The notes below the pieces were generated by a model, which did no database searches, had not been told where the DNA came from, and saw only the letters and a list, made by a program, of their open reading frames with translations. Below, piece by piece: positions 1 through 64,000 of a stretch of DNA of 64,000 nucleotides. Positions within the stretch are counted from its first letter, which is position 1. Every line of letters starts with the position of its first letter. The translations under genes and the position numbers were made by a program. Source of the DNA: Phycisphaeraceae bacterium (lineage in GTDB: Bacteria > Planctomycetota > Phycisphaerae > Phycisphaerales > Phycisphaeraceae); contig JANQFR010000082.1 in the NCBI GenBank assembly GCA_028277745.1, positions 124,001-188,000 of the forward strand, read 5' to 3'.

Positions 1-2
1 GC

Positions 3-2672
3 CAGTTCCGCGATGAGTTCCGCGACTCCGACGACAACGCCAAGGCGATCCGCATCCCCGGTGCGGATGTGAAGCGGTTCCTCGATCGGCTTTACATGCT
101 GCCGCAGTTGCCGGAGATCGACCTGCCCGACGGCGTCGGCCGGGAGGAGGCGCATGTGCCGCCGGTGCCGCACCTGGACATCTTCAGCCCCGGCTCGCCC
201 GAGGCGGCGGACGTGCTGCCGGCGTCGAGCAAGAACCAGGTCGCCGCCCGGGTGTGGTTCGAATACGACGAGCGGCGGGTGGGCCCGACGCAGCCCGGAC
301 GGTTCGTGCCGGTCGCCCCGCCGACCGAGACGGCGCCCGACCCCGAGACTGAAACCGAGACCGCCGGACAGGTCGCCGAGGCGGCGGACGAACCCCGCGG
401 CGACGAGGCGCCCGCCGAGGAGCAAGCCGCGCCGGTCGCGACCGCGGTCGCGGAGGAGCAGCCCCTGCCCCGCGGCGTGCTGATGCGGCGCGACCGCCGC
501 GCCGAGCGTGAGGCCGTCGCCCAGCTCGCCCCGCTGGGCATGCGGCAGGTCGCCTCGGCCAGCGGCGACACCCTGCTGCTGCCCGCCAAGCAGATGCCCC
601 AGGCGATCAGCCACCTGCTCGCCCGAGGCTGGGCGGTCTCCGCGGACCAGAAGCTCGTCCGCGCCGCCGGCCCGCCGTCGCTCTCCATCGCCTCGGGCAT
701 CGACTGGTTCGAGCTGCGCGGCCAGCTCAAATACACCCGCGAGGACGGCCAGGTCGAGGCGGTCAGCCTGCCCCAGATCCTCACCGCCGCCCGTGCCGGA
801 CGCGCCATGATCCAGCTCGGCGACGGCTCGCAGGCCCTGCTGCCCCAGCAGTGGCTCGCCGAGCACGGCCTGCTCACCGCGCTGGGCGAGTCGCACGAGG
901 ATCACCTGCGCTTCAAGACCTCGCAGGCCGCCATGCTCGATGCGCTGATCGATGAGCACGAGCTGACCGACTTCGACCAGCGTTTCGCCGAGGCCCGCAC
1001 CCGGCTGCACCAGTTCGACGGCATCCGCCCGCTCGATCCTGCCGAGGACTTCCACGGATCGCTGCGGCAGTACCAGCGCGAGGGGCTGGGCTGGTTCGGG
1101 TTCCTGCGCTGGTTCGGCGTCGGGGGCATCCTGGCCGACGACATGGGGCTGGGCAAGACCATCCAGGTGCTGTCGATGCTCCAGGCGCGCAAGCGCGGCG
1201 TCAACGGCCACAGCGACGGCGTTGGGGGAGAAATGGCGGATGGAGGGGAAGAAGACAAGCCGGAAGATGGCGGCGAGGGCGATAACGCCCATCCGCCATC
1301 CGCCATCTCCCATCTGCCATCCCTGATCGTGGTGCCGCGGAGCGTGGTGTTCAACTGGGTGGATGAGGCGAGCAGGTTCACGCCAGACCTGCGGGTGCTG
1401 GCCTACGCCGGGGCGGACCGCGACGCGATGCGGGCGGAGTTCGGCGGTCACGACGTGATCGTCACCTCCTACGGCCTGCTCCGCCGGGACATCGCCGAGC
1501 TGAGCCACGAAGCGTTCGATTACGTGGTGCTCGACGAGGCCCAGGCGATCAAGAACCCCTCGTCGCAATCGGCCAAGGCCTGCCGGCTACTGCAGGCCCG
1601 GCACCGACTGGCGCTGACCGGCACGCCGATCGAGAATCACCTGGGCGACCTGTGGTCGATCTTCGAGTACCTCAACCCCGGCATGCTGGGCTCCAACGCC
1701 CGGTTCGCCGAGCTGCTCCGCGCGGGCTCGAGCATCGTTCCCCGGGGCATGGCGGGCGGCGGGAACGGGCAGACGCCGCTCGAGGATGCGAGCCAGACCG
1801 AGGCCGAATCCGACGCCGCCACCCAGGAACTACAGGCCACCCGCGCGGACACGCTCGCCCAGGTCGCCGCGTCCTTGCGGCCGTTTATCCTTCGGCGAAC
1901 CAAGAAGCAGGTGCTGACCGACCTGCCGCCCAAGACCGAGCAGACCATTGTCTGCGAGATGGAGCCGGCCCAGCGCAAGGTGTATGACGACCTGCGTCAG
2001 TACTACCGCGGGAGCCTGATGAGCCAGCTCGACGCCGTGGGCCCGGCAGGCGGCGGGGGGCTGGGCCGGGCGTCGTTCATGGTCCTCGAGGCCCTGCTCC
2101 GCCTCAGGCAGGCCGCCTGTCACCCCGCCCTGATCGACGGCCAGCGTGACGACCTGCCCTCGGCCAAGCTCGACGCCCTGCTCGAACGCGTCGCCGACAT
2201 CATCGAAGAGGGATCCAAGGCCCTGGTCTTCAGCCAGTTCACCTCGATGTTGGCCCTGGTCCGCCGCAAGCTCGACGAGCGCGGCATCCGGTACTGCTAT
2301 CTCGACGGTCAGACCCGCAATCGCCGCGAGGTCGTCGATCAGTTCCAGAACGACCCCAACGGGCAGGTCCCGCTGTTCCTGATCAGCCTCAAGACCGGCG
2401 GGCTGGGCCTGAACCTCACCGCCGCCGAGTACGTGTTCATCCTCGACCCGTGGTGGAACCCCGCGGTCGAGGCCCAGGCGATCGACCGGACCCATCGCAT
2501 CGGCCAAACCAAACCGGTGTTCGCCTACCGGCTGATCTGCGAGGACACCGTCGAGCAGCGGATCGCCGAGCTGCAGTCCCGCAAGCAGCAGCTGGCCGAC
2601 GCGATCGTCGGCGGGCAGGAAAACGTGCTCCGCTCGCTCACCCGTGACGACCTGGAGCAGTTGCTCAGCTAG
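3..2672 (+). CDS. SNF2/DEAD-like helicase, C-terminal part (truncated by window edge)
   Basis: ATP-dependent SNF2-family (Swi2/Snf2) DNA translocase. The frame is open from base 3 with no stop, so the true start lies to the left; the GTG at 69 is only an internal candidate. The first third is Pro/Ala/Glu-rich and poorly conserved. The helicase core follows: Walker A GLGKT at 1146-1160, DEAQ box near 1530, LTGTPIENH near 1615. The C-terminal lobe ends in GLGLNL and the RTHRIGQ box, which diagnose bacterial SNF2 proteins. About 38 residues rich in Gly, Glu, Asp and Pro separate motif I from the motif Ia strand (LIVVPRS); this insert is encoded by a heptamer repeat element (see 1225-1323). The frame stays open, so the protein is probably functional. 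Confidence 0.93.
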   Translation, partial: QFRDEFRDSDDNAKAIRIPGADVKRFLDRLYMLPQLPEIDLPDGVGREEAHVPPVPHLDIFSPGSPEAADVLPASSKNQVAARVWFEYDERRVGPTQPGRFVPVAPPTETAPDPETETETAGQVAEAADEPRGDEAPAEEQAAPVATAVAEEQPLPRGVLMRRDRRAEREAVAQLAPLGMRQVASASGDTLLLPAKQMPQAISHLLARGWAVSADQKLVRAAGPPSLSIASGIDWFELRGQLKYTREDGQVEAVSLPQILTAARAGRAMIQLGDGSQALLPQQWLAEHGLLTALGESHEDHLRFKTSQAAMLDALIDEHELTDFDQRFAEARTRLHQFDGIRPLDPAEDFHGSLRQYQREGLGWFGFLRWFGVGGILADDMGLGKTIQVLSMLQARKRGVNGHSDGVGGEMADGGEEDKPEDGGEGDNAHPPSAISHLPSLIVVPRSVVFNWVDEASRFTPDLRVLAYAGADRDAMRAEFGGHDVIVTSYGLLRRDIAELSHEAFDYVVLDEAQAIKNPSSQSAKACRLLQARHRLALTGTPIENHLGDLWSIFEYLNPGMLGSNARFAELLRAGSSIVPRGMAGGGNGQTPLEDASQTEAESDAATQELQATRADTLAQVAASLRPFILRRTKKQVLTDLPPKTEQTIVCEMEPAQRKVYDDLRQYYRGSLMSQLDAVGPAGGGGLGRASFMVLEALLRLRQAACHPALIDGQRDDLPSAKLDALLERVADIIEEGSKALVFSQFTSMLALVRRKLDERGIRYCYLDGQTRNRREVVDQFQNDPNGQVPLFLISLKTGGLGLNLTAAEYVFILDPWWNPAVEAQAIDRTHRIGQTKPVFAYRLICEDTVEQRIAELQSRKQQLADAIVGGQENVLRSLTRDDLEQLLS
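1225..1323. repeat. Inverted heptamer-repeat element inserted in frame in the SNF2 gene
   Basis: Bases 1289-1323 are five consecutive 7-base units of consensus CCATCYS (for example CCATCCG, CCATCTC, CCATCTG). Complementary units (ATGGCGG, GGATGGA) lie at 1228-1247, with a further AGATGGCGG near 1264-1272, giving an inverted arrangement around a roughly 40-base centre. The same CCATCTG unit recurs outside genes at 8319-8339. The translated insert interrupts the conserved spacing between helicase motifs I and Ia without breaking the frame. Confidence 0.8.
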
Positions 2673-2901
2673 GACCGCCCCGACGGCCCGAAACCTCGGC
2701 AAAAATTAACTTTAGCCGGGTTTGCACTACCCCCTCGCTTTCGAGTAAAAATCAGGCTACGATAGCAGTGCCGGGGGATTAGAAGCACCACGGATCCGGC
2801 CGACACTGGCCTGCCTGCCGTCGATTCGACCCGCCGCGAGATATGCTCGGTTCTTGCGTGGCTGGTCCTAACGACACCGAGCGACAGGTTGACTCAACAA
2901 A

Positions 2902-3273
2902 GTGAACATTTACATCGGGAACCTCCCGTATAACACCACTGAAGCGGAACTGATCGAACTCTTCTCCCGATTTGGCGAGGTCATCAAAGCGACGCTGGTG
3001 ATGGACCGCGAAACCGGCCGGCCGCGGGGCTTCGGGTTCGTCGAGATGGACAACCGCGACGCCGGCGAAAAGGCCGTCGAAGAGCTCAGCGGCGCCCCTT
3101 TCAACGGCCGGCCGCTGACGATCAACGAGGCCCGGCCCCGCCAGCCTCGGCCCTATCAGCCCGCCAACCGCAGCGCCGCCGCCGGGTTCTCCGACCCGCC
3201 CACCGACGAGTCCGACGTCGGTTCCCGCGGGTATTCCAACTCCGCGACCAAGCCCTCGGGTTACCGGGATTGA
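2902..3273 (+). CDS. RRM-domain RNA-binding protein
   Basis: Small single-RRM protein (123 aa) of the bacterial/cyanobacterial Rbp type, which binds single-stranded RNA and is often linked to cold or stress responses. RNP-2 is IYIGNLPYNT right at the N-terminus and RNP-1 is RGFGFVEM near residues 35-42; the domain ends near residue 80. The remaining 40 residues are Pro/Arg/Ser/Gly-rich and probably disordered. The start is GTG at 2902, chosen because the RRM beta-1 strand begins at residue 2. The gene is monocistronic, with 229 bases of AT-richer upstream DNA that may hold regulatory sequence, and converges on the DUF2264 gene. Confidence 0.93.
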   Translation: MNIYIGNLPYNTTEAELIELFSRFGEVIKATLVMDRETGRPRGFGFVEMDNRDAGEKAVEELSGAPFNGRPLTINEARPRQPRPYQPANRSAAAGFSDPPTDESDVGSRGYSNSATKPSGYRD

Positions 3274-3275
3274 CT

Positions 3276-3305
3276 TAGGCAGGGGTGCTTAAGCTCCCCT
3301 GCCTA
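3276..3305. terminator. Hairpin between convergent genes
   Basis: A near-perfect 30-base palindrome: arm TAGGCAGGGG, centre TGCTTAAGCT, arm CCCCTGCCTA. It begins 2 bases after the RRM gene stop and contains the stop codon of the convergent DUF2264 gene, so it is placed to act as a shared bidirectional terminator. There is no U-tract on either strand, so factor-independent termination is not certain. Confidence 0.6.
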
Positions 3306-4463
3306 TGATTCACGCAGCGCGTAATCGGCTGCGCGGTCGGCGCCCGACCAGATCGCTTTGGCGGTCCAGTCGGCGGGGGGATCGGCCCAGAACGGATCGG
3401 CGGGCGGCAGGCCCAACGCGAGAAAACCCGTGGTGCAGAGGTACGTCGAGGCGGTGGAGATGTAACGCTCGGCCAACCCCGGCTGAGCCCCGACCATCCC
3501 CAGCCTGAGGAAGCCGGCGTCGTCGAACGTGCCCGGGGCGGCGAACTGCCGACGGATCACCGCGCTCAACGCGCAGCGGACCTGGGCGGGCGAAAGCTCC
3601 TCGGGCAACTCACGCCGCAACGCCATCTGAGACAGCAGCTGAAACGCCCCGACGCGGTAGCACAGCGACCGGCCGACCGGCGGATAGGCGCCTTCCGGGC
3701 CGATCAGGCGTTCGAGGAGCGCGGCCCCCCGCTTGGCGCGGGGGTGGTGCTTCATCCGCAGGGCATCCCAATCCTCACGCTGACCCGCAAAGACCTCGAG
3801 CACGTCGAGCATCATCGGGCTGATGACGAAGCTGTTGTAGTAATCCGCGTGGAACGGCGGCCCGTCCCCGTAGACGCCGTCGCCGAGGTACCACTGCTCG
3901 TGCATTTCCAGGGCGAACGCGACGCGTTGCGTATCGTAGTCGCCGGCGAACCGGAACAACGCCGCCTCGACCATGGCGCCGAACAGCAGCCAGTTGTTCA
4001 TGTGGCAACGGATGGAGCGGATGGCCCGCAGGCAGGCGATCACCTGGTCGCGCTGGGCGTCGGTCAGCGGATGCCAGAGCGCCGCCGGGGCGCGGAGCAA
4101 GGCGTGGGCGAGAAACGCGGCGTCGACGATCGGCTGGCGGCCTTGCGCGTCGCTCCAGTTCCCGTAGTCCGGCGAGGCCGGGTCGGTGATGTCGAGAATC
4201 GACGCATGGGCCAGCGGGATCAGCCGGTCGCGCTGCCGGGCCTCTTCACCTTCGGCCAACTCGCACCCCAGCCAGGGCGCCAGCCCCACCAACGTGCGGC
4301 CGACCGCCTCGAGCATGGTGAACGGCCGGCGCGATCCGGGCTCGTGCGCCTCGATCGGCATCGTCTCTCGAAGCCGGCCCTGCGCCGCGGCGCCCAACAC
4401 CGGCTCCACAATGCGCGTCAACGTGTCGACCCACAGCGTCCGATCGTGAGTTTCGTCTGCCAT
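3303..4463 (-). CDS. DUF2264 domain-containing protein
   Basis: 386-aa soluble protein resembling the DUF2264 family, which is common in planctomycetes and Bacteroidetes and has an alpha/alpha-barrel predicted fold reminiscent of polysaccharide-active enzymes. Supporting stretches are the N-terminal RPFTMLEAVGRTLVGLAPWL and the central GDGVYGDGPPFHADYYNSFV, rich in aromatic and acidic residues as in sugar-binding clefts. No signal peptide is visible. A TATATC hexamer lies 6 bases upstream of the ATG with no Shine-Dalgarno, hinting at a leaderless transcript. Enzymatic activity is unknown. Confidence 0.8.
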   Translation of the reverse strand: MADETHDRTLWVDTLTRIVEPVLGAAAQGRLRETMPIEAHEPGSRRPFTMLEAVGRTLVGLAPWLGCELAEGEEARQRDRLIPLAHASILDITDPASPDYGNWSDAQGRQPIVDAAFLAHALLRAPAALWHPLTDAQRDQVIACLRAIRSIRCHMNNWLLFGAMVEAALFRFAGDYDTQRVAFALEMHEQWYLGDGVYGDGPPFHADYYNSFVISPMMLDVLEVFAGQREDWDALRMKHHPRAKRGAALLERLIGPEGAYPPVGRSLCYRVGAFQLLSQMALRRELPEELSPAQVRCALSAVIRRQFAAPGTFDDAGFLRLGMVGAQPGLAERYISTASTYLCTTGFLALGLPPADPFWADPPADWTAKAIWSGADRAADYALRES

Positions 4464-4546
4464 GCGGGTGATATAGGCCTCCCACTCCGGCCTGTCCAGC
4501 CCGCGGCTGCGGCCGCTAACCCCACCTTCACCGGCATCCCGGTACC

Positions 4547-5956
4547 ATGACCCCCACTATGCAACACAAAATCTCCCTTGAAGACGCCGCCCGCGACGCC
4601 CTGGTCACCCCCACCTACGCCGCCCGCGGCCTAGTCGGCGCGGCCCCCAAATACCACATCGCCCAGCAGGGCATGCTGCCCCAGGTCGCCTATCAGATCA
4701 TCCACGACGAGCTGCGGCTCGACGGCTACTCCCTGCTCAACCTCGCCACCTTCGTCACCACCTGGATGGAGCCCGAGGCGAGCAAGCTCATGGCCGAGAC
4801 GTTCGACAAGAACATGATCGACAAGGACGAGTACCCCCAGACCGCCGAGATCGAGAAACGCTGCGTCAACATCATCTCCCGCCTCTGGAACTCGCCCGAT
4901 CACGAACACGCGGTCGGCACGTCCACCATCGGCTCCAGCGAAGCCGCCATGCTCGGGGGCATGGCCCTCAAGTGGCGCTGGCGCGAGCAACGCAAAGCCG
5001 CCGGCCAGCCTACCGACAAGCCCAACCTCGTCATGGGCGCCAACGTCCAGGTCTGCTGGCACAAGTTCGTCAAGTACTGGGACATCGAGCCCCGCGAAGT
5101 CACCTGCGAGGGCGACCGCTTCACCCTCAGCCCCGACGAAGCGGTCAAGCTCATCGACGAGAACACCATCGGCGTCGTCGGCGTCATGGGCTCCACCTTC
5201 GACGGCCGGTACGAGCCCATCAAGGCCCTCAACGACCGGCTCGACCAGTTCCAGAACGACACCGGCCTCGACGTTCCCATCCACGTCGACGCCGCCAGCG
5301 GCGGGTTCGTCGCCCCGTTCCTCCAGCCCGACATCGAGTGGGACTTCCGCCTCCCCCGCGTCGTCTCCATTAACGCCTCCGGCCACAAGTACGGCCTGGT
5401 CTACCCCGGCGTCGGGTGGATCATCTGGCGCGACCGGCCGCACCTGCCCGAGGACCTGGTCTTCCACGTCACCTACCTCGGCGGCGACATGACCGACTTC
5501 TCCATCAACTTCTCCCGCCCCGGCAGCCAGGTCGTCGCCCAGTACTACAACCTGATCCGCCTCGGGTTCGAGGGTTACCGCAAGATCCAGCAGACCTGCC
5601 AGAATGTTGCGATGTACACCGCCGAGAAGATCGCCGCCCTCGGGCCGTTCGAGCTGATCACCAACGGCAGCGATATCCCGGTCTTCTGCTGGAAGATCAA
5701 GGACGCGGTCGCCCAGACCGCCAACTGGACCCTCTACGACCTGGCCGACAAGCTCCGCGAACGCGGCTGGCTCGTCCCCGCCTACCCGATGCCGCCCAAC
5801 CGCAGCGACCTCGTGGTCCAGCGCATCGTCGTCAAGGAGGACTTCAGCCACGACCTGGCCGACCAACTGCTCGACGACATGCAGCGGGCCCTGGACTACT
5901 TCGAGTCTCAGCCGGGCCACAAGCCCAAGACCGACGGGTCGCACTTCCATCACTAA
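4547..5956 (+). CDS. gadB: Glutamate decarboxylase (PLP-dependent)
   Basis: Converts glutamate to GABA and CO2, consuming a proton (acid resistance or GABA metabolism). About 469 aa, against 466 for E. coli GadB. The PLP-binding lysine is in SGHKYG; codon 5387-5389 is residue 281 from the first ATG or 277 from ATG 4559, close to Lys276 of E. coli. The HVDAASGGFVAPF motif supplies the cofactor-stacking residues. Two starts are possible: ATG 4547 and ATG 4559. A TACCAT hexamer at 4543-4548 overlaps the first and lies 10 bases before the second, so I lean to 4559 on a leaderless transcript. No GadC antiporter is adjacent. Confidence 0.95.
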   Translation: MTPTMQHKISLEDAARDALVTPTYAARGLVGAAPKYHIAQQGMLPQVAYQIIHDELRLDGYSLLNLATFVTTWMEPEASKLMAETFDKNMIDKDEYPQTAEIEKRCVNIISRLWNSPDHEHAVGTSTIGSSEAAMLGGMALKWRWREQRKAAGQPTDKPNLVMGANVQVCWHKFVKYWDIEPREVTCEGDRFTLSPDEAVKLIDENTIGVVGVMGSTFDGRYEPIKALNDRLDQFQNDTGLDVPIHVDAASGGFVAPFLQPDIEWDFRLPRVVSINASGHKYGLVYPGVGWIIWRDRPHLPEDLVFHVTYLGGDMTDFSINFSRPGSQVVAQYYNLIRLGFEGYRKIQQTCQNVAMYTAEKIAALGPFELITNGSDIPVFCWKIKDAVAQTANWTLYDLADKLRERGWLVPAYPMPPNRSDLVVQRIVVKEDFSHDLADQLLDDMQRALDYFESQPGHKPKTDGSHFHH

Positions 5957-5979
5957 GAACGATCCGGACCTTCGCTCAC

Positions 5980-6009
5980 GAAGCCCAGGGATTGCAATCC
6001 CTGGGCTTC
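5980..6009. repeat. Palindromic repeat family A, copy 1
   Basis: A perfect 30-base palindrome with arms GAAGCCCAGGGATTG and CAATCCCTGGGCTTC, 23 bases after the glutamate decarboxylase stop. A second copy at 22317-22346 differs at one base. There is no T-run after it on either strand, so it looks like a REP-type repeat rather than a standard terminator. Confidence 0.85.
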
Positions 6010-6011
6010 AC

Positions 6012-6050
6012 AAAAAAACGCCCCGATCAACAGATGTGTCAATCGGGGCG
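6012..6050 (-). terminator. Rho-independent terminator module, copy 1 (minus strand)
   Basis: Read on the minus strand: stem CGCCCCGAT / ATCGGGGCG (6019-6027 with 6042-6050) followed directly by seven T residues. It is preceded on that strand by CCCCCGGAAG, a flank also present at the second copy (6680-6716). Confidence 0.7.
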
Positions 6051-6166
6051 CTTCCGGGGGCAGTTCGTACTAAATGTAGAACGCGGCAGTTCGACGATCT
6101 ATTCCGCCTGTAACAAAATTTTTTTACCACGCATCACCTCGCCCCAGGGGTAAACTGAAACACATC

Positions 6167-6664
6167 ATGGACCCTGACCTTTCCCTGACGCAACGTGGGC
6201 TGCACCATCTGCTCACCGAAATGTTCGACGGCGGGGCCGCGGAGTTCAGTTGGGTGCTGAACCCGGGCGACGCGGGTCTGATCGGCGCCCTCGGTGCGCT
6301 GTCCGCCGAGTCCGCGTCCCGCCGGCCGGGGCCGACGCGCAACAGCATCGCGGGGCACGCCAATCACCTGCGGTACAGCCTCGAGCTGCTCAACCGCTGG
6401 GCCAACGGCGAGGAGAACCCCTTCGCCAGCGCCGACTGGGCGGGGAGCTGGCGGGTGCAGGAGGTGGACGAGGCCGGGTGGCGCGACCTGGTCAGGCGGC
6501 TGGACGCCGAGGGCCGGGCCTGGATCGCGGCCGCTCAGCAGCCCCGTGAATGGGATGAAATCAGTTTGACGGGGGCTTTGGCCAGCGCGGCCCACCTGGC
6601 GTACCACCTCGGCGCCATCCGGCAGCTGGCGGCGATGGCGAAAGAGGACCCGCCGGAAGCGTGA
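6167..6664 (+). CDS. DinB-like four-helix metal-binding protein
   Basis: 165-aa protein that fits the DinB/YfiT superfamily of four-helix-bundle, metal-dependent (often thiol-linked) enzymes. Histidines placed as metal ligands are visible in SIAGHANHLRYSLELL and ASAAHLAYHLGAIRQL, the spacing expected for the family's three-His site. A TAAACT hexamer lies 10 bases before the ATG and no strong ribosome site is visible. The gene stands alone between two direct copies of the same terminator-like module (6012-6050 and 6680-6716). The substrate cannot be read from the sequence. Confidence 0.8.
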   Translation: MDPDLSLTQRGLHHLLTEMFDGGAAEFSWVLNPGDAGLIGALGALSAESASRRPGPTRNSIAGHANHLRYSLELLNRWANGEENPFASADWAGSWRVQEVDEAGWRDLVRRLDAEGRAWIAAAQQPREWDEISLTGALASAAHLAYHLGAIRQLAAMAKEDPPEA

Positions 6665-6679
6665 CCTGCCGCGCTATTG

Positions 6680-6716
6680 AAAAACGCCCCGGCTGACGGG
6701 ATGTCAGCCTGAGGCG
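6680..6716 (-). terminator. Rho-independent terminator module, copy 2 (minus strand)
   Basis: On the minus strand CGCCTCAGGCTGAC pairs with GTCAGCCGGGGCG (6703-6716 with 6685-6697) and is followed by five T residues. It lies about 100 bases past the sulfatase stop and would end that transcript. It shares the flank CCCCCGGAAGCGCC with copy 1. Confidence 0.72.
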
Positions 6717-6780
6717 CTTCCGGGGGTCGGGTTAATTAGGTTACCCTGTTTACTATATCACCATCTCAAGGGCTTGTACA

Positions 6781-6801
6781 CCCCTGATGCTCCCTCAGGG
6801 G
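6781..6801. other. Short hairpin behind the sulfatase gene
   Basis: CCCCTGA (6781-6787) pairs with TCAGGGG (6795-6801), just 3' of the minus-strand sulfatase. No T-run follows. It may protect the mRNA 3' end; the effective terminator is more likely at 6680-6716. Confidence 0.35.
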
Positions 6802-6819
6802 CAAACGCTTAAGCCGCGG

Positions 6820-8226
6820 TCAATATTGCCAGGTGCGCGGCCGGGGACGTTCGGACGCGATCAGCCGCACCGCGAGTCGGTGACGCATCGCGTGAAGCGT
6901 CGCGGCGTGAGCGGGGTCGTCCGCCACGTCCTGGTATTCGCCCCAAGGCGCCGCCAGGTCGTAGAGCCGCTCGCGCCCATCGCGGTGCAGGACGTAGCGG
7001 TGGGTCGACGACCGCAGAGCCTTCCAGTCGGCCTGCTGGATGAGCACCTCGTCCCGGCCGTCGAACGGCTCGCCCCGCACCGCGGCCGCGAACGACTCGC
7101 CCTGCAAAAACCCCGGCGCGGGCACGCCCGCCAGTTCGAGCAGCGTCGGCACGATGTCCACCGACTCCACCAGCCCCTCGCACACCCCGCCGACGCCCCG
7201 GTCCGGCCCCACGCCCCGCACCAGCAGCGGCACGCCCGCCGAGCAGTCCTCCGGGGGGCCCTTGCCCCACCGTGCAAAGTCACCCAGGTATTCGCCGTGA
7301 TCGGACGTGAACACCACGACCGTGTCGTCGGCCCGGCCGGTGGCGTCCAGCGCCTCGAGGATGCGCCCCACCCACGCGTCGACCTCCGACACCATCGCGT
7401 AGTACCCGTGCTTGGCGGCGCGCAACACCTCGTCGGTGTAGCCTTTCTCCAGCCGCGTTGCCTCGAACGACGACGGGTAGCTCGGGGTGGACAAGGCGTC
7501 GCGGTCGTACAGGTCGAAATAGCGCTGCGGCGCGAACAGCGGGGAGTGCGGGCTGTAAAACCCGGCGATGCAGAGGAACGGCCTCGAGGCGTCGGCGTGG
7601 GCCTGGAGGAAGTCGATGGTCCGCTGGCCGACAAACGCGGTGTGGGTCGCGTCGTCGCGCCCGGTGAAGACCTTCGGGGTCCACGCGTCCCAGGTATCGG
7701 GGTGCTTGACCGGGTCGTCGGGCCGCAGGACCTCGCGCCATTGCCGGGCGGCGGGGGGGAAGACGAACGCGGAGATGTGGTCGAGCTGATCGGGCATCTG
7801 CCGGCGGACATAGGCGCGGTAAGCGTCGTCATACGGCCCGGGCTCGTCGCTGATCTCCAGGTGATCGAATCCGTAAGTGGGGTGGACCTCGCGGTGGTCG
7901 CGGTTGGCGTGGTTGAGGAAGTGAAGCTTGCCGAGGTTGGCCGAGTAGTAGCCGTGGTTGCGGAGCAGGCGGGGGAGGGTGACCACGTCCTCGGGGACGG
8001 GCGTGCCGTTGGTGAAGATGCTCAGGGTGTGGGGGTACTGGCCGCTGAGCATGCTGACGCGCGAGGGCATGCAGACGGGGCAGTTGACGAAGTGGCGGGT
8101 GAACCGCACGCCCTGGGACGCGAGCCGATCGAGGTGGGGGGTGACGATCTCGGGGTTGCCGGCGCACCGCAGGGCGTCGTGCCGCTGCTGGTCGGTGTAG
8201 AGGATCAGGAGGTTGGGGGGATTCAT
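6820..8226 (-). CDS. Sulfatase (type I, Cys-type)
   Basis: 468-aa arylsulfatase-family enzyme that hydrolyses sulfate esters, probably from sulfated polysaccharides. The N-terminus is the metal-site strand NLLILYTDQQRHDALR. The sulfatase signature is CMPSR at residues 52-56, where Cys52 should be converted to formylglycine, followed by SGQYPHT. A second metal-ligand motif is TSDHGEYLGD. No signal peptide is visible, so it appears cytoplasmic, unlike many marine sulfatases. A TAGACT hexamer (8233-8238) sits 6 bases upstream of the ATG without a Shine-Dalgarno, and a heptamer repeat element lies immediately beyond it. No maturase gene is nearby. Confidence 0.95.
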   Translation of the reverse strand: MNPPNLLILYTDQQRHDALRCAGNPEIVTPHLDRLASQGVRFTRHFVNCPVCMPSRVSMLSGQYPHTLSIFTNGTPVPEDVVTLPRLLRNHGYYSANLGKLHFLNHANRDHREVHPTYGFDHLEISDEPGPYDDAYRAYVRRQMPDQLDHISAFVFPPAARQWREVLRPDDPVKHPDTWDAWTPKVFTGRDDATHTAFVGQRTIDFLQAHADASRPFLCIAGFYSPHSPLFAPQRYFDLYDRDALSTPSYPSSFEATRLEKGYTDEVLRAAKHGYYAMVSEVDAWVGRILEALDATGRADDTVVVFTSDHGEYLGDFARWGKGPPEDCSAGVPLLVRGVGPDRGVGGVCEGLVESVDIVPTLLELAGVPAPGFLQGESFAAAVRGEPFDGRDEVLIQQADWKALRSSTHRYVLHRDGRERLYDLAAPWGEYQDVADDPAHAATLHAMRHRLAVRLIASERPRPRTWQY

Positions 8227-8242
8227 GGCCCAAGTCTATAAA

Positions 8243-8341
8243 AGATGGCAGATGTCAGGTGGATGATGGCAGATGGGATGGGAGCGGGAGGACGCATGAT
8301 CTGGTGGCCCCCTCCGATCCATCTGCCATCTGCCATGTGCA
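8243..8341. repeat. Inverted heptamer-repeat element between sulfatase and nuoA
   Basis: The left arm (8243-8282) contains AGATGGCAGATG and ATGATGGCAGATGGGATGGG. The right arm (8319-8339) is three consecutive heptamers CCATCTG, CCATCTG and CCATGTG. The arms are complementary around a centre of about 35 bases with no coding potential. The same heptamer makes up the insertion in the SNF2 gene. Both flanking genes read outward from it. Confidence 0.8.
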
Positions 8342-8372
8342 TGGCGGGCGATCGGCCGGTACACTGGCCGAC

Positions 8373-8786
8373 ATGATCCCCACGCTCGCAGCCGAGTTCA
8401 ATCATTACGCCGCGGTGGGCGTGCTGCTGCTGATGGCCATCGTCTTCGGGGTGATGAACGTGATGGCGTCGACGAAGCTGCTGGGCCCCAAGCGCGACGG
8501 CGCGATCAAGGGCACCACCTACGAATCGGGCATGAATCCGGTCGGGACCGCCCGACGGCGGTTCAACGTGCGGTTCTACATCGTCGCGATGACGTTCCTG
8601 CTTTTCGACGTGGAGATCGTCTTCCTCTACCCGTGGGCCGTCACCTTCCCCAGCCTCAACCCCGAGCCGGGCTCGGCCGGGGCCGAGTTGTCGCCGCTGT
8701 TTCTGGGGCGGATGCTCTTTTTCGTCATCACGACGATCATCGCCTTCCTCTACGCCTTCCGCAAAGGCGTGTTCCGCTACGACTGA
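8373..8786 (+). CDS. nuoA: NADH-quinone oxidoreductase subunit A
   Basis: Small membrane subunit of respiratory complex I (137 aa). Three transmembrane segments are visible: residues about 10-30, 65-90 and 110-130. The conserved loop between the first two includes YESGMNPVGTARRRFNVRFY, the family signature, followed by LLFDVEIVFLYPWA. An upstream in-frame extension to 8259 is rejected because it reads through the heptamer repeat. TACACT (8359-8364) lies 8 bases before this ATG. No other nuo gene follows; the next gene is a convergent LacI regulator, so complex I genes are scattered in this genome or this is a stray copy. Confidence 0.93.
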   Translation: MIPTLAAEFNHYAAVGVLLLMAIVFGVMNVMASTKLLGPKRDGAIKGTTYESGMNPVGTARRRFNVRFYIVAMTFLLFDVEIVFLYPWAVTFPSLNPEPGSAGAELSPLFLGRMLFFVITTIIAFLYAFRKGVFRYD

Positions 8787-8881
8787 TCGCCTCCTGCGCC
8801 GGAGCCAAAAAAACCGGGACGAGGACGTCGCGGCGGTGGACACGGCGGCCAAGTGCCCTGAGGCCGATCCCAACCGGCGTG

Positions 8882-9925
8882 TCAGTCTTTTTTCGCCGGC
8901 GGCAGGATAAGATCCTCATCGATGAGTTCTTTGCTGGGCACCTTGACCGACGGCACGGAGCCGGACGCGCCCTCCATGATCTGGTAGATCATGTCCACGG
9001 TTGTTTTCCCCACGTCATAGAACGGGATAATCGCGGTCGCCATGCCGATGCCGGTGTTGCAGTGGAATGCGTTGGCGTAAAACACCACGATGCAGAAGTC
9101 GTGGGGCGGGCGGTAGCCGCGCAGATGCGCCGCGTGGTGAAGGGCGACGGCCTGCGGCAGGTCGTAGCACAACGCCGCGGTTAAATCGGGGTGGCTGTCG
9201 AGAAAGCCCAACGCACTGGGCATCGCGTCGAAATAGTCGTAAACCGCCTGCGGGTAGGTTGAGCGATGAGGCGACAGGCCGTGTTTCACCATGGCCTGTT
9301 CGAAGCCTGCGACACGGTCCTGAATCGAATAGTGCGTGGGCTGATCGGGAAAAACCGGCCGGTAAAAACCGATGTTGCGGTGGCCGGCCTCGATCAGACG
9401 GACGGTCGAATCATAAGCCATGGCATGGTCATCGGGGTGGACCGCCTGATAGGGAAACTTGCTGTTGACATAAACCGCCGGGAGCGGATCGCCGTCGAAA
9501 AACGCGGTGACCGGGCTGGTTTCCGCCGTGCCGGGGTGGACAATCAGCCCATCGACCGTGGCCTGACGCAGGAACGTCGGCACATAGGTGGGGTCATTGA
9601 ATTTCTTGCCTTCGATCTCCGTCACGACCAGCCGCGTGTTACGGGCGTAAAGCGTGTCATGGATGCCGTGGAGAAGCTGGTGCGGGAACCAGTCAAACCC
9701 GGGCTCGCCGCAATTCAGAAAGCCGATCAGGTCGAACCGGCCCCGGAGCATCTGCCGGGCCGCGTGGTTGGGGCGGTAGTTCAACTCGCGGGCGATCTGC
9801 CGGATCTTGGCGCTTCGGCGGGCGATGGCGGGCCGGTTTTCCTTGTTCAGCCCATTGAGGACCCGTGAGACGGTCCCCGGCGAAACCCCGGCCCGTTTGG
9901 CGATTTCCTCGATGGTGACAGCCAT
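8882..9925 (-). CDS. LacI-family transcriptional regulator
   Basis: 347-aa sugar-responsive regulator. The N-terminal LacI helix-turn-helix is VTIEEIAKRAGVSPGTVSRVLNG, with the hinge helix and ARQMLRG following; the rest is a periplasmic-binding-protein-like effector domain. The start is ATG 9925, which puts the HTH at residue 3; an upstream in-frame extension has no matching homology pattern. It is divergent from the PEP-CTERM/prepilin/glycosidase cluster, and a 24-base dyad operator lies between them at 9979-10002. It most likely represses that cluster and itself until an oligosaccharide ligand binds (inference). Confidence 0.93.
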   Translation of the reverse strand: MAVTIEEIAKRAGVSPGTVSRVLNGLNKENRPAIARRSAKIRQIARELNYRPNHAARQMLRGRFDLIGFLNCGEPGFDWFPHQLLHGIHDTLYARNTRLVVTEIEGKKFNDPTYVPTFLRQATVDGLIVHPGTAETSPVTAFFDGDPLPAVYVNSKFPYQAVHPDDHAMAYDSTVRLIEAGHRNIGFYRPVFPDQPTHYSIQDRVAGFEQAMVKHGLSPHRSTYPQAVYDYFDAMPSALGFLDSHPDLTAALCYDLPQAVALHHAAHLRGYRPPHDFCIVVFYANAFHCNTGIGMATAIIPFYDVGKTTVDMIYQIMEGASGSVPSVKVPSKELIDEDLILPPAKKD

Positions 9926-9978
9926 GGCGTGTGTCTCGGGTTTCGATCTTACGACAAGGAAAGTATACACCAAAATTT

Positions 9979-10002
9979 CTATTTGAAAAGCATTGCAAAT
10001 AG
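9979..10002. promoter_or_regulatory. LacI-type operator in divergent intergenic region
   Basis: A 24-base dyad with perfect outer arms CTATTTG and CAAATAG around a central GC step (10 of 12 positions symmetric), the layout expected of LacI-family operators. It overlaps the -35 element of the rightward promoter and lies about 10 bases upstream of a TATACT -10 candidate for the leftward regulator gene. Confidence 0.7.
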
Positions 10003-10021
10003 ATCCCCGGCCGGTTATAGT
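9993..10021 (+). promoter_or_regulatory. Sigma70-type promoter for the PEP-CTERM/glycosidase cluster
   Basis: TTGCAA (9993-9998), 17-base spacer, TATAGT (10016-10021). The -35 lies inside the right arm of the LacI-type operator, so repressor binding would block it. Confidence 0.65.
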
Positions 10022-10125
10022 CGGTCTCAACGGGGCGAGCAGCAGGTTCTCGCCTCATCTCTTACCGTTCTGCACGCAAGCCCCGTATTTTCCTCATGTC
10101 TTTTCATTCAAGGAGCTTAGGGATC

Positions 10126-10779
10126 ATGAAACCTGCCGAAAAAACCAGCGCAGCGGCCTTGGCGGCGGTGGTGATCGCGGTGGCTGGGGGGTTTCCGCAG
10201 GCCAGCCGCGCCCAGACGCTGATGGATGCGGCCAACGGCGACGTATTTGACTTCACCTGGGGGGATGTGACGGCAACCAACAACGGGACGTCGATCACCC
10301 TGACCGAGGCGCCGTCGTTGAGCTTCGGCGGTGCGGGAGAAGGCCTGGGCGAGCTGACGGTCGACGCCGCCAGCTCATCCATCGAAGTGATTTACAAGGC
10401 GCTGCCCGGAAACACCGCCGCGACGTTCACCCTCACGCTGCAGGACACCGACCCCAACACGTCGGGCGTCGAAGACTATTTCTACGCCTTCGACATCGCT
10501 TCCGGCACGCCCGTCGACAACGGGTTCGTGTCTCTGGCCGTGCCGTTGCTGGATCACTTCGCGGTGGCTCCCGCGTTCGAGCAGAACGCCGGGGATGAGG
10601 TCCCGAACTTTGGTCTGACCGGTTTTTCAATCCAATTGGGCACGCCCGGAGAAGGGCTGGCTCTCGAGCTTCGGTCGGTCTCGATTGTGCCGGTCCCCGA
10701 GCCGGGCGGCTTGGCGCTGCTGGGGCTGGCGGGGGCGGCCGCGATTCTTCACCGCCCCCGCGCCGGCCGTCGGCCTTGA
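10126..10779 (+). CDS. PEP-CTERM sorting-domain secreted protein
   Basis: 217-aa exported protein. An N-terminal signal peptide ends near ASRAQT, and the body is beta-rich without cysteines. The C-terminus has the PEP-CTERM layout: VPEPGG, a hydrophobic helix ([13 protein letters not shown]), then an Arg-rich tail. Such proteins are recognised by exosortase and anchored or released at the surface. ATG 10126 is chosen because AAGGAG (10110-10115) sits 10 bases upstream. It is the first gene of the cluster controlled by the divergent LacI regulator. The ligand or role is unknown; a glycan-binding or matrix role fits the neighbours. Confidence 0.85.
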
Positions 10780-10867
10780 TCCGTCATTGAATGCCCCGGG
10801 GCGCGTCTTGTGCTTTTGCACGCCGCGCCGCGTTCACTCAGCCAATAGCTTCACAAGGAACATAGAA

Positions 10868-11737
10868 ATGAAATCAAGCCTTCCTGATTCAATCCGTCGC
10901 ACCGCGTTTACGCTGATCGAATTGCTTGTTGTCATATCGATTATTGCTCTGCTGATCGGCATTCTGCTACCGGCGCTCGCCGCCGCCCGCGAGGTGGCGC
11001 GGTCGACGGCGTGCTTGAGCAACATCCGGCAGCTCGGGATCGCCAACCTGGTGTACGCGGAGGACTATGACACGTTTCTTCCCTACGCCAACTGGGGGAA
11101 CGCCCCGGTCGGGGACGGCTCGGTTTCTTGGGATAACCTGATCTATGTTTATCTTGTAGGCAGTCGAATGACCACGGCCAACTATGGCGCATGGCTGATG
11201 GCTGCCGATGCGACCGACTCGCTGGGCGACTCTTATTTGTTTTGTCCTTCAGATCAAACCGAGCGGGATGACCCTTGGGCCTCGCTGCGCAGTTACGCGA
11301 TGAACCACGGGCGGCTCGACGCTTCGGGGCGCGGGTTTGATCAGAACTGGGGCACGGGCGGGGAGTCGTGGGCCACGAGTGTGGCGCCCCCGCAGATACG
11401 GGTTGAAGCCGTTCTCGATCCCACCGGCACCATGATCCTGACCGAATCTCATCAGGTGTCGAACTACCAGGGCTTCACCGCCGGCGCCGCCAGGGTGTTC
11501 AACCCCCGGTCGATCTACCTGCACGAAGGCGCCACAGGCCCCGAGTTGACGCCCCACGGCGGCGGCGACCGGGGAGACCCGTGGACGAGTTCTCCGGGCA
11601 CCGCCAACTTCTCTTATGTGGATGGCCACGCCGCGACGGTCAAGCTCAAAGACACCGTCGGCTACTCGGTGGACTACGCCTCGCTCGGCCAATGGTCCGA
11701 GGGGCTTGGCGAGTGGAGCCTGAATCCGAGTGACTAG
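10868..11737 (+). CDS. Type II secretion/pseudopilin-like protein with H-X9-DG tail
   Basis: 289-aa protein of the prepilin-like family greatly expanded in planctomycetes. The prepilin cleavage and methylation motif is [20 protein letters not shown] close to the N-terminus, followed by [19 protein letters not shown]. Near the C-terminus [12 protein letters not shown] matches the H-X9-DG motif region of these proteins. ATG 10868 is chosen because it places the prepilin cleavage site after a short basic leader. It lies 88 bases after the PEP-CTERM gene and is probably co-transcribed. Function is likely surface display or secretion, not pilus assembly. Confidence 0.88.
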
Positions 11738-11981
11738 GCGGCGCAGCCGCCCGTGACGCCATGCAGGCGTTGCGGCCACCGCCCTCGCGCAAGATTTTTG
11801 CGGGTGCGCGCCTCAGGAAACATCTAAAACCAGATTCTGAATCGATACGAGTCCGGCGGATCGGCGGGGCTGGTTCATGCAGTTGCCTGGAATGCTGTAT
11901 GAATGCAAAAATAGCTCAACGTGACGAAACGGCGGATCCAGAAGCGGCTGAACGAAAACAATCACTTACCCTTGGGTCACT

Positions 11982-14675
11982 ATGATGAAATTGACATCGC
12001 ATTTCCGGCAATTGCTCATGACCGTCGCCGTGCTCAGCCATTCTTACATGGCGCGGGCCCAGGATGCGGTCCCCTCAGAAGGTGAAAGCGGCGATATCCC
12101 GGTCGCTCAGCGCGTCCAGGATGTTTTCGGCGATGACGGCGGTTTTCCGTTCTACGTGCCGATCGGGGAGGCCCACGACACGGCGACGAACCTGTCATAC
12201 CTCAACGATGCCGCCGCCGATCGGAAGATCGTGGTGAAAGACGACCATTTCGCCTACGCCGACACCGGTGAGCGCGTGCGTTTCTTCGGCGTCAACCTGG
12301 GCGTGCACTCCGCGTTTCCAACCAAGGAGTCGGCCGATCGGATCGCGCCGCACCTGGCCAGGCTGGGCGTCAATATCGTCAGGCTCCACCACCTCGACAA
12401 TGAATGGGCGCGTGGCTCCGAAGGCTCGCTCTGGATCCCGGGTGAAAACCACGACCGGTTCAACCCGGTCGTGCTCGACCGCCTGGATTACCTGCTTTCC
12501 AAGCTCAAGGAACACGGCATCTACGCCAATCTCAACCTCAAGGTCAGTAAGGAACTCGACGAGTCGGATGGCTTGCCGACCGGGCCTGAGGGCATCCCGT
12601 TTCCGCACCAGAAGCGGGTGGACCGCTTCGAGCCGACGTTCATTGAACACCAGCGGTGGTTCGCCCGGGAGCTTCTGACACACCGGAATCCTTACACCGG
12701 CATGACATACGCCGAAGACCCGGCGATACCGATCGTTGAGATCAACAACGAAAACTCGATCATGCACGTGTGGCCGGGGCATCCGCTTGGCGAAGGCTTC
12801 ACCCTCATGGCCGAGCCGTATCAGAACGAACTACGCCGTCAATGGAACGCGTGGCTGGCCGATCGATACCGTGACGACGCCGCGATCCAGGCGGCATGGT
12901 TCCCCCAAAGAAAAGTAGAGGCGGCCCCCTCGCTCGAAGGCGGCTGGCAGGGCAACGGCATCGGGGACGCGGCCGTGACGCTGGAGCCCGTCGACCCCGC
13001 AAACCCCAGCGAGGGCTTCACCGCTGAAGTGACTCAAAGCACCGGGACCGACTGGCACGCTCAGGCGCTGTTGACCGGGATCGCCTTGGAAAACGATCAA
13101 ACCTACACGCTCCGTTTCACCGCGGCGGCGCCGCAGGACCACCCGGCCCGCGTCAGCATGGATTCGAGCATGGACTACCGCAACGTCGGCCTGGGCCAGT
13201 CCATCGTGTTGACGCCCGAGCCCAGACGTTTTGAGATGATCTTCATCGGGACGGACGTCGATACGGATAACCGGATCGCCATCAATCTTGGCGGCCAGAC
13301 GGGGCGGGTGCGGATCACCGATGTGGACCTGGCGGTCGGCAGCGATGTGCAGCAGACCCTGGGGACATTGGCCGACAGGAGCTACGCACTGCCCGATCCG
13401 CCGATCTCCGCGCCGATGCGGCACGACTGGCTGGCGTTCCTGGTCGAAACGGAAGCGGCGTTCAGTGACGGCATGCGGACCCTGGTCCGCGGATTGGCCC
13501 CCGACAAACTGGTCACGGATTCGCAGTTGCCGTGGGGCGGGACGACCGCCCTCGAACGCGAACGGGCGGGCGAACCGGCCGGCAGCGACTTCATCGATAC
13601 GCACCACTACTGGCAGCACCCTTCATTCATCGGTGAAGCCTGGAATCCCGAGCACTGGCTCATCGGCAACGGCAGCATGGTCGAGGCGTTCGCCCGGGGC
13701 GAACTCGGCCCGCTTGGCTTGGCGATCTTCCGCCAGGCCGGCGTGCCATTTGCCCTCAGCGAGGTCGACCAGCCCGCGCCCAGCGACTGGGCGGTCGAGA
13801 TGCTGCCGGTGATCGCCAGCTACGGCGCGGCCCAGGACTGGGACGCGATCTACCTGTTTTCCAGCGGCAACTACGCGTCAGACAACCCCGGTGTGGGGGG
13901 CTTTTTTGATCAAATCAAGCACGTCTCGAAAGGCGGTCAATGGCCGGCCGCGGCCTTGATTTTCCGGGAAGGGCTTATCCCGGCGATCGACGCCTCATGG
14001 ACGCTGGACACGCCCGACCCGCTCTGGCCGGCGGCGACCAACTTCGGGTATGCATGGAATCAGGCGGTCGACGAGGCGACAGGGGGCGGGCTGGATGCCT
14101 CTACGATCTTGAGTCGTCGGTTGTCGTTAAATCCGAATGGTTCGGAAAACCTGACGTTGCAAGCGGAAGCGGGCGCGTCACCCTTGCGAGTGCTGGACGA
14201 TACCGAAGGCTTATACATCGCCGACAGCGAGCGCGCCGCCGTTCTCGTGGGGCACTTCGGGGAAGAGCCGATTGCGCTGGAGCAGATCATCGTCACGCCG
14301 GTTGCGGATACGTCTGAAAGCGTGGCGACCGGGACGAAGAGCCCCAATTTTGGGGCGGTCACGCTGGTTCCGCTCGATGACCTGCCGTTGTCTCAGAGCC
14401 GGCGGATGCTGCTCACAGCTATCAGCCGCGCGCAAAACCAGGAGATGGGCTGGAATGCCGAACGCACCTCCGTGGGCGCCCGCTGGGGGAGCGGCCCCAT
14501 GATGGTTCAGGTTCCAACGCTTGACGTGACCTTGCCGCAGGAGGGGTTGGCCGTGTATGCCTTGAGCGCAAGCGGTGAACGGAAAGAGAAGATCCGCCTG
14601 GACAAGGCCAACCGGGTGTTGCGGGTCAAGCCGGCGTACGAAACGATTTACTATGAGCTTGTGGCGGAGGAATGA
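11982..14675 (+). CDS. Secreted glycoside hydrolase, TIM-barrel (GH5-like) with carbohydrate-binding region
   Basis: 897-aa exported enzyme with a signal peptide ending around MARAQDA. The N-terminal half reads as a clan GH-A barrel: NLGVHSAFPTKESADRI, IVRLHHLDNEW, then VEINNENS where Glu257 is the probable acid/base. ALSEVDQP contains Glu594, the probable nucleophile. Between them, about residues 310-450, sits a beta-sandwich region typical of CBM4/9-type domains (QTYTLRFTAAAP, RRFEMIFIG). The last 250 residues form a beta-rich accessory domain. Its place downstream of the LacI-controlled genes suggests breakdown of an algal or plant polysaccharide. Exact family and substrate are unresolved. 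Confidence 0.82.
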   Translation: MMKLTSHFRQLLMTVAVLSHSYMARAQDAVPSEGESGDIPVAQRVQDVFGDDGGFPFYVPIGEAHDTATNLSYLNDAAADRKIVVKDDHFAYADTGERVRFFGVNLGVHSAFPTKESADRIAPHLARLGVNIVRLHHLDNEWARGSEGSLWIPGENHDRFNPVVLDRLDYLLSKLKEHGIYANLNLKVSKELDESDGLPTGPEGIPFPHQKRVDRFEPTFIEHQRWFARELLTHRNPYTGMTYAEDPAIPIVEINNENSIMHVWPGHPLGEGFTLMAEPYQNELRRQWNAWLADRYRDDAAIQAAWFPQRKVEAAPSLEGGWQGNGIGDAAVTLEPVDPANPSEGFTAEVTQSTGTDWHAQALLTGIALENDQTYTLRFTAAAPQDHPARVSMDSSMDYRNVGLGQSIVLTPEPRRFEMIFIGTDVDTDNRIAINLGGQTGRVRITDVDLAVGSDVQQTLGTLADRSYALPDPPISAPMRHDWLAFLVETEAAFSDGMRTLVRGLAPDKLVTDSQLPWGGTTALERERAGEPAGSDFIDTHHYWQHPSFIGEAWNPEHWLIGNGSMVEAFARGELGPLGLAIFRQAGVPFALSEVDQPAPSDWAVEMLPVIASYGAAQDWDAIYLFSSGNYASDNPGVGGFFDQIKHVSKGGQWPAAALIFREGLIPAIDASWTLDTPDPLWPAATNFGYAWNQAVDEATGGGLDASTILSRRLSLNPNGSENLTLQAEAGASPLRVLDDTEGLYIADSERAAVLVGHFGEEPIALEQIIVTPVADTSESVATGTKSPNFGAVTLVPLDDLPLSQSRRMLLTAISRAQNQEMGWNAERTSVGARWGSGPMMVQVPTLDVTLPQEGLAVYALSASGERKEKIRLDKANRVLRVKPAYETIYYELVAEE

Positions 14676-14724
14676 ACCACTCAACGGCAAAAATGGAATG
14701 CGGTTTCCCGCAACCCATCCGGCC

Positions 14725-14769
14725 TTGACACGCGGCGGCCGGCGCCCCATAATGTAAGCGTTCACTTAC
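14725..14769 (+). promoter_or_regulatory. Promoter with TetR-type operator upstream of the tetR-like gene
   Basis: TTGACA (14725-14730), 17-base spacer, CATAAT (14748-14753), then directly the 16-base dyad GTAAGCGTTCACTTAC (14754-14769). The outer arms GTAAG and CTTAC match those of the perfect palindrome at 15395-15410, so the regulator probably represses itself. Confidence 0.75.
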
Positions 14770-14784
14770 TTATTGGAGCCCGCC

Positions 14785-15378
14785 ATGGCCCGCCCGGACC
14801 GGTCCGATGAACGACGGCAAGCCTTCCGCCCGGTGATCGCCGAGGCGTTCGCCGAGCTGGGATACCGCCGGGCGACCACCGCGGAGCTGGCCGCGCGCTG
14901 CGGCGTGCGGGAAAACCAGCTTTTCCGGCTGTGGGACGATAAAAAGGCGATGTTCCTCGATGCGATCGATTTCGTGCACCACAACGCGGTGACCTGGTGG
15001 GCCGAGCTGATGCAAGACGCCGACGACGGCCGGACGACCGCCCAGCGGGTGCTGGCGGCCGAGGCGAGGCAGCACGGCGAGTCGGAGCTGTACCGGATCG
15101 TGTTCGCCGGGCTCAGCGAGACCGACGACCCGGACATCCGCAAGGCGCTGCGCGACATGTTCCGGCGGTTCCAAACGTTTATCGACCGCCAGGTCGCCGA
15201 CCACCGCGCCGAGTCGGGCCGGGGCGCCGTTCCGGACAGCGCCGCGGCGGCGTGGGCGATCATCGGGATCGGCCTGGCGTCGGACGTGATGCGCGAGCTG
15301 CGGCTGGCGCCCCTGGCCGAGCGGCGAGACACGTGGGAGCAGGCGGGCGGTTTCCTGCTCGACGGCGCGGAGGCGTGA
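14785..15378 (+). CDS. TetR/AcrR-family transcriptional regulator
   Basis: 197-aa regulator. The N-terminal HTH reads AFAELGYRRATTAELAARCGV followed by RENQLFRLWDDKKAMFLDAI, the TetR recognition and linker helices; the rest is an alpha-helical ligand domain. ATG 14785 is preferred over an in-frame TTG at 14773 because GGAG lies about 6 bases upstream. It sits between two GTAAG-N6-CTTAC dyads, one over its own promoter and one before the downstream DUF2339 gene, which makes both likely targets. The ligand is unknown. Confidence 0.92.
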   Translation: MARPDRSDERRQAFRPVIAEAFAELGYRRATTAELAARCGVRENQLFRLWDDKKAMFLDAIDFVHHNAVTWWAELMQDADDGRTTAQRVLAAEARQHGESELYRIVFAGLSETDDPDIRKALRDMFRRFQTFIDRQVADHRAESGRGAVPDSAAAAWAIIGIGLASDVMRELRLAPLAERRDTWEQAGGFLLDGAEA

Positions 15379-15394
15379 TTTTTTTGGCAAAAAT

Positions 15395-15410
15395 GTAAGT
15401 AATTACTTAC
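15395..15410. promoter_or_regulatory. Perfect 16-base palindrome, TetR-type operator
   Basis: GTAAGTAATTACTTAC, fully symmetric, lies 16 bases after the regulator's stop codon and just before the ribosome-binding site of the DUF2339 gene. It shares its outer arms with the operator at 14754-14769. Confidence 0.75.
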
Positions 15411-15427
15411 TTAACAGGAGCGTGGGC

Positions 15428-18040
15428 ATGAACGAGATCTGGACGGTGATAGCGTTGGTCGCGGCGGCGGGGGCGGGCCTCGGGCTCGTCGCGGTGGTCA
15501 TGGCGACCCAGCTGCGGCAGCGGATGGACGCGCAGGGCGAGCGGCTCAGGACACTGGCCGGCCGGGTCGCGAAGCTCGAGACCGAGAAGCGCGGCGCGTC
15601 GGCCGTGCAGGCGGCCGAGCCGATCCCCGTCATGAAGCCGTTGCCGGATGAGCCGACAACTCCGCCACGCAGCGCGGAATCCATCCGTAGCCGGCGGGCT
15701 GCGCCCGTCAGACCGGGGCCGCGTAGCGACTCGGCCAGTGAAAAGCGTACGGACGCCCCTGACACGCCACACGCCGAGCCACAGGCGTCGCTGGAGGAGC
15801 GGCTGGGGGCGCGGGTGTTCGTGTGGATCGGCGGGGTGGCGTTGGCGCTGGCGGGGGCGTACATGGCGAAGTACTCGTTCGACCGGGGGCTGCTCTCGCC
15901 CGAGGTGCGGCTGTGGCTGGGCGCGGGGTTCGGCGTCGCGTTGATCGGCGCTGCCCAGTGGCTGCACGCGCGGGCCAACCGGGTGGCCCAGGCGGCGTGC
16001 GGCGCGGGCGTGGCGGTGCTGTTCGGCGTGCTGCTGGCGGCGGTGAACGGGTACGGGTTCATCGGCCCGTGGCTGGGCTTTGGCCTGATGGCGACCGTCA
16101 CGGCCGGGGCGGTGGGGCTGGCGCTGCGGCACGGCCAGTTCGTGGCGCTGCTGGGGCTGGTGGGCGGTTTCGCCACGCCGGCGTTGATCGGCGGCGAGTC
16201 GATGCCGCTGGGCGTCCTGCTCACGTATCTCTTCCTGCTCGAGGCGGGGCTGCTGGCGGTGACGCACCGGCGGGGATGGGTGTCGCTGTCGGCGGTCACG
16301 CTGCTGGGCGCGGTGGGGTGGGCGTTCTTCGCGGCGATCACCGGCGTCACGGCGGGCGACCGAGCCGCGCTGGCGTTGTTCGCGATCGCGTCGGCGGGGC
16401 TGTACGTGCTGGCGGCGGCCCGCGCCGAAACGCTGGGCCGGACGCGCGGCTGGGCGGGGCTGGGCGTCGCGGCGGGGTTGGCGATGATCGCGGTGGTCGG
16501 CGTCGCCGCGGCATGGGGCGGGTTCATGCTGACGGACTTCGGCCTTTTCGCGCTGCTGGGGGCGGGCGCGATCGTCCTGGGCCGGTGGGACGGGCGGTAC
16601 GCCCTGCTGCCCTGGACCGGCGCCGGCGCGACGGCGGCGTTGCTGGTGGCGTCCGTATTGGCCGACCAGGCCGGCATCGAACGGGACACGGCGGCGTGGC
16701 TGGGCCTCGGCTTCGGCGCGATGTACGGGCTGGGCGCTTACGCGTGCCTGTGGCGATCCGCGTGGGCGCGTTCCTGGGCGAGCTTGTCGGCGGCGTCGGG
16801 CTTCGTCTTCATCCTGATCGCGATGCTGGCGCAGGACGCAGCCGGCATGGCGGGGCTGCCCTGGTGGGCGGTGCTGTTGATCGTGGGCGGCGTGTACGCC
16901 GGGGGCGCCTGGATCGCCCGGCGGCATGAAGGCGCGGCGTCAGCGATGGCGCTGAGCGCCTGCGGCATGGCGGCGTGGGCAATCGGCGCGGGGATGGACC
17001 ACCCGTGGTGGGCGTTGGGCTGGGCGGGCCTGGGGCTGGGGGTGGCTGAGTTGATGCGCCGAACGGATCTGCGTGCGATGGGCGTGGCGGTCGGCTGGTC
17101 CGTGGGGCTGTCGGCGGGCGTGCTGTTCTTACCGGGCGCCATGGCGATGGACGTGGGCGATACGGCGGTCTGGAACATGCTGTTATGGACGTATGGCTCG
17201 GCCACGGCGTTGTACGCACTGACGGCGTGGCGGCTGCACGTCGGCGGCGCGACGCAGGGCGGAGCGATCCTCCAAGGCGTCGCGTTGACCGCCGGTGCGG
17301 CCACCGCCGCCCTGCTGGTGCGGCACGGCTTCCACGGCGACGCGATGTTCCGCGACGCGGTTTCGCTCTACGAATGGACGACGTACGCGGTGGTGTTCCT
17401 CGTGTTGGGCGCCGCGGCGATGGCGGCGGCGCGGCCCGCGTCGGTCCGGGTGATCGCCCGGGGCGGCGCGGTGCTGGCGACGATCGGGATCGCGGCCGCG
17501 GTCGGCGGCGGGTTGCTGCTGGACAACCCGCTGGTGACCGGCGACGTGGTCGGCGGCCATCTCGTGTGGAACGGATTGCTCTACGCCTACGGCCTGCCGG
17601 CGGCGCTGGCGTTGGTGCTGGCGTGGCGATGCCCGCTCAAGGGGCTGCGGCCGTTGGCGGGCGCGGCGGGGCTGGTGCTGGTGTTCGCGTTGATCAGCCT
17701 GGAGGTGAGGCAGGGGTTCGTCGGGCCGGTGCTGCGGGGGCCGTGGCCGGGGAACGCGGAGTTGTACGCGTATTCGCTGGCGTGGGTGCTGTACGGCGGG
17801 GCGCTGCTGGCGCTGGGCGTGACGAGCGGGAGCAAGGCGCTGCGGTACGCGTCGCTGGCGGTGATGATGGCGGCGGTGTGCAAGGTGTTTGTGCTGGACA
17901 CGTCGCACCTGCGCGACCTGTACCGGGTGATGTCGTTCCTCGGGCTGGGCCTGAGCCTGCTGGGGATCGGGTTTGTGTATCACCGGTGGGTGTTTGGGGA
18001 CAGCCGGGCCGCTACGCGGCCCCGGACCGGGCGGGCGTAG
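15428..18040 (+). CDS. DUF2339 family multi-pass membrane protein
   Basis: 870-aa integral membrane protein of the DUF2339 family. A cytoplasmic N-terminal stretch contains a short coiled coil (about residues 25-50: RMDAQGERLRTLAGRVAKLE) and a low-complexity linker. The family entry motif LEERLGARVFVWIGGVALAL follows, then about two dozen hydrophobic helices to the end. ATG 15428 is chosen over GTG 15422 because AGGAG at 15416-15420 gives proper spacing. Its promoter region carries a perfect TetR-type operator, so it is probably the regulator's main target. Biochemical function is unknown; an envelope role is plausible. Confidence 0.88.
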   Translation: MNEIWTVIALVAAAGAGLGLVAVVMATQLRQRMDAQGERLRTLAGRVAKLETEKRGASAVQAAEPIPVMKPLPDEPTTPPRSAESIRSRRAAPVRPGPRSDSASEKRTDAPDTPHAEPQASLEERLGARVFVWIGGVALALAGAYMAKYSFDRGLLSPEVRLWLGAGFGVALIGAAQWLHARANRVAQAACGAGVAVLFGVLLAAVNGYGFIGPWLGFGLMATVTAGAVGLALRHGQFVALLGLVGGFATPALIGGESMPLGVLLTYLFLLEAGLLAVTHRRGWVSLSAVTLLGAVGWAFFAAITGVTAGDRAALALFAIASAGLYVLAAARAETLGRTRGWAGLGVAAGLAMIAVVGVAAAWGGFMLTDFGLFALLGAGAIVLGRWDGRYALLPWTGAGATAALLVASVLADQAGIERDTAAWLGLGFGAMYGLGAYACLWRSAWARSWASLSAASGFVFILIAMLAQDAAGMAGLPWWAVLLIVGGVYAGGAWIARRHEGAASAMALSACGMAAWAIGAGMDHPWWALGWAGLGLGVAELMRRTDLRAMGVAVGWSVGLSAGVLFLPGAMAMDVGDTAVWNMLLWTYGSATALYALTAWRLHVGGATQGGAILQGVALTAGAATAALLVRHGFHGDAMFRDAVSLYEWTTYAVVFLVLGAAAMAAARPASVRVIARGGAVLATIGIAAAVGGGLLLDNPLVTGDVVGGHLVWNGLLYAYGLPAALALVLAWRCPLKGLRPLAGAAGLVLVFALISLEVRQGFVGPVLRGPWPGNAELYAYSLAWVLYGGALLALGVTSGSKALRYASLAVMMAAVCKVFVLDTSHLRDLYRVMSFLGLGLSLLGIGFVYHRWVFGDSRAATRPRTGRA

Positions 18041-18078
18041 CCCGCCGGCTATGGTGATGAACAAGAATGCCCGGTGTG

Positions 18079-19377
18079 CTATCCGACGAGGCCGACGGGC
18101 TTGAAGGTGTGGTTGGGCAGGACCTTTTCGAGGTTGGGGTTGCCCAGGTGAACGCGGACGACCTCGGCGAGGACGTCGCGGAAGTCGGTGGTGTGCTGGA
18201 GGTCGCGTTTCTGGTGGAGCTGGTCGGGGGCGAGGCCGGGCCAGTCGGCGACGACGCGTCGCCGGTCGGCGTGGCCGGTGCGTTGGCCGGTTTGGGAGAC
18301 GGGCCCGCCGACGGCGAGCATGCAGTTGGCCCAGCCGTGGTCGGTGCCGCGGGTGCCGTTTTCCCGGGCGGTGCGGCCGAAGTCGGAGAGGGTGAGCACG
18401 AGGGTGTCGTCGAGGCGGTCGCCCAGGTCGCGGGTGAAGGCGTCGACGGACTCGGCCAGGTGCTGGAGCTTGTCGGCGTAGGGCCCGGCGATGCCGCTGC
18501 CCTGGTTGTTGTGGGTGTCCCAGCCGCCGTAGTCGATCTGGATGACCTCGACGCCGATGTCGGCCTTGATGAGCCGGGCGGCTTCGGCGAGGCGTTTGGC
18601 GAGGCCGCCCTTGGGGTACTCGGCGGCGGGCTTGTAAGGCTGCTCGACGACGGTCTGGATGAGGCGGACGCCTTCGAGGGTGTCGCGGCCGGACTGGTGG
18701 ACGAGGTCGCGGGCGTCGCCGGCGTGGGCGGCGGGGTCGACGCGATAGGCGTGTTCGAGGGCGGCGGCGACGGTGTCGGCATCGGCGCGGGGTTTGGGCA
18801 TGCCCAGGTCGGCCAGGCCGCGCACGGCGTAGGCCGGGGCGTCGCCGCGGAGGATGCGGGGGAGGGTGTCGCCCAGGGCCACCGCGCGCACGGGGCCGCG
18901 GCCCTGGGAGGTGAGCAGGTGTCGGTTGAGCCAGCCGTCGGCGCCGACGGAGTTGCCGACCACACCGGTCTCCCAGGTGTCTTGCTCCTCGAAGTGGGAG
19001 CGGGTGTTTTTGTCGTAGCCGACGGCGTGGGCGGCGGCGAGCTGGCCGGTGTCGGCGAGGCGCATCAGGGCCTTGGCGCGGGGGTGGAGGCCGAAGAAGC
19101 CGTCGAGGTCGAGGGCGCCGTCGGCCTCATCGGGCTTGGGGATACGCAGGCTTTTGCGGAGGTCGACGTAGTTGGGGTCGGCCCAGGGTACGACGAAATT
19201 AAGCCCGTCGATGCCGCCTCGGAGGAAGACGACCACGAGGGTCTTGCCGCGGGCGACCGGCCGGCCGCCGCCGGGCACGGCCGAGGCGGCGAGGGCTTCG
19301 AGGGGGCTGACCCCGCAGTAGACCGCGAGGGCGCCGGTGGATTGGAGGAAGAAACGACGGGTCAGCTTCATGGCCAT
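18079..19377 (-). CDS. DUF1501 domain-containing Tat-exported protein
   Basis: 432-aa protein of the DUF1501 family (sulfatase/alkaline-phosphatase-like fold), very frequent in planctomycetes and often paired with DUF1800. The N-terminus carries a Tat-like signal, TRRFFLQSTGALAV, ending near LEALAAS. Conserved motifs are VVVFLRGGIDGLN, VIQIDYGGWDTHNNQGSG and TLSDFGRTARENGTRGTDHG, the last with metal-ligand-like Asp and His residues. AAGGAG upstream gives a good ribosome-binding site. No DUF1800 partner is adjacent. It converges on the DUF2339 gene. Confidence 0.9.
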   Translation of the reverse strand: MAMKLTRRFFLQSTGALAVYCGVSPLEALAASAVPGGGRPVARGKTLVVVFLRGGIDGLNFVVPWADPNYVDLRKSLRIPKPDEADGALDLDGFFGLHPRAKALMRLADTGQLAAAHAVGYDKNTRSHFEEQDTWETGVVGNSVGADGWLNRHLLTSQGRGPVRAVALGDTLPRILRGDAPAYAVRGLADLGMPKPRADADTVAAALEHAYRVDPAAHAGDARDLVHQSGRDTLEGVRLIQTVVEQPYKPAAEYPKGGLAKRLAEAARLIKADIGVEVIQIDYGGWDTHNNQGSGIAGPYADKLQHLAESVDAFTRDLGDRLDDTLVLTLSDFGRTARENGTRGTDHGWANCMLAVGGPVSQTGQRTGHADRRRVVADWPGLAPDQLHQKRDLQHTTDFRDVLAEVVRVHLGNPNLEKVLPNHTFKPVGLVG

Positions 19378-19576
19378 GAGGTGATCTCCTTCCGTGGACC
19401 GTCCCTATGGTAATCGCCCAACGGCCGAACCTGAAGGGGTTTGCGTGCGTAAAGACCTTCAGCGTGCGCGGAACCCCGCGTGCGGCTATCATTCAGCGTC
19501 GCTCGACTTGCCCATGCCCGTTGGGGTAAAATCTTTAACTCGCCTCTCTTACGAAAAACCCTCGGAGCCGTCCTCG

Positions 19577-21649
19577 ATGACGACACTCAGCCACGACCAC
19601 GGCCACCACGACCATTCCCACCACGACCACGCCCATGACGAACACCCCCTGACCCACGGCGAAACCGAACGCAAGGTGGACATCAAGATCATCGCGGTGA
19701 TGTTCGGCTGCACGGTGCTGCTGGCCGCCGTGGCCGCCAAGTGGATCTATGACTCGCCCGACCAGGCCGACCTGCTGGCGATGGTCGCCTCGGTCCTGCT
19801 GGGCGCGCCGATCGTTTACGGCGCCGCTAAGAGCCTGATCACCGGCCGCTGCTCGCACGACCACGGCGACGCCGAGTGCGACCACAAGCACGGCGACCCG
19901 ACCCACTCGGGCTCCCACATGGAAGAGCTGGTCGCGATCGCGATCGTCGCGTCGTTCGCGTCGGGGAACTACCTGGAATGCGCGGCGGTGGCGTTCTTCA
20001 TGCTCATCGCGTCGCTGATCGAGCACCGCACCGCGGTGGGGGCGCTGCAGACGATCGAGTCGCTGATCCGCATCACGCCGACGCGGGCGGTGAAGCTGAC
20101 CGACGCGGGTGAGGTCGAGGTCGCGGCCGCCGACCTGCGCCCGGGCGACCGGGTGCTGGTGCTGCCCGGCGACAACATCCCCGGCGACGGCGTGGTGCGC
20201 GAAGGCGTCTCCAGCGTCGACCAGGCCAACATCACCGGCGAGTCGCTGCCGGTCGAGAAGCAGTTGGGCGACGACGTGTTCGGCGGGACGATCAACCAGA
20301 CCGGGCGCATGGAGATCGAGATCACCCGGGCCGGCGAAGACTCGACGCTGGGGAAGGTCCAGTCCCTGATCCTCCAGGCCGCCCAGACCCGCCCCGCGGT
20401 GGTGCGGGAGCTGAGCAAGTACACCGCGTACTACACGCCGGTGGTGCTCATGCTCGCGGCGATGATCTTCATCTTCACCGGCGAGCTTCAGAACAGCATC
20501 AGCCTGCTGCTGATCGCCTGCCCCTGCGCGTTGATCCTGGCGGGGCCGACGGCGATCGTGGCGGCGTTGTCGGCGGCGGCGCGCGTGGGCGTGCTGGTCA
20601 AGTCGGTGTCGGACCTCGAGATCGTGCGGCGGGTGAACGCGTTCGTGTTCGATAAGACCGGGACCCTGACGACCGGCAACCTGAGCGTGACGCGGATGAA
20701 GCCGGTGGACGGCGTGGAGCCGGCGGAGCTGTTGCGGGCGTGCGTGAGCGCCGAGCAGGACTCGCGCCACCCGGTCGCCCGGGCGGTGGTGAAGGTCGCG
20801 GAGAAGGCCCGGGTCAAGCCGGCGCCGACGAGCGAGTACGAAGAGGCCGCCGGCCAGGGGGTGAAGGCGGTGGTGGAGGGTGCGACGATCCTGGTCGGCC
20901 GCGAGACCTGGCTCAATGAGCAGCACATCGACACGTCGGCGGTCGACCGCGACGGAATCGAGGGGCTGAGCCTGTTGTTCGTGGCGAAGGACGGGCGGTG
21001 CCTGGGCTGGGTGGGCCTGGCCGACACCCCGCGCACCGACGCGGCCGATAGCGTGGCCGAGCTAGGCGAGCTGGGCGTGCAGCGCCGGGTCATGATCACC
21101 GGCGACCGCTGGAGCCCCGCGCATCGGATCGCCGAGTCGATGTCGCTGACCGACGTCCAGGCCGAGGCGCTGCCGGGCGACAAGCTCGCGCTGGTCGAAG
21201 ACCTCAAGAAGAAGGGCTACACCGTGGCGGTGATCGGCGACGGGGTGAACGACGGCCCGGCGCTGGCCGCGGGGCACGTGTCAATCGCCATGGGCGCCGC
21301 CGGCTCGGACGTGGCGGTCAACTCCGCGTCCATCGCCCTGATGAACAACCAACTCGACCGCCTGCCCTTCCTGGTCACGCTGTCGCGCCACACGGTCACG
21401 GTGATCCGCCAGAACCTCATCGGCACGCTCGGCTACATCGTGCTGATGCTCGCCCTGCTGGCCGCGGGTTACATGACGCCGCTGGTCGCCGCCATCGGTC
21501 ACGGGGTCAGCTCGATCATCGTCATCTTCAACTCCGCCCGCCTCGTGCGCGAGGGCGAGGACATCACCGACCACGTCCAGACGCCCGAGCACACCGAGCA
21601 GCGCACCCGCCGGCTGGAACGCGTCCAGGCCCAACCCGCCACCGCGTGA
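19577..21649 (+). CDS. Heavy-metal-translocating P1B-type ATPase
   Basis: 690-aa metal efflux pump. The cytoplasmic N-terminus is a His-rich tail (HDHGHHDHSHHDHAHDEH) instead of an HMA domain, with a second His/Cys cluster after the first two membrane helices (HDHGDAECDHKHGD). Core motifs: TGES in the actuator domain, CPCAL in TM6 (about residue 315), phosphorylation site DKTGTLT (about residue 358), HP in SRHPVAR, and GDGVNDGPAL (about residue 554). TM8 reads AAIGHGVSSIIVIFNSARL, with His where P1B-2 pumps have Asp. The substrate is probably Zn, Cd, Co or another divalent ion. A long upstream extension of the frame is not coding-like. Confidence 0.93.
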   Translation: MTTLSHDHGHHDHSHHDHAHDEHPLTHGETERKVDIKIIAVMFGCTVLLAAVAAKWIYDSPDQADLLAMVASVLLGAPIVYGAAKSLITGRCSHDHGDAECDHKHGDPTHSGSHMEELVAIAIVASFASGNYLECAAVAFFMLIASLIEHRTAVGALQTIESLIRITPTRAVKLTDAGEVEVAAADLRPGDRVLVLPGDNIPGDGVVREGVSSVDQANITGESLPVEKQLGDDVFGGTINQTGRMEIEITRAGEDSTLGKVQSLILQAAQTRPAVVRELSKYTAYYTPVVLMLAAMIFIFTGELQNSISLLLIACPCALILAGPTAIVAALSAAARVGVLVKSVSDLEIVRRVNAFVFDKTGTLTTGNLSVTRMKPVDGVEPAELLRACVSAEQDSRHPVARAVVKVAEKARVKPAPTSEYEEAAGQGVKAVVEGATILVGRETWLNEQHIDTSAVDRDGIEGLSLLFVAKDGRCLGWVGLADTPRTDAADSVAELGELGVQRRVMITGDRWSPAHRIAESMSLTDVQAEALPGDKLALVEDLKKKGYTVAVIGDGVNDGPALAAGHVSIAMGAAGSDVAVNSASIALMNNQLDRLPFLVTLSRHTVTVIRQNLIGTLGYIVLMLALLAAGYMTPLVAAIGHGVSSIIVIFNSARLVREGEDITDHVQTPEHTEQRTRRLERVQAQPATA

Positions 21650-21660
21650 GGCCCCCCGGC

Positions 21661-21680
21661 CGGGACACATATGTGCCCCG
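21661..21680. terminator. Hairpin after the P-type ATPase gene
   Basis: A near-perfect 20-base palindrome, CGGGACACATATGTGCCCCG, starting 12 bases after the stop codon. It is a stable stem without a following T-run, so it is a terminator candidate only. Confidence 0.45.
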
Positions 21681-21710
21681 GAGAGCCCGATTCATCCGAT
21701 AAAGGGTCGG

Positions 21711-22301
21711 ATGGACGATCTCGCCTCCTTCCCGCTGGACCTCGCCGCTGCGCCGCCGACCGGGCTTGTGGAACTGGTCGCAGACGCTGAGCACTTCCAG
21801 CGGGTCGTGCGTGAGGGTATGCTCAAGGCCGCGGTCAGCCTCGACCTCATGACCGCCGACCTCAAGGCGATGCTGGTCCCCCGGCCCGGCTCGCGCGAGG
21901 CTCCGTCGGTCATCCAGCACCTGGTCCGCCTCGCCCGGCGCGGCGTCGAGGTCCGCGTGCTCCACGCCGGCGTCCCGTCCGGGCCGGCCCTCGCCGAGCT
22001 GCGCAAGGGGCTGCCGCCGACGCTCACGTTCCGCCGCTGCCCCCGGCTGCACGCCAAGGCAGTGGTCATCGACGCCGCGTCGCTCTACCTCGGCTCGGCC
22101 AACCTCACGGGGGCGGGGCTGGGCGCGAAGCACGCCGACAAACGCAACTTCGAGTTGGGCGTGCTCACCACCGCCCCGCCGCTGATCGACGCGGTCCTCG
22201 ACCGGTTCAATCAGCTCTGGGAGGGCGCCCGCTGCCAGACCTGCCGCCGCCGCGAGGTCTGCCCCGAACCGCTGGAGGAGCCCGATCTGACGCCGGGTTG
22301 A
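21711..22301 (+). CDS. Phospholipase D-like (PLDc_2) single-HKD protein
   Basis: 196-aa protein with one complete HKD half-site: RLHAKAVVIDAASLYLGSAN, i.e. H-x-K-x4-D with the downstream GSAN. PLD-superfamily enzymes need two HKD motifs, so this one probably dimerises as Nuc-type nucleases or BfiI do. The C-terminal end has four cysteines (CQTCRRREVCPEP and one upstream) that could bind zinc. No signal peptide. The substrate could be DNA, RNA or phospholipid; a DNA-repair-like role is possible but not shown. A family A palindrome follows 15 bases downstream. Confidence 0.8.
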   Translation: MDDLASFPLDLAAAPPTGLVELVADAEHFQRVVREGMLKAAVSLDLMTADLKAMLVPRPGSREAPSVIQHLVRLARRGVEVRVLHAGVPSGPALAELRKGLPPTLTFRRCPRLHAKAVVIDAASLYLGSANLTGAGLGAKHADKRNFELGVLTTAPPLIDAVLDRFNQLWEGARCQTCRRREVCPEPLEEPDLTPG

Positions 22302-22316
22302 ATACCGAACATTGAA

Positions 22317-22346
22317 GAAGCCCGGGGATTGCAATCCCTGGGCTTC
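22317..22346. repeat. Palindromic repeat family A, copy 2
   Basis: The same 30-base palindrome as at 5980-6009 with one substitution (GAAGCCCGGGGATTG and CAATCCCTGGGCTTC). It is placed 15 bases after the PLD-like gene stop. A short tandem ATCTGCGTTC/ATCTGCGGTT follows at about 22364-22384. Confidence 0.85.
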
Positions 22347-22402
22347 GGTCGCCATCTGCGTTCATCTGCGGTTTTACCTTCTCTGCCTTACCATGATCCT
22401 TC

Positions 22403-22837
22403 ATGCACGCCCTCAACACCTGGCAGACCTGGGCCATCCTCGCCGCTGTGTTCGCGGCGCTCACCGCGATCTTCGCGAAAGTCGGTGTGGAAGGGGTCAA
22501 CCCCGACTTCGCCACGCTCATCCGCACGGTCGTCATCATCGCGGCCCTCGTCGGCATTGTGTTCGTCACTGGCCAGTCACAGCCGCTGGGGTCACTCTCG
22601 GCTAAGACGTACGTGTTCCTGGTTCTCTCGGGCCTGGCGACCGGCGCGTCGTGGGTCTGCTACTTCCGTGCGCTCAAGTTGGGCCAGGCGTCGCAGGTCG
22701 CGCCGATCGATAAGCTCAGCGTTGTGCTCGTCGCGCTCTTTGGCGTGATCTTCCTCAGCGAACGCCTCTCGCTTCGGCACTGGCTCGGCATCGCGCTGAT
22801 CGCCGTCGGCGCGGTTCTGGTGAGCCTCAAACGTTGA
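22403..22837 (+). CDS. EamA-type (DMT superfamily) small transporter
   Basis: 144-aa membrane protein with five predicted helices, equal to a single EamA half-module. Characteristic stretches: WAILAAVFAALTAIFAKVGV at the N-terminus, FLVLSGLATGASWVCYFRAL and the C-terminal RHWLGIALIAVGAVLVS. Single-EamA proteins work as dimers and export small metabolites. TACCAT (22389-22394) lies 8 bases before the ATG and no ribosome site is visible. Substrate not predictable. Confidence 0.88.
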   Translation: MHALNTWQTWAILAAVFAALTAIFAKVGVEGVNPDFATLIRTVVIIAALVGIVFVTGQSQPLGSLSAKTYVFLVLSGLATGASWVCYFRALKLGQASQVAPIDKLSVVLVALFGVIFLSERLSLRHWLGIALIAVGAVLVSLKR

Positions 22838-22925
22838 TGGAACAGGCCGAAGCGCGGGAGGGCCGCCGCTAAACATTTTGGGGTTATTAGCGCCTCTTTG
22901 CGGCTAAACCGATACCATCCCCCCT

Positions 22926-23939
<1,014 letters not shown>

Positions 23940-23942
23940 GGG

Positions 23943-25211
23943 TCACTCGCTGGTGATCCCGGCGCCGATTTTGAACGCGGCGACCAACGCCAACACCAGG
24001 AAGAGCAACGGCAGGAACCCGACGAACGAGCCGCCGACGGCGGCGAAGACGACGATCCAGAAGATGACGCCGCCGGCCGCGTTGACGGCGGCCACACTTT
24101 GAGAGGAAAGGGCCTCCGCCATCGCGCGGCGGTCGGGTTGGCTCATCGCGTCCCAACGCTCTTCCACCAGACTCATGGCGCGGTCGATCTCGGGGTCGGG
24201 CAGGAGATAGAGCTGGCCGCCCGCCTGGTCGATCTTCTGCATCAGGTCCTGGGGGAACGTCCGGTCACTCACCATCTGCTCCAGGACCGCCTCATGCATC
24301 CATTCGGTGTCGTGCATGGCGTTAACGATCAGAACGTCGCGCTGCTGCTCCTCGGTGAGGGCTTCGGCCTGATTCGCGGCGTAGTTGTAAGCGGCGTCCC
24401 AGTCGGCTTCGCCGAGGTCGTCGACGGACCCGACGGCGTCGATCTTTCGCATGAGCGGCCCGGGATAGCCGCGGTCGCGTTCGAGCGAATCCATCATGGC
24501 GTAAGTCACCACGGCATCCTCGCCCAGATATTCACCGGTGAAATGGTAGGCGATCATGAACTTGCCGATGAAGATGCCCAGGACGGCCATGCCGGCCGCG
24601 GCGAGGCCGAGCAGGGGGCCGCGCCGTTCGGTGAAAAGCGTGACGCCGACACCGGCGAAGACGCCGACGAGGATGGCGACGTACCCCAGTTCGTAGCCGG
24701 TGAAGATGCCGATGAGCCCCCAGATAACCCCGCCGGCGACCGCGCCGCCGAGGGCGCCAAGCACGCCGGCGCCGGCCTTGCCGGCCTTACGGCCCCGCAT
24801 GATCGTCTTGGCGCCCACGCCCGACTTGAGGTGCTTGCCGCAGCTGATGCAGAGCACCGCGCTGGGGTTGACCGCGGCCCCGCAGTGAGGGCAACGCTTG
24901 TCTCCGCCGCCGGGGCCCGACGCGGAAGCCGCCGGGCTAGGCGCGGGCTCTTCACGCAACGACACCGGCCCCGTGGAGGCGGCGTCTTCCAACTCATGCA
25001 ACCCCTCAAGCGACGGCCCGGCGGAGGCGGACGGGCCGGGCTCCTCCATCACCTCGATCTCGTCCGACTCGATCACCGTCGGCTCGGGTTTGGGCTTGGG
25101 CTTGGGGACGGTGAACAACTCGCCGCACTGGGGGCATTTGCCCCGCCGCCCGGCATGCCTGGCTTCCATCCCGATCTTCTTACCGCACGCGCTGCACCGG
25201 AATTTGATCAA
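23943..25211 (-). CDS. Zinc-ribbon protein with membrane segments
   Basis: 422-aa protein of unknown function. Two zinc ribbons are visible: CSACGKK...CPQCGELF at the N-terminus and CPHCGAA...CISCGKH at about residues 108-128. They are separated by a Pro/Glu/Ser-rich linker. A hydrophobic block of about five helices follows the second ribbon (GAGVLGALGGAVAGGVIWGL onward), then a soluble acidic helical region, then one last pair of helices at the C-terminus. The start at 25211 is TTG. The C-terminal stop is 3 bases from the convergent mtnA stop. Confidence 0.75.
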   Translation of the reverse strand: MIKFRCSACGKKIGMEARHAGRRGKCPQCGELFTVPKPKPKPEPTVIESDEIEVMEEPGPSASAGPSLEGLHELEDAASTGPVSLREEPAPSPAASASGPGGGDKRCPHCGAAVNPSAVLCISCGKHLKSGVGAKTIMRGRKAGKAGAGVLGALGGAVAGGVIWGLIGIFTGYELGYVAILVGVFAGVGVTLFTERRGPLLGLAAAGMAVLGIFIGKFMIAYHFTGEYLGEDAVVTYAMMDSLERDRGYPGPLMRKIDAVGSVDDLGEADWDAAYNYAANQAEALTEEQQRDVLIVNAMHDTEWMHEAVLEQMVSDRTFPQDLMQKIDQAGGQLYLLPDPEIDRAMSLVEERWDAMSQPDRRAMAEALSSQSVAAVNAAGGVIFWIVVFAAVGGSFVGFLPLLFLVLALVAAFKIGAGITSE

Positions 25212-25361
25212 CGGACCTACTCGCTTCGGTTACATGGTTTTCATGTGGATTCAACGCAACCAATAAAGTCGCCATACGCCATTGGCGTGTCAAGAATCAA
25301 ATGAAAACCAAACAACAGGGGGGAAGGGAGACGATGAGGCCGTATGAGCGGCCGACGGCGG

Positions 25362-27452
25362 TCAATCCGTCGGCCCCGAAGGCCGCCACAAGTCGTCGGG
25401 GGGCGGCTCCATCTTAATGCGGTGACGCTCCCGGGCGGTGGTGATGACCCGGTGTCCTTCATCCGCCCGCCGTTCACGGACAGCGTGCTTCAACCATGCG
25501 GTGTAGATCTGCATCAGCAGACGATCCGCGGACGCCGATTCGCGGAGCCGGATCGCCTGGTCCGCCGCATCCAACGCGGCCTCGTACCGACCCAACTTCA
25601 GGCGGGCGCGTCCCAAAGCCATCCATTCGGCGCGACGCTCCGGCTCAAGCCGCGTCGTTTGCGCGAAGGCCGCTTCCGCCGCCGCGTAGTCCCGCTGCGC
25701 CCCGAGCGAACGCGCCAACCGCGACCAGCTTTCCGCCTTGTCCGGATTCACTTCCGTCGCTTCACGAAAACGTGCCGCCGCCCGTTCGTGATCCCCCAGA
25801 CGTTGAGCGATGAGGCCCAGGTTGTGGTGCGCGTCCCACACCCCGAACCGCTCCCGGGGCTCCAGGCCATGGGCTGCGCGCCAACGTTGCTTCGTTTCCC
25901 ATCGGGCGCGTTGATCGCTGGGGCGATCGGCGTCCTCCACGATCCGCAGCAGTAACGCTCGGGCCTTTTCCAACTCATCCCGGCCCGCCGGCGTGTCCTG
26001 GCCGCCCTCCATCAAAAGACCCGCCTGGTGAAGATGGATCGTCGCAAGGGTCGTCGTGGTCCAGTTGACCACGTGCAGATCGAGCGGCTCACCGATGGCC
26101 GTCGCTCGTTGCATCAATTGCTCCATGTCGTGGAGCGCCGCCTCATCGAGAGGCTCGGCCTGCAGACGCGTCATGACACTGTTCACCAGAGCTTTTACGC
26201 TATTGGGCGCATCGACCGCTGCGCGGGTCCACAACGCCGCTCGGCTCGACCAGGTCCCATTTCTGTCCCATGTCCGCAGCCCAAGCCCGATGATCGCCGC
26301 GATCAAGACGAGCGCCGCCGCCAAACGCGGCGCCCGCTTCGGATATCTCCATAACACTTCGAACCCTGATCCTGCCGCGATACACAGCCCGGCAAGCGGC
26401 AGATAGATCAGCCGATCAGCCATGATCGTGCCGATGGGGAAAGGGATGTTCGACACCGGCGTCAACGCGAGAACAAAGAACGCAATCCCCAGGCCGGCGG
26501 CGGGCCGGCGGCGCCACGCCCAAACCATCAGCCCCAGCAGCACGAGGATCGCCGCGGCCGCCATGATCAAACGCCCGTCCAACACCGAAGTCGCCAACGG
26601 GATCTGATTCCAGCTGTAATCCGCCGACATCCACGCCGGCCAGGCCGCCAACCGCAGGTACATCCCCAGCACGACGACCGCCGTCATCATGCGCACCGCG
26701 GTTTCGGCCGCGGCCAACGGATTCTCCACCTCCGAGCCGGATCCGGGTGGGGCGTCAGCTAACACCCACGACCGCCATCCCAGCCAGAGCAGGCCGGCGG
26801 CGGCCATCGTCAGGTAATCCCCCCACCGCCGCCACACCTGACGCCAACCCCACCGTTGCAGGTCGCGCAATCCCGCGACGGCGGGAAACACCACCGCCGC
26901 TTCCTTACTCATGCAGCCGAGCAGCCACACGACGCACGCCGCCATGACCCACCCCCAGCCGCCACGCGGACCCCGCTGCTCCCACAACCACAAGGCGCCC
27001 AGCACGCCGATCGTCGCCAGGAGGTCGGCCCGCCCCACCAGGTTACCCACCACCTCCGTACCCACAGGATGCACCGCGAACAAAGCCGAGGCCGCAAACG
27101 CCCCGAACCCCTCGCCGATCCAACGCCCGGCCAGCCGCCACAACAGCAGCACCCCGATCGCGTGCAGCCCCAGGTTCACGACCGCATGCGGCCACGGGAC
27201 ATTTACCCCGAAGACCCGCTTCTCGATCCAATATGTCGTCATTGTCACGGGCCGATACAAGCCCGCCGACGAGGTCTCACGCCAATAATGACTCACCCAG
27301 AGCCGACCAATAGAAGACCCCTCCACCAATAAGTAGTGATCCTGGATCACGAACTTGGAGTCATAAGTAAACTCGGCCGGCAACGCGTTGAAATATGCGA
27401 TCACACACAACCCGAGCAGACCCGCCGCGGTCATTGCCTGTCGCACCTTCAT
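25362..27452 (-). CDS. TMTC-like membrane protein with C-terminal TPR repeats
   Basis: 696-aa protein. The N-terminal 430 residues hold around ten membrane helices in a GT-C-like layout. The first periplasmic loop has EFTYDSKFVIQDHYLL and GLYRPVTMTTYWIE, matching the loop of TMTC/O-mannosyltransferase-type enzymes. The C-terminal third contains tetratricopeptide repeats, e.g. NLGLIAQRLGDHERAAARFR and LGRARLKLGRYEAALDAADQ. ATG 27452 is preferred over a TTG at 27476. Likely a lipid-linked sugar transferase acting on exported proteins (family knowledge; substrate unknown). Its stop lies in a small palindrome (25350-25375). Confidence 0.75.
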   Translation of the reverse strand: MKVRQAMTAAGLLGLCVIAYFNALPAEFTYDSKFVIQDHYLLVEGSSIGRLWVSHYWRETSSAGLYRPVTMTTYWIEKRVFGVNVPWPHAVVNLGLHAIGVLLLWRLAGRWIGEGFGAFAASALFAVHPVGTEVVGNLVGRADLLATIGVLGALWLWEQRGPRGGWGWVMAACVVWLLGCMSKEAAVVFPAVAGLRDLQRWGWRQVWRRWGDYLTMAAAGLLWLGWRSWVLADAPPGSGSEVENPLAAAETAVRMMTAVVVLGMYLRLAAWPAWMSADYSWNQIPLATSVLDGRLIMAAAAILVLLGLMVWAWRRRPAAGLGIAFFVLALTPVSNIPFPIGTIMADRLIYLPLAGLCIAAGSGFEVLWRYPKRAPRLAAALVLIAAIIGLGLRTWDRNGTWSSRAALWTRAAVDAPNSVKALVNSVMTRLQAEPLDEAALHDMEQLMQRATAIGEPLDLHVVNWTTTTLATIHLHQAGLLMEGGQDTPAGRDELEKARALLLRIVEDADRPSDQRARWETKQRWRAAHGLEPRERFGVWDAHHNLGLIAQRLGDHERAAARFREATEVNPDKAESWSRLARSLGAQRDYAAAEAAFAQTTRLEPERRAEWMALGRARLKLGRYEAALDAADQAIRLRESASADRLLMQIYTAWLKHAVRERRADEGHRVITTARERHRIKMEPPPDDLWRPSGPTD

Positions 27453-27527
27453 GCGAAACAGTGTAGCGAAGACCAACGACGGCTTGACGTATCGAAACCC
27501 GCGCGGCGGTCACCACAAAAAAAATCC

Positions 27528-27555
27528 TTTACCCCACGTCACGGCATATCATAAT
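27528..27555 (+). promoter_or_regulatory. Candidate promoter of sodN
   Basis: TTTACC (27528-27533), 16-base spacer, CATAAT (27550-27555). It lies in an AT-rich stretch upstream of sodN, leaving a leader of roughly 30 bases with a GCAGGAAA ribosome-binding site. Confidence 0.5.
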
Positions 27556-27589
27556 TGAACATTACTCACCCTCTTGCAGGAAACACGCC

Positions 27590-28081
27590 ATGAACGATCG
27601 ACGTCACATGATCGGCCCCGTCCTGTCCATCGCCGCCGCTTTGATCGCCGTAGGGACGGCAGGGCCGCGGGCCTGGGCGCACTGCCAGGTCCCCTGCGGC
27701 ATTTTCGACGACCCGGCCCGGATTGCGCAGATGAACGAAGACGCCAAGACCATCGGCAAGGCGATCAGCCAGATGAGCGAGCTGGCCGACAAGACCGATG
27801 TTGAAAGCCGCCAGCAATTCACCCGCTGGGTCGTGGTCAAAGAAGAACACGCAACCCGCATCATGAAAATCGTCAGCGACTACTTCCTGACCCAGAAGCT
27901 CAAGCCCGTGGCCGCGGACGACCCGGGCTACCAGGACTATCTGGGCAAGCTGGCGGCGCACCACGCGGTGCTCGTGGCGGCCATGAAGTGCAAACAGAAC
28001 GCCGACCAACAGCATGTTGAGGCCCTCAACGCCACCCTGCACACCCTTGGCGAGATCTGGGCCCCGCATCACGAACATTAG
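27590..28081 (+). CDS. sodN: Nickel superoxide dismutase with Sec-type signal peptide
   Basis: Disproportionates superoxide using nickel bound by the N-terminal hook. 163 aa including a 30-residue signal peptide (basic start, hydrophobic LSIAAALIAVGTA, then AWA). Directly after AWA comes HCQVPCGIF, the Ni hook with His1, Cys2 and Cys6 (consensus HCDLPCG; here Gln replaces Asp3). Cleavage by signal peptidase would therefore expose the required N-terminal His. The following four-helix body (IGKAISQMSELADK, TRWVVVKEEHATRIM) fits SodN. No sodX protease gene is adjacent, unlike in Streptomyces or cyanobacteria. The predicted location is periplasmic. Confidence 0.92.
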   Translation: MNDRRHMIGPVLSIAAALIAVGTAGPRAWAHCQVPCGIFDDPARIAQMNEDAKTIGKAISQMSELADKTDVESRQQFTRWVVVKEEHATRIMKIVSDYFLTQKLKPVAADDPGYQDYLGKLAAHHAVLVAAMKCKQNADQQHVEALNATLHTLGEIWAPHHEH

Positions 28082-28112
28082 ATTTGCTCGGTCCGTCCCG
28101 TGTTGAGTCACG

Positions 28113-28204
28113 AAGCCGGCCCTGAGGACGCCGCAGGCGGCCGAAGGTCCGGATATCCGGATATCCGGATCTTCGCCCCGCTGCGCGAGGCTCAGAACCG
28201 GCTT
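28113..28204. repeat. Nested palindrome between convergent genes
   Basis: The outer stem AAGCCGGCCCTGAG (28113-28126) pairs with CTCAGAACCGGCTT (28191-28204), 12 of 14. The inner 32-base palindrome at 28143-28174 consists of GAAGGTCCGGATAT, CCGG and ATATCCGGATCTTC, with an 8-base internal period (CCGGATAT). It lies between sodN and the metallophosphatase 3' ends. Confidence 0.7.
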
Positions 28205-28225
28205 TGATGAAGCACGATCAGCATT

Positions 28226-29092
28226 TCACAAAGCAACGGCGTTCAACGGCTTGATCGCCTGGACCATCGCCGACTGATCGTATTCACGCGACAGGTCGAT
28301 GGGCAGCGCCACGCCGTGATTGTGATCCGAGGCGAGGATCAGCATCCGCTCGCCCTCGGTTTCATAACCCATCTCCGCGGGCTGGTGGCCCATGACGAAC
28401 TGCCGGACGCCCCAGGCCTCGCCGAGCTCGGCCGCGACCTGGTCCGTGTGGTTGCGGCCCCACACCATGTTATGAGCGTGGCCGCCGGGGGCGAGGTCGG
28501 CGTCGGTCAGGGGGCGATCGAGCACGGTTCGGTCAAACCCCTCCAGCTTCCGCGGTCCGGGCAGGCTGTGGCACGCCATCACCCCGTTGGCGCAGCGCAC
28601 CGCCAGGGGGAGGCTGCGGATCAGGTCGTTCATCGCGTCGGTCACCAGCGGCGCCATGTCGCCATAGAGGAACTCGACCCCCAGGTTGAACGCCTCGACG
28701 ACGGACGCGCCCTGCTTGAGGATACCCTCGCCGTTCAGCTGGGCGAGCTCGTGATTGGCCTGAAGGAGGTGAACCTGGTCGGGGTAGCGGCGTTTGAGGT
28801 CGGCGGCCCGGGCGAGCATGCGGACCGAGAGGTCGCAGCCGTTGACGCGGGAGGGGCCGTGCACCAGCTCATGGAGCACGAGGCGGCGGTCGGGGCCGGC
28901 GTCGAGGGCGGCTAGCTTGAGGATGCGGCGGAAGTTATCGGCGTTGTCGTGCAGGTCGCCGGTGATCACGAGCCGGCCTTGGGAGGGCAGGTCCGCCACG
29001 GGGGCGGCCGGGCAGGCCTGGGCGGCCTGGCGGAAGGTGTCTGCGACGGCGGCGGGGTCCTGCAATTCGAGGGGCGGGAGAACGCTTGGCAT
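28226..29092 (-). CDS. Calcineurin-like metallophosphoesterase
   Basis: 288-aa phosphatase of the Ser/Thr phosphatase/ApaH superfamily. Motifs in order: GDLHDN (metal site I, residues about 49-54), LHELVHG, QANHELAQLNG (variant of GNHE), ACHSLPGPR and MGHQPAEMG. The dimetal ligands Asp, His, Asn and His are therefore present, with Ala replacing Gly before NHE. ATG 29092 is chosen because the conserved part begins soon after; a GATACT hexamer lies 6 bases upstream. Substrate unknown. The gene is divergent from the sigma-factor cassette. Confidence 0.83.
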   Translation of the reverse strand: MPSVLPPLELQDPAAVADTFRQAAQACPAAPVADLPSQGRLVITGDLHDNADNFRRILKLAALDAGPDRRLVLHELVHGPSRVNGCDLSVRMLARAADLKRRYPDQVHLLQANHELAQLNGEGILKQGASVVEAFNLGVEFLYGDMAPLVTDAMNDLIRSLPLAVRCANGVMACHSLPGPRKLEGFDRTVLDRPLTDADLAPGGHAHNMVWGRNHTDQVAAELGEAWGVRQFVMGHQPAEMGYETEGERMLILASDHNHGVALPIDLSREYDQSAMVQAIKPLNAVAL

Positions 29093-29220
29093 GGCGCCAG
29101 TATCGAACGGAACGGGGCGGACCGCCAGCCGGGAGGCGATCCGGCGTCGCCTCGGCCTGTCAGCGGAGCACGGCGGCGGCAATAATGGGGGGGCTGAAGC
29201 GTTAAACCGATGGTAAGCCT

Positions 29221-29883
29221 ATGAGCGAGCAGCCGGCCGACACGCCCGAAACTGGGGCCCTGGACCAGACGCTGCGACGGGCGGCTGAGGGCGATGTGCA
29301 GGCCTGGACCGCGCTCGTGGGCGGGTATACGCCCCGGGTCTTCGGGCTGGTCCTCAAGCAGTGCGGCGACCGGGACCTGGCCGAGGAGATCACCCAGGCG
29401 ACTTTCGTTAAGGTGGTCGAGAAGCTCGGCGACAGCGACGGCTACGACGAACGAGGCCGGTTTGAGGCCTGGCTGTTTCGGATCGCGATGAACCGACTGC
29501 GTGACGAGATGAGACGACGCAAACGACAAGCCGTGACCATGGACATGAGCCCCGGAGCCTCGACCGGGCGTGAAGAGGCCAGCGGCTGGGCGGCGGCGCA
29601 GCAGAGCGTGGTGATGGGCGGCCCGGCGCCGGGCGAAGACCCCTTGGATGCCGTGGAGAGGCAGGAGCAGGTCACCCGGCTGCGTGAACTGGTGGCGACG
29701 ATGAGCGAGGCGGACCGGGAGGTGCTTCACCTGAGGCACACCGCGGGGCTGAGCTTCGCCCAGATCGCCGAGGCGTTGGACCAGCCGCTTGGCACGGTGC
29801 TGGCCCGGGGGCACCGGGCGTTGGGCAAATTACGGAAGATGCTGACAGAGCCAGACGAAGCGAGCCGATTAAAGAAAGCGTGA
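29221..29883 (+). CDS. ECF-type RNA polymerase sigma factor
   Basis: 220-aa sigma70-family factor with regions 2 and 4 only. Region 2: QATFVKVVEKLG and AWLFRIAMNRLRDEMRRRK (about residues 60-100). Region 4: VLHLRHTAGLSFAQIAEALDQPLGTVLARGHRALGKLRK with the HTH (residues about 165-210). The linker between them is unusually long (about 60 residues, Gly/Ala/Pro-rich). Its stop overlaps the start of the next gene by four bases, the normal arrangement for a sigma/anti-sigma pair. Confidence 0.93.
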   Translation: MSEQPADTPETGALDQTLRRAAEGDVQAWTALVGGYTPRVFGLVLKQCGDRDLAEEITQATFVKVVEKLGDSDGYDERGRFEAWLFRIAMNRLRDEMRRRKRQAVTMDMSPGASTGREEASGWAAAQQSVVMGGPAPGEDPLDAVERQEQVTRLRELVATMSEADREVLHLRHTAGLSFAQIAEALDQPLGTVLARGHRALGKLRKMLTEPDEASRLKKA

Positions 29884-30431
29884 CGAAGATGAAAGCCGGA
29901 CACGACAAGCCGTACGATCAGGACCCGACGGCCGAGCCGCACGACCCGAAGCTGGAGTCGCTGCTGGACGAGGCGTTGGCGCCGGGCGAGGCCCCGCCCT
30001 ACCTGTCGGACATGATTGTTGACAAAACGCTGCCGCAGTTCAGGCGTCGGACGGTCAAGCCGCCGGTGCTGGCGCGGATCGGCCGGCCGTTGCTCCGCGC
30101 CGCCGCGGTGATCGCGATCGGGGCGGCGGTGGTCTTCGCGCTGGTGAACGCTCCGCCGGACGCCTGGCAGGACGACCCGATCGCCAGGGCCCCGGCCGAT
30201 CCGGAGCCGCCGACCCTCGCGGAGCTCGGCGACCAACTGGCTGAACTGGCCGAGCTCAGCCAGGCGCAGGCCAGCGAGGTGGATGTCGAGCTGGACCTGC
30301 TGGCCATGCACGTCGAATTACTGAGCGCCGAGCACGACTGGAACGAAACGTCGCAACAGGACGTGATGGAGCAGGCGGTGACGCGGCATCAATTGGAGCT
30401 GATGACCAGCGAGCCGCTGCAGATGTTCTGA
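29880..30431 (+). CDS. Putative anti-sigma factor, single-pass membrane protein
   Basis: 183 aa, starting at GTG 29880 overlapping the sigma gene stop (alternative ATG 29889). The N-terminal 50 residues are acidic and cytoplasmic (YDQDPTAEPHDPKLESLLDE), followed by RRRTV and one membrane helix, LLRAAAVIAIGAAVVFALV (about residues 73-92). A periplasmic helical domain follows (LAELGDQLAELAELSQAQAS). No zinc anti-sigma HxxxCxxC motif is seen. The role is inferred from position and topology. Confidence 0.7.
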   Translation: MTKMKAGHDKPYDQDPTAEPHDPKLESLLDEALAPGEAPPYLSDMIVDKTLPQFRRRTVKPPVLARIGRPLLRAAAVIAIGAAVVFALVNAPPDAWQDDPIARAPADPEPPTLAELGDQLAELAELSQAQASEVDVELDLLAMHVELLSAEHDWNETSQQDVMEQAVTRHQLELMTSEPLQMF

Positions 30432-30451
30432 CCGATCTTGTATAAGACTCT

Positions 30452-31108
30452 ATGATGAAGTTGATTATGCCCCGATCCGCCCGATTGTTTTCGGTGTTGA
30501 GTCTCGCGATCGCGACGACGGTTGCGGGGACCGCGGGGATCGGCCTGGCTGAGGAAACGCGTCGGCCTCGCCCTGAAAAGGGCCCGCCGGCCGCCCGCGA
30601 TGAACGGCCCGACGCACCGCACGACCGGCGCCGGGGCGGACCGCTCACGCCCCAGGAAATCACCCTCGCGTTCGAAGTGATGGAGCGGATCGACCCAGAC
30701 ACCGCCCAAGCGTTCCGCTTGCGGTACGAGGAAAACCCGGACGACACGATCCGAGAAATGCAACGGCGGTTCCCCCGGATGCGCCCCTTCCTGGCGCTCA
30801 AGCGATGGGACCCGGAGATGTTTGACCTGCGGATCGAGGAATTGAAGCTCCAACGACAGCAACGCGACCTGCTGGCGGACTACCGCCAAGCCGAAGAGAT
30901 CGGCGACGTAGCGTTGACCGCTGAACTGAAAGAAACGTTGATCGCCAACATCACCCAGCTCTACGACGTCCGCGGAGAGATCCGACATCACGAATTGAGC
31001 CGGCTCGAAATGCGTATCCAGCGGTTACGTGAGGAGCTTGAAGCCGGTCAATCGCTGCGTGATGAGCGTATCCGCGAACGGGTGAACCAGCTGTTATCGG
31101 ACGATTGA
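30452..31108 (+). CDS. Exported helical protein, CpxP/Spy-like in layout
   Basis: 218 aa with a signal peptide (LFSVLSLAIATTVAGTAGIGLA), then a Pro/Arg-rich linker and a charged all-helical domain (EITLAFEVMERIDPDTAQAF; LKLQRQQRDLLADYRQAEEI). The layout recalls periplasmic CpxP/Spy/ZraP-type sensors, which are often encoded beside ECF sigma systems, but no LTxxQ motif is clear. It is third in the sigma/anti-sigma cassette, 20 bases after the anti-sigma stop, with its own TATAAG hexamer 5 bases before the first ATG. Probably a stress sensor or a target of the sigma factor. Confidence 0.6.
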   Translation: MMKLIMPRSARLFSVLSLAIATTVAGTAGIGLAEETRRPRPEKGPPAARDERPDAPHDRRRGGPLTPQEITLAFEVMERIDPDTAQAFRLRYEENPDDTIREMQRRFPRMRPFLALKRWDPEMFDLRIEELKLQRQQRDLLADYRQAEEIGDVALTAELKETLIANITQLYDVRGEIRHHELSRLEMRIQRLREELEAGQSLRDERIRERVNQLLSDD

Positions 31109-31305
31109 TCACATCCGATAAATGGCGACAGCTTCATCACCCGCACATCCGTTACAGACTCCCCCTTAAATCCGTTGAATTTTGCTTGACGCCTTGCCGC
31201 ATCGGCGCCCTGGGGTAGGTTACCCTCCAACTCGCCCCGAACGTCGGGTCCGCGAGGGACAACCGCCACCCTGGCCTCACCGCCGCTTTCAGGGGAATCC
31301 AAGCT

Positions 31306-32082
31306 ATGTTCAAGCCCGTCACGCCTGCTATCGCAGCCGCTGCACTCGCCGCCGGCCTCGGCGCCCACGCCTATGCCGGCAGCGCCCTGCTCGACTTCGA
31401 AGACCTCGCCCACGGCCAAATCGTCGACAACGAGTATGCCGCCAACGGCGTCACCATCTCGGCGTTCAACTTCACCGGCCCCAACCTGGCCGTCGTCTTC
31501 GACAGCCGCCAACGCAACACCAACGACCGCGACCTTGAGGGCCCCAACGGCTCGGACAGCAGGGCCTGGTCCCGAGGCAACCTGCCCAACAACACCATCC
31601 TCGGCAACATGCTCATCATCCAGGAGCACGGCCAGGATAACGGCAACGGCTTCGTCTCGACCAACCCCGACGACGAAGGCTCCCGCCCCGCCGGCTCCCT
31701 CACCTTTGAATTCGACTTCCTCATCAGAGACTTCAGCTTCGACCTGGTCGACTTCGAGGGCACGGACGAGCAGAACGGCGGCTTTTTCCTGACCGTCTAC
31801 AGCGGCGGGGAGGAGCAGACCATCGACTTCAGCGATTTCACCGACGGCGCCTCGCCCTGGTACGTCCCCGGCCTCCAGGTCGGCAACAACTCGGCCAACA
31901 CCCTGCCGACGTTCAGCGCCGCCGAGCTCGGCTTCTCCGGCGGCTTCGACAAGGTCGTCATCGGCCTGGGCGGTTCGGCGGCCATCGATAACATCCGCTA
32001 CACCATCGTCCCCACCCCGACCGCGGCCATCGGCGGCTTCGCCCTGCTCGGCATCCTTGGCTTCAAACGCCGCCGGGCCTGA
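31306..32082 (+). CDS. Secreted protein with PEP-CTERM-like anchor
   Basis: 258-aa exported beta-rich protein. The signal peptide ends near AHAYAG; the body (LLDFEDLAHGQIVDNEYAAN onward) resembles secreted PEP-CTERM proteins. The C-terminus is PTPTAAIGGFALLGILGFKRRRA: a hydrophobic helix and Arg cluster like PEP-CTERM, but with PTPTAA in place of the PEP motif. A strong intrinsic terminator lies 34 bases downstream, so the gene is monocistronic. Confidence 0.78.
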   Translation: MFKPVTPAIAAAALAAGLGAHAYAGSALLDFEDLAHGQIVDNEYAANGVTISAFNFTGPNLAVVFDSRQRNTNDRDLEGPNGSDSRAWSRGNLPNNTILGNMLIIQEHGQDNGNGFVSTNPDDEGSRPAGSLTFEFDFLIRDFSFDLVDFEGTDEQNGGFFLTVYSGGEEQTIDFSDFTDGASPWYVPGLQVGNNSANTLPTFSAAELGFSGGFDKVVIGLGGSAAIDNIRYTIVPTPTAAIGGFALLGILGFKRRRA

Positions 32083-32115
32083 TCGGCCGCTCACCGCTCT
32101 CCAACCCCACGCACG

Positions 32116-32155
32116 GGATTGCCCGGAGACCTGTTCTCCGGGCAATCCTATTTTT
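32116..32155 (+). terminator. Rho-independent terminator
   Basis: A perfect 14-base-pair stem GGATTGCCCGGAGA / TCTCCGGGCAATCC (32116-32129 with 32135-32148), a 5-base loop, then TATTTTTAT. The classic form ends the PEP-CTERM-like transcript. Confidence 0.92.
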
Positions 32156-32208
32156 ATCGGGCGTCACCCCGGCCAAACGCGCCGGCGTTTCCAACCGATG
32201 ATGACGCT

Positions 32209-32580
32209 ATGTCAATCGAGGTGGCCGAACCCCGGATCAACACGGTCGACGACGTCATCGCGTTCGCCAAGCCGCTGGGTTGCGATGTCTCAAAAGACCG
32301 GCTGGTCCCGCCGCTGAGCCTCGTCGCCCACGAAGGCGGCCAGATGGTCGGCGCCGCGCTGTGCCACCACGACGGCTACGGCCTGCCCACCCTGGATATC
32401 GTGCTCAGCGATACGGCTGACCCGCAAGCCCTCGTCCGGCTGCTGATCGACAAGGTCCTGCTCAAGCTCCAGGCCAAGGGCATCGCCAAGTGCAAAATCA
32501 ACACGTACGGCCAGACCGACGACAGCGGGTTCTGGTCCGCCGCCCAGTGGACCGGCTCGTGCGAGCCCGACGCGGCCTGA
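32209..32580 (+). CDS. Hypothetical protein, 123 aa
   Basis: Small soluble protein, not recognised. It starts at ATG 32209 (upstream in-frame sequence reads through the terminator stem and is rejected). A single alpha/beta domain is suggested by alternating strands and helices: LVPPLSLVAHEGGQMVGAAL, TLDIVLSDTADPQALVRLLI and LQAKGIAKCKINTYG. The pattern resembles a small GNAT-like core without a clear acetyl-CoA loop. Two-component genes follow 87 bases downstream. Confidence 0.65.
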   Translation: MSIEVAEPRINTVDDVIAFAKPLGCDVSKDRLVPPLSLVAHEGGQMVGAALCHHDGYGLPTLDIVLSDTADPQALVRLLIDKVLLKLQAKGIAKCKINTYGQTDDSGFWSAAQWTGSCEPDAA

Positions 32581-32667
32581 CGATGCCGCCACGCCACGCC
32601 CGGCGTGTTGCCGATCCGCCACATCGGACTCAATCCCAAGCCCCGACGCGACGATATCACTTGCGGG

Positions 32668-33444
32668 ATGTCGTCTTCAAACCACACCAACCCCGACCCG
32701 CCCGCCGACCCCCAGCGCCTCACGCACGAGCTCAATAACCTGCTCGACGCGTCGCTGCGGAACCTCGGGCTCTGCATCCGTCGCCTGGACGCCCCGGCCG
32801 GGCGAAAAGCCGATGACATGCTCGACAAGCTCCGGGCCACCGATCACGCCCTGAAGCAGATGGCGTCGCTCATCAAACGCTGGTCCCGGCAAGGCGAGGG
32901 CCTGATGGGTCTGCTCTCCCAACGCGGCACGCTCGGCGAGGCCGTCGATCACGCCATGCAGTTGCTCATGGCCTCGGCCGACCAGCGACACGTCGTCATG
33001 GTCGCCGACCTCTCCGACGAAGCCGCGGACCTACCCGCCGGGCCGGTCTACTCCGTCCTCGTCAACGCCATCCGCAACAGCCTCGACGCCATCGACGACG
33101 CCGACCGCACCACACCGCCCGACCCCGACCGCCCCCACCGCATCACCATCACCGCCGCGGTGGAGCATCAGGAAGTCAGGCTCCGCATTACGGACACCGG
33201 CGCCGGGCTGCCCCCCGAGATGCTCGACGACAACGGCGGTTTCCGCTTTGGCCGGACCACCAAGCCCCACGGCCACGGCGTCGGCCTGACCATCGCCCGG
33301 GACATCGCCGCCCAGCTCGGCGGGCAGATCAAGCTCGCCAACAGCTCACGGCGCGGCGCCGTCCTCAGCCTCCGATACCCCGTTACCGCCGTCTTGCACC
33401 CTGACCCGGCCCCCCGGAAAGGAACCGCCGATGAACGCGGGTAG
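32668..33444 (+). CDS. Soluble histidine kinase without sensor domain
   Basis: 258 aa. The phosphoacceptor helix is RLTHELNNLLDASLRNLGL, with the H-E-x-N-N arrangement of the NtrB class (His near residue 16). The ATPase domain has the N box NAIRNSLDAIDDAD, G1 ITDTGAGLP, F box FRFGRTTK and G2 GHGVGLTIARDIA. No transmembrane or PAS domain precedes the His, so input must come from a partner. TATCAC lies 7 bases before the ATG. About 100 bases separate it from the sigma54-type regulator gene, its probable partner. Confidence 0.88.
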   Translation: MSSSNHTNPDPPADPQRLTHELNNLLDASLRNLGLCIRRLDAPAGRKADDMLDKLRATDHALKQMASLIKRWSRQGEGLMGLLSQRGTLGEAVDHAMQLLMASADQRHVVMVADLSDEAADLPAGPVYSVLVNAIRNSLDAIDDADRTTPPDPDRPHRITITAAVEHQEVRLRITDTGAGLPPEMLDDNGGFRFGRTTKPHGHGVGLTIARDIAAQLGGQIKLANSSRRGAVLSLRYPVTAVLHPDPAPRKGTADERG

Positions 33445-33545
33445 CCGCCGTTTGGCGCCGGCCCGCGGGGCCGGGCTCACGCTCAACGAAATCAGGCGTC
33501 CATCCCATCCTCGCCCCACGTTCTCCGTTGCTTTCAAACACGATC

Positions 33546-34988
<1,443 letters not shown>

Positions 34989-35007
34989 CCCGCGTTATCC
35001 TCAAGGC

Positions 35008-36063
35008 ATGAGAAGACTCTTTGCCTTGCTTCCGGCGGCGCTTCTGCTGATCGCGTGTCAAGCCCCTCCGACGACCGGCCCGGCCGCATCCGATCCCCAA
35101 CCAACGCCGCCCGAGATGACCGAGGCCGAGCGACGCGACCTCGCGGTCAAGGAAAAGCTGCGGTCCCGGATCGATGTGTCTTTCGACCGAACCCCGCTTT
35201 CTGAGGCGTTCAAATCCATAGCGGAAGACCTCGACGTCAACATGTTTGTTGACTGGCCAAGACTCCATGCAGGCGGAGTTGCGGCCGATGAGCCGCTAAC
35301 CCTGAACCTCAAACAGATAACCGCAAAACAGGCGATCCAGTATATGCTGCGTTCGATAGGCAACGAGTTTGACCCTATAGGCTATAAAATCGATGACGAC
35401 GTCATCACGATTGGCCTCGCCCGTGATCTGCTTCACAACACCATACTGAAAACCTATGACATACACGACTTGCTTTGGCATAACGCCCGCGACCTGACGG
35501 TCATTTATCGCGACGATCTTACTACGGCCGCGGCGAAAGACTTGGCGAAATTCAAACACCAGATCGAATTCGCCCCACGACCACAACATTCTTTGTCGCG
35601 TTATTTCGGATATACGACAGACAACCTGAATCAAGGTCGTATGTATGATGATGAATCATCAGACTCGGAAACCGTCAATCGGTACGTGGCCTATCTGGAC
35701 AGCCTGATTGGAACGATTCAAGAATCTATTGGTGAACAGGAGCTGTGGGCGGCCTACGGAGGAGACATCGCTTCCATCAACGAGATGGGTAATCAACTGA
35801 TTATCCGTGCTCCCCCAGAATGGCACGAACAAATAACCGCCCTGCTGGATGATCTACGGATCAGGCAGGTGGACGCCGCGGCATTTGTGATGCGGCAGGT
35901 GGCGATCACCGACCTTTTGGCGCGCGCCGAACGTGAGCGGCGGCAGGGGCGGTACGAAGACGCCCTGCGCCTGGTGCGCGAGGCCAGGCGATTCGGTCCC
36001 GACGACCCCGCCGTGCTTGGCGCCGAACGGGTATTGCGGGGGGTGGTTAACACTCCCGAATAG
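35008..36063 (+). CDS. Lipoprotein with STN/secretin-N-like domain
   Basis: 351 aa. The lipobox LLLIACQ places Cys at residue 18. Residues about 50-130 (SRIDVSFDRTPLSEAFKSIA; LTLNLKQITAKQAIQYML) match the short STN/secretin N-terminal fold seen in many planctomycete proteins. The last 60 residues are helical (DLLARAERERRQGRYEDALR), TPR-like. TATCCT (34997-35002) is 5 bases before the ATG. Bases about 35180-35840 are noticeably more AT-rich than the ends and neighbours. Function unknown; envelope assembly or secretion is plausible. Confidence 0.7.
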   Translation: MRRLFALLPAALLLIACQAPPTTGPAASDPQPTPPEMTEAERRDLAVKEKLRSRIDVSFDRTPLSEAFKSIAEDLDVNMFVDWPRLHAGGVAADEPLTLNLKQITAKQAIQYMLRSIGNEFDPIGYKIDDDVITIGLARDLLHNTILKTYDIHDLLWHNARDLTVIYRDDLTTAAAKDLAKFKHQIEFAPRPQHSLSRYFGYTTDNLNQGRMYDDESSDSETVNRYVAYLDSLIGTIQESIGEQELWAAYGGDIASINEMGNQLIIRAPPEWHEQITALLDDLRIRQVDAAAFVMRQVAITDLLARAERERRQGRYEDALRLVREARRFGPDDPAVLGAERVLRGVVNTPE

Positions 36064-36107
36064 CAAATCATCTTCTCGGATCGCGACCGGGCGGGTATCT
36101 TCAGGGC

Positions 36108-36599
36108 ATGAAACCACTCCTCCTCCTGACGGCGTTCTCGCTCCTCCTCGGCCAGCCCGGCGGCCCCGCGGCCTCTGAAAGCGGGCACGACGCCCGGCTC
36201 AAGCGGCAACTCGAGGTCGCCAAGCTGCGTTTCACCATCGACCAGGACGGCGACTTCCGGTCGGTGTTCGACCTGCCCAACAACCGCCGGCAGACAGTGT
36301 TCATCAGCTCGGCCGTCGACCGGGTCGGGCCGCTGGAGATGCGCGAGGTCTGGGCGCCGGCGTACGTGTTCGCCGTCGAGTTGGACGCCGACATCGCCCG
36401 GCGGGCGCTGCGCGACAGCGACCGCTACGGCCTGGGCGCCTGGGCGGTGAAGGACTGGGGCAACGAGTCGGTGCTGGTGTTCGCCGCCAAGATCCCCGCC
36501 GACGCCAACCCGCAGACGCTCCGCGCCGCCGCGGAAATCGTGGCGGGTGTCGCCGACGCCATGGAGAACGACGTCGCCAACGGCGGCGATGCGTGGTGA
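36108..36599 (+). CDS. Exported protein, possibly YbjN-like
   Basis: 163 aa with a short signal peptide (LLLLTAFSLLLGQPGG). The mature part has RFTIDQDGDFRSVFDL and VFISSAVDRVGPLEMREVW, then AAEIVAGVADAMEN at the end, a pattern like the YbjN/type-III-chaperone-like fold; this assignment is tentative. TATCTT (36096-36101) is 6 bases before the ATG. It converges on murC (22 bases between stops). Confidence 0.6.
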   Translation: MKPLLLLTAFSLLLGQPGGPAASESGHDARLKRQLEVAKLRFTIDQDGDFRSVFDLPNNRRQTVFISSAVDRVGPLEMREVWAPAYVFAVELDADIARRALRDSDRYGLGAWAVKDWGNESVLVFAAKIPADANPQTLRAAAEIVAGVADAMENDVANGGDAW

Positions 36600-36621
36600 A
36601 TCCGTCTAGCGTCTCGACCGC

Positions 36622-38016
36622 TCAACCGAGAAACGCGCGGGCGACTTTCCAGACGTCTCCTGCGCCCATCGTGACGACCAGGTCGCCCGGCCGGGCGATC
36701 ACCTGCAGCCGCTCGACAATCGCCTCGAACGGCGAGAGGTGCATCGCCTGCACGCCCGTCTCGCGCAGACGCTCCACCAGGTCCTGGGCCGTCACCGCCT
36801 GCCGCTCGGCCTCGCTGTCGCGGACAAAGTAGATCTCCGGGACGATCACCATGTCGGCCTCGCCGAAACTCACGGCGAACTGGTCCATCAGGAATCGGGT
36901 CCGTGAGTGCTGGTGCGGCTGGAAGACGCAGATGAGCCGATCCGGGCGGTAATGACGGCGTAAGGCGCGGAGGGTGGTGTCGATCTCAGTGGGGTGGTGG
37001 CCGTAGTCGTCGATCACGACCGCGCCGCCGCGCTCCCCGAGTCGCTGCATCCGCCGGTCAAGCCCGCGGAAACCGGCGACGGCGTCGGCGACGGCGTCCC
37101 ACGGCGCCCCCAGCCTGTGCGCGGTCACCGCCGCGACCGAGGCGTTGTACGCCATGTGATCGCCCGGCAACGGGTTGGGCCACGAGGCGACGATCCGGCC
37201 GTCGGGCGACCGCAGCCGCGTATGGCCGTTGACCGCCTTCACCTGCCAGTCGGCTTGGGGCGCAAAGCCGATCGTCTCCACGGCGCAATCAAGCCGGGCC
37301 GTGACCGCCAGCCGTTGCGGCGTCTCGTGATGGATCAGGAGCGATCCATCCTTGGGGACCCGCCGCGCGAAGACCGCGAACGCCTCGACGATCTCATCGA
37401 GGCCCCGATACAGGTCGAGGTGGTCGACCTCGATATTGAGGACCGTCGCGTGCGTCGGGTGAAGGTTGTGGAAGGACCGGTCGTATTCGCAGGCCTCGGC
37501 AATCAGGATGCCCGAGCCGCCGGTGCGGGACCCGCCGCCGATCTGGTCGCAGTGGGCGCCGAGGATGAACGAAGGGTCGAGCCCGGCCTGGATGAGGATA
37601 TGGCTGAGGATGGCGGTGGTAGTGGACTTGCCGTGGGTGCCGGCAACGGCAACGCCGGTGCGGCCGATCATGAGCCGGCCGAGCATCTGGGAGTACTTGA
37701 GGACCGGGACGCCGCGGCGGCGGGCCTCGGCCAACTCGGGATGGCCCGGCTTGATCGCGGCGGAGGCGACGACCAGGTCGCACGGGTCCGGGACGGCGGC
37801 CGCGGTCTGTTCCAGCACGACCGTGACGCCGTCGGCGGTCAACGCATCCACCACGGCGGACCGTTGCAGGTCCGATCCCGTGCAGACCGCGCCGAACCGC
37901 CTGGCCATGCGGGCGAGGCCCGACATCCCACACCCCCCGATGCCGACAAAATGGATCCGGGCCTGCGTGAGATCAAGCGGAGCGTGCGGATCGGACAGCG
38001 AAACGTGAGCATTCAT
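36622..38016 (-). CDS. murC: UDP-N-acetylmuramate--L-alanine ligase
   Basis: Adds L-Ala to UDP-MurNAc in peptidoglycan synthesis (cytoplasm). About 464 aa. N-terminal dinucleotide-like loop IHFVGIGGCGMSGLARM, ATP loop GTHGKSTTTAIL, central EACEYDRSFHNLHPTHATVL and C-terminal VIDDYGHHPTEI and VFQPHQHSRTRFL, all diagnostic of MurC. ATG 38016 is preferred over 38019 because TAGAAT (38024-38029) lies 7 bases upstream; neither has a ribosome site. It stands apart from other mur genes. Its presence shows a peptidoglycan-making planctomycete. Confidence 0.96.
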   Translation of the reverse strand: MNAHVSLSDPHAPLDLTQARIHFVGIGGCGMSGLARMARRFGAVCTGSDLQRSAVVDALTADGVTVVLEQTAAAVPDPCDLVVASAAIKPGHPELAEARRRGVPVLKYSQMLGRLMIGRTGVAVAGTHGKSTTTAILSHILIQAGLDPSFILGAHCDQIGGGSRTGGSGILIAEACEYDRSFHNLHPTHATVLNIEVDHLDLYRGLDEIVEAFAVFARRVPKDGSLLIHHETPQRLAVTARLDCAVETIGFAPQADWQVKAVNGHTRLRSPDGRIVASWPNPLPGDHMAYNASVAAVTAHRLGAPWDAVADAVAGFRGLDRRMQRLGERGGAVVIDDYGHHPTEIDTTLRALRRHYRPDRLICVFQPHQHSRTRFLMDQFAVSFGEADMVIVPEIYFVRDSEAERQAVTAQDLVERLRETGVQAMHLSPFEAIVERLQVIARPGDLVVTMGAGDVWKVARAFLG

Positions 38017-38270
38017 CATGAAGATTCTATCGGCCAAGTGGAGCTTTTCCTGTGACTTGGAACCGAGCTGAATATGTAAGCGTCATGGAGGCGGCTTCAC
38101 CGGTTCCTCGTTGATCGCCAGTGACGACCCGGTCGGCTCGAAAGCACCCTCCACCGACAACGTCGATTTCTTCGATTCTGGTTTTAACCCGATTCCAATC
38201 ACCGACAAACATGAAATGCATGGAGCAAAGATTAACTCGACACGCAATATATGAACACCGGATTTAAGAA

Positions 38271-39035
38271 ATGATTATCGACGCCACGAACTATACCGGG
38301 AAGCCCCAAAGCGGCGCGCTCTCGCCATGCAAGTCGGTTTATCAAGGCGAGATCTGGGGAGACGCCTGGCCTAATGCAGGACAGACAGGTGAGCTTCCCG
38401 ATGAAACGCGCTTGAAGTCCATTGCATCCGCTTGGCCGACCGATCGCATCACATGGCTCAACATTGAGCACCGCCCTCTGAACAACACTTTTAATTCACG
38501 CACAGACAGCGAAATCAAGACGAACATCGCCTGGATGATCCAGATCCTTGAGTGGTGCAAAGAGGCTAACCCAAGTCTGGCCCTGGGTATCTACTCAGGG
38601 TTGTTTCAGGATGAGGGTGGCTCCATCGGAGCGGTCGACTCCAAGATCGCAACGGATGACGCCAGGATTGTGTCGGAAGGCATCCTCGATGTCGTTGATT
38701 TTGTAGCGCCTTCGTTCTACGACCGATACGACACCGACATGGGGCAATGGGGCCGACGGGCCCACCGCATGCTCTCCCGCATCCGAGCCGCCACCGACCT
38801 GCCCATTTATCCCTTCCTGTGGGATCACTATCATGATGCGCATTCCAACTCAGATCTGCGTTTACAACCACTCGACCCGATCTACTACAGCAAACAGGTA
38901 GGCCTATGCCTAAACATCGCCGACGGCGCGATCCTCTGGTCACACCCTACCGGCTGGACCCTTGATGATGATGCATGGTTAAGCCGGATCGAATCCATTG
39001 AACATCAGCACAGAACGGGAAGTTTATTAACATGA
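38271..39035 (+). CDS. TIM-barrel-like protein of unknown function
   Basis: 254 aa with no signal peptide. The pattern of strands ending in acidic or aromatic residues (MIIDATNY, ITWLNIEHRPLN, LALGIYSGLF, DVVDFVAPSFYDRYD, LPIYPFLWDHYHD, GAILWSHPTGW) suggests a (beta/alpha)8 barrel of glycosidase type, with Glu in NIEH as a possible catalytic residue. I do not recognise the family. Codon use is visibly more AT-rich than in flanking genes, and the stop overlaps the start of the LamG-like gene (ATGA). Together they look like a laterally acquired or phage-derived pair. Confidence 0.6.
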   Translation: MIIDATNYTGKPQSGALSPCKSVYQGEIWGDAWPNAGQTGELPDETRLKSIASAWPTDRITWLNIEHRPLNNTFNSRTDSEIKTNIAWMIQILEWCKEANPSLALGIYSGLFQDEGGSIGAVDSKIATDDARIVSEGILDVVDFVAPSFYDRYDTDMGQWGRRAHRMLSRIRAATDLPIYPFLWDHYHDAHSNSDLRLQPLDPIYYSKQVGLCLNIADGAILWSHPTGWTLDDDAWLSRIESIEHQHRTGSLLT

Positions 39036-39691
39036 TTCTTCGATCTCTTATCCTATCTTACCTGCCCGATGCGTACCTGCCATTCGACTGCGGCGGAAAG
39101 GATTTGATCAACAGCGACTGGACGCTCACCGGGTCGCACGCTAAGCGGCAACCAAGCATGCTGCCTAATTCAGACGATTCGATCGGTTTCACCGGCGGAT
39201 ACGCCAGCGCTCCCGACGGCGGGATCGGCGATTACCCGGGACGCTCCCCATTCAGCCTGCACTTTATCATCAATCGCTCGAACACGAATGAAGACACCTA
39301 CCGCCGGGTCCTTTCCAAGGAAACAGCACCCATCATCGGGTGGTGGGTCAACCTCACAAGCACATCCGATGCAATCCCTAACAGGATCGTCATGGCGCGC
39401 CGAACCAGTGCGTTCACTACGGTCAGCGGGCCCGTGCTAACGGCGGGCGTTTCCTATCAAGTTGTATTTACATACGACGGCGACCATATGAAGGTGTATA
39501 TCGACGGGGCTTTGTATGACTCTGCTGAATCCTCCCAAAGCCTGGGGGATTCGTCATCGGTCGCCGCAAAGATCGCCGCCAGGGGTTTCGACGCCGCCCA
39601 CAGATTCCAAGGCCTCATCGATGAGGTGGCGTTATTCTACTACGCCTTAACCGCCGATCAGGTTACTGATTTACGCCACGCATCGTTTTAG
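39032..39691 (+). CDS. LamG/concanavalin-like lectin-fold protein
   Basis: 219 aa. The fold is indicated by PFSLHFIINRSN, YQVVFTYDGDHMKVYIDGAL (typical LamG/Laminin_G_3 hairpin) and AHRFQGLIDEVALFYYALTA near the C-terminus, a hallmark ending. The N-terminus is hydrophobic but not a clear signal peptide. It is translationally coupled to the preceding gene (4-base overlap). Such domains bind glycans and also occur in phage tail-tip and fibre proteins. Confidence 0.8.
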   Translation: MILRSLILSYLPDAYLPFDCGGKDLINSDWTLTGSHAKRQPSMLPNSDDSIGFTGGYASAPDGGIGDYPGRSPFSLHFIINRSNTNEDTYRRVLSKETAPIIGWWVNLTSTSDAIPNRIVMARRTSAFTTVSGPVLTAGVSYQVVFTYDGDHMKVYIDGALYDSAESSQSLGDSSSVAAKIAARGFDAAHRFQGLIDEVALFYYALTADQVTDLRHASF

Positions 39692-39738
39692 CCGAACGCG
39701 ATGTGAGCCGGCATGATTGAAGACGCGTGGCGGATGCT

Positions 39739-41781
39739 TCAAACCGGGGCCAACACCAGGGCGCTGCGCGCGGGCAGGTACACCTGGACGCTCTGCTTGC
39801 AGCCGTACATCGGCTCGGGCCGCCAGATGTATCTCGAATCCGGATCGACGCGGCCCTGGCCGTCGAAACGCTCCGCGTCGGTGTCCAGCGCGAGCCGGTA
39901 GTCACGGGCGTCGGGCACGGGGATGCGCAGGTCGGTGTACGACTCAGCCGGGTGGAGGTTGACCACGAAGACTAACGGGCCGCGCCGATAGATTAGCTGC
40001 TTGGTGTCCTGATGGCAGGCGAGTTGTTCGATGAAAGGATCGGACAGGACGTGGTAATCCGCATCGAGCCGCATCATCGCCTGATCGAACCGGTTCAAAC
40101 CCTTGTAGCGGAGGTGGTCCTGCTCGATCAGCGACCACTGCCGCCGGGCGTAGTGGTAGCTGTCGTTGTTGCCTTCGCGGGGGAAATCGATCCACTCGGG
40201 GTGGCCGAACTCGTTGCCCATGAAATTCAGGTAGGCCTCCCCGGCGAGCGAGAACGTGAGCAGGCGGATGATCTTGTGCAGGGCCAAGCCCCGGTCGATG
40301 ATCAGGTTCTGCTGGAAAACGCTCATGCCGGCGTACATGTCCGCGTCCATGAGGCGGAACGCGATCGTCTTGTCGCCGACGAGCGCCTGGTCGTGCGACT
40401 CGGCGTAGCCGACGTGCTTCTCGTTGCGGCGGCGGTTCATCAGCGTGAAGAAGATGTTGCCCAGGTCCCAATCCTCGTCGCTCTTCTCCTTGAGCAGCTT
40501 GATCCAGTAATCGGGCACGCCCATGGCGAGGCGGTAATCAAACCCCAGTCCGCCGTCGTCGATCGGCCGCGCCAGGCCCGGCATACCTGAGACGTCCTCG
40601 GCGACCGTGACCGCCCGGGGGTTGACGGCGTGCGCCAGTTCGTTGGCGAGGGTGAGGTATGTCACCGCGTCGGCTTCGACGTTGGGACCGAAATAGTCGT
40701 CGTAACCCTCGAACGATTTGCCCAGGCCGTGGTCGTGGTAGAGCATGGAGGTGACGCCGTCGAACCGGAAGCCGTCGAACCGGTATTCATCGAGCCAGTA
40801 GCGGACATTGGAGAGCAGGAGCCGGAGGACCTCGTACTGGCCGTAGTCGTAACAGAGCGAGTCCCAGGCGGTGTGTTCCCCGCGGGGCCCGGGGTGGAAG
40901 TATTGATGATCCGAGCCGTCGAAACGGTTGAGGCCCTCGGCCAGGTTCTTGACCATATGCGAATGGACGATGTCCATGATGACGCACAGCCCCAGGCGAT
41001 GGGCCTCGTCGATGAGCTGCTTGAGCTCGTCGGGCGTGCCGAAGCGCGACGAGACGGCGAAGAGGTTCGAGACGTGGTAGCCGAACGATCCGTAGTAGGG
41101 GTGCTCCTGCACGGCCATGAGTTGAACGGCGTTGTAGCCCAGGTCGGCGATGCGGGGCAGGACGTTGGCGGCAAACTCGGCGAACGACCCGACCTTGCCC
41201 TCTTCCTGCGCCATGCCGACGTGGGCCTCGTAGATGCGCAGACCGCCTTCAAGCGCAGGCGCATCGTGGCGCCACCGGTACGGCTGGGGCGGAGCCCAGT
41301 AGCGGCCGTTGTACTCGGACGAGCCGGGCTCCTGGACCACACGCCTGATGTATGCGGGGATCCGGTCCATCGCATACCCGGGGGCGGCGACATGCACCTT
41401 GATCCTGGAATCGTGGGTCAGTCGGTCGGCGTACTGCTCGTCCGGCAGGAAGAGCGACCAGTGGCCGAATTCATTGCGTGAGAGCGGATGGGCGCCGCGG
41501 TCCCATTGATTGAAATCGCCGATCAGCGCGAGATAGTCAGCATTGGGGGCCCACTCGCGATACCAGACGCCGGGCCGGCCTTCGTGTTCGTCGCGGGTGA
41601 GCCCAAAGTACGCGTGGCCGCGGCTGATCGCGCCGGTGAGCGCTCCGTCTTCGGCCGTGATCCGCCGCCTGGTCTCAAGGTATCGGCGATAGCGGGCCCG
41701 CAACGCGTCAGCGAACGGTTCGAGATACGGGTCGCCCTGAATCAGGGCCGAGCCATCGGGTTGCTTCTTCTTCCTGGGCAT
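39739..41781 (-). CDS. glgB: 1,4-alpha-glucan branching enzyme, eukaryote-like type
   Basis: 680-aa GH13 branching enzyme of glycogen synthesis. N-terminal CBM48-like region (YREWAPNADYLALIGDFNQW). Catalytic motifs: GFRFDGVTSMLYHDHG (nucleophile Asp), TVAEDVSGMPG (acid/base Glu) and GYAESHDQALVG. The stretch MGNEFGHPEWIDFPREGNN and the HYARRQW after it are those of eukaryotic GBE1/GH13_8 enzymes rather than the common bacterial GH13_9 type. ATG 41781 is chosen because the longer frame would overlap the divergent rdgB start. No other glg genes are adjacent. Confidence 0.93.
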   Translation of the reverse strand: MPRKKKQPDGSALIQGDPYLEPFADALRARYRRYLETRRRITAEDGALTGAISRGHAYFGLTRDEHEGRPGVWYREWAPNADYLALIGDFNQWDRGAHPLSRNEFGHWSLFLPDEQYADRLTHDSRIKVHVAAPGYAMDRIPAYIRRVVQEPGSSEYNGRYWAPPQPYRWRHDAPALEGGLRIYEAHVGMAQEEGKVGSFAEFAANVLPRIADLGYNAVQLMAVQEHPYYGSFGYHVSNLFAVSSRFGTPDELKQLIDEAHRLGLCVIMDIVHSHMVKNLAEGLNRFDGSDHQYFHPGPRGEHTAWDSLCYDYGQYEVLRLLLSNVRYWLDEYRFDGFRFDGVTSMLYHDHGLGKSFEGYDDYFGPNVEADAVTYLTLANELAHAVNPRAVTVAEDVSGMPGLARPIDDGGLGFDYRLAMGVPDYWIKLLKEKSDEDWDLGNIFFTLMNRRRNEKHVGYAESHDQALVGDKTIAFRLMDADMYAGMSVFQQNLIIDRGLALHKIIRLLTFSLAGEAYLNFMGNEFGHPEWIDFPREGNNDSYHYARRQWSLIEQDHLRYKGLNRFDQAMMRLDADYHVLSDPFIEQLACHQDTKQLIYRRGPLVFVVNLHPAESYTDLRIPVPDARDYRLALDTDAERFDGQGRVDPDSRYIWRPEPMYGCKQSVQVYLPARSALVLAPV

Positions 41782-41818
41782 GCGCGTGGATCCTTGAATG
41801 CCGCTACGATACCGCGCC

Positions 41819-42469
41819 ATGAAGATCTTGCTCGCCACCACCAACCCTCACAAGTTCGACGAAATCCGGGCGGTGATGAACGACCCGTCTCTCGAGTGGA
41901 TGACCCTGAGTGATTGGCCCGACCCGATCGAAGAGCCGGTGGAGGACGGCGCCACCTTCGAAGACAACGCGGCGCTCAAAGCCAGGTATTACGCCCAGGC
42001 GACCGGCTTGGCGACGCTGGCGGACGACAGCGGCCTGGAAGTCGACGCCCTCGACGGCCGGCCCGGCGTCCACAGCGCCCGGTACTCCGGCAAACAGGGC
42101 TCACGTGAAACCGTCGACCTGGCCAATAACCGGAAACTCCTCAACGAGATGCGCGGCAAGGTGAACCGCGCCGCACGGTTTGTGTGCGCCATGGCCGTGC
42201 ATCGGCCGGGCGACGACCGGCCCTGGGCGATGGTGCGGGGCACGATCGAGGGACGCATCCTGTCGACGGACGAGCTCGACCCGGCCAGCCCGGAGCGGGG
42301 CCGGGGCGGGAACGGGTTCGGATACGACCCGCTGTTCCAGCTCGACGCCATGGGCAAGACCACCGCGGAGCTGGAGCCGGACCACAAGAACCGTATCAGC
42401 CACCGGGGCAACGCCGCGCGGGACATGTGGCGGCAACTGCGATTGCTGATCAAGTCCGGCGAGCAGTGA
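41819..42469 (+). CDS. rdgB: Non-canonical purine NTP pyrophosphatase (RdgB/HAM1)
   Basis: Hydrolyses dITP and XTP to monophosphates, cleaning the nucleotide pool. 216 aa. Motifs: LLATTNPHKFDEI (start), FEDNAALKARYYA, ADDSGLEVDALDGRPGVHSA (catalytic Asp) and GFGYDPLF...ISHRGNA. ATG 41819 is supported by the conserved N-terminus and by TACGAT (41805-41810) 8 bases upstream. Divergent from glgB with 37 bases between start codons. Confidence 0.95.
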   Translation: MKILLATTNPHKFDEIRAVMNDPSLEWMTLSDWPDPIEEPVEDGATFEDNAALKARYYAQATGLATLADDSGLEVDALDGRPGVHSARYSGKQGSRETVDLANNRKLLNEMRGKVNRAARFVCAMAVHRPGDDRPWAMVRGTIEGRILSTDELDPASPERGRGGNGFGYDPLFQLDAMGKTTAELEPDHKNRISHRGNAARDMWRQLRLLIKSGEQ

Positions 42470-42496
42470 ACTTTCCACACAGGCGTCGACCACGCC

Positions 42497-42527
42497 GGAG
42501 CCCCGCATCCGCATGCGGGGCTTAGGG
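42497..42527. repeat. Palindromic repeat family B, copy 1
   Basis: 31 bases: GGAGCCCCGCAT, short centre, ATGCGGGGCTTAGGG. The inner palindrome is AGCCCCGCAT / ATGCGGGGCT. It lies between the convergent rdgB and TolC-type genes; 29 of 31 bases match 50969-50999. Confidence 0.85.
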
Positions 42528-42562
42528 TCCGTTTTAAGTGGGATTCGTATAGAAAGGCTCTG

Positions 42563-44332
42563 CTACCGCCGCCCTTCCACCTCGTAATCCGCGAACTCGA
42601 TCCCGTTGCGTTGGAGCAAGGTGCCGGTCGCCTGGAAAAGCGTGGAGATCGAATTGTTGTAATCAGTGAGCGCCTGAATCTCCTGGGTCTCGGCGTCGGC
42701 GAGACGCTGCTGGGTGTTGAGCTTCAGGTCGAGCAGGAACTCAGGGGTGAGGGCGACGCCGGCGGCCTCCTGCTCCTCGATCGCGCGGAGGTTGTCGGCC
42801 GCGGCGAGCCGGGCGGCCCGGGTCGCGCCGATCAACTCGTACGCCGTGAGCAACTCACGCAGGGCGGTTTTCACGTCCAGCACGACGAGCTGAGCCTGGC
42901 GCTGATAGTCGGCGACGGCCTGACGGCGTTCGAGCTGACGCTGGGTGAACAAAGCCTCGGCGGCGCGGTTGCCAATCGGGACCTCGAAGTCCGCGGTGAG
43001 CAGGTAATTCAGCAGGGAGTCGCTGCCCAGCTGAGAAAAAGCGTTGCCCACGCCGCCGCTGTCGATCCCGCTGACGCCGACCGAGGCGGAGAGATTGAGC
43101 AGGGGCAGCCGGGCGTTGTCGGCCACGCGGAGACGGACGGACGTGTCCTTGATGCTCAGCAGCGCGATCTGAAGCTCGGGACGGTGCTGGAGGGCGGTGG
43201 TCACCGCGTCGAGCAGGCTGAACTCAATCGGCTGATCCACCGGCACGTCCGTGGGGATGAGGATCGTCTCGTCGGCCACCGGCAGCTCCGGGGCGTTGAT
43301 GAGTTGCTTGAGCTGATCGGAAGCGTCGCGCACGGCCTGACGGGCGCGGATGACGTCGGCGCGGCGGAGCTCAACAAAGCTGTTGGCCTCGGTCAGACGG
43401 ACCGGGTTCACATCGAAGTCGGCCCGCTGCTGGAGCCGGTCGCGGTCCTCGATGGTGCGGGCGAGCAGCCGGGTCTGGATCAGGAGTTGCTGCTTGGTGA
43501 ACAGCAGGTTCCAGTAAGCCGCCTCCGTCTGGGCGGAGATGGTGATCAGGTTGTTGCGGAGCTGCTCCATGTCGGAGCGACGGGCGTTTTGCGCCAACAC
43601 GATTTCGGCGCGGTTGACGTCGGCGCCGAACCCGCGGAGCAGGGGTTGCTGGAGGGTGAACAGCACGTCAGCGGAGTAGGCGCTGCTGCTGGCGAAGGTG
43701 GAGATATTGCTGTCGTTGCGCGAGCCGGAGACGCGGAACTCGACGTTGCCGCCGGACACTAGATTCTTACGAATGCCGGTGGCGAGCCCCCACAGGTCCT
43801 GCTCAAAGGAAGTTGGAAAACCCGGGAACGCGAACGAGTTGGAGACATTGATGTTGCCGATATCGCCGGTGGCGAAGAAGGTCGCGTCGAACGCGGCCAG
43901 CGCCTGGGTGATGACGGCCTGGTCGATCGCGGGATTGATCCGGGCGACCTGTAGGTCGAGGTTGTACCGGACCGTCAGATCGATCGCCTGCTGCAACGAG
44001 ATCTGGACGACCTGGTTGTCCTTGGAGCCCAGGAGGTTGGCGCCGACATCCAGGGGCGTGTCCTGATAGGCGCCGATGCCCGACATCTGTTCGAGCTCGG
44101 CCCGCCGCTCGGGCGAGAGGTTCGCGATCACGTCGCTGTTGTCACGCTGCAGCTCGATCACCGGGCCGGCGGCGACCGCGGCGACCTGGGACCGGTACGA
44201 CTGGATCAACTCGTCCCGCAACTGCTGCTCGGTGGTGCGTTCGAGCGGGCTCTGGCAGCCGAGCAACGCCACGGCCAAGACCGCCATGAAGGCCCAACGG
44301 AGCGTACGGGGATTCCAACGCCATGTAAGCAT
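42563..44332 (-). CDS. TolC-family outer membrane efflux lipoprotein
   Basis: 589-aa outer-membrane channel subunit. The lipobox VALLGCQ (Cys about residue 24) follows a short basic leader. Long coiled-coil helices repeat twice: AEIVLAQNARRSDMEQLRNN and ISAQTEAAYWNLLFTKQQLL, then EALFTQRQLERRQAVADYQR, with beta-strand segments between, as in OEP/TolC proteins. ATG 44332 is chosen for the lipoprotein signal; TATAGT (44340-44345, minus strand) is 7 bases upstream. It is lipidated like OprM. No inner-membrane pump or periplasmic adaptor gene is adjacent. Confidence 0.9.
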   Translation of the reverse strand: MLTWRWNPRTLRWAFMAVLAVALLGCQSPLERTTEQQLRDELIQSYRSQVAAVAAGPVIELQRDNSDVIANLSPERRAELEQMSGIGAYQDTPLDVGANLLGSKDNQVVQISLQQAIDLTVRYNLDLQVARINPAIDQAVITQALAAFDATFFATGDIGNINVSNSFAFPGFPTSFEQDLWGLATGIRKNLVSGGNVEFRVSGSRNDSNISTFASSSAYSADVLFTLQQPLLRGFGADVNRAEIVLAQNARRSDMEQLRNNLITISAQTEAAYWNLLFTKQQLLIQTRLLARTIEDRDRLQQRADFDVNPVRLTEANSFVELRRADVIRARQAVRDASDQLKQLINAPELPVADETILIPTDVPVDQPIEFSLLDAVTTALQHRPELQIALLSIKDTSVRLRVADNARLPLLNLSASVGVSGIDSGGVGNAFSQLGSDSLLNYLLTADFEVPIGNRAAEALFTQRQLERRQAVADYQRQAQLVVLDVKTALRELLTAYELIGATRAARLAAADNLRAIEEQEAAGVALTPEFLLDLKLNTQQRLADAETQEIQALTDYNNSISTLFQATGTLLQRNGIEFADYEVEGRR

Positions 44333-44408
44333 GGCGGCGACTATAAAAGCCGCGTGCGTGGCCGTCAATCCAGGGCGTACACCGTACGACTTTTCTACAA
44401 TCTGTCCG

Positions 44409-44822
44409 ATGCGGTACCTGGCGATCGATCCCGGCGATAAACGCACCGGCCTCGCGATCGGCGATGACCAGACCCGGATCGTCTCGCCGCTGCAGGTGAT
44501 TGAGACTTCCAGCCCGGACGAGCGGCTCCGCCTGATCAGCCGGGTCATCGCCGACGAGCAGCCCGACGCGATCGTCGTGGGGCTGCCGCTGAATATGGAC
44601 GGCAGCGAGGGGGAGCCGGCCAAACGGTCCCGGGCTCTGGCCCAGACGCTCAGCGCCCGGCTCGGGCTGCCGGCCCACCTGATGGACGAACGGCTGACCA
44701 GCGCGGCGGCGGACGCCCAACTGGCCGGGCAAGGGCTGACCCGCGACCAGAAAAAAGCCAGACGCGATGCGCTCGCCGCCGCCGAAATCCTTCGGGACTT
44801 CTTGGGCAGGGAAGATGCCTAG
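44409..44822 (+). CDS. ruvX: YqgF/RuvX pre-16S rRNA nuclease
   Basis: 137-aa RNase-H-fold nuclease that matures the 5' end of 16S rRNA (formerly proposed Holliday-junction resolvase). MRYLAIDPGDKRTGLAIGDD carries the catalytic Asp; VVGLPLNMDGSEG and MDERLTSAAADAQL match the family; C-terminal KARRDALAAAEILRDFL. TACAAT (44396-44401) sits 7 bases before ATG 44409 and no ribosome site is present. Divergent from the TolC-type gene. Confidence 0.93.
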   Translation: MRYLAIDPGDKRTGLAIGDDQTRIVSPLQVIETSSPDERLRLISRVIADEQPDAIVVGLPLNMDGSEGEPAKRSRALAQTLSARLGLPAHLMDERLTSAAADAQLAGQGLTRDQKKARRDALAAAEILRDFLGREDA

Positions 44823-44908
44823 ACTATTTGCCGCACACTTTCCCGCGTATTTCGTGAATAAATCAAACGCCGCAGGTGCATTGAGGACGGGGCAAATGTC
44901 CAAAAACC

Positions 44909-46177
44909 TTAGAAAAACAGGCCGTAGAGAAACAGGATCAGGCCCGGCCCGGCGATCGTGATCGCCACCCAGCCCAGCGTGTCACGCATCTCCGGCCGGA
45001 GCTTCAGCACCGGCCGATTCACCACCGCACACGCCCGGCGGGCGGCCGGCTCCCATCGGGCCATCCTAGCGAGCGAAGCCCGCAGGGTCTTTCGGGAGGC
45101 GGGCTCGGCCGCGTCCTCGACGACAGCCACGGATGAATATTCCTGCAGCTGGCGTTCGGGCTGTTCATCGAGTTCCTGCGCAACGTCCGCCGCGGTGGCC
45201 GCAGCGTCGGAGGAATTGAGTAATTCATCGGGGCTGGCGAAATCCCCGGCCAACGCGCCGTCCTGGGCCTGTTTCGCCGCCGCCTGGGCGGACGCCGCCT
45301 CCAGGGCCGCGGTCGACTCGGCGGCGCTACCGGAAGCTTCTTCATCGGTTTCCGCCTTGCCATCCATCACCTGACTGACCGTCTCAAACTCGCCCGCAAC
45401 CGCCCCATCAGCGTTCTCAGCGATCAATTCATCCAGCTCATCGAGCGAGACATTTGCCGGGGTCGGCCCATCGAACTCGGCAGAGGCGGGCGGCTCATCC
45501 TCGGCCGAGGACGGGTTCTGGGTGGCGGCCGCGGCCGACGCCGCGGCAACGGTTTCATCATCCGGCGGCTCGAACACGCCCTCGAGCCTGTCTGCTGGGG
45601 GGGAACTGGCCGCCCCGAGCAACTGATCGAGCTGAGCCGCGAGCGGGTCGGCCGGCGGCGCCTCCGCCTTGCTTGCCGTTTCCGACGCCGCGGGCTCCTC
45701 GCGGGCGGATTCTTCCGAAAGAGCCGTTTTCAACGCGTCGAGCGTCGCCTGCGCTTCGGGAGAGGACGTCTCGATCACCGACTCGATCTGCTCGTCGATC
45801 ACGTCGTCCGCCACGTGATCCGCGTCTGTCGACGGCTTGGGGGCGTTCTCGGCAGGGGGAGAGCCGTCCGGGGACAAGCCCATCGACGCGAGCATGGCCT
45901 GCTCCGCGACGTCTTCGGGAACCGAGGGGTTGTCGGGGTTGGCCTCGGCGGCGGCGGCTTTGGCGGCCTCGACGGCGGACACGGCCGGCTCGGCCTCGAT
46001 TTCGGCTTCAGGCTCGGGCTCGGCCTCGGCTTCCGCCGGCGGCGCGGCGGGCGGCGGTGCAGACACCAGCCCGGGCTCCTGGTCCTCGATGCGACGCAGC
46101 AGGCTGTCGAGTTGGGCGTCAAGATCGCCCAGCTTGTCAGACGTCTGCCCGTCGGGTTGTGTCTCTGAATCAGCCAC
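44909..46177 (-). CDS. Acidic, low-complexity tail-anchored protein
   Basis: 422 aa, dominated by Ala, Glu, Asp, Pro and Ser (EAEAEPEPEAEIEAEPAVSA). No enzymatic motif is visible. A basic segment (RKTLRASLARMARWEPAARR) precedes a single C-terminal membrane helix, WVAITIAGPGLILFLYGLFF. The N-terminal 25 residues may form a short coiled coil. The start is GTG 46177 with AAGGA upstream. It could be a disordered envelope or cell-division linker protein; no family recognised. Downstream of ruvX on the opposite strand. Confidence 0.7.
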   Translation of the reverse strand: MADSETQPDGQTSDKLGDLDAQLDSLLRRIEDQEPGLVSAPPPAAPPAEAEAEPEPEAEIEAEPAVSAVEAAKAAAAEANPDNPSVPEDVAEQAMLASMGLSPDGSPPAENAPKPSTDADHVADDVIDEQIESVIETSSPEAQATLDALKTALSEESAREEPAASETASKAEAPPADPLAAQLDQLLGAASSPPADRLEGVFEPPDDETVAAASAAAATQNPSSAEDEPPASAEFDGPTPANVSLDELDELIAENADGAVAGEFETVSQVMDGKAETDEEASGSAAESTAALEAASAQAAAKQAQDGALAGDFASPDELLNSSDAAATAADVAQELDEQPERQLQEYSSVAVVEDAAEPASRKTLRASLARMARWEPAARRACAVVNRPVLKLRPEMRDTLGWVAITIAGPGLILFLYGLFF

Positions 46178-46261
46178 GTTTCTCGTCCTTGCCTGACTTG
46201 CCTGACCGGTGCGGGTATCGTTTGATTCAAGGTCCGAGATTCATCGTGTCCGGCCCTCCCC

Positions 46262-46281
46262 CGGCCGGGCGCGCCCGGCCG
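46262..46281. repeat. Perfect GC palindrome, 20 bases
   Basis: CGGCCGGGCGCGCCCGGCCG lies midway between the two divergent gene starts (46177 and 46378). It could form a cruciform or be a binding site; no second copy was noticed in this window. Confidence 0.5.
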
Positions 46282-46377
46282 CGGCGTCACAGCCCGCACA
46301 ATCGACACCAACGGTTATCGACGCGGGCGGCGGCCGACTCAAGCGCCCCGATCCAACTCGGACGTAAGGATCGAATC

Positions 46378-47118
46378 ATGACCGTCGATTTCACCTTCAC
46401 CCCCACGACCCCGCGGCTGTTCTGCGGCGACCTGCCCAACCCGCGATTACCGGACCAGACCTGCTTCCTCGACCCCGAGCAGACCCGGCACGCCCGGAAA
46501 GTCCTGCGGCTGGGCGTCGGCGCCATCGTGCAACTCCTCGACGGACGCGGGACCTGCGCCGAAGCGCAGATCCTCGGATTCGAGCAGGGCTGCACGATCT
46601 GCCGGGTGACCGACCGCGAGTCGGTGGAGCCGCCCACGCCGACGCTGACGATCGCCACGTGCGTCCCCAAAGGGCCCCGCGCCGACGACATGATCGACCA
46701 GCTCAGCCAGCTTGGCGCCGACCGCATTATCCCGATGCGGGCCGACCGCAGCGTAGTCGATCCGCGTAGCGGGAAGCTCGAGAAATTCGAGCGGCGGGCG
46801 CAGGAAGCAAGCAAGCAGTGCGGCCGGTTCTACCTGCTGCGTATCGAAGAGCCCCGAGGGTTCGACGCGGTCCTGCACGAGCAGGCGGATGTCAGGCTGA
46901 TCCTCCACCCCGGCCGCCATGCCGTGCCGGAGCTGAGCCGGCGATTGCGTGAGGCCCAGCACGTGATCGCGCTGGTCGGCCCAGAGGGGGGCTTTACCGA
47001 AAATGAACTCAGCTGCGCCCATGCCGCGGGGTTCGAGCCGTGGTCGCTGGGCGACCACATCCTGCGGATCGAGACCGCCGCCGCCGCCGCGACCGCCCTG
47101 CTGCGCTATCCCCGCTGA
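46378..47118 (+). CDS. rsmE: 16S rRNA (uracil-1498-N3)-methyltransferase
   Basis: 246-aa SPOUT-class RNA methyltransferase. The N-terminal PUA-like domain contains EQTRHARKVLRLGVGAIVQL. The SPOUT domain has KGPRADDMIDQLSQLGADRI, RRAQEASKQCGRFYLLRI and the knot VGPEGGFTENEL plus LRIETAAAAATALL, all RsmE hallmarks. ATG 46378 is chosen with TAAGGA upstream; a 308-residue frame extension upstream is Arg/Pro-rich noise antisense to the neighbouring gene. Confidence 0.95.
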   Translation: MTVDFTFTPTTPRLFCGDLPNPRLPDQTCFLDPEQTRHARKVLRLGVGAIVQLLDGRGTCAEAQILGFEQGCTICRVTDRESVEPPTPTLTIATCVPKGPRADDMIDQLSQLGADRIIPMRADRSVVDPRSGKLEKFERRAQEASKQCGRFYLLRIEEPRGFDAVLHEQADVRLILHPGRHAVPELSRRLREAQHVIALVGPEGGFTENELSCAHAAGFEPWSLGDHILRIETAAAAATALLRYPR

Positions 47119-47188
47119 GCGCAGCGGCGCGACCGGCGGCGCGCCGCCTTTTGCCGCGGCGACGCCCGGGGGGTACATTGCCCGTCCG

Positions 47189-47902
47189 ATGCAGCCCCCC
47201 CGGATCGACCCCCCCGACCTTTCCGAACACGGCGGCCGCGGCGCGAGCAGCGACACGCGGCTGTTTATGCAGTTCCACGCCTTCACCGGGTGCCGCGACG
47301 ACGCGCCGCTCATCGACACCCTGGTCGCGGCCGGGTGCGATGCGGTGCTTTACCGTGACCTCAACGACCCGCTGGGCGTCGCGCTGGTCACGATGTCGAG
47401 CGATCCCGACTTCTTCATCGACACGGCGCAGCCGATCCTCCGCGCCGCGCCGTTCTCGACGCTCACCCCGCGGCCGGAATACACCATGTTCGGCCGGACG
47501 TACAGCCTCGGCTACGAACCAGACCTCGACGACACGCTGATCCAACGTCCCCGCCGGCACGCCCTCACCCCGGGCTGGCCCTGGGCCGTGTGGTACCCGC
47601 TGCGGCGCAGCGGCGCGTTCGCCCGACTCCCCGAAGAAGAGCAGAAAGACATCCTCAAAGAGCACGGCGTGATCGGATTCGCGTTCGGAACCAACGACCT
47701 GGCCCACGACATCCGCCTCGCCTGCCACGGCCTGGACAAGCACGATAACGACTTCGTCATCGGGCTGATGGGCAAGGACCTTCACCCGCTGTCCGCCCTG
47801 GTGCAGATGATGCGTAAGACCCGGCAGACCTCCACGTACCTGGAGCGCCTCGGGCCGTTCTTCGTCGGCCGGGTCGTGTACCAATCCCTCCTTAACGCTT
47901 AA
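47189..47902 (+). CDS. Chlorite dismutase-family protein (HemQ-like)
   Basis: 237 aa. Resembles the planctomycete branch of the chlorite dismutase/coproheme decarboxylase family: LFMQFHAFTGCRDDAPLID, WPWAVWYPLRRSGAFA, then RLACHGLDKHDNDFVIGLM with candidate proximal His, and the closing RQTSTYLERLGPFFVGRVVY. HemQ enzymes turn coproheme into heme b in the coproporphyrin-dependent pathway; which activity this one has cannot be told from sequence. TACATT (47174-47179) lies 9 bases before the ATG. It is 12 bases upstream of the UAP-like gene, possibly an operon. Confidence 0.78.
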   Translation: MQPPRIDPPDLSEHGGRGASSDTRLFMQFHAFTGCRDDAPLIDTLVAAGCDAVLYRDLNDPLGVALVTMSSDPDFFIDTAQPILRAAPFSTLTPRPEYTMFGRTYSLGYEPDLDDTLIQRPRRHALTPGWPWAVWYPLRRSGAFARLPEEEQKDILKEHGVIGFAFGTNDLAHDIRLACHGLDKHDNDFVIGLMGKDLHPLSALVQMMRKTRQTSTYLERLGPFFVGRVVYQSLLNA

Positions 47903-47914
47903 CCCCCCATACCC

Positions 47915-49333
47915 ATGCCGACTTCACTCTCACCACGTTACGACGCCGTCAAACAAGCCCTTGCCGACGTGGATCAGGAACACGTCCTGCGGTTTTTCGA
48001 TGAGCTCGATGAAGCCGGCCGAGATCGGTTGCTGACGCAGATCGAGGGCGTCGATTGGCCGGAAGTCGCCCGGCTGGTCGAGTCGCACGTGAAAAACAAG
48101 CCGACCTTCAAGCTGCCCGAAAACGTCAAGCCCGCGCCCTGGTATCCCCACACCCCCGGCCCCGATCAGTCGGATCGGTACGCCGAAGCCCGCGCTTTGG
48201 GGGAGCAGTTGATCCGCGACGGCGCGGTCGCCGCGTTCACCGTCGCCGGCGGCCAGGGCACCCGCCTCGGGTTCGACGGCCCCAAGGGGGCGTTCCCCGC
48301 GACCCCGGTCACCGGCAAGCCGTTGTTCCAGTGCTTTGCCGACTACCTGCTCAAGGTGCAGGACCGTTACGGCGTGGCCGTGCCGTATTACATCATGACC
48401 AGCCCTATCAATGACGAGGTCACCCGGGCCTTCTGGGCGAAGCACGACCACTTCGGGCTCGACCCGGCCAACGTCATGATTTTCCCCCAGGCCATGATGC
48501 CCGCCCTCGACCGTGAGACCGGCCGGGTCCTGCTCGCCGCCCGGGATTCACTCGCCCTCTCCCCCAACGGCCACGGCGGATCGCTCAAGGCTCTGCACAC
48601 CTCGGGCGCCCTGGCCGACATGAAGCAGCGCGGCGTCACGCAGATCAGCTACACCCAGGTCGACAACCCGATGGTCCGCCTCGTCGACCCGCTGTTCCTC
48701 GGGCTGCACGCCGCCGATCGAGCCCAGATGTCCTCCAAGATGCTGCCCAAACGCGAGCCCCTGGAAAAGCTCGGCAATTTCTGCCTCGTCGACGGCAAGA
48801 TGACCGTCATCGAGTATTCCGACCTGCCCGATGAATACGCCTACGAAACTCTGGAAAACGGCGAGCTGCGCTTCCGCGCGGGATCGATCGCGATCCACGT
48901 CATCCACGTCGACTTCGTCGAGTCGCTCAACCGCGGCGCGTTCGGCCTTCCGTTCCACCGCGCGGAGAAGAAGGTGGCCTTCATCGATGAGAACGGCGCC
49001 GAGCGCCGCCCGCAGACGCCCAACGCCGTCAAGCTGGAGACCTTCGTGTTCGACGCCCTGCCGATGTGCGAGGCCTCGATCGTGTACGAGGCGGACCGGC
49101 ACGACGAGTTCGCACCGATCAAGAACGCCGACGCCGAAAACTGCACGGACTGCCCGTCGTCGAGCCAGCGTCTCCAATCCGATCGCGCCAAGGCGTGGCT
49201 GACGTCCCGCGGCGTCCGGGTGGCCGAGGATGCGGTCGTCGAACTCAGCCAACGCACCGCGATCGAGCCCGACGACCTCGACCGGGCCGGCCTGCCGGAT
49301 TCGATCGGCCCGGGCGAACGGGTGTCTTTGTGA
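47915..49333 (+). CDS. UAP1/UDPGP-type nucleotidyltransferase
   Basis: 472-aa enzyme of the eukaryote-like UDP-N-acetylglucosamine (or UDP-glucose) pyrophosphorylase family. The nucleotide loop is FTVAGGQGTRLGFDGPKG (about residues 108-125). Other diagnostic stretches: PYYIMTSPINDEVTRAFW, PNGHGGSLKAL, QISYTQVDNPMVRLVDP and ETFVFDALP. Its N-terminal helices (VDQEHVLRFFDELDEAGRDR) match UAP1. It makes UDP-GlcNAc or a related UDP-sugar for glycan or peptidoglycan synthesis. Confidence 0.9.
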   Translation: MPTSLSPRYDAVKQALADVDQEHVLRFFDELDEAGRDRLLTQIEGVDWPEVARLVESHVKNKPTFKLPENVKPAPWYPHTPGPDQSDRYAEARALGEQLIRDGAVAAFTVAGGQGTRLGFDGPKGAFPATPVTGKPLFQCFADYLLKVQDRYGVAVPYYIMTSPINDEVTRAFWAKHDHFGLDPANVMIFPQAMMPALDRETGRVLLAARDSLALSPNGHGGSLKALHTSGALADMKQRGVTQISYTQVDNPMVRLVDPLFLGLHAADRAQMSSKMLPKREPLEKLGNFCLVDGKMTVIEYSDLPDEYAYETLENGELRFRAGSIAIHVIHVDFVESLNRGAFGLPFHRAEKKVAFIDENGAERRPQTPNAVKLETFVFDALPMCEASIVYEADRHDEFAPIKNADAENCTDCPSSSQRLQSDRAKAWLTSRGVRVAEDAVVELSQRTAIEPDDLDRAGLPDSIGPGERVSL

Positions 49334-49413
49334 TTTCGAACCCTGCCGGCTGCGGCAAAAGCGCGTAGCGGGCCCCGCCGCTAAACCGGGCCGGTTGGCG
49401 TTATCATGAGGGG

Positions 49414-50943
49414 GTGAATAGGGCCCTGTTCTATTGCCCGTTGATCGTGTTTTGGTCTGTGGCGGCGGGCGCTTCGCCGGTGCATGATGCGGCGGAGGCG
49501 GGGGATCTCGACCGTTTGCGGCAACTGGTGGACGCGGGCGGCCCGATCAATGAAATCGATCCATACGGCCGGACGCCGCTGCTCATCGCGGTGACGGCCG
49601 GCCACCGCGACGTGACGGGTTGGTTGATCGCCGCGGGCGCCGACCTGGAGATCGCAGACCGGTACGGCGCCACGCCTCTGCTCGCGGCGATCAATGAACG
49701 CCGTCTCGACGCGGTCGACCAGTTGCTCAACGCCGGGGCGAGCGTCGACGTCGCGGATCGCCTTCAGATGAGCCCGATGCACCTGGCGATTTTCAGCCGC
49801 GACCCGGCGATCATCCAGCGGTTGGTGGACGCGGACGCCGACGTCAACGCGGCCGGGATGCGTAAGATCACGCCGCTGCACCTCGCCGCGTCGTGGGGCG
49901 ACCCGACGGTGATCGCGATCCTGATCGACGCCCGGGCCAATGCCGCCGCGCGCAACGCCTGGGGCCTGACGCCGATCGACACCGCGGCGCAGTTCGGGCG
50001 CGACGACGCCGCCGGCCTGCTGCTGAGCCGGTCGCGTAACCGGCTCGCCCGACGCGAGGGCGCGATCCAGTTGCTCTGGGGCGCCGCCCGCAGCGGCGAC
50101 GTCCGGCGACTGGACGCCGCCCTGAAACTCGGCCCGCCGATCGACGCCCCCGACGACGACGGCCGCACCGCAATGCACCTGGCCGCGGCAGGGGGACACC
50201 TGCAGGCCATCGACATCCTGATCGAACGCAACGGCTCGGCGCGGACCGTGGACAAGCAAGGCTTTTCCCCCCTGCATCTGGCGCTTCAAAGCGGGCACGA
50301 TTCGTCGGCGTTGCTCCTGTTGCAACACGGCGCCGCGGCCGCGGCCCGGCTGCGCTCGGGGCGCACCCCCCTCCACCTGGCCGCCACCGGGTCCGGGGCC
50401 GAGGTGATCGCGGCCCTGCTGGACCGCAACGCCAACGTCGCCGCCCTGGACGAGCAGCGCCAATCCCCGCTGCATCTCGCCGCCGTCTCGGGAAACGTGG
50501 AAGCCGTGAACGCATTGATCGCGGCCCGGGCACCTTTGAATTTCATCGACCGCAACCGCCGCACGCCGCTGCACCTGGCCGTCGCCAACCGACGCCTCGA
50601 GGTCATCGACGCCCTGTTGGAAGCCGGCGCCAAGCCCGACCCGCGCGACAAAGCCGGCCTCGCCCCGCTGCATCTGGCGGCTCAGAACGGCGACGCCGAC
50701 GCCGTCCGGCGGTTGCTCGACGCCGACGCCAAACCCGACCCGCGTGACAAACGGGGCGACACCCCACTGCACCTCGCGGCGGAGGCCGGCCGCCTGGACG
50801 CGGTCAAGGTCCTTCTCGAACGCGGGGCCCCGGTCGACGTCGAAAATCGCGCTCAGCACACCCCGTTATTCCTGGCCGTGGCGGGGAAACACGACGAGGT
50901 CGCGGCGCTGCTTCGGCGTGAGACGCCGGGTGCTTCGCCTTAA
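49414..50943 (+). CDS. Exported ankyrin-repeat protein
   Basis: 509 aa made almost entirely of about 14 ankyrin repeats of roughly 33 residues (GRTPLLIAVTAGHRDVTGWL, GRTAMHLAAAGGHLQAIDIL, RRTPLHLAVANRRLEVIDAL and so on). One irregular stretch lies near residues 205-235. An N-terminal hydrophobic segment (LFYCPLIVFWSVAAGA) is a probable signal peptide, so it acts outside the cytoplasm as a binding scaffold. The start is GTG 49414, with TATCAT (49402-49407) 6 bases upstream and a GAGGGG stretch between. Confidence 0.88.
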   Translation: MNRALFYCPLIVFWSVAAGASPVHDAAEAGDLDRLRQLVDAGGPINEIDPYGRTPLLIAVTAGHRDVTGWLIAAGADLEIADRYGATPLLAAINERRLDAVDQLLNAGASVDVADRLQMSPMHLAIFSRDPAIIQRLVDADADVNAAGMRKITPLHLAASWGDPTVIAILIDARANAAARNAWGLTPIDTAAQFGRDDAAGLLLSRSRNRLARREGAIQLLWGAARSGDVRRLDAALKLGPPIDAPDDDGRTAMHLAAAGGHLQAIDILIERNGSARTVDKQGFSPLHLALQSGHDSSALLLLQHGAAAAARLRSGRTPLHLAATGSGAEVIAALLDRNANVAALDEQRQSPLHLAAVSGNVEAVNALIAARAPLNFIDRNRRTPLHLAVANRRLEVIDALLEAGAKPDPRDKAGLAPLHLAAQNGDADAVRRLLDADAKPDPRDKRGDTPLHLAAEAGRLDAVKVLLERGAPVDVENRAQHTPLFLAVAGKHDEVAALLRRETPGASP

Positions 50944-50968
50944 ATTTGTTGACAACCCAAACGTCCAC

Positions 50969-50999
50969 GGAGCCCCGCATGCGTATGCGGGGCTTAGGG
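50969..50999. repeat. Palindromic repeat family B, copy 2
   Basis: 31 bases: GGAGCCCCGCATG, centre CGT, ATGCGGGGCTTAGGG end. It lies between the convergent ankyrin and cysNC genes, mirroring the position of copy 1 (42497-42527). Confidence 0.85.
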
Positions 51000-51023
51000 C
51001 GGCGAGACGCACTCATGAACCCG

Positions 51024-52940
51024 TCAGATCACGCCCCGGTCACGGAGCAGTTGCATGATGCGGTCGACGCTCTCGTGGATCGACAACTCGTGCGTGGGCA
51101 GTTCGAGGTCCGGCGAGGCAGGGGGCTCGTAGGGGGCCTGAAGATCAAAGAACGGCTTGATCGCGTCGGGATCGGCCTGGCTGCCCGCCTCGGGGCGACG
51201 CTGCTTGCAGACGGTTTCGGGAGCGCTGAGATAGATCTCGAAGAAGCGGTCCCCGACGATTTCACGCACCATCGCACGGTCTTCAGCGGACGGCGATAAG
51301 AATGAGCAGATGCTGATCAAGCCGGCCTGGTTCACCAGCCGGGCGACCTCGGCCGCGCGGCGGAGGTTCTCGGCCCGGTCGTCGGGGGAGAACTTCAGAT
51401 CGACGTTGAGGCCCAGCCGGGCGTTGCGCGCATCCAGCACATGGACCGCTTTGCCCTCGTCAAAGAGGCGGCGCTCCAGCGCGTACGCGATCGCTGATTT
51501 CCCGCTGCCGGTGAGCCCGGTCAGCCAGACGGTGGCGGGTTTCTGAGCCAGACGCTGCTCCCGTTCCTCGGGCGTCACGAGGCTCTGGTGCGTCGCCACC
51601 TCGGTCGGGCGCTTCGCCGCCGACCGGCCCGCATCGGCGGTGCGGTCCAGGATCATCCCCGCGCCCACGGTGTTGTTGGTCAGCCGATCGATCACGATGA
51701 ACGCGCCGGTCGTGCGGTTGGACTTGTACGGGTCGTACGCGATCGACTGGGCGACCTCAACGACGCACCGGCCGATCTCATTCAACTCCAGACGATCGGC
51801 GTCGTGGCGGTGGAGGGTGTTCACGTCGATCCGGTAGCGCAGCTCGTTGACCACCCCCGGCGTCTTGCGGGTGGTCTGCTTGATGAGGTACTGCTTGCCG
51901 GGGACGAGCGGCGCTTCCGCCATCCAGACAATCATCGCGTCGAACGTCGTGCCGACATGAGGCACGTTACCGGGGTGGACGAGCATGTCGCCGCGGGAGA
52001 CGTCGATCTCGTCCTCAAGCGTCACGACCGGGGCCTGGGGCGGGAACGCCTCCTCGAGCTCACCGTCGTAGGTGACGACCGACCGGATGCGGCTGGTCTT
52101 ACGGGAGGGCAGGGCCATCACCTCGTCGCCGGGACGGATGACGCCCGAGGCGAGCGTACCGGCGAAACCCCGGAAGTGAAGGCTCGGACGCAAGACGTAT
52201 TGAACCGGAAAGCGCATGTCGATCAGGTTGCGGTCGGCGCTGATCACCACGTTTTCAAGCAGGTGCATCAACGACGAGCCCTGATACCACGGCGTGCGGT
52301 CGCTGATGTTGACCACGTTGTCGCCATTGAGCGCCGACATCGGCACGAACCGGATGTCGGGCAGGTCCAGCTTGGAGGCGAAGTCGCTGTAATCGCGTTT
52401 GATCTCCTCATAGCGGTCCTCGGAAAAACCGACCAGGTCCATCTTGTTGACGGCGACGATCACGTGCTTGATACCCAGCAGCGACGCGATGAAGGAGTGC
52501 CGCTTGGTCTGGGTCATCACGCCGTGGCGGGCGTCGATGAGGATGATGGCCAGGTCCGCGGTGGACGCGCCCGTGGCCATGTTGCGGGTGTACTGCTCGT
52601 GGCCGGGGGTGTCGGCGATGATGAACTTGCGCTTAGCGGTGGAGAAGTAGCGGTAAGCGACGTCGATGGTGATGCCCTGCTCGCGCTCGGCCTTGAGCCC
52701 GTCGGTCAGCAGGGCCAGGTCCGGCCCCTCCTCGACCGTGCCGACACGCAACGAGTCGGCCTTGATCGCTTCGAGGTGGTCTTCGTAGACCATCTTCGAG
52801 TCGTACATCAGCCGGCCGATCAGCGTCGATTTGCCGTCATCGACGCTGCCGCAGGTGAGCAGGCGCAGGAGTTCCTTACGCTCGTGCTGAGCGAGATAGG
52901 CGTCGATGTCCGTGGCGATCAGTTCGGATTGGTGGCTCAT
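51024..52940 (-). CDS. cysNC: Sulfate adenylyltransferase large subunit fused to APS kinase
   Basis: 638 aa. CysN domain (residues about 20-440): GTPase motifs [26 protein letters not shown] and AVNKMDLVG, then the EF-Tu-like beta domains. CysC domain (about 465-638): P-loop [15 protein letters not shown] and [11 protein letters not shown]. With CysD it activates sulfate to APS, and CysC phosphorylates it to PAPS, for cysteine synthesis or sulfation. The start codon is only 4 bases from an inverted heptamer repeat, and no ribosome site lies between. The cysD and cysNC genes are separated by the four-helix-bundle element. Confidence 0.96.
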
Positions 52941-52944
52941 GGCG

Positions 52945-52977
52945 TAGGCGGTAGGGGTTAGGCGCTAGGGCCTAGGG
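52945..52977. repeat. Left inverted heptamer repeat
   Basis: Read on the minus strand it is a run of units CCCTAGG, CCCTAGC, GCCTAAC and CCCTACC with a partial unit at the end. It contains the stop codon of the four-helix-bundle gene (52972-52974) and ends 4 bases before the cysNC start codon. Confidence 0.85.
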
Positions 52978-53325
52978 GGTGGATTCCGGGTTCGGGCGGC
53001 CGACTTTTTGGATCAAGCGGGTGAGCATTTTGCCGACTTCCTGAGTCAACTCCCACGCGGGGAGGGCGGCTTCACGGTTCAAGCGTTGGACGCGGACGGC
53101 AGCGATCAGTTGAGTTTCTAGACCGGCGAGGGAGCCCCGGGCGTAAGACAAGTGCTTGAGGTAGTCGCCGGTATGGCTTCGGCCATAACCTTCGGCGATA
53201 TTGGACGCCACCGATACTGCCGCCCGCTGCATCTGCGAAGTCAGCCCAAAGCGCTCAGAATCCGACAACCGTTCGGTCAATAAGTACACGGCTTCAATCA
53301 ACTCCATCGCTCGCTGCCAAACCAC
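52972..53325 (-). CDS. Four-helix-bundle protein (23S rRNA intervening-sequence protein/Avd-like family)
   Basis: 117 aa. Family marks: VVWQRAMELIEAVYLLTERL, RFGLTSQMQRAAVSVASNIA, then EGYGR and YLKHLSYARGSLAGLETQL; four amphipathic helices. The family includes proteins encoded in 23S rRNA insertions and the Avd accessory proteins of diversity-generating retroelements; no reverse transcriptase or template repeat is present here. GTG 53325 is the only normal start, but the frame stays open upstream to 53390, inside the repeat, and encodes the family-like ARGYRGLVVW, so translation may begin earlier at a rare codon. Its TAG stop lies in the left repeat. Confidence 0.88.
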   Translation of the reverse strand: MVWQRAMELIEAVYLLTERLSDSERFGLTSQMQRAAVSVASNIAEGYGRSHTGDYLKHLSYARGSLAGLETQLIAAVRVQRLNREAALPAWELTQEVGKMLTRLIQKVGRPNPESTP

Positions 53326-53372
53326 GAGCCCCCGATACCCACGAGCGTCCCAATGAATGTCTCCGATTTCTT

Positions 53373-53405
53373 CCCTAGACCCTAGCGCCTAACCCCTAGC
53401 GCCTA
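53373..53405. repeat. Right inverted heptamer repeat
   Basis: Plus strand units CCCTAGA, CCCTAGC, GCCTAAC and CCCTAGC, then GCCTA. Its last three bases are the TAG stop of cysD read on the minus strand (53403-53405). It is the inverted partner of 52945-52977. Confidence 0.85.
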
Positions 53406-54314
53406 GTAATACCCCTGCTTCTTCTTCTCCTCCATCGACGCGCCGGGGTCCTGGTCGATCACGCGGCCTTCGCGCTCGGAGCGGGTCGCCAGCAACATCT
53501 CCTGAATGATCTCGGGGAGGGTGGCTGCGCGGGACTCGGTCGCGCCTGAGAGCGGGTAGTCGCCCAGCGTGCGGAACCGGACCCACTTCCGGCTCGCAGT
53601 GCGACGCAAGGTTTCGGGCATACGGTCGTCATCCACCGCGATCAGCTGCCCCTCGTGCTCGACCACGTCGCGCTGCGTCGCGTAGTAGATCGGGACGATC
53701 GGGATCTGCTCCAGGTGGATGTACTGCCAGATGTCCAGCTCGGTCCAGTTGGAAAGAGGGAACGCCCGGATCTGCTCGCCCTTCTCGAGGGCGCCGTTGT
53801 AGAGGTTCCAAAGCTCAGGGCGCTGATTCTTGGGGTCCCACTGATGGTTCTTGTCGCGGAAGGAGTAGACGCGCTCCTTGGCGCGAGACTTTTCCTCGTC
53901 CCGTCGGCCCCCGCCGAACGCGGCGTCGAACCGGTACTTATCGAGGGCCTGGCGCAGGGCGCCGAGATTCATCACGTCCGTGAAACGCTTCGAGCCGTGG
54001 AGGAAGGGATCGATCCCTTCCTTGAGGCCTTCCTCGTTGATGTAGACCAGGCACTCCAGCCCCAACTCGCCGACGATGTAATCATCACGGAAGGCGTACA
54101 TGGACTGGAAGTTCCAGGTCGTGTCGATGTGCAGCAGGGGAAACGGCGGCTTCCCGGGATGGAACGCCTTGCGGGCCAGGTGGAGCATCACGCACGAGTC
54201 TTTGCCGATGGAGAACAGCATCACCGGCTTGTCAAACTCGGCGACGACCTCACGGATGATATGGATCGACTCGGCTTCGAGCTGTTTCAGGTGGGTCAGG
54301 GTATGAGGCTTCAC
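53403..54314 (-). CDS. cysD: Sulfate adenylyltransferase small subunit
   Basis: 303 aa (E. coli CysD 302). Transfers AMP to sulfate to form APS, powered by GTP hydrolysis in CysN. N-terminal [22 protein letters not shown]-loop [17 protein letters not shown], then [20 protein letters not shown] and the C-terminal [17 protein letters not shown] are diagnostic. GTG 54314 is chosen because it gives the normal length and GGAG lies upstream. The C-terminus ends [10 protein letters not shown]; the stop comes from the adjoining inverted repeat, which may have replaced the original stop. Confidence 0.95.
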
Positions 54315-54447
54315 AGAGGGCGCTCCGCGAGGCGTTTCGCCGGGAAAGCGGCCGCCTCCGATCATCGGGGCGCACAGGATAGAGGATTCCTCAACAGGAT
54401 GCCGCGTGTGTCGCGGATATCCCGCCCGCGCCCGCCAACCCTCGGCG

Positions 54448-55845
54448 TCAAGCCGCCGGAACGTCGTTGCGGCACCGCAGTTCGGCGGTGTCGGGCTCCT
54501 CCCCAAGTTCCGCCACCAGCGCGGCGTGCATCGCCGTGACGCGGTCAGCCTGGCCGGGCTCGCCCGCGAGATTGTTGAATTCTCCGGGGTCGGCGGCGAG
54601 GTCGTAAAGCTCCCGCTCGGGCTCGCCGCCGCCATCGATCCGGCTGTGATACACGTATTTCCAGGGACCTTGGCGGATCATGGCCATGCCGGAGGCGATG
54701 TTGTGGCCGTAATACTCGCTGACAGCGGTGTCTTTCCAGGCGTGGGCGTCGTCGTCGAGGTAGGGCAGGAGCGAATCACCATCCCAGTCCCGGCCGGGCT
54801 CGGCGCCGGACAGGCAGCAGATCGTCTGCACCAGGTCAACCAGCGAGCACGCCCCGCTCCGCCGCTGGCCGCCCGCCCACCGCGCCGGCCAGGACACGAT
54901 CAGCGGCACCCGCGCCCCATGCTCGTACATGCAGTTCTTCCACCACAGGCCGTGATCCCCCTTGTTTTCGCCGTGATCCGAGGTGTAGATCACCACGGTG
55001 TCGTCGGCCAGGCCCGAGTCGTCCAACGCCCCGAGCAACCGGCCGACCTCATCGTCGAACCAATCGGTCAGCGCCCAATAGAGGTCCCGACCATCGCGGA
55101 CGACCTGCGGATCGGGGTCTTCGATCCCGAAGCCGCGGCGGTGCATCTGGTAGTTGGTGGGCAACGACTCGATCAGGCCCTCGGGGAGGTTGGGCGGCGG
55201 GACCTTGCCGCGGTACCGCGAGGCGTAAGACTCGGGCACGATCATCGGGAAGTGCGGGGCGACGTAGCCGGCGAAGAGGAAGAAGGGTTTGGTGTCGGAG
55301 GACCGATCGCGGCGGGCGAAGAACTCGACCCCGCGGGCGGTGACCAGCCGGCCGTTGTCAAGAACCGAGGACCGGTCACCGACCCGGAAATCCGCGGATC
55401 GCCCGGTCCAACTCGCGAGATTGGAGGGACGATCCAACGTCATCCGCGGCGAGGGCCCGCCGGGATGAAGGCCGTTGTTCTGGCTGATCCCGGGCAACAG
55501 GTCCGTAAAGCCATACCGCCGATCACGGCGATAATGCTGCTTGCCGCAAAGATAAGCGTCGTAGCCCGCGGCGACGAGGGCCCGGGGCAGCGAGGGGCAA
55601 TCGTCAGGGAGGAACGACTGATTGCTCCAAGCGTTGATCCGGCTGATGTATTTCCCGGCGGTGAAGCTCAGGCGTGAGGGGACGCACAGCGGCGAGTTGC
55701 AGTAGCAGGCGTCGAACGTGACGCCGCGCCGGGCGAGGCGGTCGAGGTTGGGCGTCTGGACCAGGGGGTCGCCGTAGCAGCCGGTGACGGCGGGGTCGTG
55801 CTCGTCCGACATGATCAGCAGGATGTTGGGGGGACGACGATTCAT
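54448..55845 (-). CDS. Sulfatase (type I, Cys-type)
   Basis: 465 aa. N-terminal metal strand [20 protein letters not shown]; signature CVPSR at residues 54-58 with Cys54 as the formylglycine precursor; later [15 protein letters not shown]. Related to choline-sulfatase and arylsulfatase-like planctomycete enzymes (GKQHYRRD). No signal peptide, so probably cytoplasmic. Its ATG overlaps the IclR regulator stop by 4 bases, so the two are co-transcribed and coupled. The substrate may be a small sulfate ester sensed by the regulator (inference). Confidence 0.94.
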
Positions 55846-56567
55846 GAAAGCAGCTCCTCAAGCCGCCGAGCGGCGTTCGCCACGACACGGCCCACCGCGG
55901 CGACGTGGTCATCGAGCAATGCGCCCGGCGCGGCCGTGAGCGCGACGGCCCCGACGGGGCCGCGTCCAGGGTGGCGCAGAGCCGACGCGAAACGACGTTG
56001 GGAACGCAGGGCCGCGTCGTCGAAGATGTAGCCGTGATGCTGGAGGTCGCGGCGGAACGCGTCGGCATGGTCGTCAAGACGCTGGGCCTGAGCCATAAGC
56101 GACCGGGCGAGGCGCCGGCCGTCCGCGTCCAGGCCGTCGTAGACGATCAACCCCCAGGCCGGGCGGGACAGGTCGGCCTGGACATGCCCGACCGGGAGCA
56201 TGGCGGCGCCGTCTTCGACCAGGTGATGCCGGACGCACCGGCCGGCCGCCTGCTCGAACAGGACCAGCATGCAGGAATGCCTGGTCTGTTCCGCCGTCGC
56301 CGCCAGCACACCGCCCGCGGCGTCCGTCAGGCGCTGCCGCCAGTCGACCGGCGGAGCAAACCGCTCCGCCCGTTGCCCCAGCCGGTAACGCCCCGTTTGG
56401 GGGTCCTTGGCCAGATACCCCTCCTCCCGGAGCGTGGCCACCAGGCGGGCCAAGCTGGCGCGGGGGGCCTCCACCCGTTCCAACAGGTCGGAAAACGCCA
56501 TCGCGGCGGGAGCCGCGGCGACCGCTTCGAGCAAAGCGAGACCACGTTGGAGGGCTGGGATGGTCAT
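55842..56567 (-). CDS. IclR-family transcriptional regulator
   Basis: 241 aa. The N-terminal winged HTH reads ALQRGLALLEAVAAAPAAMA and ASLARLVATLREEGYLAKD, followed by GRYRLGQRA; the C-terminal effector domain contains ARSLMAQAQRL. It is first gene of the pair with the sulfatase. A 35-base near-perfect dyad (56572-56606) begins 4 bases upstream and contains a TATGAT hexamer 6 bases before the start codon, so autoregulation is likely. Confidence 0.9.
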   Translation of the reverse strand: MTIPALQRGLALLEAVAAAPAAMAFSDLLERVEAPRASLARLVATLREEGYLAKDPQTGRYRLGQRAERFAPPVDWRQRLTDAAGGVLAATAEQTRHSCMLVLFEQAAGRCVRHHLVEDGAAMLPVGHVQADLSRPAWGLIVYDGLDADGRRLARSLMAQAQRLDDHADAFRRDLQHHGYIFDDAALRSQRRFASALRHPGRGPVGAVALTAAPGALLDDHVAAVGRVVANAARRLEELLS

Positions 56568-56571
56568 TTAA

Positions 56572-56606
56572 ACATCATATTTGATATCGAATATCATATA
56601 TGATGT
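56572..56606. promoter_or_regulatory. 35-base AT-rich dyad operator upstream of the iclR-like gene
   Basis: Arms ACATCATATTTGATAT and ATATCATATATGATGT are symmetric at 30 of 35 positions. The minus-strand -10 hexamer TATGAT (56574-56579) lies within the left arm, 6 bases from the ATG. It lies in the 51 bases between the dehydrogenase stop and the regulator start. Confidence 0.75.
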
Positions 56607-56618
56607 CAATCACGGTCA

Positions 56619-57557
56619 TCATGGGCCGTCCGCCAGCACGTTGAGAAGTTGGGCGATCGAATTGCGGTTCACCTCATCGTTCGCCCGTCTCAGGTTGTTG
56701 GCGTTGTGGCTGCCCAACACGACCTGATCCATCCGGGTCAGAGGGTTGTCGACGGACAGCGGCTCGGTTTCGTAGACGTCCAGCGCGGCGCCTCCCAGCC
56801 GCCCTGTCTGCAACGCGTCGATCAGCGCCGTCTCGTCGACCAGGGGGCCGCGGGCGACGTTGACCACGCAAGCCCCCGGCTTCATGCGGGAGATCGCGGC
56901 CGCGTCGATGAGGCGTCGGTTCGTCTCCGTCAGATTGCACGCCAGGCACAGGTAATCGCTCGCGGCCAAGACCGTGTCGAAATCGGCGAAGCTCACGCCG
57001 TCGACCGGCGCCATCTCGGCCATCCGCACGTCGGTCGCCAACACGTCGCACCCGAAGCCGGCCAGGCGCTGGGCGATCCCCCGCCCGATCGCGCCAAAGC
57101 CGACGATGCCAACGGTCCGACCCATCAGCCCGACCCCCTCGGGCTTGAGCCAGCGCCCGTTGCGCACGCCGCGGTCGACCGTGTGCAGGTGTCGGCTGAG
57201 CATGACCAGATAGCCGACGCACACCTCGCCCACCGCGTCGCCGAACGCGCCGGGCGTGTTGAACACCGGGACGCCCAGGTCCGCCGCGGCGTCGAGGTCG
57301 ATCGAATCGAGGCCGACGCCCCACTTGCTGATCACCTTCAGGCGCGGACGCGAGGCCTCGAGCACCCGGCGGGTGATCTGGTCGTCGCCCGCGATCATCC
57401 CGTCATAATCCCCGATGATCGGCAGCAACTCGTCCTCGGTGAGGAACTGCTGGACGGGATACATCTCCAATCCGACCCCGGCCGCATCGAGCTGCGGCTG
57501 AAACAACGCCGCGTCACGCTGCATGATCAGGTTGGTCACCAGCACACGCTTCATCAC
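56619..57557 (-). CDS. D-2-hydroxyacid dehydrogenase (phosphoglycerate dehydrogenase-like)
   Basis: 312-aa NAD-dependent dehydrogenase. The Rossmann loop is VGIVGFGAIGRGIAQRLAGF, and the active-site Arg is in NVARGPLVDETALIDAL, with Glu in YETEPLS and His in VLGSHNANN. There is no ACT domain, so it is not a typical serine-feedback-regulated SerA. Its start overlaps the stop of the CMP-sugar synthetase (ATGA), which ties it to the surface-sugar operon. Substrate unknown, probably a sugar-acid or 2-hydroxyacid precursor. Confidence 0.88.
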   Translation of the reverse strand: MMKRVLVTNLIMQRDAALFQPQLDAAGVGLEMYPVQQFLTEDELLPIIGDYDGMIAGDDQITRRVLEASRPRLKVISKWGVGLDSIDLDAAADLGVPVFNTPGAFGDAVGEVCVGYLVMLSRHLHTVDRGVRNGRWLKPEGVGLMGRTVGIVGFGAIGRGIAQRLAGFGCDVLATDVRMAEMAPVDGVSFADFDTVLAASDYLCLACNLTETNRRLIDAAAISRMKPGACVVNVARGPLVDETALIDALQTGRLGGAALDVYETEPLSVDNPLTRMDQVVLGSHNANNLRRANDEVNRNSIAQLLNVLADGP

Positions 57558-58222
57558 GCCTCCCCGACCAGCGGCAGCAACGCCTCGGCCAACTTCAGGT
57601 CATCTTCGGTCTTGATCACGTGGCCCGAGACCGGGCCGACCGGGTAAAAGCCGACCCGGCCGGCGTAGGTGGCGCAACCGCCCGCCTCGAACGTCGCCAG
57701 GTAGGCGTCCCGCCGCCACGCGGTGATGCTCCAGGTGATCCGCTGGATCGGCTCGAGCTCCTGGGAATTGGTCTTCTGGCTGAACGTGAAATTGATCGGC
57801 TTGCCGGCGATCGCACATTCGATCTGCTCGGGGATATACGACAAGACCGCGTCGTAATCGGATTCCACAGAAAACCGCACAAACGACGTCACCTCCCGCG
57901 CGGTCAGGAGGGGGGCGATGCTGTGGACTTGAAACAGCCAGTCGCAGTTGTGGCCCTGGAGGAACTCGTGGACGTATTGCTCGCTGGTCGCCTGGTTGTC
58001 GCCAAGCTCGGCCGGGCGCTGATGGAAATGCGCGCCCTCCGCTTCGGCGATCGGGCCGAAGTCGGGGTGCTCGGAGTTGACCCAGACGGCGTCGAACACA
58101 CCCGCCGCGCGGCACTTGCGGATCGCACGGACGATCAGCGGCACGCCGCCGAGCTCACGGAGGTTCTTCTTCGCCAGGCGTTGGCTGCCCATACGGGCGG
58201 GGATCATAGCGATGAGGGTCAT
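57554..58222 (-). CDS. Acylneuraminate cytidylyltransferase-family protein
   Basis: 222-aa CMP-sugar synthetase of the NeuA/KdsB type. N-terminal nucleotide loop IAMIPARMGSQRLAKKNLRE, then GVPLIVRAIRKCRAAGVFDA; central QVHSIAPLLTAREVTSFV; end VIKTEDDLKLAEALL. It activates a nonulosonic or related acidic sugar for transfer to surface glycans. It overlaps both neighbours by 4 bases (GT2 before, dehydrogenase after), so it is translationally coupled. Confidence 0.88.
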   Translation of the reverse strand: MTLIAMIPARMGSQRLAKKNLRELGGVPLIVRAIRKCRAAGVFDAVWVNSEHPDFGPIAEAEGAHFHQRPAELGDNQATSEQYVHEFLQGHNCDWLFQVHSIAPLLTAREVTSFVRFSVESDYDAVLSYIPEQIECAIAGKPINFTFSQKTNSQELEPIQRITWSITAWRRDAYLATFEAGGCATYAGRVGFYPVGPVSGHVIKTEDDLKLAEALLPLVGEA

Positions 58223-59055
58223 GCGGGGCTCCCGGGACGACGGAATCTGCGGATCAGTTTGCGCGGGCTGATGTCCATGAGCCCGGCGACGATACGTTCG
58301 ACCCTGGCTTGGGGAAACCGCAGCGGCAGGCCGGCGCGCCGGTAGTAAGCGTTGAGCTGCGGGATCAGCAGGCGGTGGATATAGGCCTGGGCATCGTAGC
58401 CGCTGTTCTCGAAGGTGCCGTTATCGCTGTGGGCGCGGTAGTAACCATAACAGCGGTGGGTGGCGTTGATCAGGCCGTGGCACATGGCGGTGCGGGTGAG
58501 ATAGCCGTCGGCGGAGAGGCGGAAATCTTCGGGGATGGGCAGGACCCGGTCGAGCACGGCCCGGGCGAAGGCGAGGCCGGCGGAGGGGACGAAGACGCCC
58601 AGGGACCGAGTCTCCATGCAATAACGCATGCCGTCGCCGGTGACCAGGGTGGGCCGGAAGCGTTCGGCGGTGGGCTTGCCGTCGCGGATGAGGTAGAGGT
58701 TGTGCTGAAACAAGGCGGTCTCGGGGTCCTGATCGAACGCGTGTTGAACGGCCTGTAGCTTGCCGGGCGTCCAGAGATCGTCGCTGTCCATCAGGCAGAC
58801 GACCTCACCCTGGGCGTGGTCGAATCCGGTATTGAACGCCGCCGCCTGGCCGCGGTTCTGAGCGTGGTGCAACGGGATAAGCCGGCGGTCGGGGTGGGCG
58901 GCGGCGCAACGTTCGATCACCGCGCGGCTGTCGTCGGTCGATCCATCGTCGACCACGATCAACTCGAAGTCGTCGTGTTCTTGAACGAGCACGCTCTCGA
59001 TCGCTTCGCCGAGGTAAGAGGCGCCGTTGTAGTTGGCGAGGACGACCGAAATCAT
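58219..59055 (-). CDS. Glycosyltransferase family 2
   Basis: 278 aa. GT-A fold: ISVVLANYNGASYLGEAIES at the N-terminus, LIVVDDGSTDDSRAVI (nucleotide site), GQAAAFNTGFDHAQGEVVCL and then MDSDDLWTPGKL with the DxD metal motif. No membrane segment; cytoplasmic. Fourth from the sulfatase end of a minus-strand glycan cluster; overlaps the CMP-sugar synthetase by 4 bases. Confidence 0.93.
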   Translation of the reverse strand: MISVVLANYNGASYLGEAIESVLVQEHDDFELIVVDDGSTDDSRAVIERCAAAHPDRRLIPLHHAQNRGQAAAFNTGFDHAQGEVVCLMDSDDLWTPGKLQAVQHAFDQDPETALFQHNLYLIRDGKPTAERFRPTLVTGDGMRYCMETRSLGVFVPSAGLAFARAVLDRVLPIPEDFRLSADGYLTRTAMCHGLINATHRCYGYYRAHSDNGTFENSGYDAQAYIHRLLIPQLNAYYRRAGLPLRFPQARVERIVAGLMDISPRKLIRRFRRPGSPA

Positions 59056-59082
59056 GACCGCTTTCTGAAAATAGACTCGGGC

Positions 59083-59895
59083 CTAACGGCCCAGCACGTC
59101 GTCAAGGTCGACCTTCTCCCACGCCTCGAGCTTCGTCCGGCGTGACGCATTGTAAATACGCCGCCCCCGTGATTCGAGATGCGCCCGGGCGGCGGTGAAT
59201 TCCTCGAGCTGCTCGTTCAGCTTCGGCACGGTCCACGTCTCGCCGGGCTTGCGGTAGTCGGGGTGAAAATGATTCCGCTCTCCCTCGGACACAATCACAT
59301 CGTTGCCGAAAACCTTCTCCCCCGTCCTCGTGTCGGGGACGGTGAAGCTGAAGTCCATGCCGATCGCGTAGATCTCCGTGATCCCCATCCAATCCGCGAG
59401 CTTGATGTCGAGATTGACGACCGAGTGGCCGGCCCGGAAGCCCAGGACCGGATCCCACGCCGCATCGCCTTGGGGGGTGGGGGCGTTGACGAACGTCACC
59501 TGATCCGTCGCGTCCTGAAACGACTCGGCGACGCTGAAGGCGAAGAGCCTGGTCAGGTCGGTCAAGCCAAGGAACGTGTCGCGCAGGTTGCGGGCGACCA
59601 TGGCGTCGCAGCAGGTCAGGTAGGTCGGGCGCCAGTCGGTCTGGTCGAAGATCAGGAAGATCTTGTTGGAGGCGAAGGTGATCTCGCCCCGGAGCCGGTC
59701 GAGGTCGTCGATGCGGAGGCTGGGCCCGTTGCCGATGACGAACGCGCGTCGGCCGGCGTGGATGTCTTTGAGGTCGCGGAGGCGCTGGTCGTTGGCGGGG
59801 TTGGGCAGGCCCCAGACGATCCGCCGGCCCTCGGGGGTGAAGCCCGGTCCGCCGAAGCGGCCGCGAAGCCGTTTAACCCATGTGACGAGACTCAT
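59083..59895 (-). CDS. DUF115/MptE-like protein of surface glycosylation clusters
   Basis: 270 aa. The motif AFVIGNGPSLRIDDLDRL matches the MptE-like/DUF115 domain, found in Maf-type glycosyltransferases linked to nonulosonic-acid decoration and in archaeal 6-hydroxymethylpterin kinases. A central region contains VNLDIKLADWMGITEIYAIG and the conserved GMDFSF. It heads the minus-strand operon with GT2, CMP-sugar synthetase and dehydrogenase, so transfer or handling of the activated acidic sugar is the best reading. Confidence 0.83.
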   Translation of the reverse strand: MSLVTWVKRLRGRFGGPGFTPEGRRIVWGLPNPANDQRLRDLKDIHAGRRAFVIGNGPSLRIDDLDRLRGEITFASNKIFLIFDQTDWRPTYLTCCDAMVARNLRDTFLGLTDLTRLFAFSVAESFQDATDQVTFVNAPTPQGDAAWDPVLGFRAGHSVVNLDIKLADWMGITEIYAIGMDFSFTVPDTRTGEKVFGNDVIVSEGERNHFHPDYRKPGETWTVPKLNEQLEEFTAARAHLESRGRRIYNASRRTKLEAWEKVDLDDVLGR

Positions 59896-60017
59896 CGGCG
59901 TGGTTCTTGGGTGCGATCGGGACCAAGGGGTAACGTAACGGCTTGAAGCAGCGCGTCAAGGCGATGAATCATCCCGCAGGATTTGCCCGGCCCGGGCGGC
60001 GGCCTTATGGTCGGACC

Positions 60018-60977
60018 ATGGGCGGCGAAGGCGTGCATGACCGAAGCGAAGCGGCGCGGCCGGTGATCGCAACGCTGGCGGTGGGCGACACCTACCTCCG
60101 GCTGGCGGCGGCGTGCCTCGCCTCGGCGCGGCAGGCGGCGGGGGACCGGTACGAGTACGTTGTTTTCGCTGGGAAAACAACATGGAGCCCCGCCGCCGGA
60201 CGCCCGTGGCTGCGCATCGTCGACGTGACCGACATGCTGGACGCCCGTGTCCCGCCCGACGCCCTCGCAAAACGGCCGCTGCTGGCCCGGGCGTTCAAAT
60301 GCATCCCCTTCAGCCACCCGGATTACCTCCACCGCGACCTGCTGTTCCTGGACGCCGATTCGCTGGTGTTCGAGGACCGCTTTGACGAGGTGTTCGCATC
60401 GATCCGCGCCGACAGCGTCTTCATCATGGGGCAGTACATGCCCGACGACTACAACCACGTGAACATCGAGGGGCAGGCGTTCAATCTCAAAGAGGAGGCG
60501 GCGCGGGTCGGCCTGACGGCCCGCAACATGAACGTGAACAGCGGCTTCGTGGGACGGGCGGGGGACGAGGCCGGGCAACGGTTCGGGATGGAGCTGGACC
60601 GGTTATTGACCCAGCGGCCGCTGGCGCCGTTCCCGGGCCGGTATTTCAACGATGAGCCTTACGTGATGCTGGCGTTTCAATCCGCCGCCGCGGCCTCGGG
60701 ACGCGGCCGGGTAGGGGCGCCGGCGTCACTGGTCTGCACGACGTACGGCGCCACGCTCCGCCGCGTTCGGACCGGCCGGCCGGATGTGTTCAAGCGCCTC
60801 TCGGGCCAGGGGTTGGTCCAGCGGCCGGCGATCGTTCATTTCGTCGGCTATCGCAACTTCCGTTTCTATCTTCAACAGGTCCGCGCATACGTCCCGGAAG
60901 GCCCGCGGCTCCGCGCCGCCCCTCCGAGGTGGGCGCGGCGCATCCGCGGGCTGCCACGCCTGTTGCGTCGACCGTAG
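60018..60977 (+). CDS. Putative glycosyltransferase (GT-A fold)
   Basis: 319 aa. VIATLAVGDTYLRLAAACLA at the N-terminus and LHRDLLFLDADSLVFEDRF with a DxD motif suggest a nucleotide-sugar transferase of the GT8 or DUF-type group; EPYVMLAFQSAAAASG follows in the acceptor half. ATG 60018 is chosen because TATGGT (60006-60011) lies 6 bases upstream; an earlier TTG at 59943 is less likely. Divergent from the DUF115 operon. Confidence 0.75.
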   Translation: MGGEGVHDRSEAARPVIATLAVGDTYLRLAAACLASARQAAGDRYEYVVFAGKTTWSPAAGRPWLRIVDVTDMLDARVPPDALAKRPLLARAFKCIPFSHPDYLHRDLLFLDADSLVFEDRFDEVFASIRADSVFIMGQYMPDDYNHVNIEGQAFNLKEEAARVGLTARNMNVNSGFVGRAGDEAGQRFGMELDRLLTQRPLAPFPGRYFNDEPYVMLAFQSAAAASGRGRVGAPASLVCTTYGATLRRVRTGRPDVFKRLSGQGLVQRPAIVHFVGYRNFRFYLQQVRAYVPEGPRLRAAPPRWARRIRGLPRLLRRP

Positions 60978-61048
60978 CTTCGTCGGGATTGAATCAAAAC
61001 ACCGCGCCGCTGCGGCTCGACCACGCGGACGCGGCATCGAATGCGGGA

Positions 61049-62110
61049 TCAGGAGCGGCTCTCGGCGTAGATCATCTCGATCAGCTCCATCACCCGTAAC
61101 GCATCGTGCGAATTGCCGTCGGTGACCGGCTCGTCGCTGCGGATGCAACGGGCAAAGTCGTCGATCTCCAGCCGCCAGGAATCGTCGGTGTCAAACACGA
61201 TGGTTTCTTCACGCGGCCGGCCGAACGCCTTGGTGGTGTCTTCGAACTGCTTGCGGGCGAAGGTCATCTTCTCATCGCCGTAGCTGCGGGTGCTCGACAG
61301 GATGCCGTCGAGTACGAGATAGCCTTCCTCCAGGCAGACCTCGATCTCGAACTTGTGTTTCCACTGCGTGGCGGAGGAGTGAATGGAAGCGATCTGGCCG
61401 GCGTCGTTGGAGAGGATCGCGAAGGCGTTGTCCTCGCAGGGGATGTTCCAATGCGACGTGGTGACCACGCTTTTGACCTGATTGAAATCGCCGCAGAACA
61501 CGCGGCACAGGTCCAGCATATGGATCCCCTGATCCAGGAGGATGCCTCCGCCGGCGATGTCCTTGTCCGATCGCCACTCGTTCTCGAACTGCAGCGAGCC
61601 GCATTTGCCGTAGGCCCCGCGGACCCAGAGCACCTTGCCGAAACGGCCGCTCTCGATGAGCGACTTGGCTTCCAGCACGGAGTAGTGATAACGGTGATTG
61701 AAGCCGAACTTGAGCCGGAGGCCGGGGTTGGCCCGCTCCGCGTCGATCATGCGGCGGACATCGCCGACGCTCCTGCCCGGGGGCTTCTCACAGAACACAT
61801 GTTTCCCCAGCTCCAGGGCGTTGACCACCACGTCGGGGGCGACATTGTTGAACGCGCAGACGATGATCAGATCAATCTCTTCATCGGCGACCAGGTCGTG
61901 GTAGTCGGCGGAAAACCTGGCGTTGGGCCAGTGATCACGGACCCGGTCATTCACGTCGCAGACCGCGTGCAGGGCGAGGTCGGGGTGATCGAGGACGCAG
62001 CGGGCCCGGCGGGCGCCGACCCGGCCCATGCCCACAATGCCCACACGCAGAGGCGACGGCTCGGGCGCCGGCCGGACAGCGGGCTGGTTGGCGAGGGATG
62101 TCGTGTTCAC
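61049..62110 (-). CDS. Gfo/Idh/MocA-family oxidoreductase
   Basis: 353 aa. Rossmann loop RVGIVGMGRVGARRARCVLD, then EEIDLIIVCAFNNVAPDVVV, KHVFCEKPPGRSVGDVRRMI with the family EKP motif, and the catalytic ILLDQGIHMLDLCRVF (His). NAD(P)-dependent dehydrogenase acting on nucleotide sugars or sugar derivatives. It starts 2 bases after the SIS gene stop on the same strand (GTG), third in an operon with methyltransferase and SIS genes. Confidence 0.92.
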   Translation of the reverse strand: MNTTSLANQPAVRPAPEPSPLRVGIVGMGRVGARRARCVLDHPDLALHAVCDVNDRVRDHWPNARFSADYHDLVADEEIDLIIVCAFNNVAPDVVVNALELGKHVFCEKPPGRSVGDVRRMIDAERANPGLRLKFGFNHRYHYSVLEAKSLIESGRFGKVLWVRGAYGKCGSLQFENEWRSDKDIAGGGILLDQGIHMLDLCRVFCGDFNQVKSVVTTSHWNIPCEDNAFAILSNDAGQIASIHSSATQWKHKFEIEVCLEEGYLVLDGILSSTRSYGDEKMTFARKQFEDTTKAFGRPREETIVFDTDDSWRLEIDDFARCIRSDEPVTDGNSHDALRVMELIEMIYAESRS

Positions 62111-62111
62111 G

Positions 62112-62726
62112 TCACAGGTGTCCGCGTCGAGAAAGCTGAAGATAAGAGACGATCAGGTGGTCGATGATCTGGAACACGTCTTCCACCGGGCCGTATTCGC
62201 CGCGGGGGGTGTCGACGTGCAGGCTGATGTCGGCCAACGCGCGTAGTTGTCCCCCGTCAAACCCGGTGACGCCGATCACGATCGCCCGGCGCTCTTTGGC
62301 GAGCTCGGCGGCGTGGATGATATTGGCCGAGTTCCCGCTGACCGACAGGGCGAAAACCACGTCGCCCTCGTGCAGGACCGGCTCGAGCTGCTTGGAGAAA
62401 ACATGCTCATAGCCAAAGTCATTGGCGACGCAGGACACCACCGCGTTGTTGTCGAGCAGGCTCACCGCCCGGAACAGCGGCCGGCCCGGGGAGGCCGCGC
62501 CGACCGTGAAGTCGTTGGCGTAATGCGACGCGATCGCCGCCGACCCGCCGTTGCCGAGGAAGTAGGTCGTGCGGCCGGCTTCACAACACGCCACCAACGC
62601 CTCGACCGCGGCCTCGATCGCGGACCGGTCCAGGCTGTGCAGCAGTTCGTGAAGGTGGTCGAAGTAGTGCCCCGCGTACTCCGCGGCGGTGCTGTTCTGA
62701 CTGAAGTTGGCTTCAAGCGTGGGCAT
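62112..62726 (-). CDS. SIS-domain sugar-phosphate isomerase (GmhA-like)
   Basis: 204 aa. The SIS fold is shown by TTYFLGNGGSAAIASHYAND and GDVVFALSVSGNSANIIHAA, plus GVTGFDGGQLRALADISLHV and PVEDVFQIIDHLIVSYL, close to D-sedoheptulose-7-phosphate isomerase (GmhA). It would make a heptose- or acidic-sugar-phosphate precursor. ATG 62726 is chosen with AAGGA about 13 bases upstream; the Arg-rich upstream frame is rejected. Confidence 0.88.
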   Translation of the reverse strand: MPTLEANFSQNSTAAEYAGHYFDHLHELLHSLDRSAIEAAVEALVACCEAGRTTYFLGNGGSAAIASHYANDFTVGAASPGRPLFRAVSLLDNNAVVSCVANDFGYEHVFSKQLEPVLHEGDVVFALSVSGNSANIIHAAELAKERRAIVIGVTGFDGGQLRALADISLHVDTPRGEYGPVEDVFQIIDHLIVSYLQLSRRGHL

Positions 62727-62763
62727 GAGACGGCGGGGGTCCTTCCTGAAAACGAATCGAGGT

Positions 62764-63777
62764 CTACCGCGGCGCGGGCTTCGCCGCGACAACACGCAGG
62801 TGAGAGCTCAACAGGCTTTCCTGCAGAAAGGTCTGCAGGTGACTGAGCGTGTCGGCGTCGTCCCGGGCCAACAGGTATTCAAGGAAACGGGGCAGTTTGA
62901 TGCCAGACCCCTCACGATGAACGCGTTGGATGGTCTGCAGGTCGAGCAGGCCGGGGGTGCTCATCTCGAGGATCTCGAACCCGGTGCGGTCCAGCAGACC
63001 GGTCACCCCTTCGACGCTGAGCAGGTTGAGGTGATCCATCGGGAACACGTTGGCGTGCTCCCAAAGCACCTGGATGTCGAACCCGCTGCCGGACCGCGTG
63101 GTGAGCACCAGCCGCCCGCCGGGCGCCAGCGCGGCGGCGGCGGCGGCGAGGAGCGCGGCAGGGTCGGCGGCGTGCTCCATGAACTCGAACAGCATGACCA
63201 CGCGGCACGAGCCGGGCGGGAGATCCGCAAGCCGGTCCACGACCCGCCGGCCCGCGAGCGCGGCCGGGTCGTCGCACGGCGGCAGCGGGTTGACCAGCAC
63301 CACCTCGCCCACGTTCTGATCATCGAGCTGATCGGCCATCTCGGGGAGGCGCGGGCCGACCAGCGCAAGCACGCCGTCGGCTTCGCAACGGGCCGCGAGA
63401 TCGCCGACCCACGTGGCGCGGTAATCGGTGACGTCGCGGCGGCGATCGGCCATCACCGCGACAAAATCGGGGGCGCGGCGCAGCTCCGCCGCCGGGGACC
63501 GCTTGAGATACCAGTCGAGCGTCGCTTCGGTGGGGCGCGGCGTGGCGAACAGCGAGCGGCAGGACCGGCACAACCGATAGGAGCAGCCGTGCTTGTCGAA
63601 AGCGGTTTCCAGGTCATCGCTGGCGCACGCGGGGCAGCGGGTCAGGACGCGAAACGCATCAGGCCGATCGAGCGAAGACCGGAACGCGTCGACACAGGCC
63701 CGGACGAGGCCGTCAAAGGCGGCGGGCGGGTGAACCTCGACCTCGGTGAGCGGTTCCTGAACGAGCGTGTGTTTCAA
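62764..63777 (-). CDS. Class I SAM-dependent methyltransferase with N-terminal zinc motif
   Basis: 337 aa. An N-terminal zinc-binding motif, CPACASDD with YRLCRSCRSLFATPRP (four Cys), resembles sugar C-methyltransferases. The methyltransferase core includes CRVVMLFEFMEHAADPAALL and LAPGGRLVLTTRSGSGFDIQ, with a degenerate glycine loop (GDLAARCEADGVLALVGPRL). The start is TTG 63777. The position before SIS and Gfo/Idh genes suggests methylation of a nucleotide-linked sugar. Confidence 0.82.
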   Translation of the reverse strand: MKHTLVQEPLTEVEVHPPAAFDGLVRACVDAFRSSLDRPDAFRVLTRCPACASDDLETAFDKHGCSYRLCRSCRSLFATPRPTEATLDWYLKRSPAAELRRAPDFVAVMADRRRDVTDYRATWVGDLAARCEADGVLALVGPRLPEMADQLDDQNVGEVVLVNPLPPCDDPAALAGRRVVDRLADLPPGSCRVVMLFEFMEHAADPAALLAAAAAALAPGGRLVLTTRSGSGFDIQVLWEHANVFPMDHLNLLSVEGVTGLLDRTGFEILEMSTPGLLDLQTIQRVHREGSGIKLPRFLEYLLARDDADTLSHLQTFLQESLLSSHLRVVAAKPAPR

Positions 63778-63820
63778 GGTGACAGGCTCCGTCAGGCAAA
63801 ACGGTCGATGCGGGGCCGCC

Positions 63821-64000
63821 TCAGTTCAGCAGGCGGACGAGATCAGCAAACGCTTCCGGGTCAGCCGCAAGCGACCCGATCGGAGACCCGGTCAAGGCCT
63901 CCGCCCCCGGCCGTAACGGGAAAACTTCGCGGCCGGAAAGTGTACCATATCGCCCCCCCGCGGCCCGCACAATCAACGCGCCCGCGGCGTCATCCCAGAG
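63821..64000 (-). CDS. Inositol-monophosphatase-family protein, C-terminal fragment (truncated by window edge)
   Basis: Only 59 residues are in view: LWDDAAGALIVRAAGGRYGT, then GREVFPL and the end DLVRLLN. WDxAAGALIVxxAGG is the family metal/substrate motif shared by inositol monophosphatase, CysQ and histidinol phosphatase types. It is the first visible gene of the minus-strand operon, 43 bases before the methyltransferase. Confidence 0.78.
   Translation of the reverse strand, partial: LWDDAAGALIVRAAGGRYGTLSGREVFPLRPGAEALTGSPIGSLAADPEAFADLVRLLN

What the first reader, a model, noticed from the sequence alone, without database searches (positions are those of the whole stretch)
8243..8341. 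Gene-free heptamer-repeat element between a sulfatase and nuoA
It shares its CCATCTG unit with the SNF2 insertion and has the same inverted layout with a 35-base non-coding centre. It sits directly upstream of the -10-like hexamers of two divergent genes (TAGACT at 8233-8238 and TACACT at 8359-8364), so it occupies the place of the -35 regions and could set or silence their expression.
Basis: partly seen in the sequence, partly recalled or inferred. Interest (0 to 1): 0.6.

Follow-up and report, generated by a model that had tools for sequence, protein, structure and literature searches.

The report
Gene-free copy of repeat-armed mobile element
The 99-base patch between a sulfatase gene and nuoA is one of at least 47 scattered, gene-less copies of a small mobile DNA element whose ends are mirror-image runs of a 7-letter repeat; fuller relatives with the same kind of ends carry a 'four-helix-bundle' gene so far best known from insertions in ribosomal RNA genes.

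Summary
In detail: window 8243-8341 has two inverted arms of degenerate GATGGCA/TGCCATC heptamers around a 40-nt centre. It folds better than all 200 shuffles. The 5.1-Mb Phycisphaeraceae genome holds 144 matches to the three-unit pattern (reversed control 0), in about 47 arrays, many two-armed.

Following the repeat led to its source. One own-genome copy with the same arms, including the variant heptamer ATGTGAG, encloses a PF05635 gene (23S rRNA intervening-sequence protein, IVP). IVP genes in general are bracketed by inverted arrays of 7-9-nt repeats. The unit differs between elements, but the two arms of one element match each other: 34/43 Planctomycetota loci, 7/8 plasmid loci and 4/5 viral-contig loci, against 0/26 control genes. 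In a congener, four of four IVP elements are missing at the syntenic site, one of them a clean empty site. Arm sequence tracks the IVP tree (Mantel p = 0.001).

So the window feature is most likely a gene-free, MITE-like derivative of an IVP element. The regulatory reading has no support. How these elements move is unknown. I found no published link between IVP genes and such arms, but only open-access papers could be searched.

The parts
8243..8276 (+). Left arm: degenerate ATGGCAG heptamers, with ATGTCAG at the place of the family's ATGTGAG variant
8277..8316 (.). Gene-free centre (40 nt)
8308..8322 (-). Subterminal motif ATGGATCGGAGGGGG next to the right arm; ATGGRYCGGA is shared by 12 of 48 arrays, and its like forms the ribosome-binding region of the IVP gene in G242 (L225: ATGGATCGGAAGGGATG)
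8317..8336 (-). Right arm: inverted ATGGCAG heptamers (ATCCATCTGCCATCTGCCAT on +)
6820..8226 (-). Sulfatase gene (PF00884); start codon 17 nt from the element; host neighbour, not part of the element
8373..8786 (+). nuoA (PF00507); start codon 36 nt from the right arm; host neighbour, not part of the element
1232..1327 (.). Second gene-free copy, in frame in a linker of a SNF2-family gene; most relatives lack it, two other genera have an inverted repeat element of another unit at the same place
52941..53410 (.). Gene-carrying relative in the same window: inverted arms (GCGTAGGCGGTAGGGG... / CCCTAGACCCTAGCGCCTAACCCC...) around an IVP gene, between the two adenylylsulfate-synthesis genes
52972..53325 (-). 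IVP (PF05635, 23S_rRNA_IVP) open reading frame, 117 aa

Best explanation
The feature is a gene-free, non-autonomous copy of a short mobile element. The full element is about 400-700 bp (median 463). It ends in inverted arrays of a 7-9-nt tandem repeat that can pair into a hairpin, and it carries one small gene, most often the IVP four-helix-bundle protein (PF05635). The repeat unit is free to vary between lineages, but the two arms of one element stay complementary. In this genome one ATGGCAG element (C28) still carries the gene; about 46 further copies lack it and hold arms plus a short centre, or one arm only. Shown: shared arms and variant heptamer, the general IVP-arm association, presence/absence at syntenic sites, and co-inheritance of arm sequence and IVP. 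Inferred: that gene-free copies arose by internal deletion and were multiplied in trans, that the hairpin (DNA or RNA) is what the machinery recognises, and that the window copy is a near-neutral insertion between two divergent genes. Unknown: the enzyme that moves it.
For: 144 pattern matches against 0 for the control in the own genome; consensus arms with the ATGTGAG variant at a set place; the IVP at C28:22653 is flanked by the same arms. 34/43 IVP loci have inverted arms, 0/26 control genes, 1.2% of mispaired flanks; 7/8 plasmid loci score 16 or more, the eighth 15.5, and 4/5 viral contigs, the fifth 15.0. Four of four G242 IVP elements are missing at the syntenic place in congener G399, one clean empty site. 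Arm sequence follows the IVP tree, Mantel p = 0.001; the sister IVPs L237/L238 carry ATGGCGG/ATGGCAG arms and each genome's gene-free copies use the same unit. Subterminal motif shared. Three other two-armed copies fold at z -6.4 to -9.4.
Against: No empty site for the window copy itself: none of the searched relatives has the sulfatase-nuoA junction. No IVP remnant is left in gene-free copies except the subterminal motif. Target-site duplications were not seen, but the congener is too diverged (79-91% identical over these flanks) to rule them out. At two of four G242 sites and at the SNF2 linker other genomes carry elements with other units at the same place, which simple independent insertion does not explain well. 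Absence in G399 could be loss instead of gain in G242. Nine of 43 IVP loci fall below the arm threshold.
Confidence: 0.82

Rival explanations
1. A simple sequence repeat born in place by replication slippage, like the heptameric (G-quadruplex) repeats reported in Xanthomonas and Nostoc; the inverted arms are incidental.
For: Heptamers are over-represented in many bacteria and inverted pairs were seen before (PMC4692102). Some arrays here are long and one-armed, so array length probably does change by slippage.
Against: The same variant heptamer sits at the same place in many copies, two-armed layout is frequent, arms of unrelated units bracket one protein family in 34/43 loci, and an empty site exists.
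Confidence: 0.08
2. A conserved regulatory site (protein-binding or promoter element) of the divergent sulfatase/nuoA genes.
For: It fills the gap between two divergent genes, 17 and 36 nt from the start codons.
Against: No relative has it upstream of nuoA; no promoter pair; sister copies lie inside genes and after stop codons of unrelated genes.
Confidence: 0.03
3. A REP/REPIN-type palindrome moved by a RAYT (Y1 transposase).
For: It is intergenic, palindromic, dispersed, and such copies often adjoin a separate GTTTAGCGCCGGCCCG...CTAAAC palindrome.
Against: Arms are tandem heptamers, not a single REP hairpin; the genome has only one partial Y1_Tnp match, and G012, with at least 14 IVP genes, only one weak match. 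The IVP elements measured are too short (401-694 bp) to hold a Y1 gene beside the IVP.
Confidence: 0.04

Closest known systems
23S rRNA intervening sequences (IVS) with the IVP/S23p ORF (Coxiella, Leptospira)
   Same: Same protein family (own IVP hits PDB 2gsc at 1.5e-29), same size (428-444 nt) and layout: terminal inverted repeats around one ORF (PMC4990558).
   Different: Those lie in 23S rRNA and are described there with a plain 28-bp terminal stem; these lie between or in protein genes, have tandem-repeat arms with a unit that differs per element, and have gene-free copies.
Heptameric repeats GGGNATC (Xanthomonas, Nostoc) and TAACTGA (Beggiatoaceae, Cyanobacteria)
   Same: Dispersed intergenic heptamer arrays; 70-75 inverted pairs in Xanthomonas (PMC4692102); TAACTGA suspected to be mobile (PMC4679880).
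   Different: No cargo gene or insertion mechanism is linked to them in those papers; the link here is to IVP genes. That the Xanthomonas and Nostoc arrays belong to the same system is a prediction.
MITEs
   Same: Short, non-coding, terminal inverted repeats, many copies, relatives with a gene.
   Different: The gene-carrying relative encodes no known transposase, arms are tandem repeats, and no target-site duplication was seen.
Rickettsia palindromic elements
   Same: Palindromic, some copies in frame inside genes (from own knowledge).
   Different: No sequence relation tested; heptamer arms and IVP relatives are not features I know of there.
DGR accessory protein Avd
   Same: PF05635 and Avd appear homologous (PMC10053308), so the IVP could be a nucleic-acid-binding helper.
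   Different: Genome G012 with at least 14 IVP genes has no reverse transcriptase match.

Membership tests
IVP elements (tandem-repeat-armed, outside rRNA) | Inverted arms of a short tandem repeat | tested here: met
IVP elements (tandem-repeat-armed, outside rRNA) | Same arms as a gene-carrying copy in the genome | tested here: met
   C28 copy L238
IVP elements (tandem-repeat-armed, outside rRNA) | Carries the PF05635 gene | tested here: not met
   the window copy is gene-free; filed as a derivative, not a full member
23S rRNA IVS | Located in a 23S rRNA gene | tested here: not met
   intergenic; no Rfam match in the window
23S rRNA IVS | Stem cut by RNase III | not testable with these tools
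   needs RNA work
MITE | Short, non-coding, terminal inverted repeats, multicopy | tested here: met
MITE | Target-site duplication | tested here: inconclusive
   none apparent at the four sites, congener too diverged
MITE | Mobilised by a known transposase with matching ends | tested here: not met
   the gene between matching ends is an IVP, not a transposase
REP/REPIN | Resident RAYT with matching REP flanks | tested here: inconclusive
   one partial Y1_Tnp match in the genome, flanks not examined
GGGNATC G-quadruplex heptamers | Unit GGGNATC with three-G tracts | tested here: not met
   unit here is GATGGCA with two-G tracts

The most novel reading that the evidence does not exclude
A widespread, undescribed superfamily of minimal bacterial mobile elements is defined by self-complementary tandem-repeat arms of free sequence around one small gene (IVP, or the GxxExxY/PDDEXK_3 protein, 20 of 24 loci of which also have inverted flanks), with swarms of gene-free copies. 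It would account for the unexplained heptamer repeats of Xanthomonas, Nostoc and others, and 23S rRNA intervening sequences would be the rRNA-dwelling branch of it.
Probability: 0.45. Interest if true: 0.9.

Novelty: new variant of a known kind. Interest (0 to 1): 0.74.

Why it matters
'Four helix bundle protein' genes are common in bacterial annotation and have no known function; heptameric repeats have been catalogued without an origin; and whether 23S rRNA intervening sequences are mobile has been open since the 1990s (PMC4990558). Tying the three together turns each into a testable question: the arms are the ends of the element, the protein is the candidate mobility or RNA-handling factor, and gene-free copies are its passengers.

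Tried and rejected
Rfam scan of the window: nothing. Direct empty-site test for the window copy: impossible, none of the searched relatives has the sulfatase next to nuoA. Reverse-transcriptase dependence: G012 has at least 14 IVP genes and no PF00078 match, so a resident one does not look required. RAYT dependence: one partial match here. IVP remnants inside gene-free copies: none convincing by tblastn. Promoter and terminator scan: nothing. Repeat period against the IVP tree: 7 changes for 10 tips with 8/9-nt units, uninformative. Literature searches for a link between IVP or GxxExxY genes and flanking repeats found none; only open-access papers are held.

Full report
What is there. Window 8243-8341 holds a left arm (8243-8276) and a right arm (8317-8336) of degenerate GATGGCA heptamers in inverted orientation, with a 40-nt centre. 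As RNA the stretch folds at -51.1 kcal/mol, better than all 200 shuffles, and its best inverted match exceeds all 300 random stretches of the window. It lies 17 nt from the start codon of a sulfatase gene and 36 nt from that of nuoA.

A dispersed family. The genome is a Phycisphaeraceae assembly of 5.1 Mb with no congener held. The three-unit pattern has 144 matches, the reversed control none. Fetched stretches show 48 arrays, one of which (L094:15185, a run inside a gene with other units) is probably chance. About a third are two-armed. The arms share a layout, GA-ATGGCAG-ATGTGAG-ATGGCAG-ATGG, with the odd heptamer ATGTGAG at a set place, and 12 of 48 share the subterminal ATGGRYCGGA, which occurs only 19 times in the 657 kb. 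That points to copying of a whole element rather than slippage at each site. Copies fall in gaps between co-directional, divergent and convergent genes (27, 7, 5) in background proportions (257, 82, 61), and in five genes; in 23 of 26 co-directional gaps that are not ties they lie nearer the upstream stop codon than the next start (counted by hand, with a simple gene finder of my own).

The gene that belongs to the arms. In G242, another genus of the family with ATGGCGG arrays, one element encloses a PF05635 gene. In the window's own genome the IVP at C28:22653 is enclosed by ATGGCAG/ATGTGAG arms, the arms of the window copy. Most other IVP genes of both genomes are bracketed too, each by its own unit (GTAGTCA, AAAGTCG, GCAGGAAA and so on), among them the window's own IVP at 52972-53325, between the two adenylylsulfate-synthesis genes.

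Test on a larger set. For 43 IVP loci across Planctomycetota I aligned the left 250-nt flank to the reverse complement of the right one. 34 scored 16 or more, 0 of 26 nuoA control loci did, and 1.2% of mispaired IVP flanks did. On plasmids of Cyanobacteria and a Gemmatimonadota 7 of 8 reach 16 and the other 15.5; on IMG/VR contigs 4 of 5 reach 16 and the other 15.0. Periods are mostly 7, with some 8 and 9. Elements with clear arms span 401-694 bp, median 463, with a purine-rich left arm on the gene's sense strand. Since the arms of one element match each other but rarely those of other elements, the pairing itself seems to be kept. The IVP tree and arm sequence go together (Mantel p = 0.001), and the IVPs with ATGGCGG and ATGGCAG arms are sisters. 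The larger set was ranked by family score, so it is a sample of the best matches, not a random one.

Insertion. Four G242 IVP elements were looked up in congener G399, which has no PF05635 match over the cut-off. All four flanks are syntenic and all four genes are missing. At the hisG-like site the two G399 genes meet with only a few bases between the aligned ends, a clean empty site; by my reading of the G242 sequence the inserted arm now supplies the first codons of that gene. At two other sites G399 has a gene-free inverted repeat element of its own, with another unit. The SNF2 linker of the window (1232-1327) repeats this: most relatives have nothing, while G185 and G408 have inverted repeat elements of other units in the same place. 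Hot spots or turnover of the unit could explain this; I cannot tell which.

How it may work. Shown: an element that is gained or lost at syntenic sites, with arms and gene inherited together. Inferred: the hairpin is the recognised form, and gene-free copies are moved in trans. The protein family is related to Avd of diversity-generating retroelements (PMC10053308), but G012, with at least 14 IVP genes, has no reverse transcriptase match and only one weak Y1 transposase match, so neither seems to be needed in the same genome. For the window copy I see no evidence of function; it is most simply an insertion between two genes.

Known relatives. Coxiella's 23S rRNA IVS has the same protein family, size and inverted ends (PMC4990558). 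Heptameric repeats, including inverted pairs, are known from Xanthomonas and Nostoc (PMC4692102) and suspected to be mobile in Beggiatoaceae (PMC4679880), without a gene or mechanism. The link between the two is, as far as the open-access library shows, new. GxxExxY genes (PF13366) also have inverted flanks in 20 of 24 loci, but their motif ACCACAGAG is shared between genomes and 11% of mispaired flanks also pass, so this is weaker.

Noticed in passing
window 52941-53410: IVP gene with inverted GTAGGCG/CTAGGCG-type arms between the two adenylylsulfate-synthesis genes: the gene-carrying form of the same kind of element.
   Followed up: yes
window 1232-1327; L319, L322: The SNF2 linker holds inverted repeat elements of different units in three genera, at the same place, and nothing in most relatives.
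   Followed up: partly
L280-L309: GxxExxY (PF13366) genes in Planctomycetota have inverted flanks of ACCACAGAGRCACAGAG type in 20 of 24 loci.
   Followed up: partly
L313, L317, L311: On cyanobacterial plasmids IVP elements sit between cas6 and cas4 (twice) and between the two ribonucleotide reductase subunit genes.
   Followed up: no
L063, L069, L071, L083, L095: A second palindrome, GTTTAGCGCCGGCCCGC...GCTAAAC, often adjoins or fills the centre of the heptamer elements; REP-like, not studied.
   Followed up: no
L097 8826-8957 and 9918-10049: Two elements 1.1 kb apart share their centre in opposite orientation, a local inverted duplication.
   Followed up: no
L070 1-78, L079 7159-7232, L084 22-95, L089 10630-10710: Four contig ends lie in or next to long perfect ATGGCAG arrays, so the assembly breaks there and array lengths may be underestimated.
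   Followed up: no
window 8259-8786: The nuoA frame is open upstream through most of the element (GTG at 8259), as at the hisG-like gene of G242 where the arm appears to have become the N-terminus.
   Followed up: no

Follow-up and report, generated by a model that had tools for sequence, protein, structure and literature searches.

An AT-rich gene pair between murC and glgB of a Phycisphaeraceae bacterium encodes a GH56-related barrel and a LamG-type protein

Here we describe two overlapping genes found in a 64,000-nucleotide stretch of a Phycisphaeraceae contig (JANQFR010000082.1), the whole of the DNA that was analysed, which we call the window. Two Pfam-confirmed genes on the minus strand, murC (36622-38037) and glgB (39739-41844), flank the pair, and the gap between them is occupied by two overlapping genes on the plus strand: ORF1 (38271..39035, 254 amino acids), a bare barrel related to the GH56 hyaluronidases, and ORF2 (39032..39691, 219 amino acids), a stand-alone Laminin_G_3 (ConA-like) domain. 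The stop codon of ORF1 and the start codon of ORF2 overlap in the four bases ATGA (39032..39035, plus strand), an arrangement that suggests possible coupled translation. Neither protein has a signal peptide. An in-frame TAA (38265..38267, plus strand) lies two codons 5′ of the ORF1 ATG, so neither an N-terminal extension nor a signal peptide is possible for ORF1 in its frame, and an in-frame TGA (38999..39001, plus strand) 11 codons 5′ of the ORF2 ATG likewise leaves ORF2 no longer N-terminus in frame and hence no signal peptide.

In composition the pair stands apart from its flanks. GC content is 0.548 in ORF1 and 0.559 in ORF2, compared to 0.686 in murC and 0.642 in glgB; GC3 is 0.643 and 0.673, compared to 0.877 and 0.862; and the codon-adaptation index is 0.454 and 0.464, compared to 0.745 and 0.751. 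The two have the lowest GC among the 51 listed ORFs of the window that are at least 150 amino acids long. Another low-GC ORF, with a TPR match, lies at 35008-36063 in high-GC surroundings (GC 0.565, GC3 0.636, codon-adaptation index 0.471).

No sigma-70-like promoter was seen in the sequence 5′ of ORF1, where the longest open frame runs for 60 codons (38072-38251). Searches for a relative of this frame in 50,697 phage records and in the 60 remaining genomes of a set of 61 found none; since frames of this length are not rare by chance, we rejected it as a third gene. Remnants of the N-terminal part of a paralogue from the same genome, described below, were sought in this upstream stretch and none were found. 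The ten neighbours of the pair scanned against Pfam comprise murC, glgB, a Ham1-like gene, a sigma-54 regulator and others, with no exopolysaccharide gene and no phage gene among them. There is no tRNA in the 64-kb window, and no long or convincing direct or attachment repeats flank the pair.

Judged from its sequence, ORF2 is an ordinary LamG-type domain: it matches Laminin_G_3 (PF13385) with an E-value of 2.4e-16 and 60.7 bits, against a gathering cut-off of 27.6, and covers nearly the whole profile (5-150 of 151). It stands alone, whereas in most of the listed relatives from the order the match lies within a larger open frame. The best PHROG for ORF2 is a virion structural protein (7.9e-5); there was no match in INPHARED and no relative in IMG/VR. 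LamG domains are typically extracellular. A sequence-only reading of this DNA had described a pair AT-rich and odd in its codons beside murC and glgB, joined by an ATGA overlap, preceded by nothing recognisable and ending in a LamG protein, and our results agree with it on all of these points.

That reading had also held that the barrel protein matched no family, and here the outcome was different. By itself ORF1 has no match in Pfam, NCBIfam or PHROGs, and none to the GH56 profile PF01630 above the gathering score, but the family to which it belongs tells more. A profile of 16 family members searched against the PDB found bee venom hyaluronidase (1fcq) at 1.3e-7, and a profile of 62 members found 1fcq at 1.1e-12, human HYAL1 (2pe4) at 2.1e-8, the wasp enzyme (2atm) at 2.8e-8 and PH-20 (9jub) at 9.3e-6, with the next entry at 0.06. 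The 62 rows of this alignment are ORF1 and 61 of 87 non-redundant loci rows. Conversely, PF01630 matches 4 of the 16 members (E-values up to 5, the best 8.9e-7) and 25 of the 62 (E-value at most 0.001, the best 8.7e-13). Together, the PDB matches and the PF01630 matches in family members rule out the label "unknown family" for ORF1.

The fold agrees, on evidence that comes from a single predicted model of ORF1 (AlphaFold, pLDDT 84, pTM 0.84). With this model as query, the first five Foldseek rows are all GH56 (E-values 3.1e-6 to 8.7e-6, TM about 0.53-0.57 on the query), and six GH56 chains head the VIA-align results with Z of 17.4-18.9 and an rmsd of 3.2-3.3 over 236-245 residues, the first row from outside the family being GH164 with Z 13.3. 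A viral structure library returned scattered glycoside hydrolases and other barrels, the best at 6.1e-5. The fold search that the sequence-only reading had proposed for the 254-residue protein thus ranks GH56 chains first, and its picture of a glycan-active-looking protein of TIM-barrel type, paired with a LamG protein, is supported.

GH56 is described as the family of the mammalian and venom hyaluronidases (PMC11669647 and PMC12254123, in the parts available to us), and ORF1 has in common with it the barrel fold, the Glu donor and the Tyr and Trp residues of the cleft, while the order of motifs, DxE, GYY, PSxY and IWG, is common to GH56 and the ORF1 family. At the same time, identity in the structural alignments is only 11-15%, and ORF1 differs in being bacterial, in lacking a signal peptide and a PF01630 match of its own, and in carrying Asn in place of an Asp. 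ORF1 is a member of a bacterial family related to the GH56 hyaluronidases; we file it as GH56-related and not as a GH56 member because this Asn, residue 64, replaces the Asp of the catalytic pair. We found no report of this bacterial GH56-related branch in the literature searched, a search that had subscription journals and CAZy outside its range.

The residues of the putative active site can be placed one by one on the plus strand. Asn64 (38460..38462) stands where GH56 enzymes have the Asp of their catalytic pair, a position at which 57 of the 62 members have Asp and five have Asn: ORF1, its paralogue L002, L016, the viral-contig member L020 and L026 (such labels denote family loci). Two residues on, Glu66 (38466..38468), the putative proton donor, is present in 62 of 62 members, as is Tyr150 (38718..38720); Tyr108 (38592..38594) is Tyr in 57 of 62 and Trp223 (38937..38939) is Trp in 60 of 62. 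The 16-member profile aligns the GYY, PSxY and IWG motifs of the bee enzyme with their family counterparts, and the 62-member profile aligns the family's DiEhW with the DFERW of 2atm, that is, the motif holding Glu66 with the wasp DxE, in a weak separate stretch. We take Tyr184, Tyr227 and Trp301 to be active-site residues of the bee enzyme. In the wasp enzymes, Asp107 and Glu109 form the catalytic pair, and Tyr180, Tyr223 and Trp296, the counterparts of the bee residues, are named as well (PMC6892566, in the passages available).

In the accessible part of one account of GH56 (PMC12254123), the Glu donates a proton while the N-acetyl group of the substrate attacks the anomeric carbon. By analogy, Glu66 of ORF1 would protonate the oxygen of the glycosidic bond, and the nucleophile, in a retaining, substrate-assisted reaction, would be the substrate's N-acetyl group, with Tyr108, Tyr150 and Trp223 lining the cleft. 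The substrate would be a polymer with beta-linked N-acetylhexosamine, presumably held by ORF2, and the two proteins might act in the cytoplasm, or outside the cell after lysis. The activity of ORF1, its substrate, its cooperation with ORF2 and the place where the two act are all inferred. Asn64 may weaken or alter catalysis; the double mutant D107N/E109Q of the wasp enzyme is dead, which is why we think that activity in ORF1 may be low or lost, the effect of the single change not being given in the same passages (PMC6892566).

Distribution of the family is patchy. ORF1 is matched in 13 of the 101 genomes of the relatives search, in which the genome of the window itself proved to carry a second copy, in 14 of 397 genomes sampled from the class and in 5 of 392 sampled from the phylum; a three-row profile finds matches in 32 of 301 genomes sampled from the order. 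Scanning genome contigs yielded 70 family loci, among them loci of Nitrospira, Mesorhizobium and gammaproteobacteria. There was no match to ORF1 in INPHARED or in plasmids. At the loci that were read, no relative lies between murC and glgB. That site cannot be compared across relatives because the adjacency itself is not conserved: GlgB has a long match in six relatives (55-71% identity, from 61 genomes), and none of these has MurC nearby. The suggestion that the pair is a laterally acquired, glycan-active module is a reasonable one, the composition being alien and the distribution patchy (the 14 of 397 genomes above); homologues at this locus throughout the Phycisphaerae, with native codon usage, which the sequence-only reading had named as the finding that would count against it, were not what we found.

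Where the family does occur, its neighbours point to polysaccharide synthesis. At 36 loci chosen by hand from the 70, no more than two ORFs were taken per side, each 150 amino acids or longer, and after proteins above 700 amino acids were dropped, and with some sides short of genes, 131 proteins of at most 144 were kept. Among them are 18 matches to Glycos_transf_1, 12 to Exosortase_EpsH, 12 to DUF3485 and 5 to Wzy_C, as raw counts without a background set and with some of the ORFs probably spurious. The DUF3485 matches, which we take to be EpsI-type, and those to Exosortase_EpsH may come from the same fused proteins. Exosortase homologues have been described near exopolysaccharide genes (PMC1569441, in the part available). 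Most relatives of ORF1 also look exported: using hydropathy as a proxy for a signal peptide, and with nine partial or edge rows set aside, a hydrophobic stretch lies 5′ of the domain in 75 of 87 full members. At some loci the barrel takes other forms. Two Nitrospira copies (L048, L083) have it split over two reading frames, and L055, L084 and L088 have tandem or neighbouring duplicates; L089:4881-6461 is signal-less with RTX-like GGND repeats at its C-terminus by eye, and so possibly subject to type I secretion, and L087:4986-6230 is signal-less with a C-terminal tail that looks carbohydrate-binding by eye and has no Pfam match.

The 12 members without a hydrophobic stretch include ORF1 and all four complete rows from viral contigs, a ratio of 4 of 4 against 8 of 83 for the others. 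The chance of this in a random draw is about 495/2,225,895, or 2.2e-4, for rows that are not independent. Five viral contigs (L020, L021, L022, L104 and L156) carry a family member near phage genes named by PHROGs: tail terminator, major tail and tape measure genes in L020, portal in L021, terminase in L022, head closure in L104 and terminase in L156. A further row, L019, comes from a contig of 168,789 bases of putative viral nature. The phage gene directly 5′ of the barrel in L020 (L020:905-2320) has a GDSL lipase-type domain, and its N-terminal part looks ConA/LamG-like by eye, with no Pfam match. A missing signal peptide is nevertheless no proof of phage origin, since signal-less bare barrels also occur in bacteria. 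In g67, another genus of the order, open frames of 248-266 amino acids that encode bare barrels occur in six genomes, which suggests that a signal-less form is maintained there, and two of the barrels, L014 and L028 (L100:9771-10514 and L101:8870-9619), adjoin an NAD-synthetase-like gene by eye, with no phage gene recognised in the stretches read.

The nearest relative of ORF1 is the paralogue L002 in its own genome, a protein of 406 amino acids. Like ORF1, it is AT-rich and has Asn in the motif, and the two are 33% identical; unlike ORF1, it carries a dockerin as well as a hydrophobic leader, it lies beside two glycosyltransferases and a protein that matches Wzy_C weakly, and it has no LamG gene among its scanned neighbours. 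These four genes of the L002 locus have GC of 0.53-0.57 and GC3 of 0.58-0.59 among ORFs mostly above 0.63 GC, values by which the odd composition of ORF1 and ORF2 resembles this locus and lies nearer to it than to the host. This AT-rich exopolysaccharide locus, with its glycosyltransferases, Wzy-like gene and barrel with dockerin, lies at L018:6532-11439. ORF1 groups with L002 with bootstrap values of 96-99, at 99/98 in an 88-row tree and at 96/94 in a 44-row tree, the latter made after 18 of the 62 alignment rows, chosen by hand for long branches or redundancy, were left out. The ORF1 branch is long, 1.49 in the larger tree and 2.16 in the smaller, and AU tests give p 0.267 for ORF1 grouped with L019, 0.325 for the grouping with L020 and 0.277 for that with the four viral rows together, so that none of these is rejected.

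The explanation that we favour, with moderate confidence, is that ORF1 is a diverged, de-secreted member of a GH56-related family that is usually exported from exopolysaccharide, often exosortase, loci, and that ORF2 is its lectin-like partner. ORF1 and the exported L002 would share an AT-rich source, ORF1 having been reduced to a bare barrel and paired with the LamG-type, glycan-binding ORF2. Counted against this are the odd position of a glycan hydrolase and a lectin in the cytoplasm with no obvious substrate, the lack of a Pfam, NCBIfam or PHROGs match for ORF1 alone, Asn64, the long branch, the AU results and a locus without an exopolysaccharide gene: ORF1 lacks both the export signal and the polysaccharide neighbours of the usual form.

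The main rival, which we regard as possible though clearly less probable, is that the pair is a remnant or domesticated copy of a virion- or tail-associated glycan depolymerase, a bare barrel, together with a ConA-like binding protein; signal peptides would be missing because delivery is by the particle. Members in phage structural regions, the signal-less viral rows, the virion structural PHROG of ORF2 and two AT-rich, overlapping and isolated genes all speak for this, as do the barrels of L020 and L022, which like ORF1 are bare, signal-less and about 230-255 amino acids long. These two, however, sit inside phage structural gene clusters and are 21-29% identical to ORF1, and the best trees place ORF1 with L002 and not with them or the other phage rows. 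Against it as well are the ten scanned neighbours with no phage gene, the window with no tRNA, the pair with no long flanking direct repeat, neither ORF matched in INPHARED nor ORF2 in IMG/VR, and the signal-less g67 barrels L014 and L028, which have no phage context. For the earlier suggestion of a tail-fibre-type module the evidence points both ways: signal-less relatives are present among the structural genes of phages, but the neighbours, the INPHARED search and the best trees speak against it; with AU values of 0.27-0.33 it is possible but not favoured.

It is unlikely that the pair is without function and decaying after lateral transfer or duplication. The long branch, Asn64, the missing export signal and the lack of a promoter-like site upstream would fit such decay, but two intact overlapping frames, the retained invariant residues and a confident model of ORF1 do not. 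More doubtful again is a function in the cytoplasm like the one that the g67 barrels may have, for instance to trim or sense a glycan intermediate, for although those bare barrels occur in six genomes, two beside an NAD-synthetase-like gene, and ORF1 retains Glu66, Tyr108, Tyr150 and Trp223, ORF1 does not group with L014 and L028 in the 88-row tree, no conserved metabolic partner gene lies nearby, and LamG domains, as noted, usually work outside the cell.

A broader proposal, which we put forward tentatively, is that the barrel of the animal hyaluronidases has a large prokaryotic branch of exported, often exosortase-linked hydrolases of polysaccharide loci, that phages have acquired it as signal-less depolymerases, and that the pair in the window is a split enzyme-plus-lectin module exchanged between phage and host. 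In itself the pair matters little, being a single poorly connected pair of genes in a single genome, although it turns from an orphan into a testable hydrolase and lectin. More interesting is the GH56-related branch of bacteria and phages in polysaccharide loci: if broad and linked to polysaccharide synthesis, such a branch would place this fold in a prokaryotic context and would supply candidate enzymes with which to cut the exopolysaccharides of bacteria.
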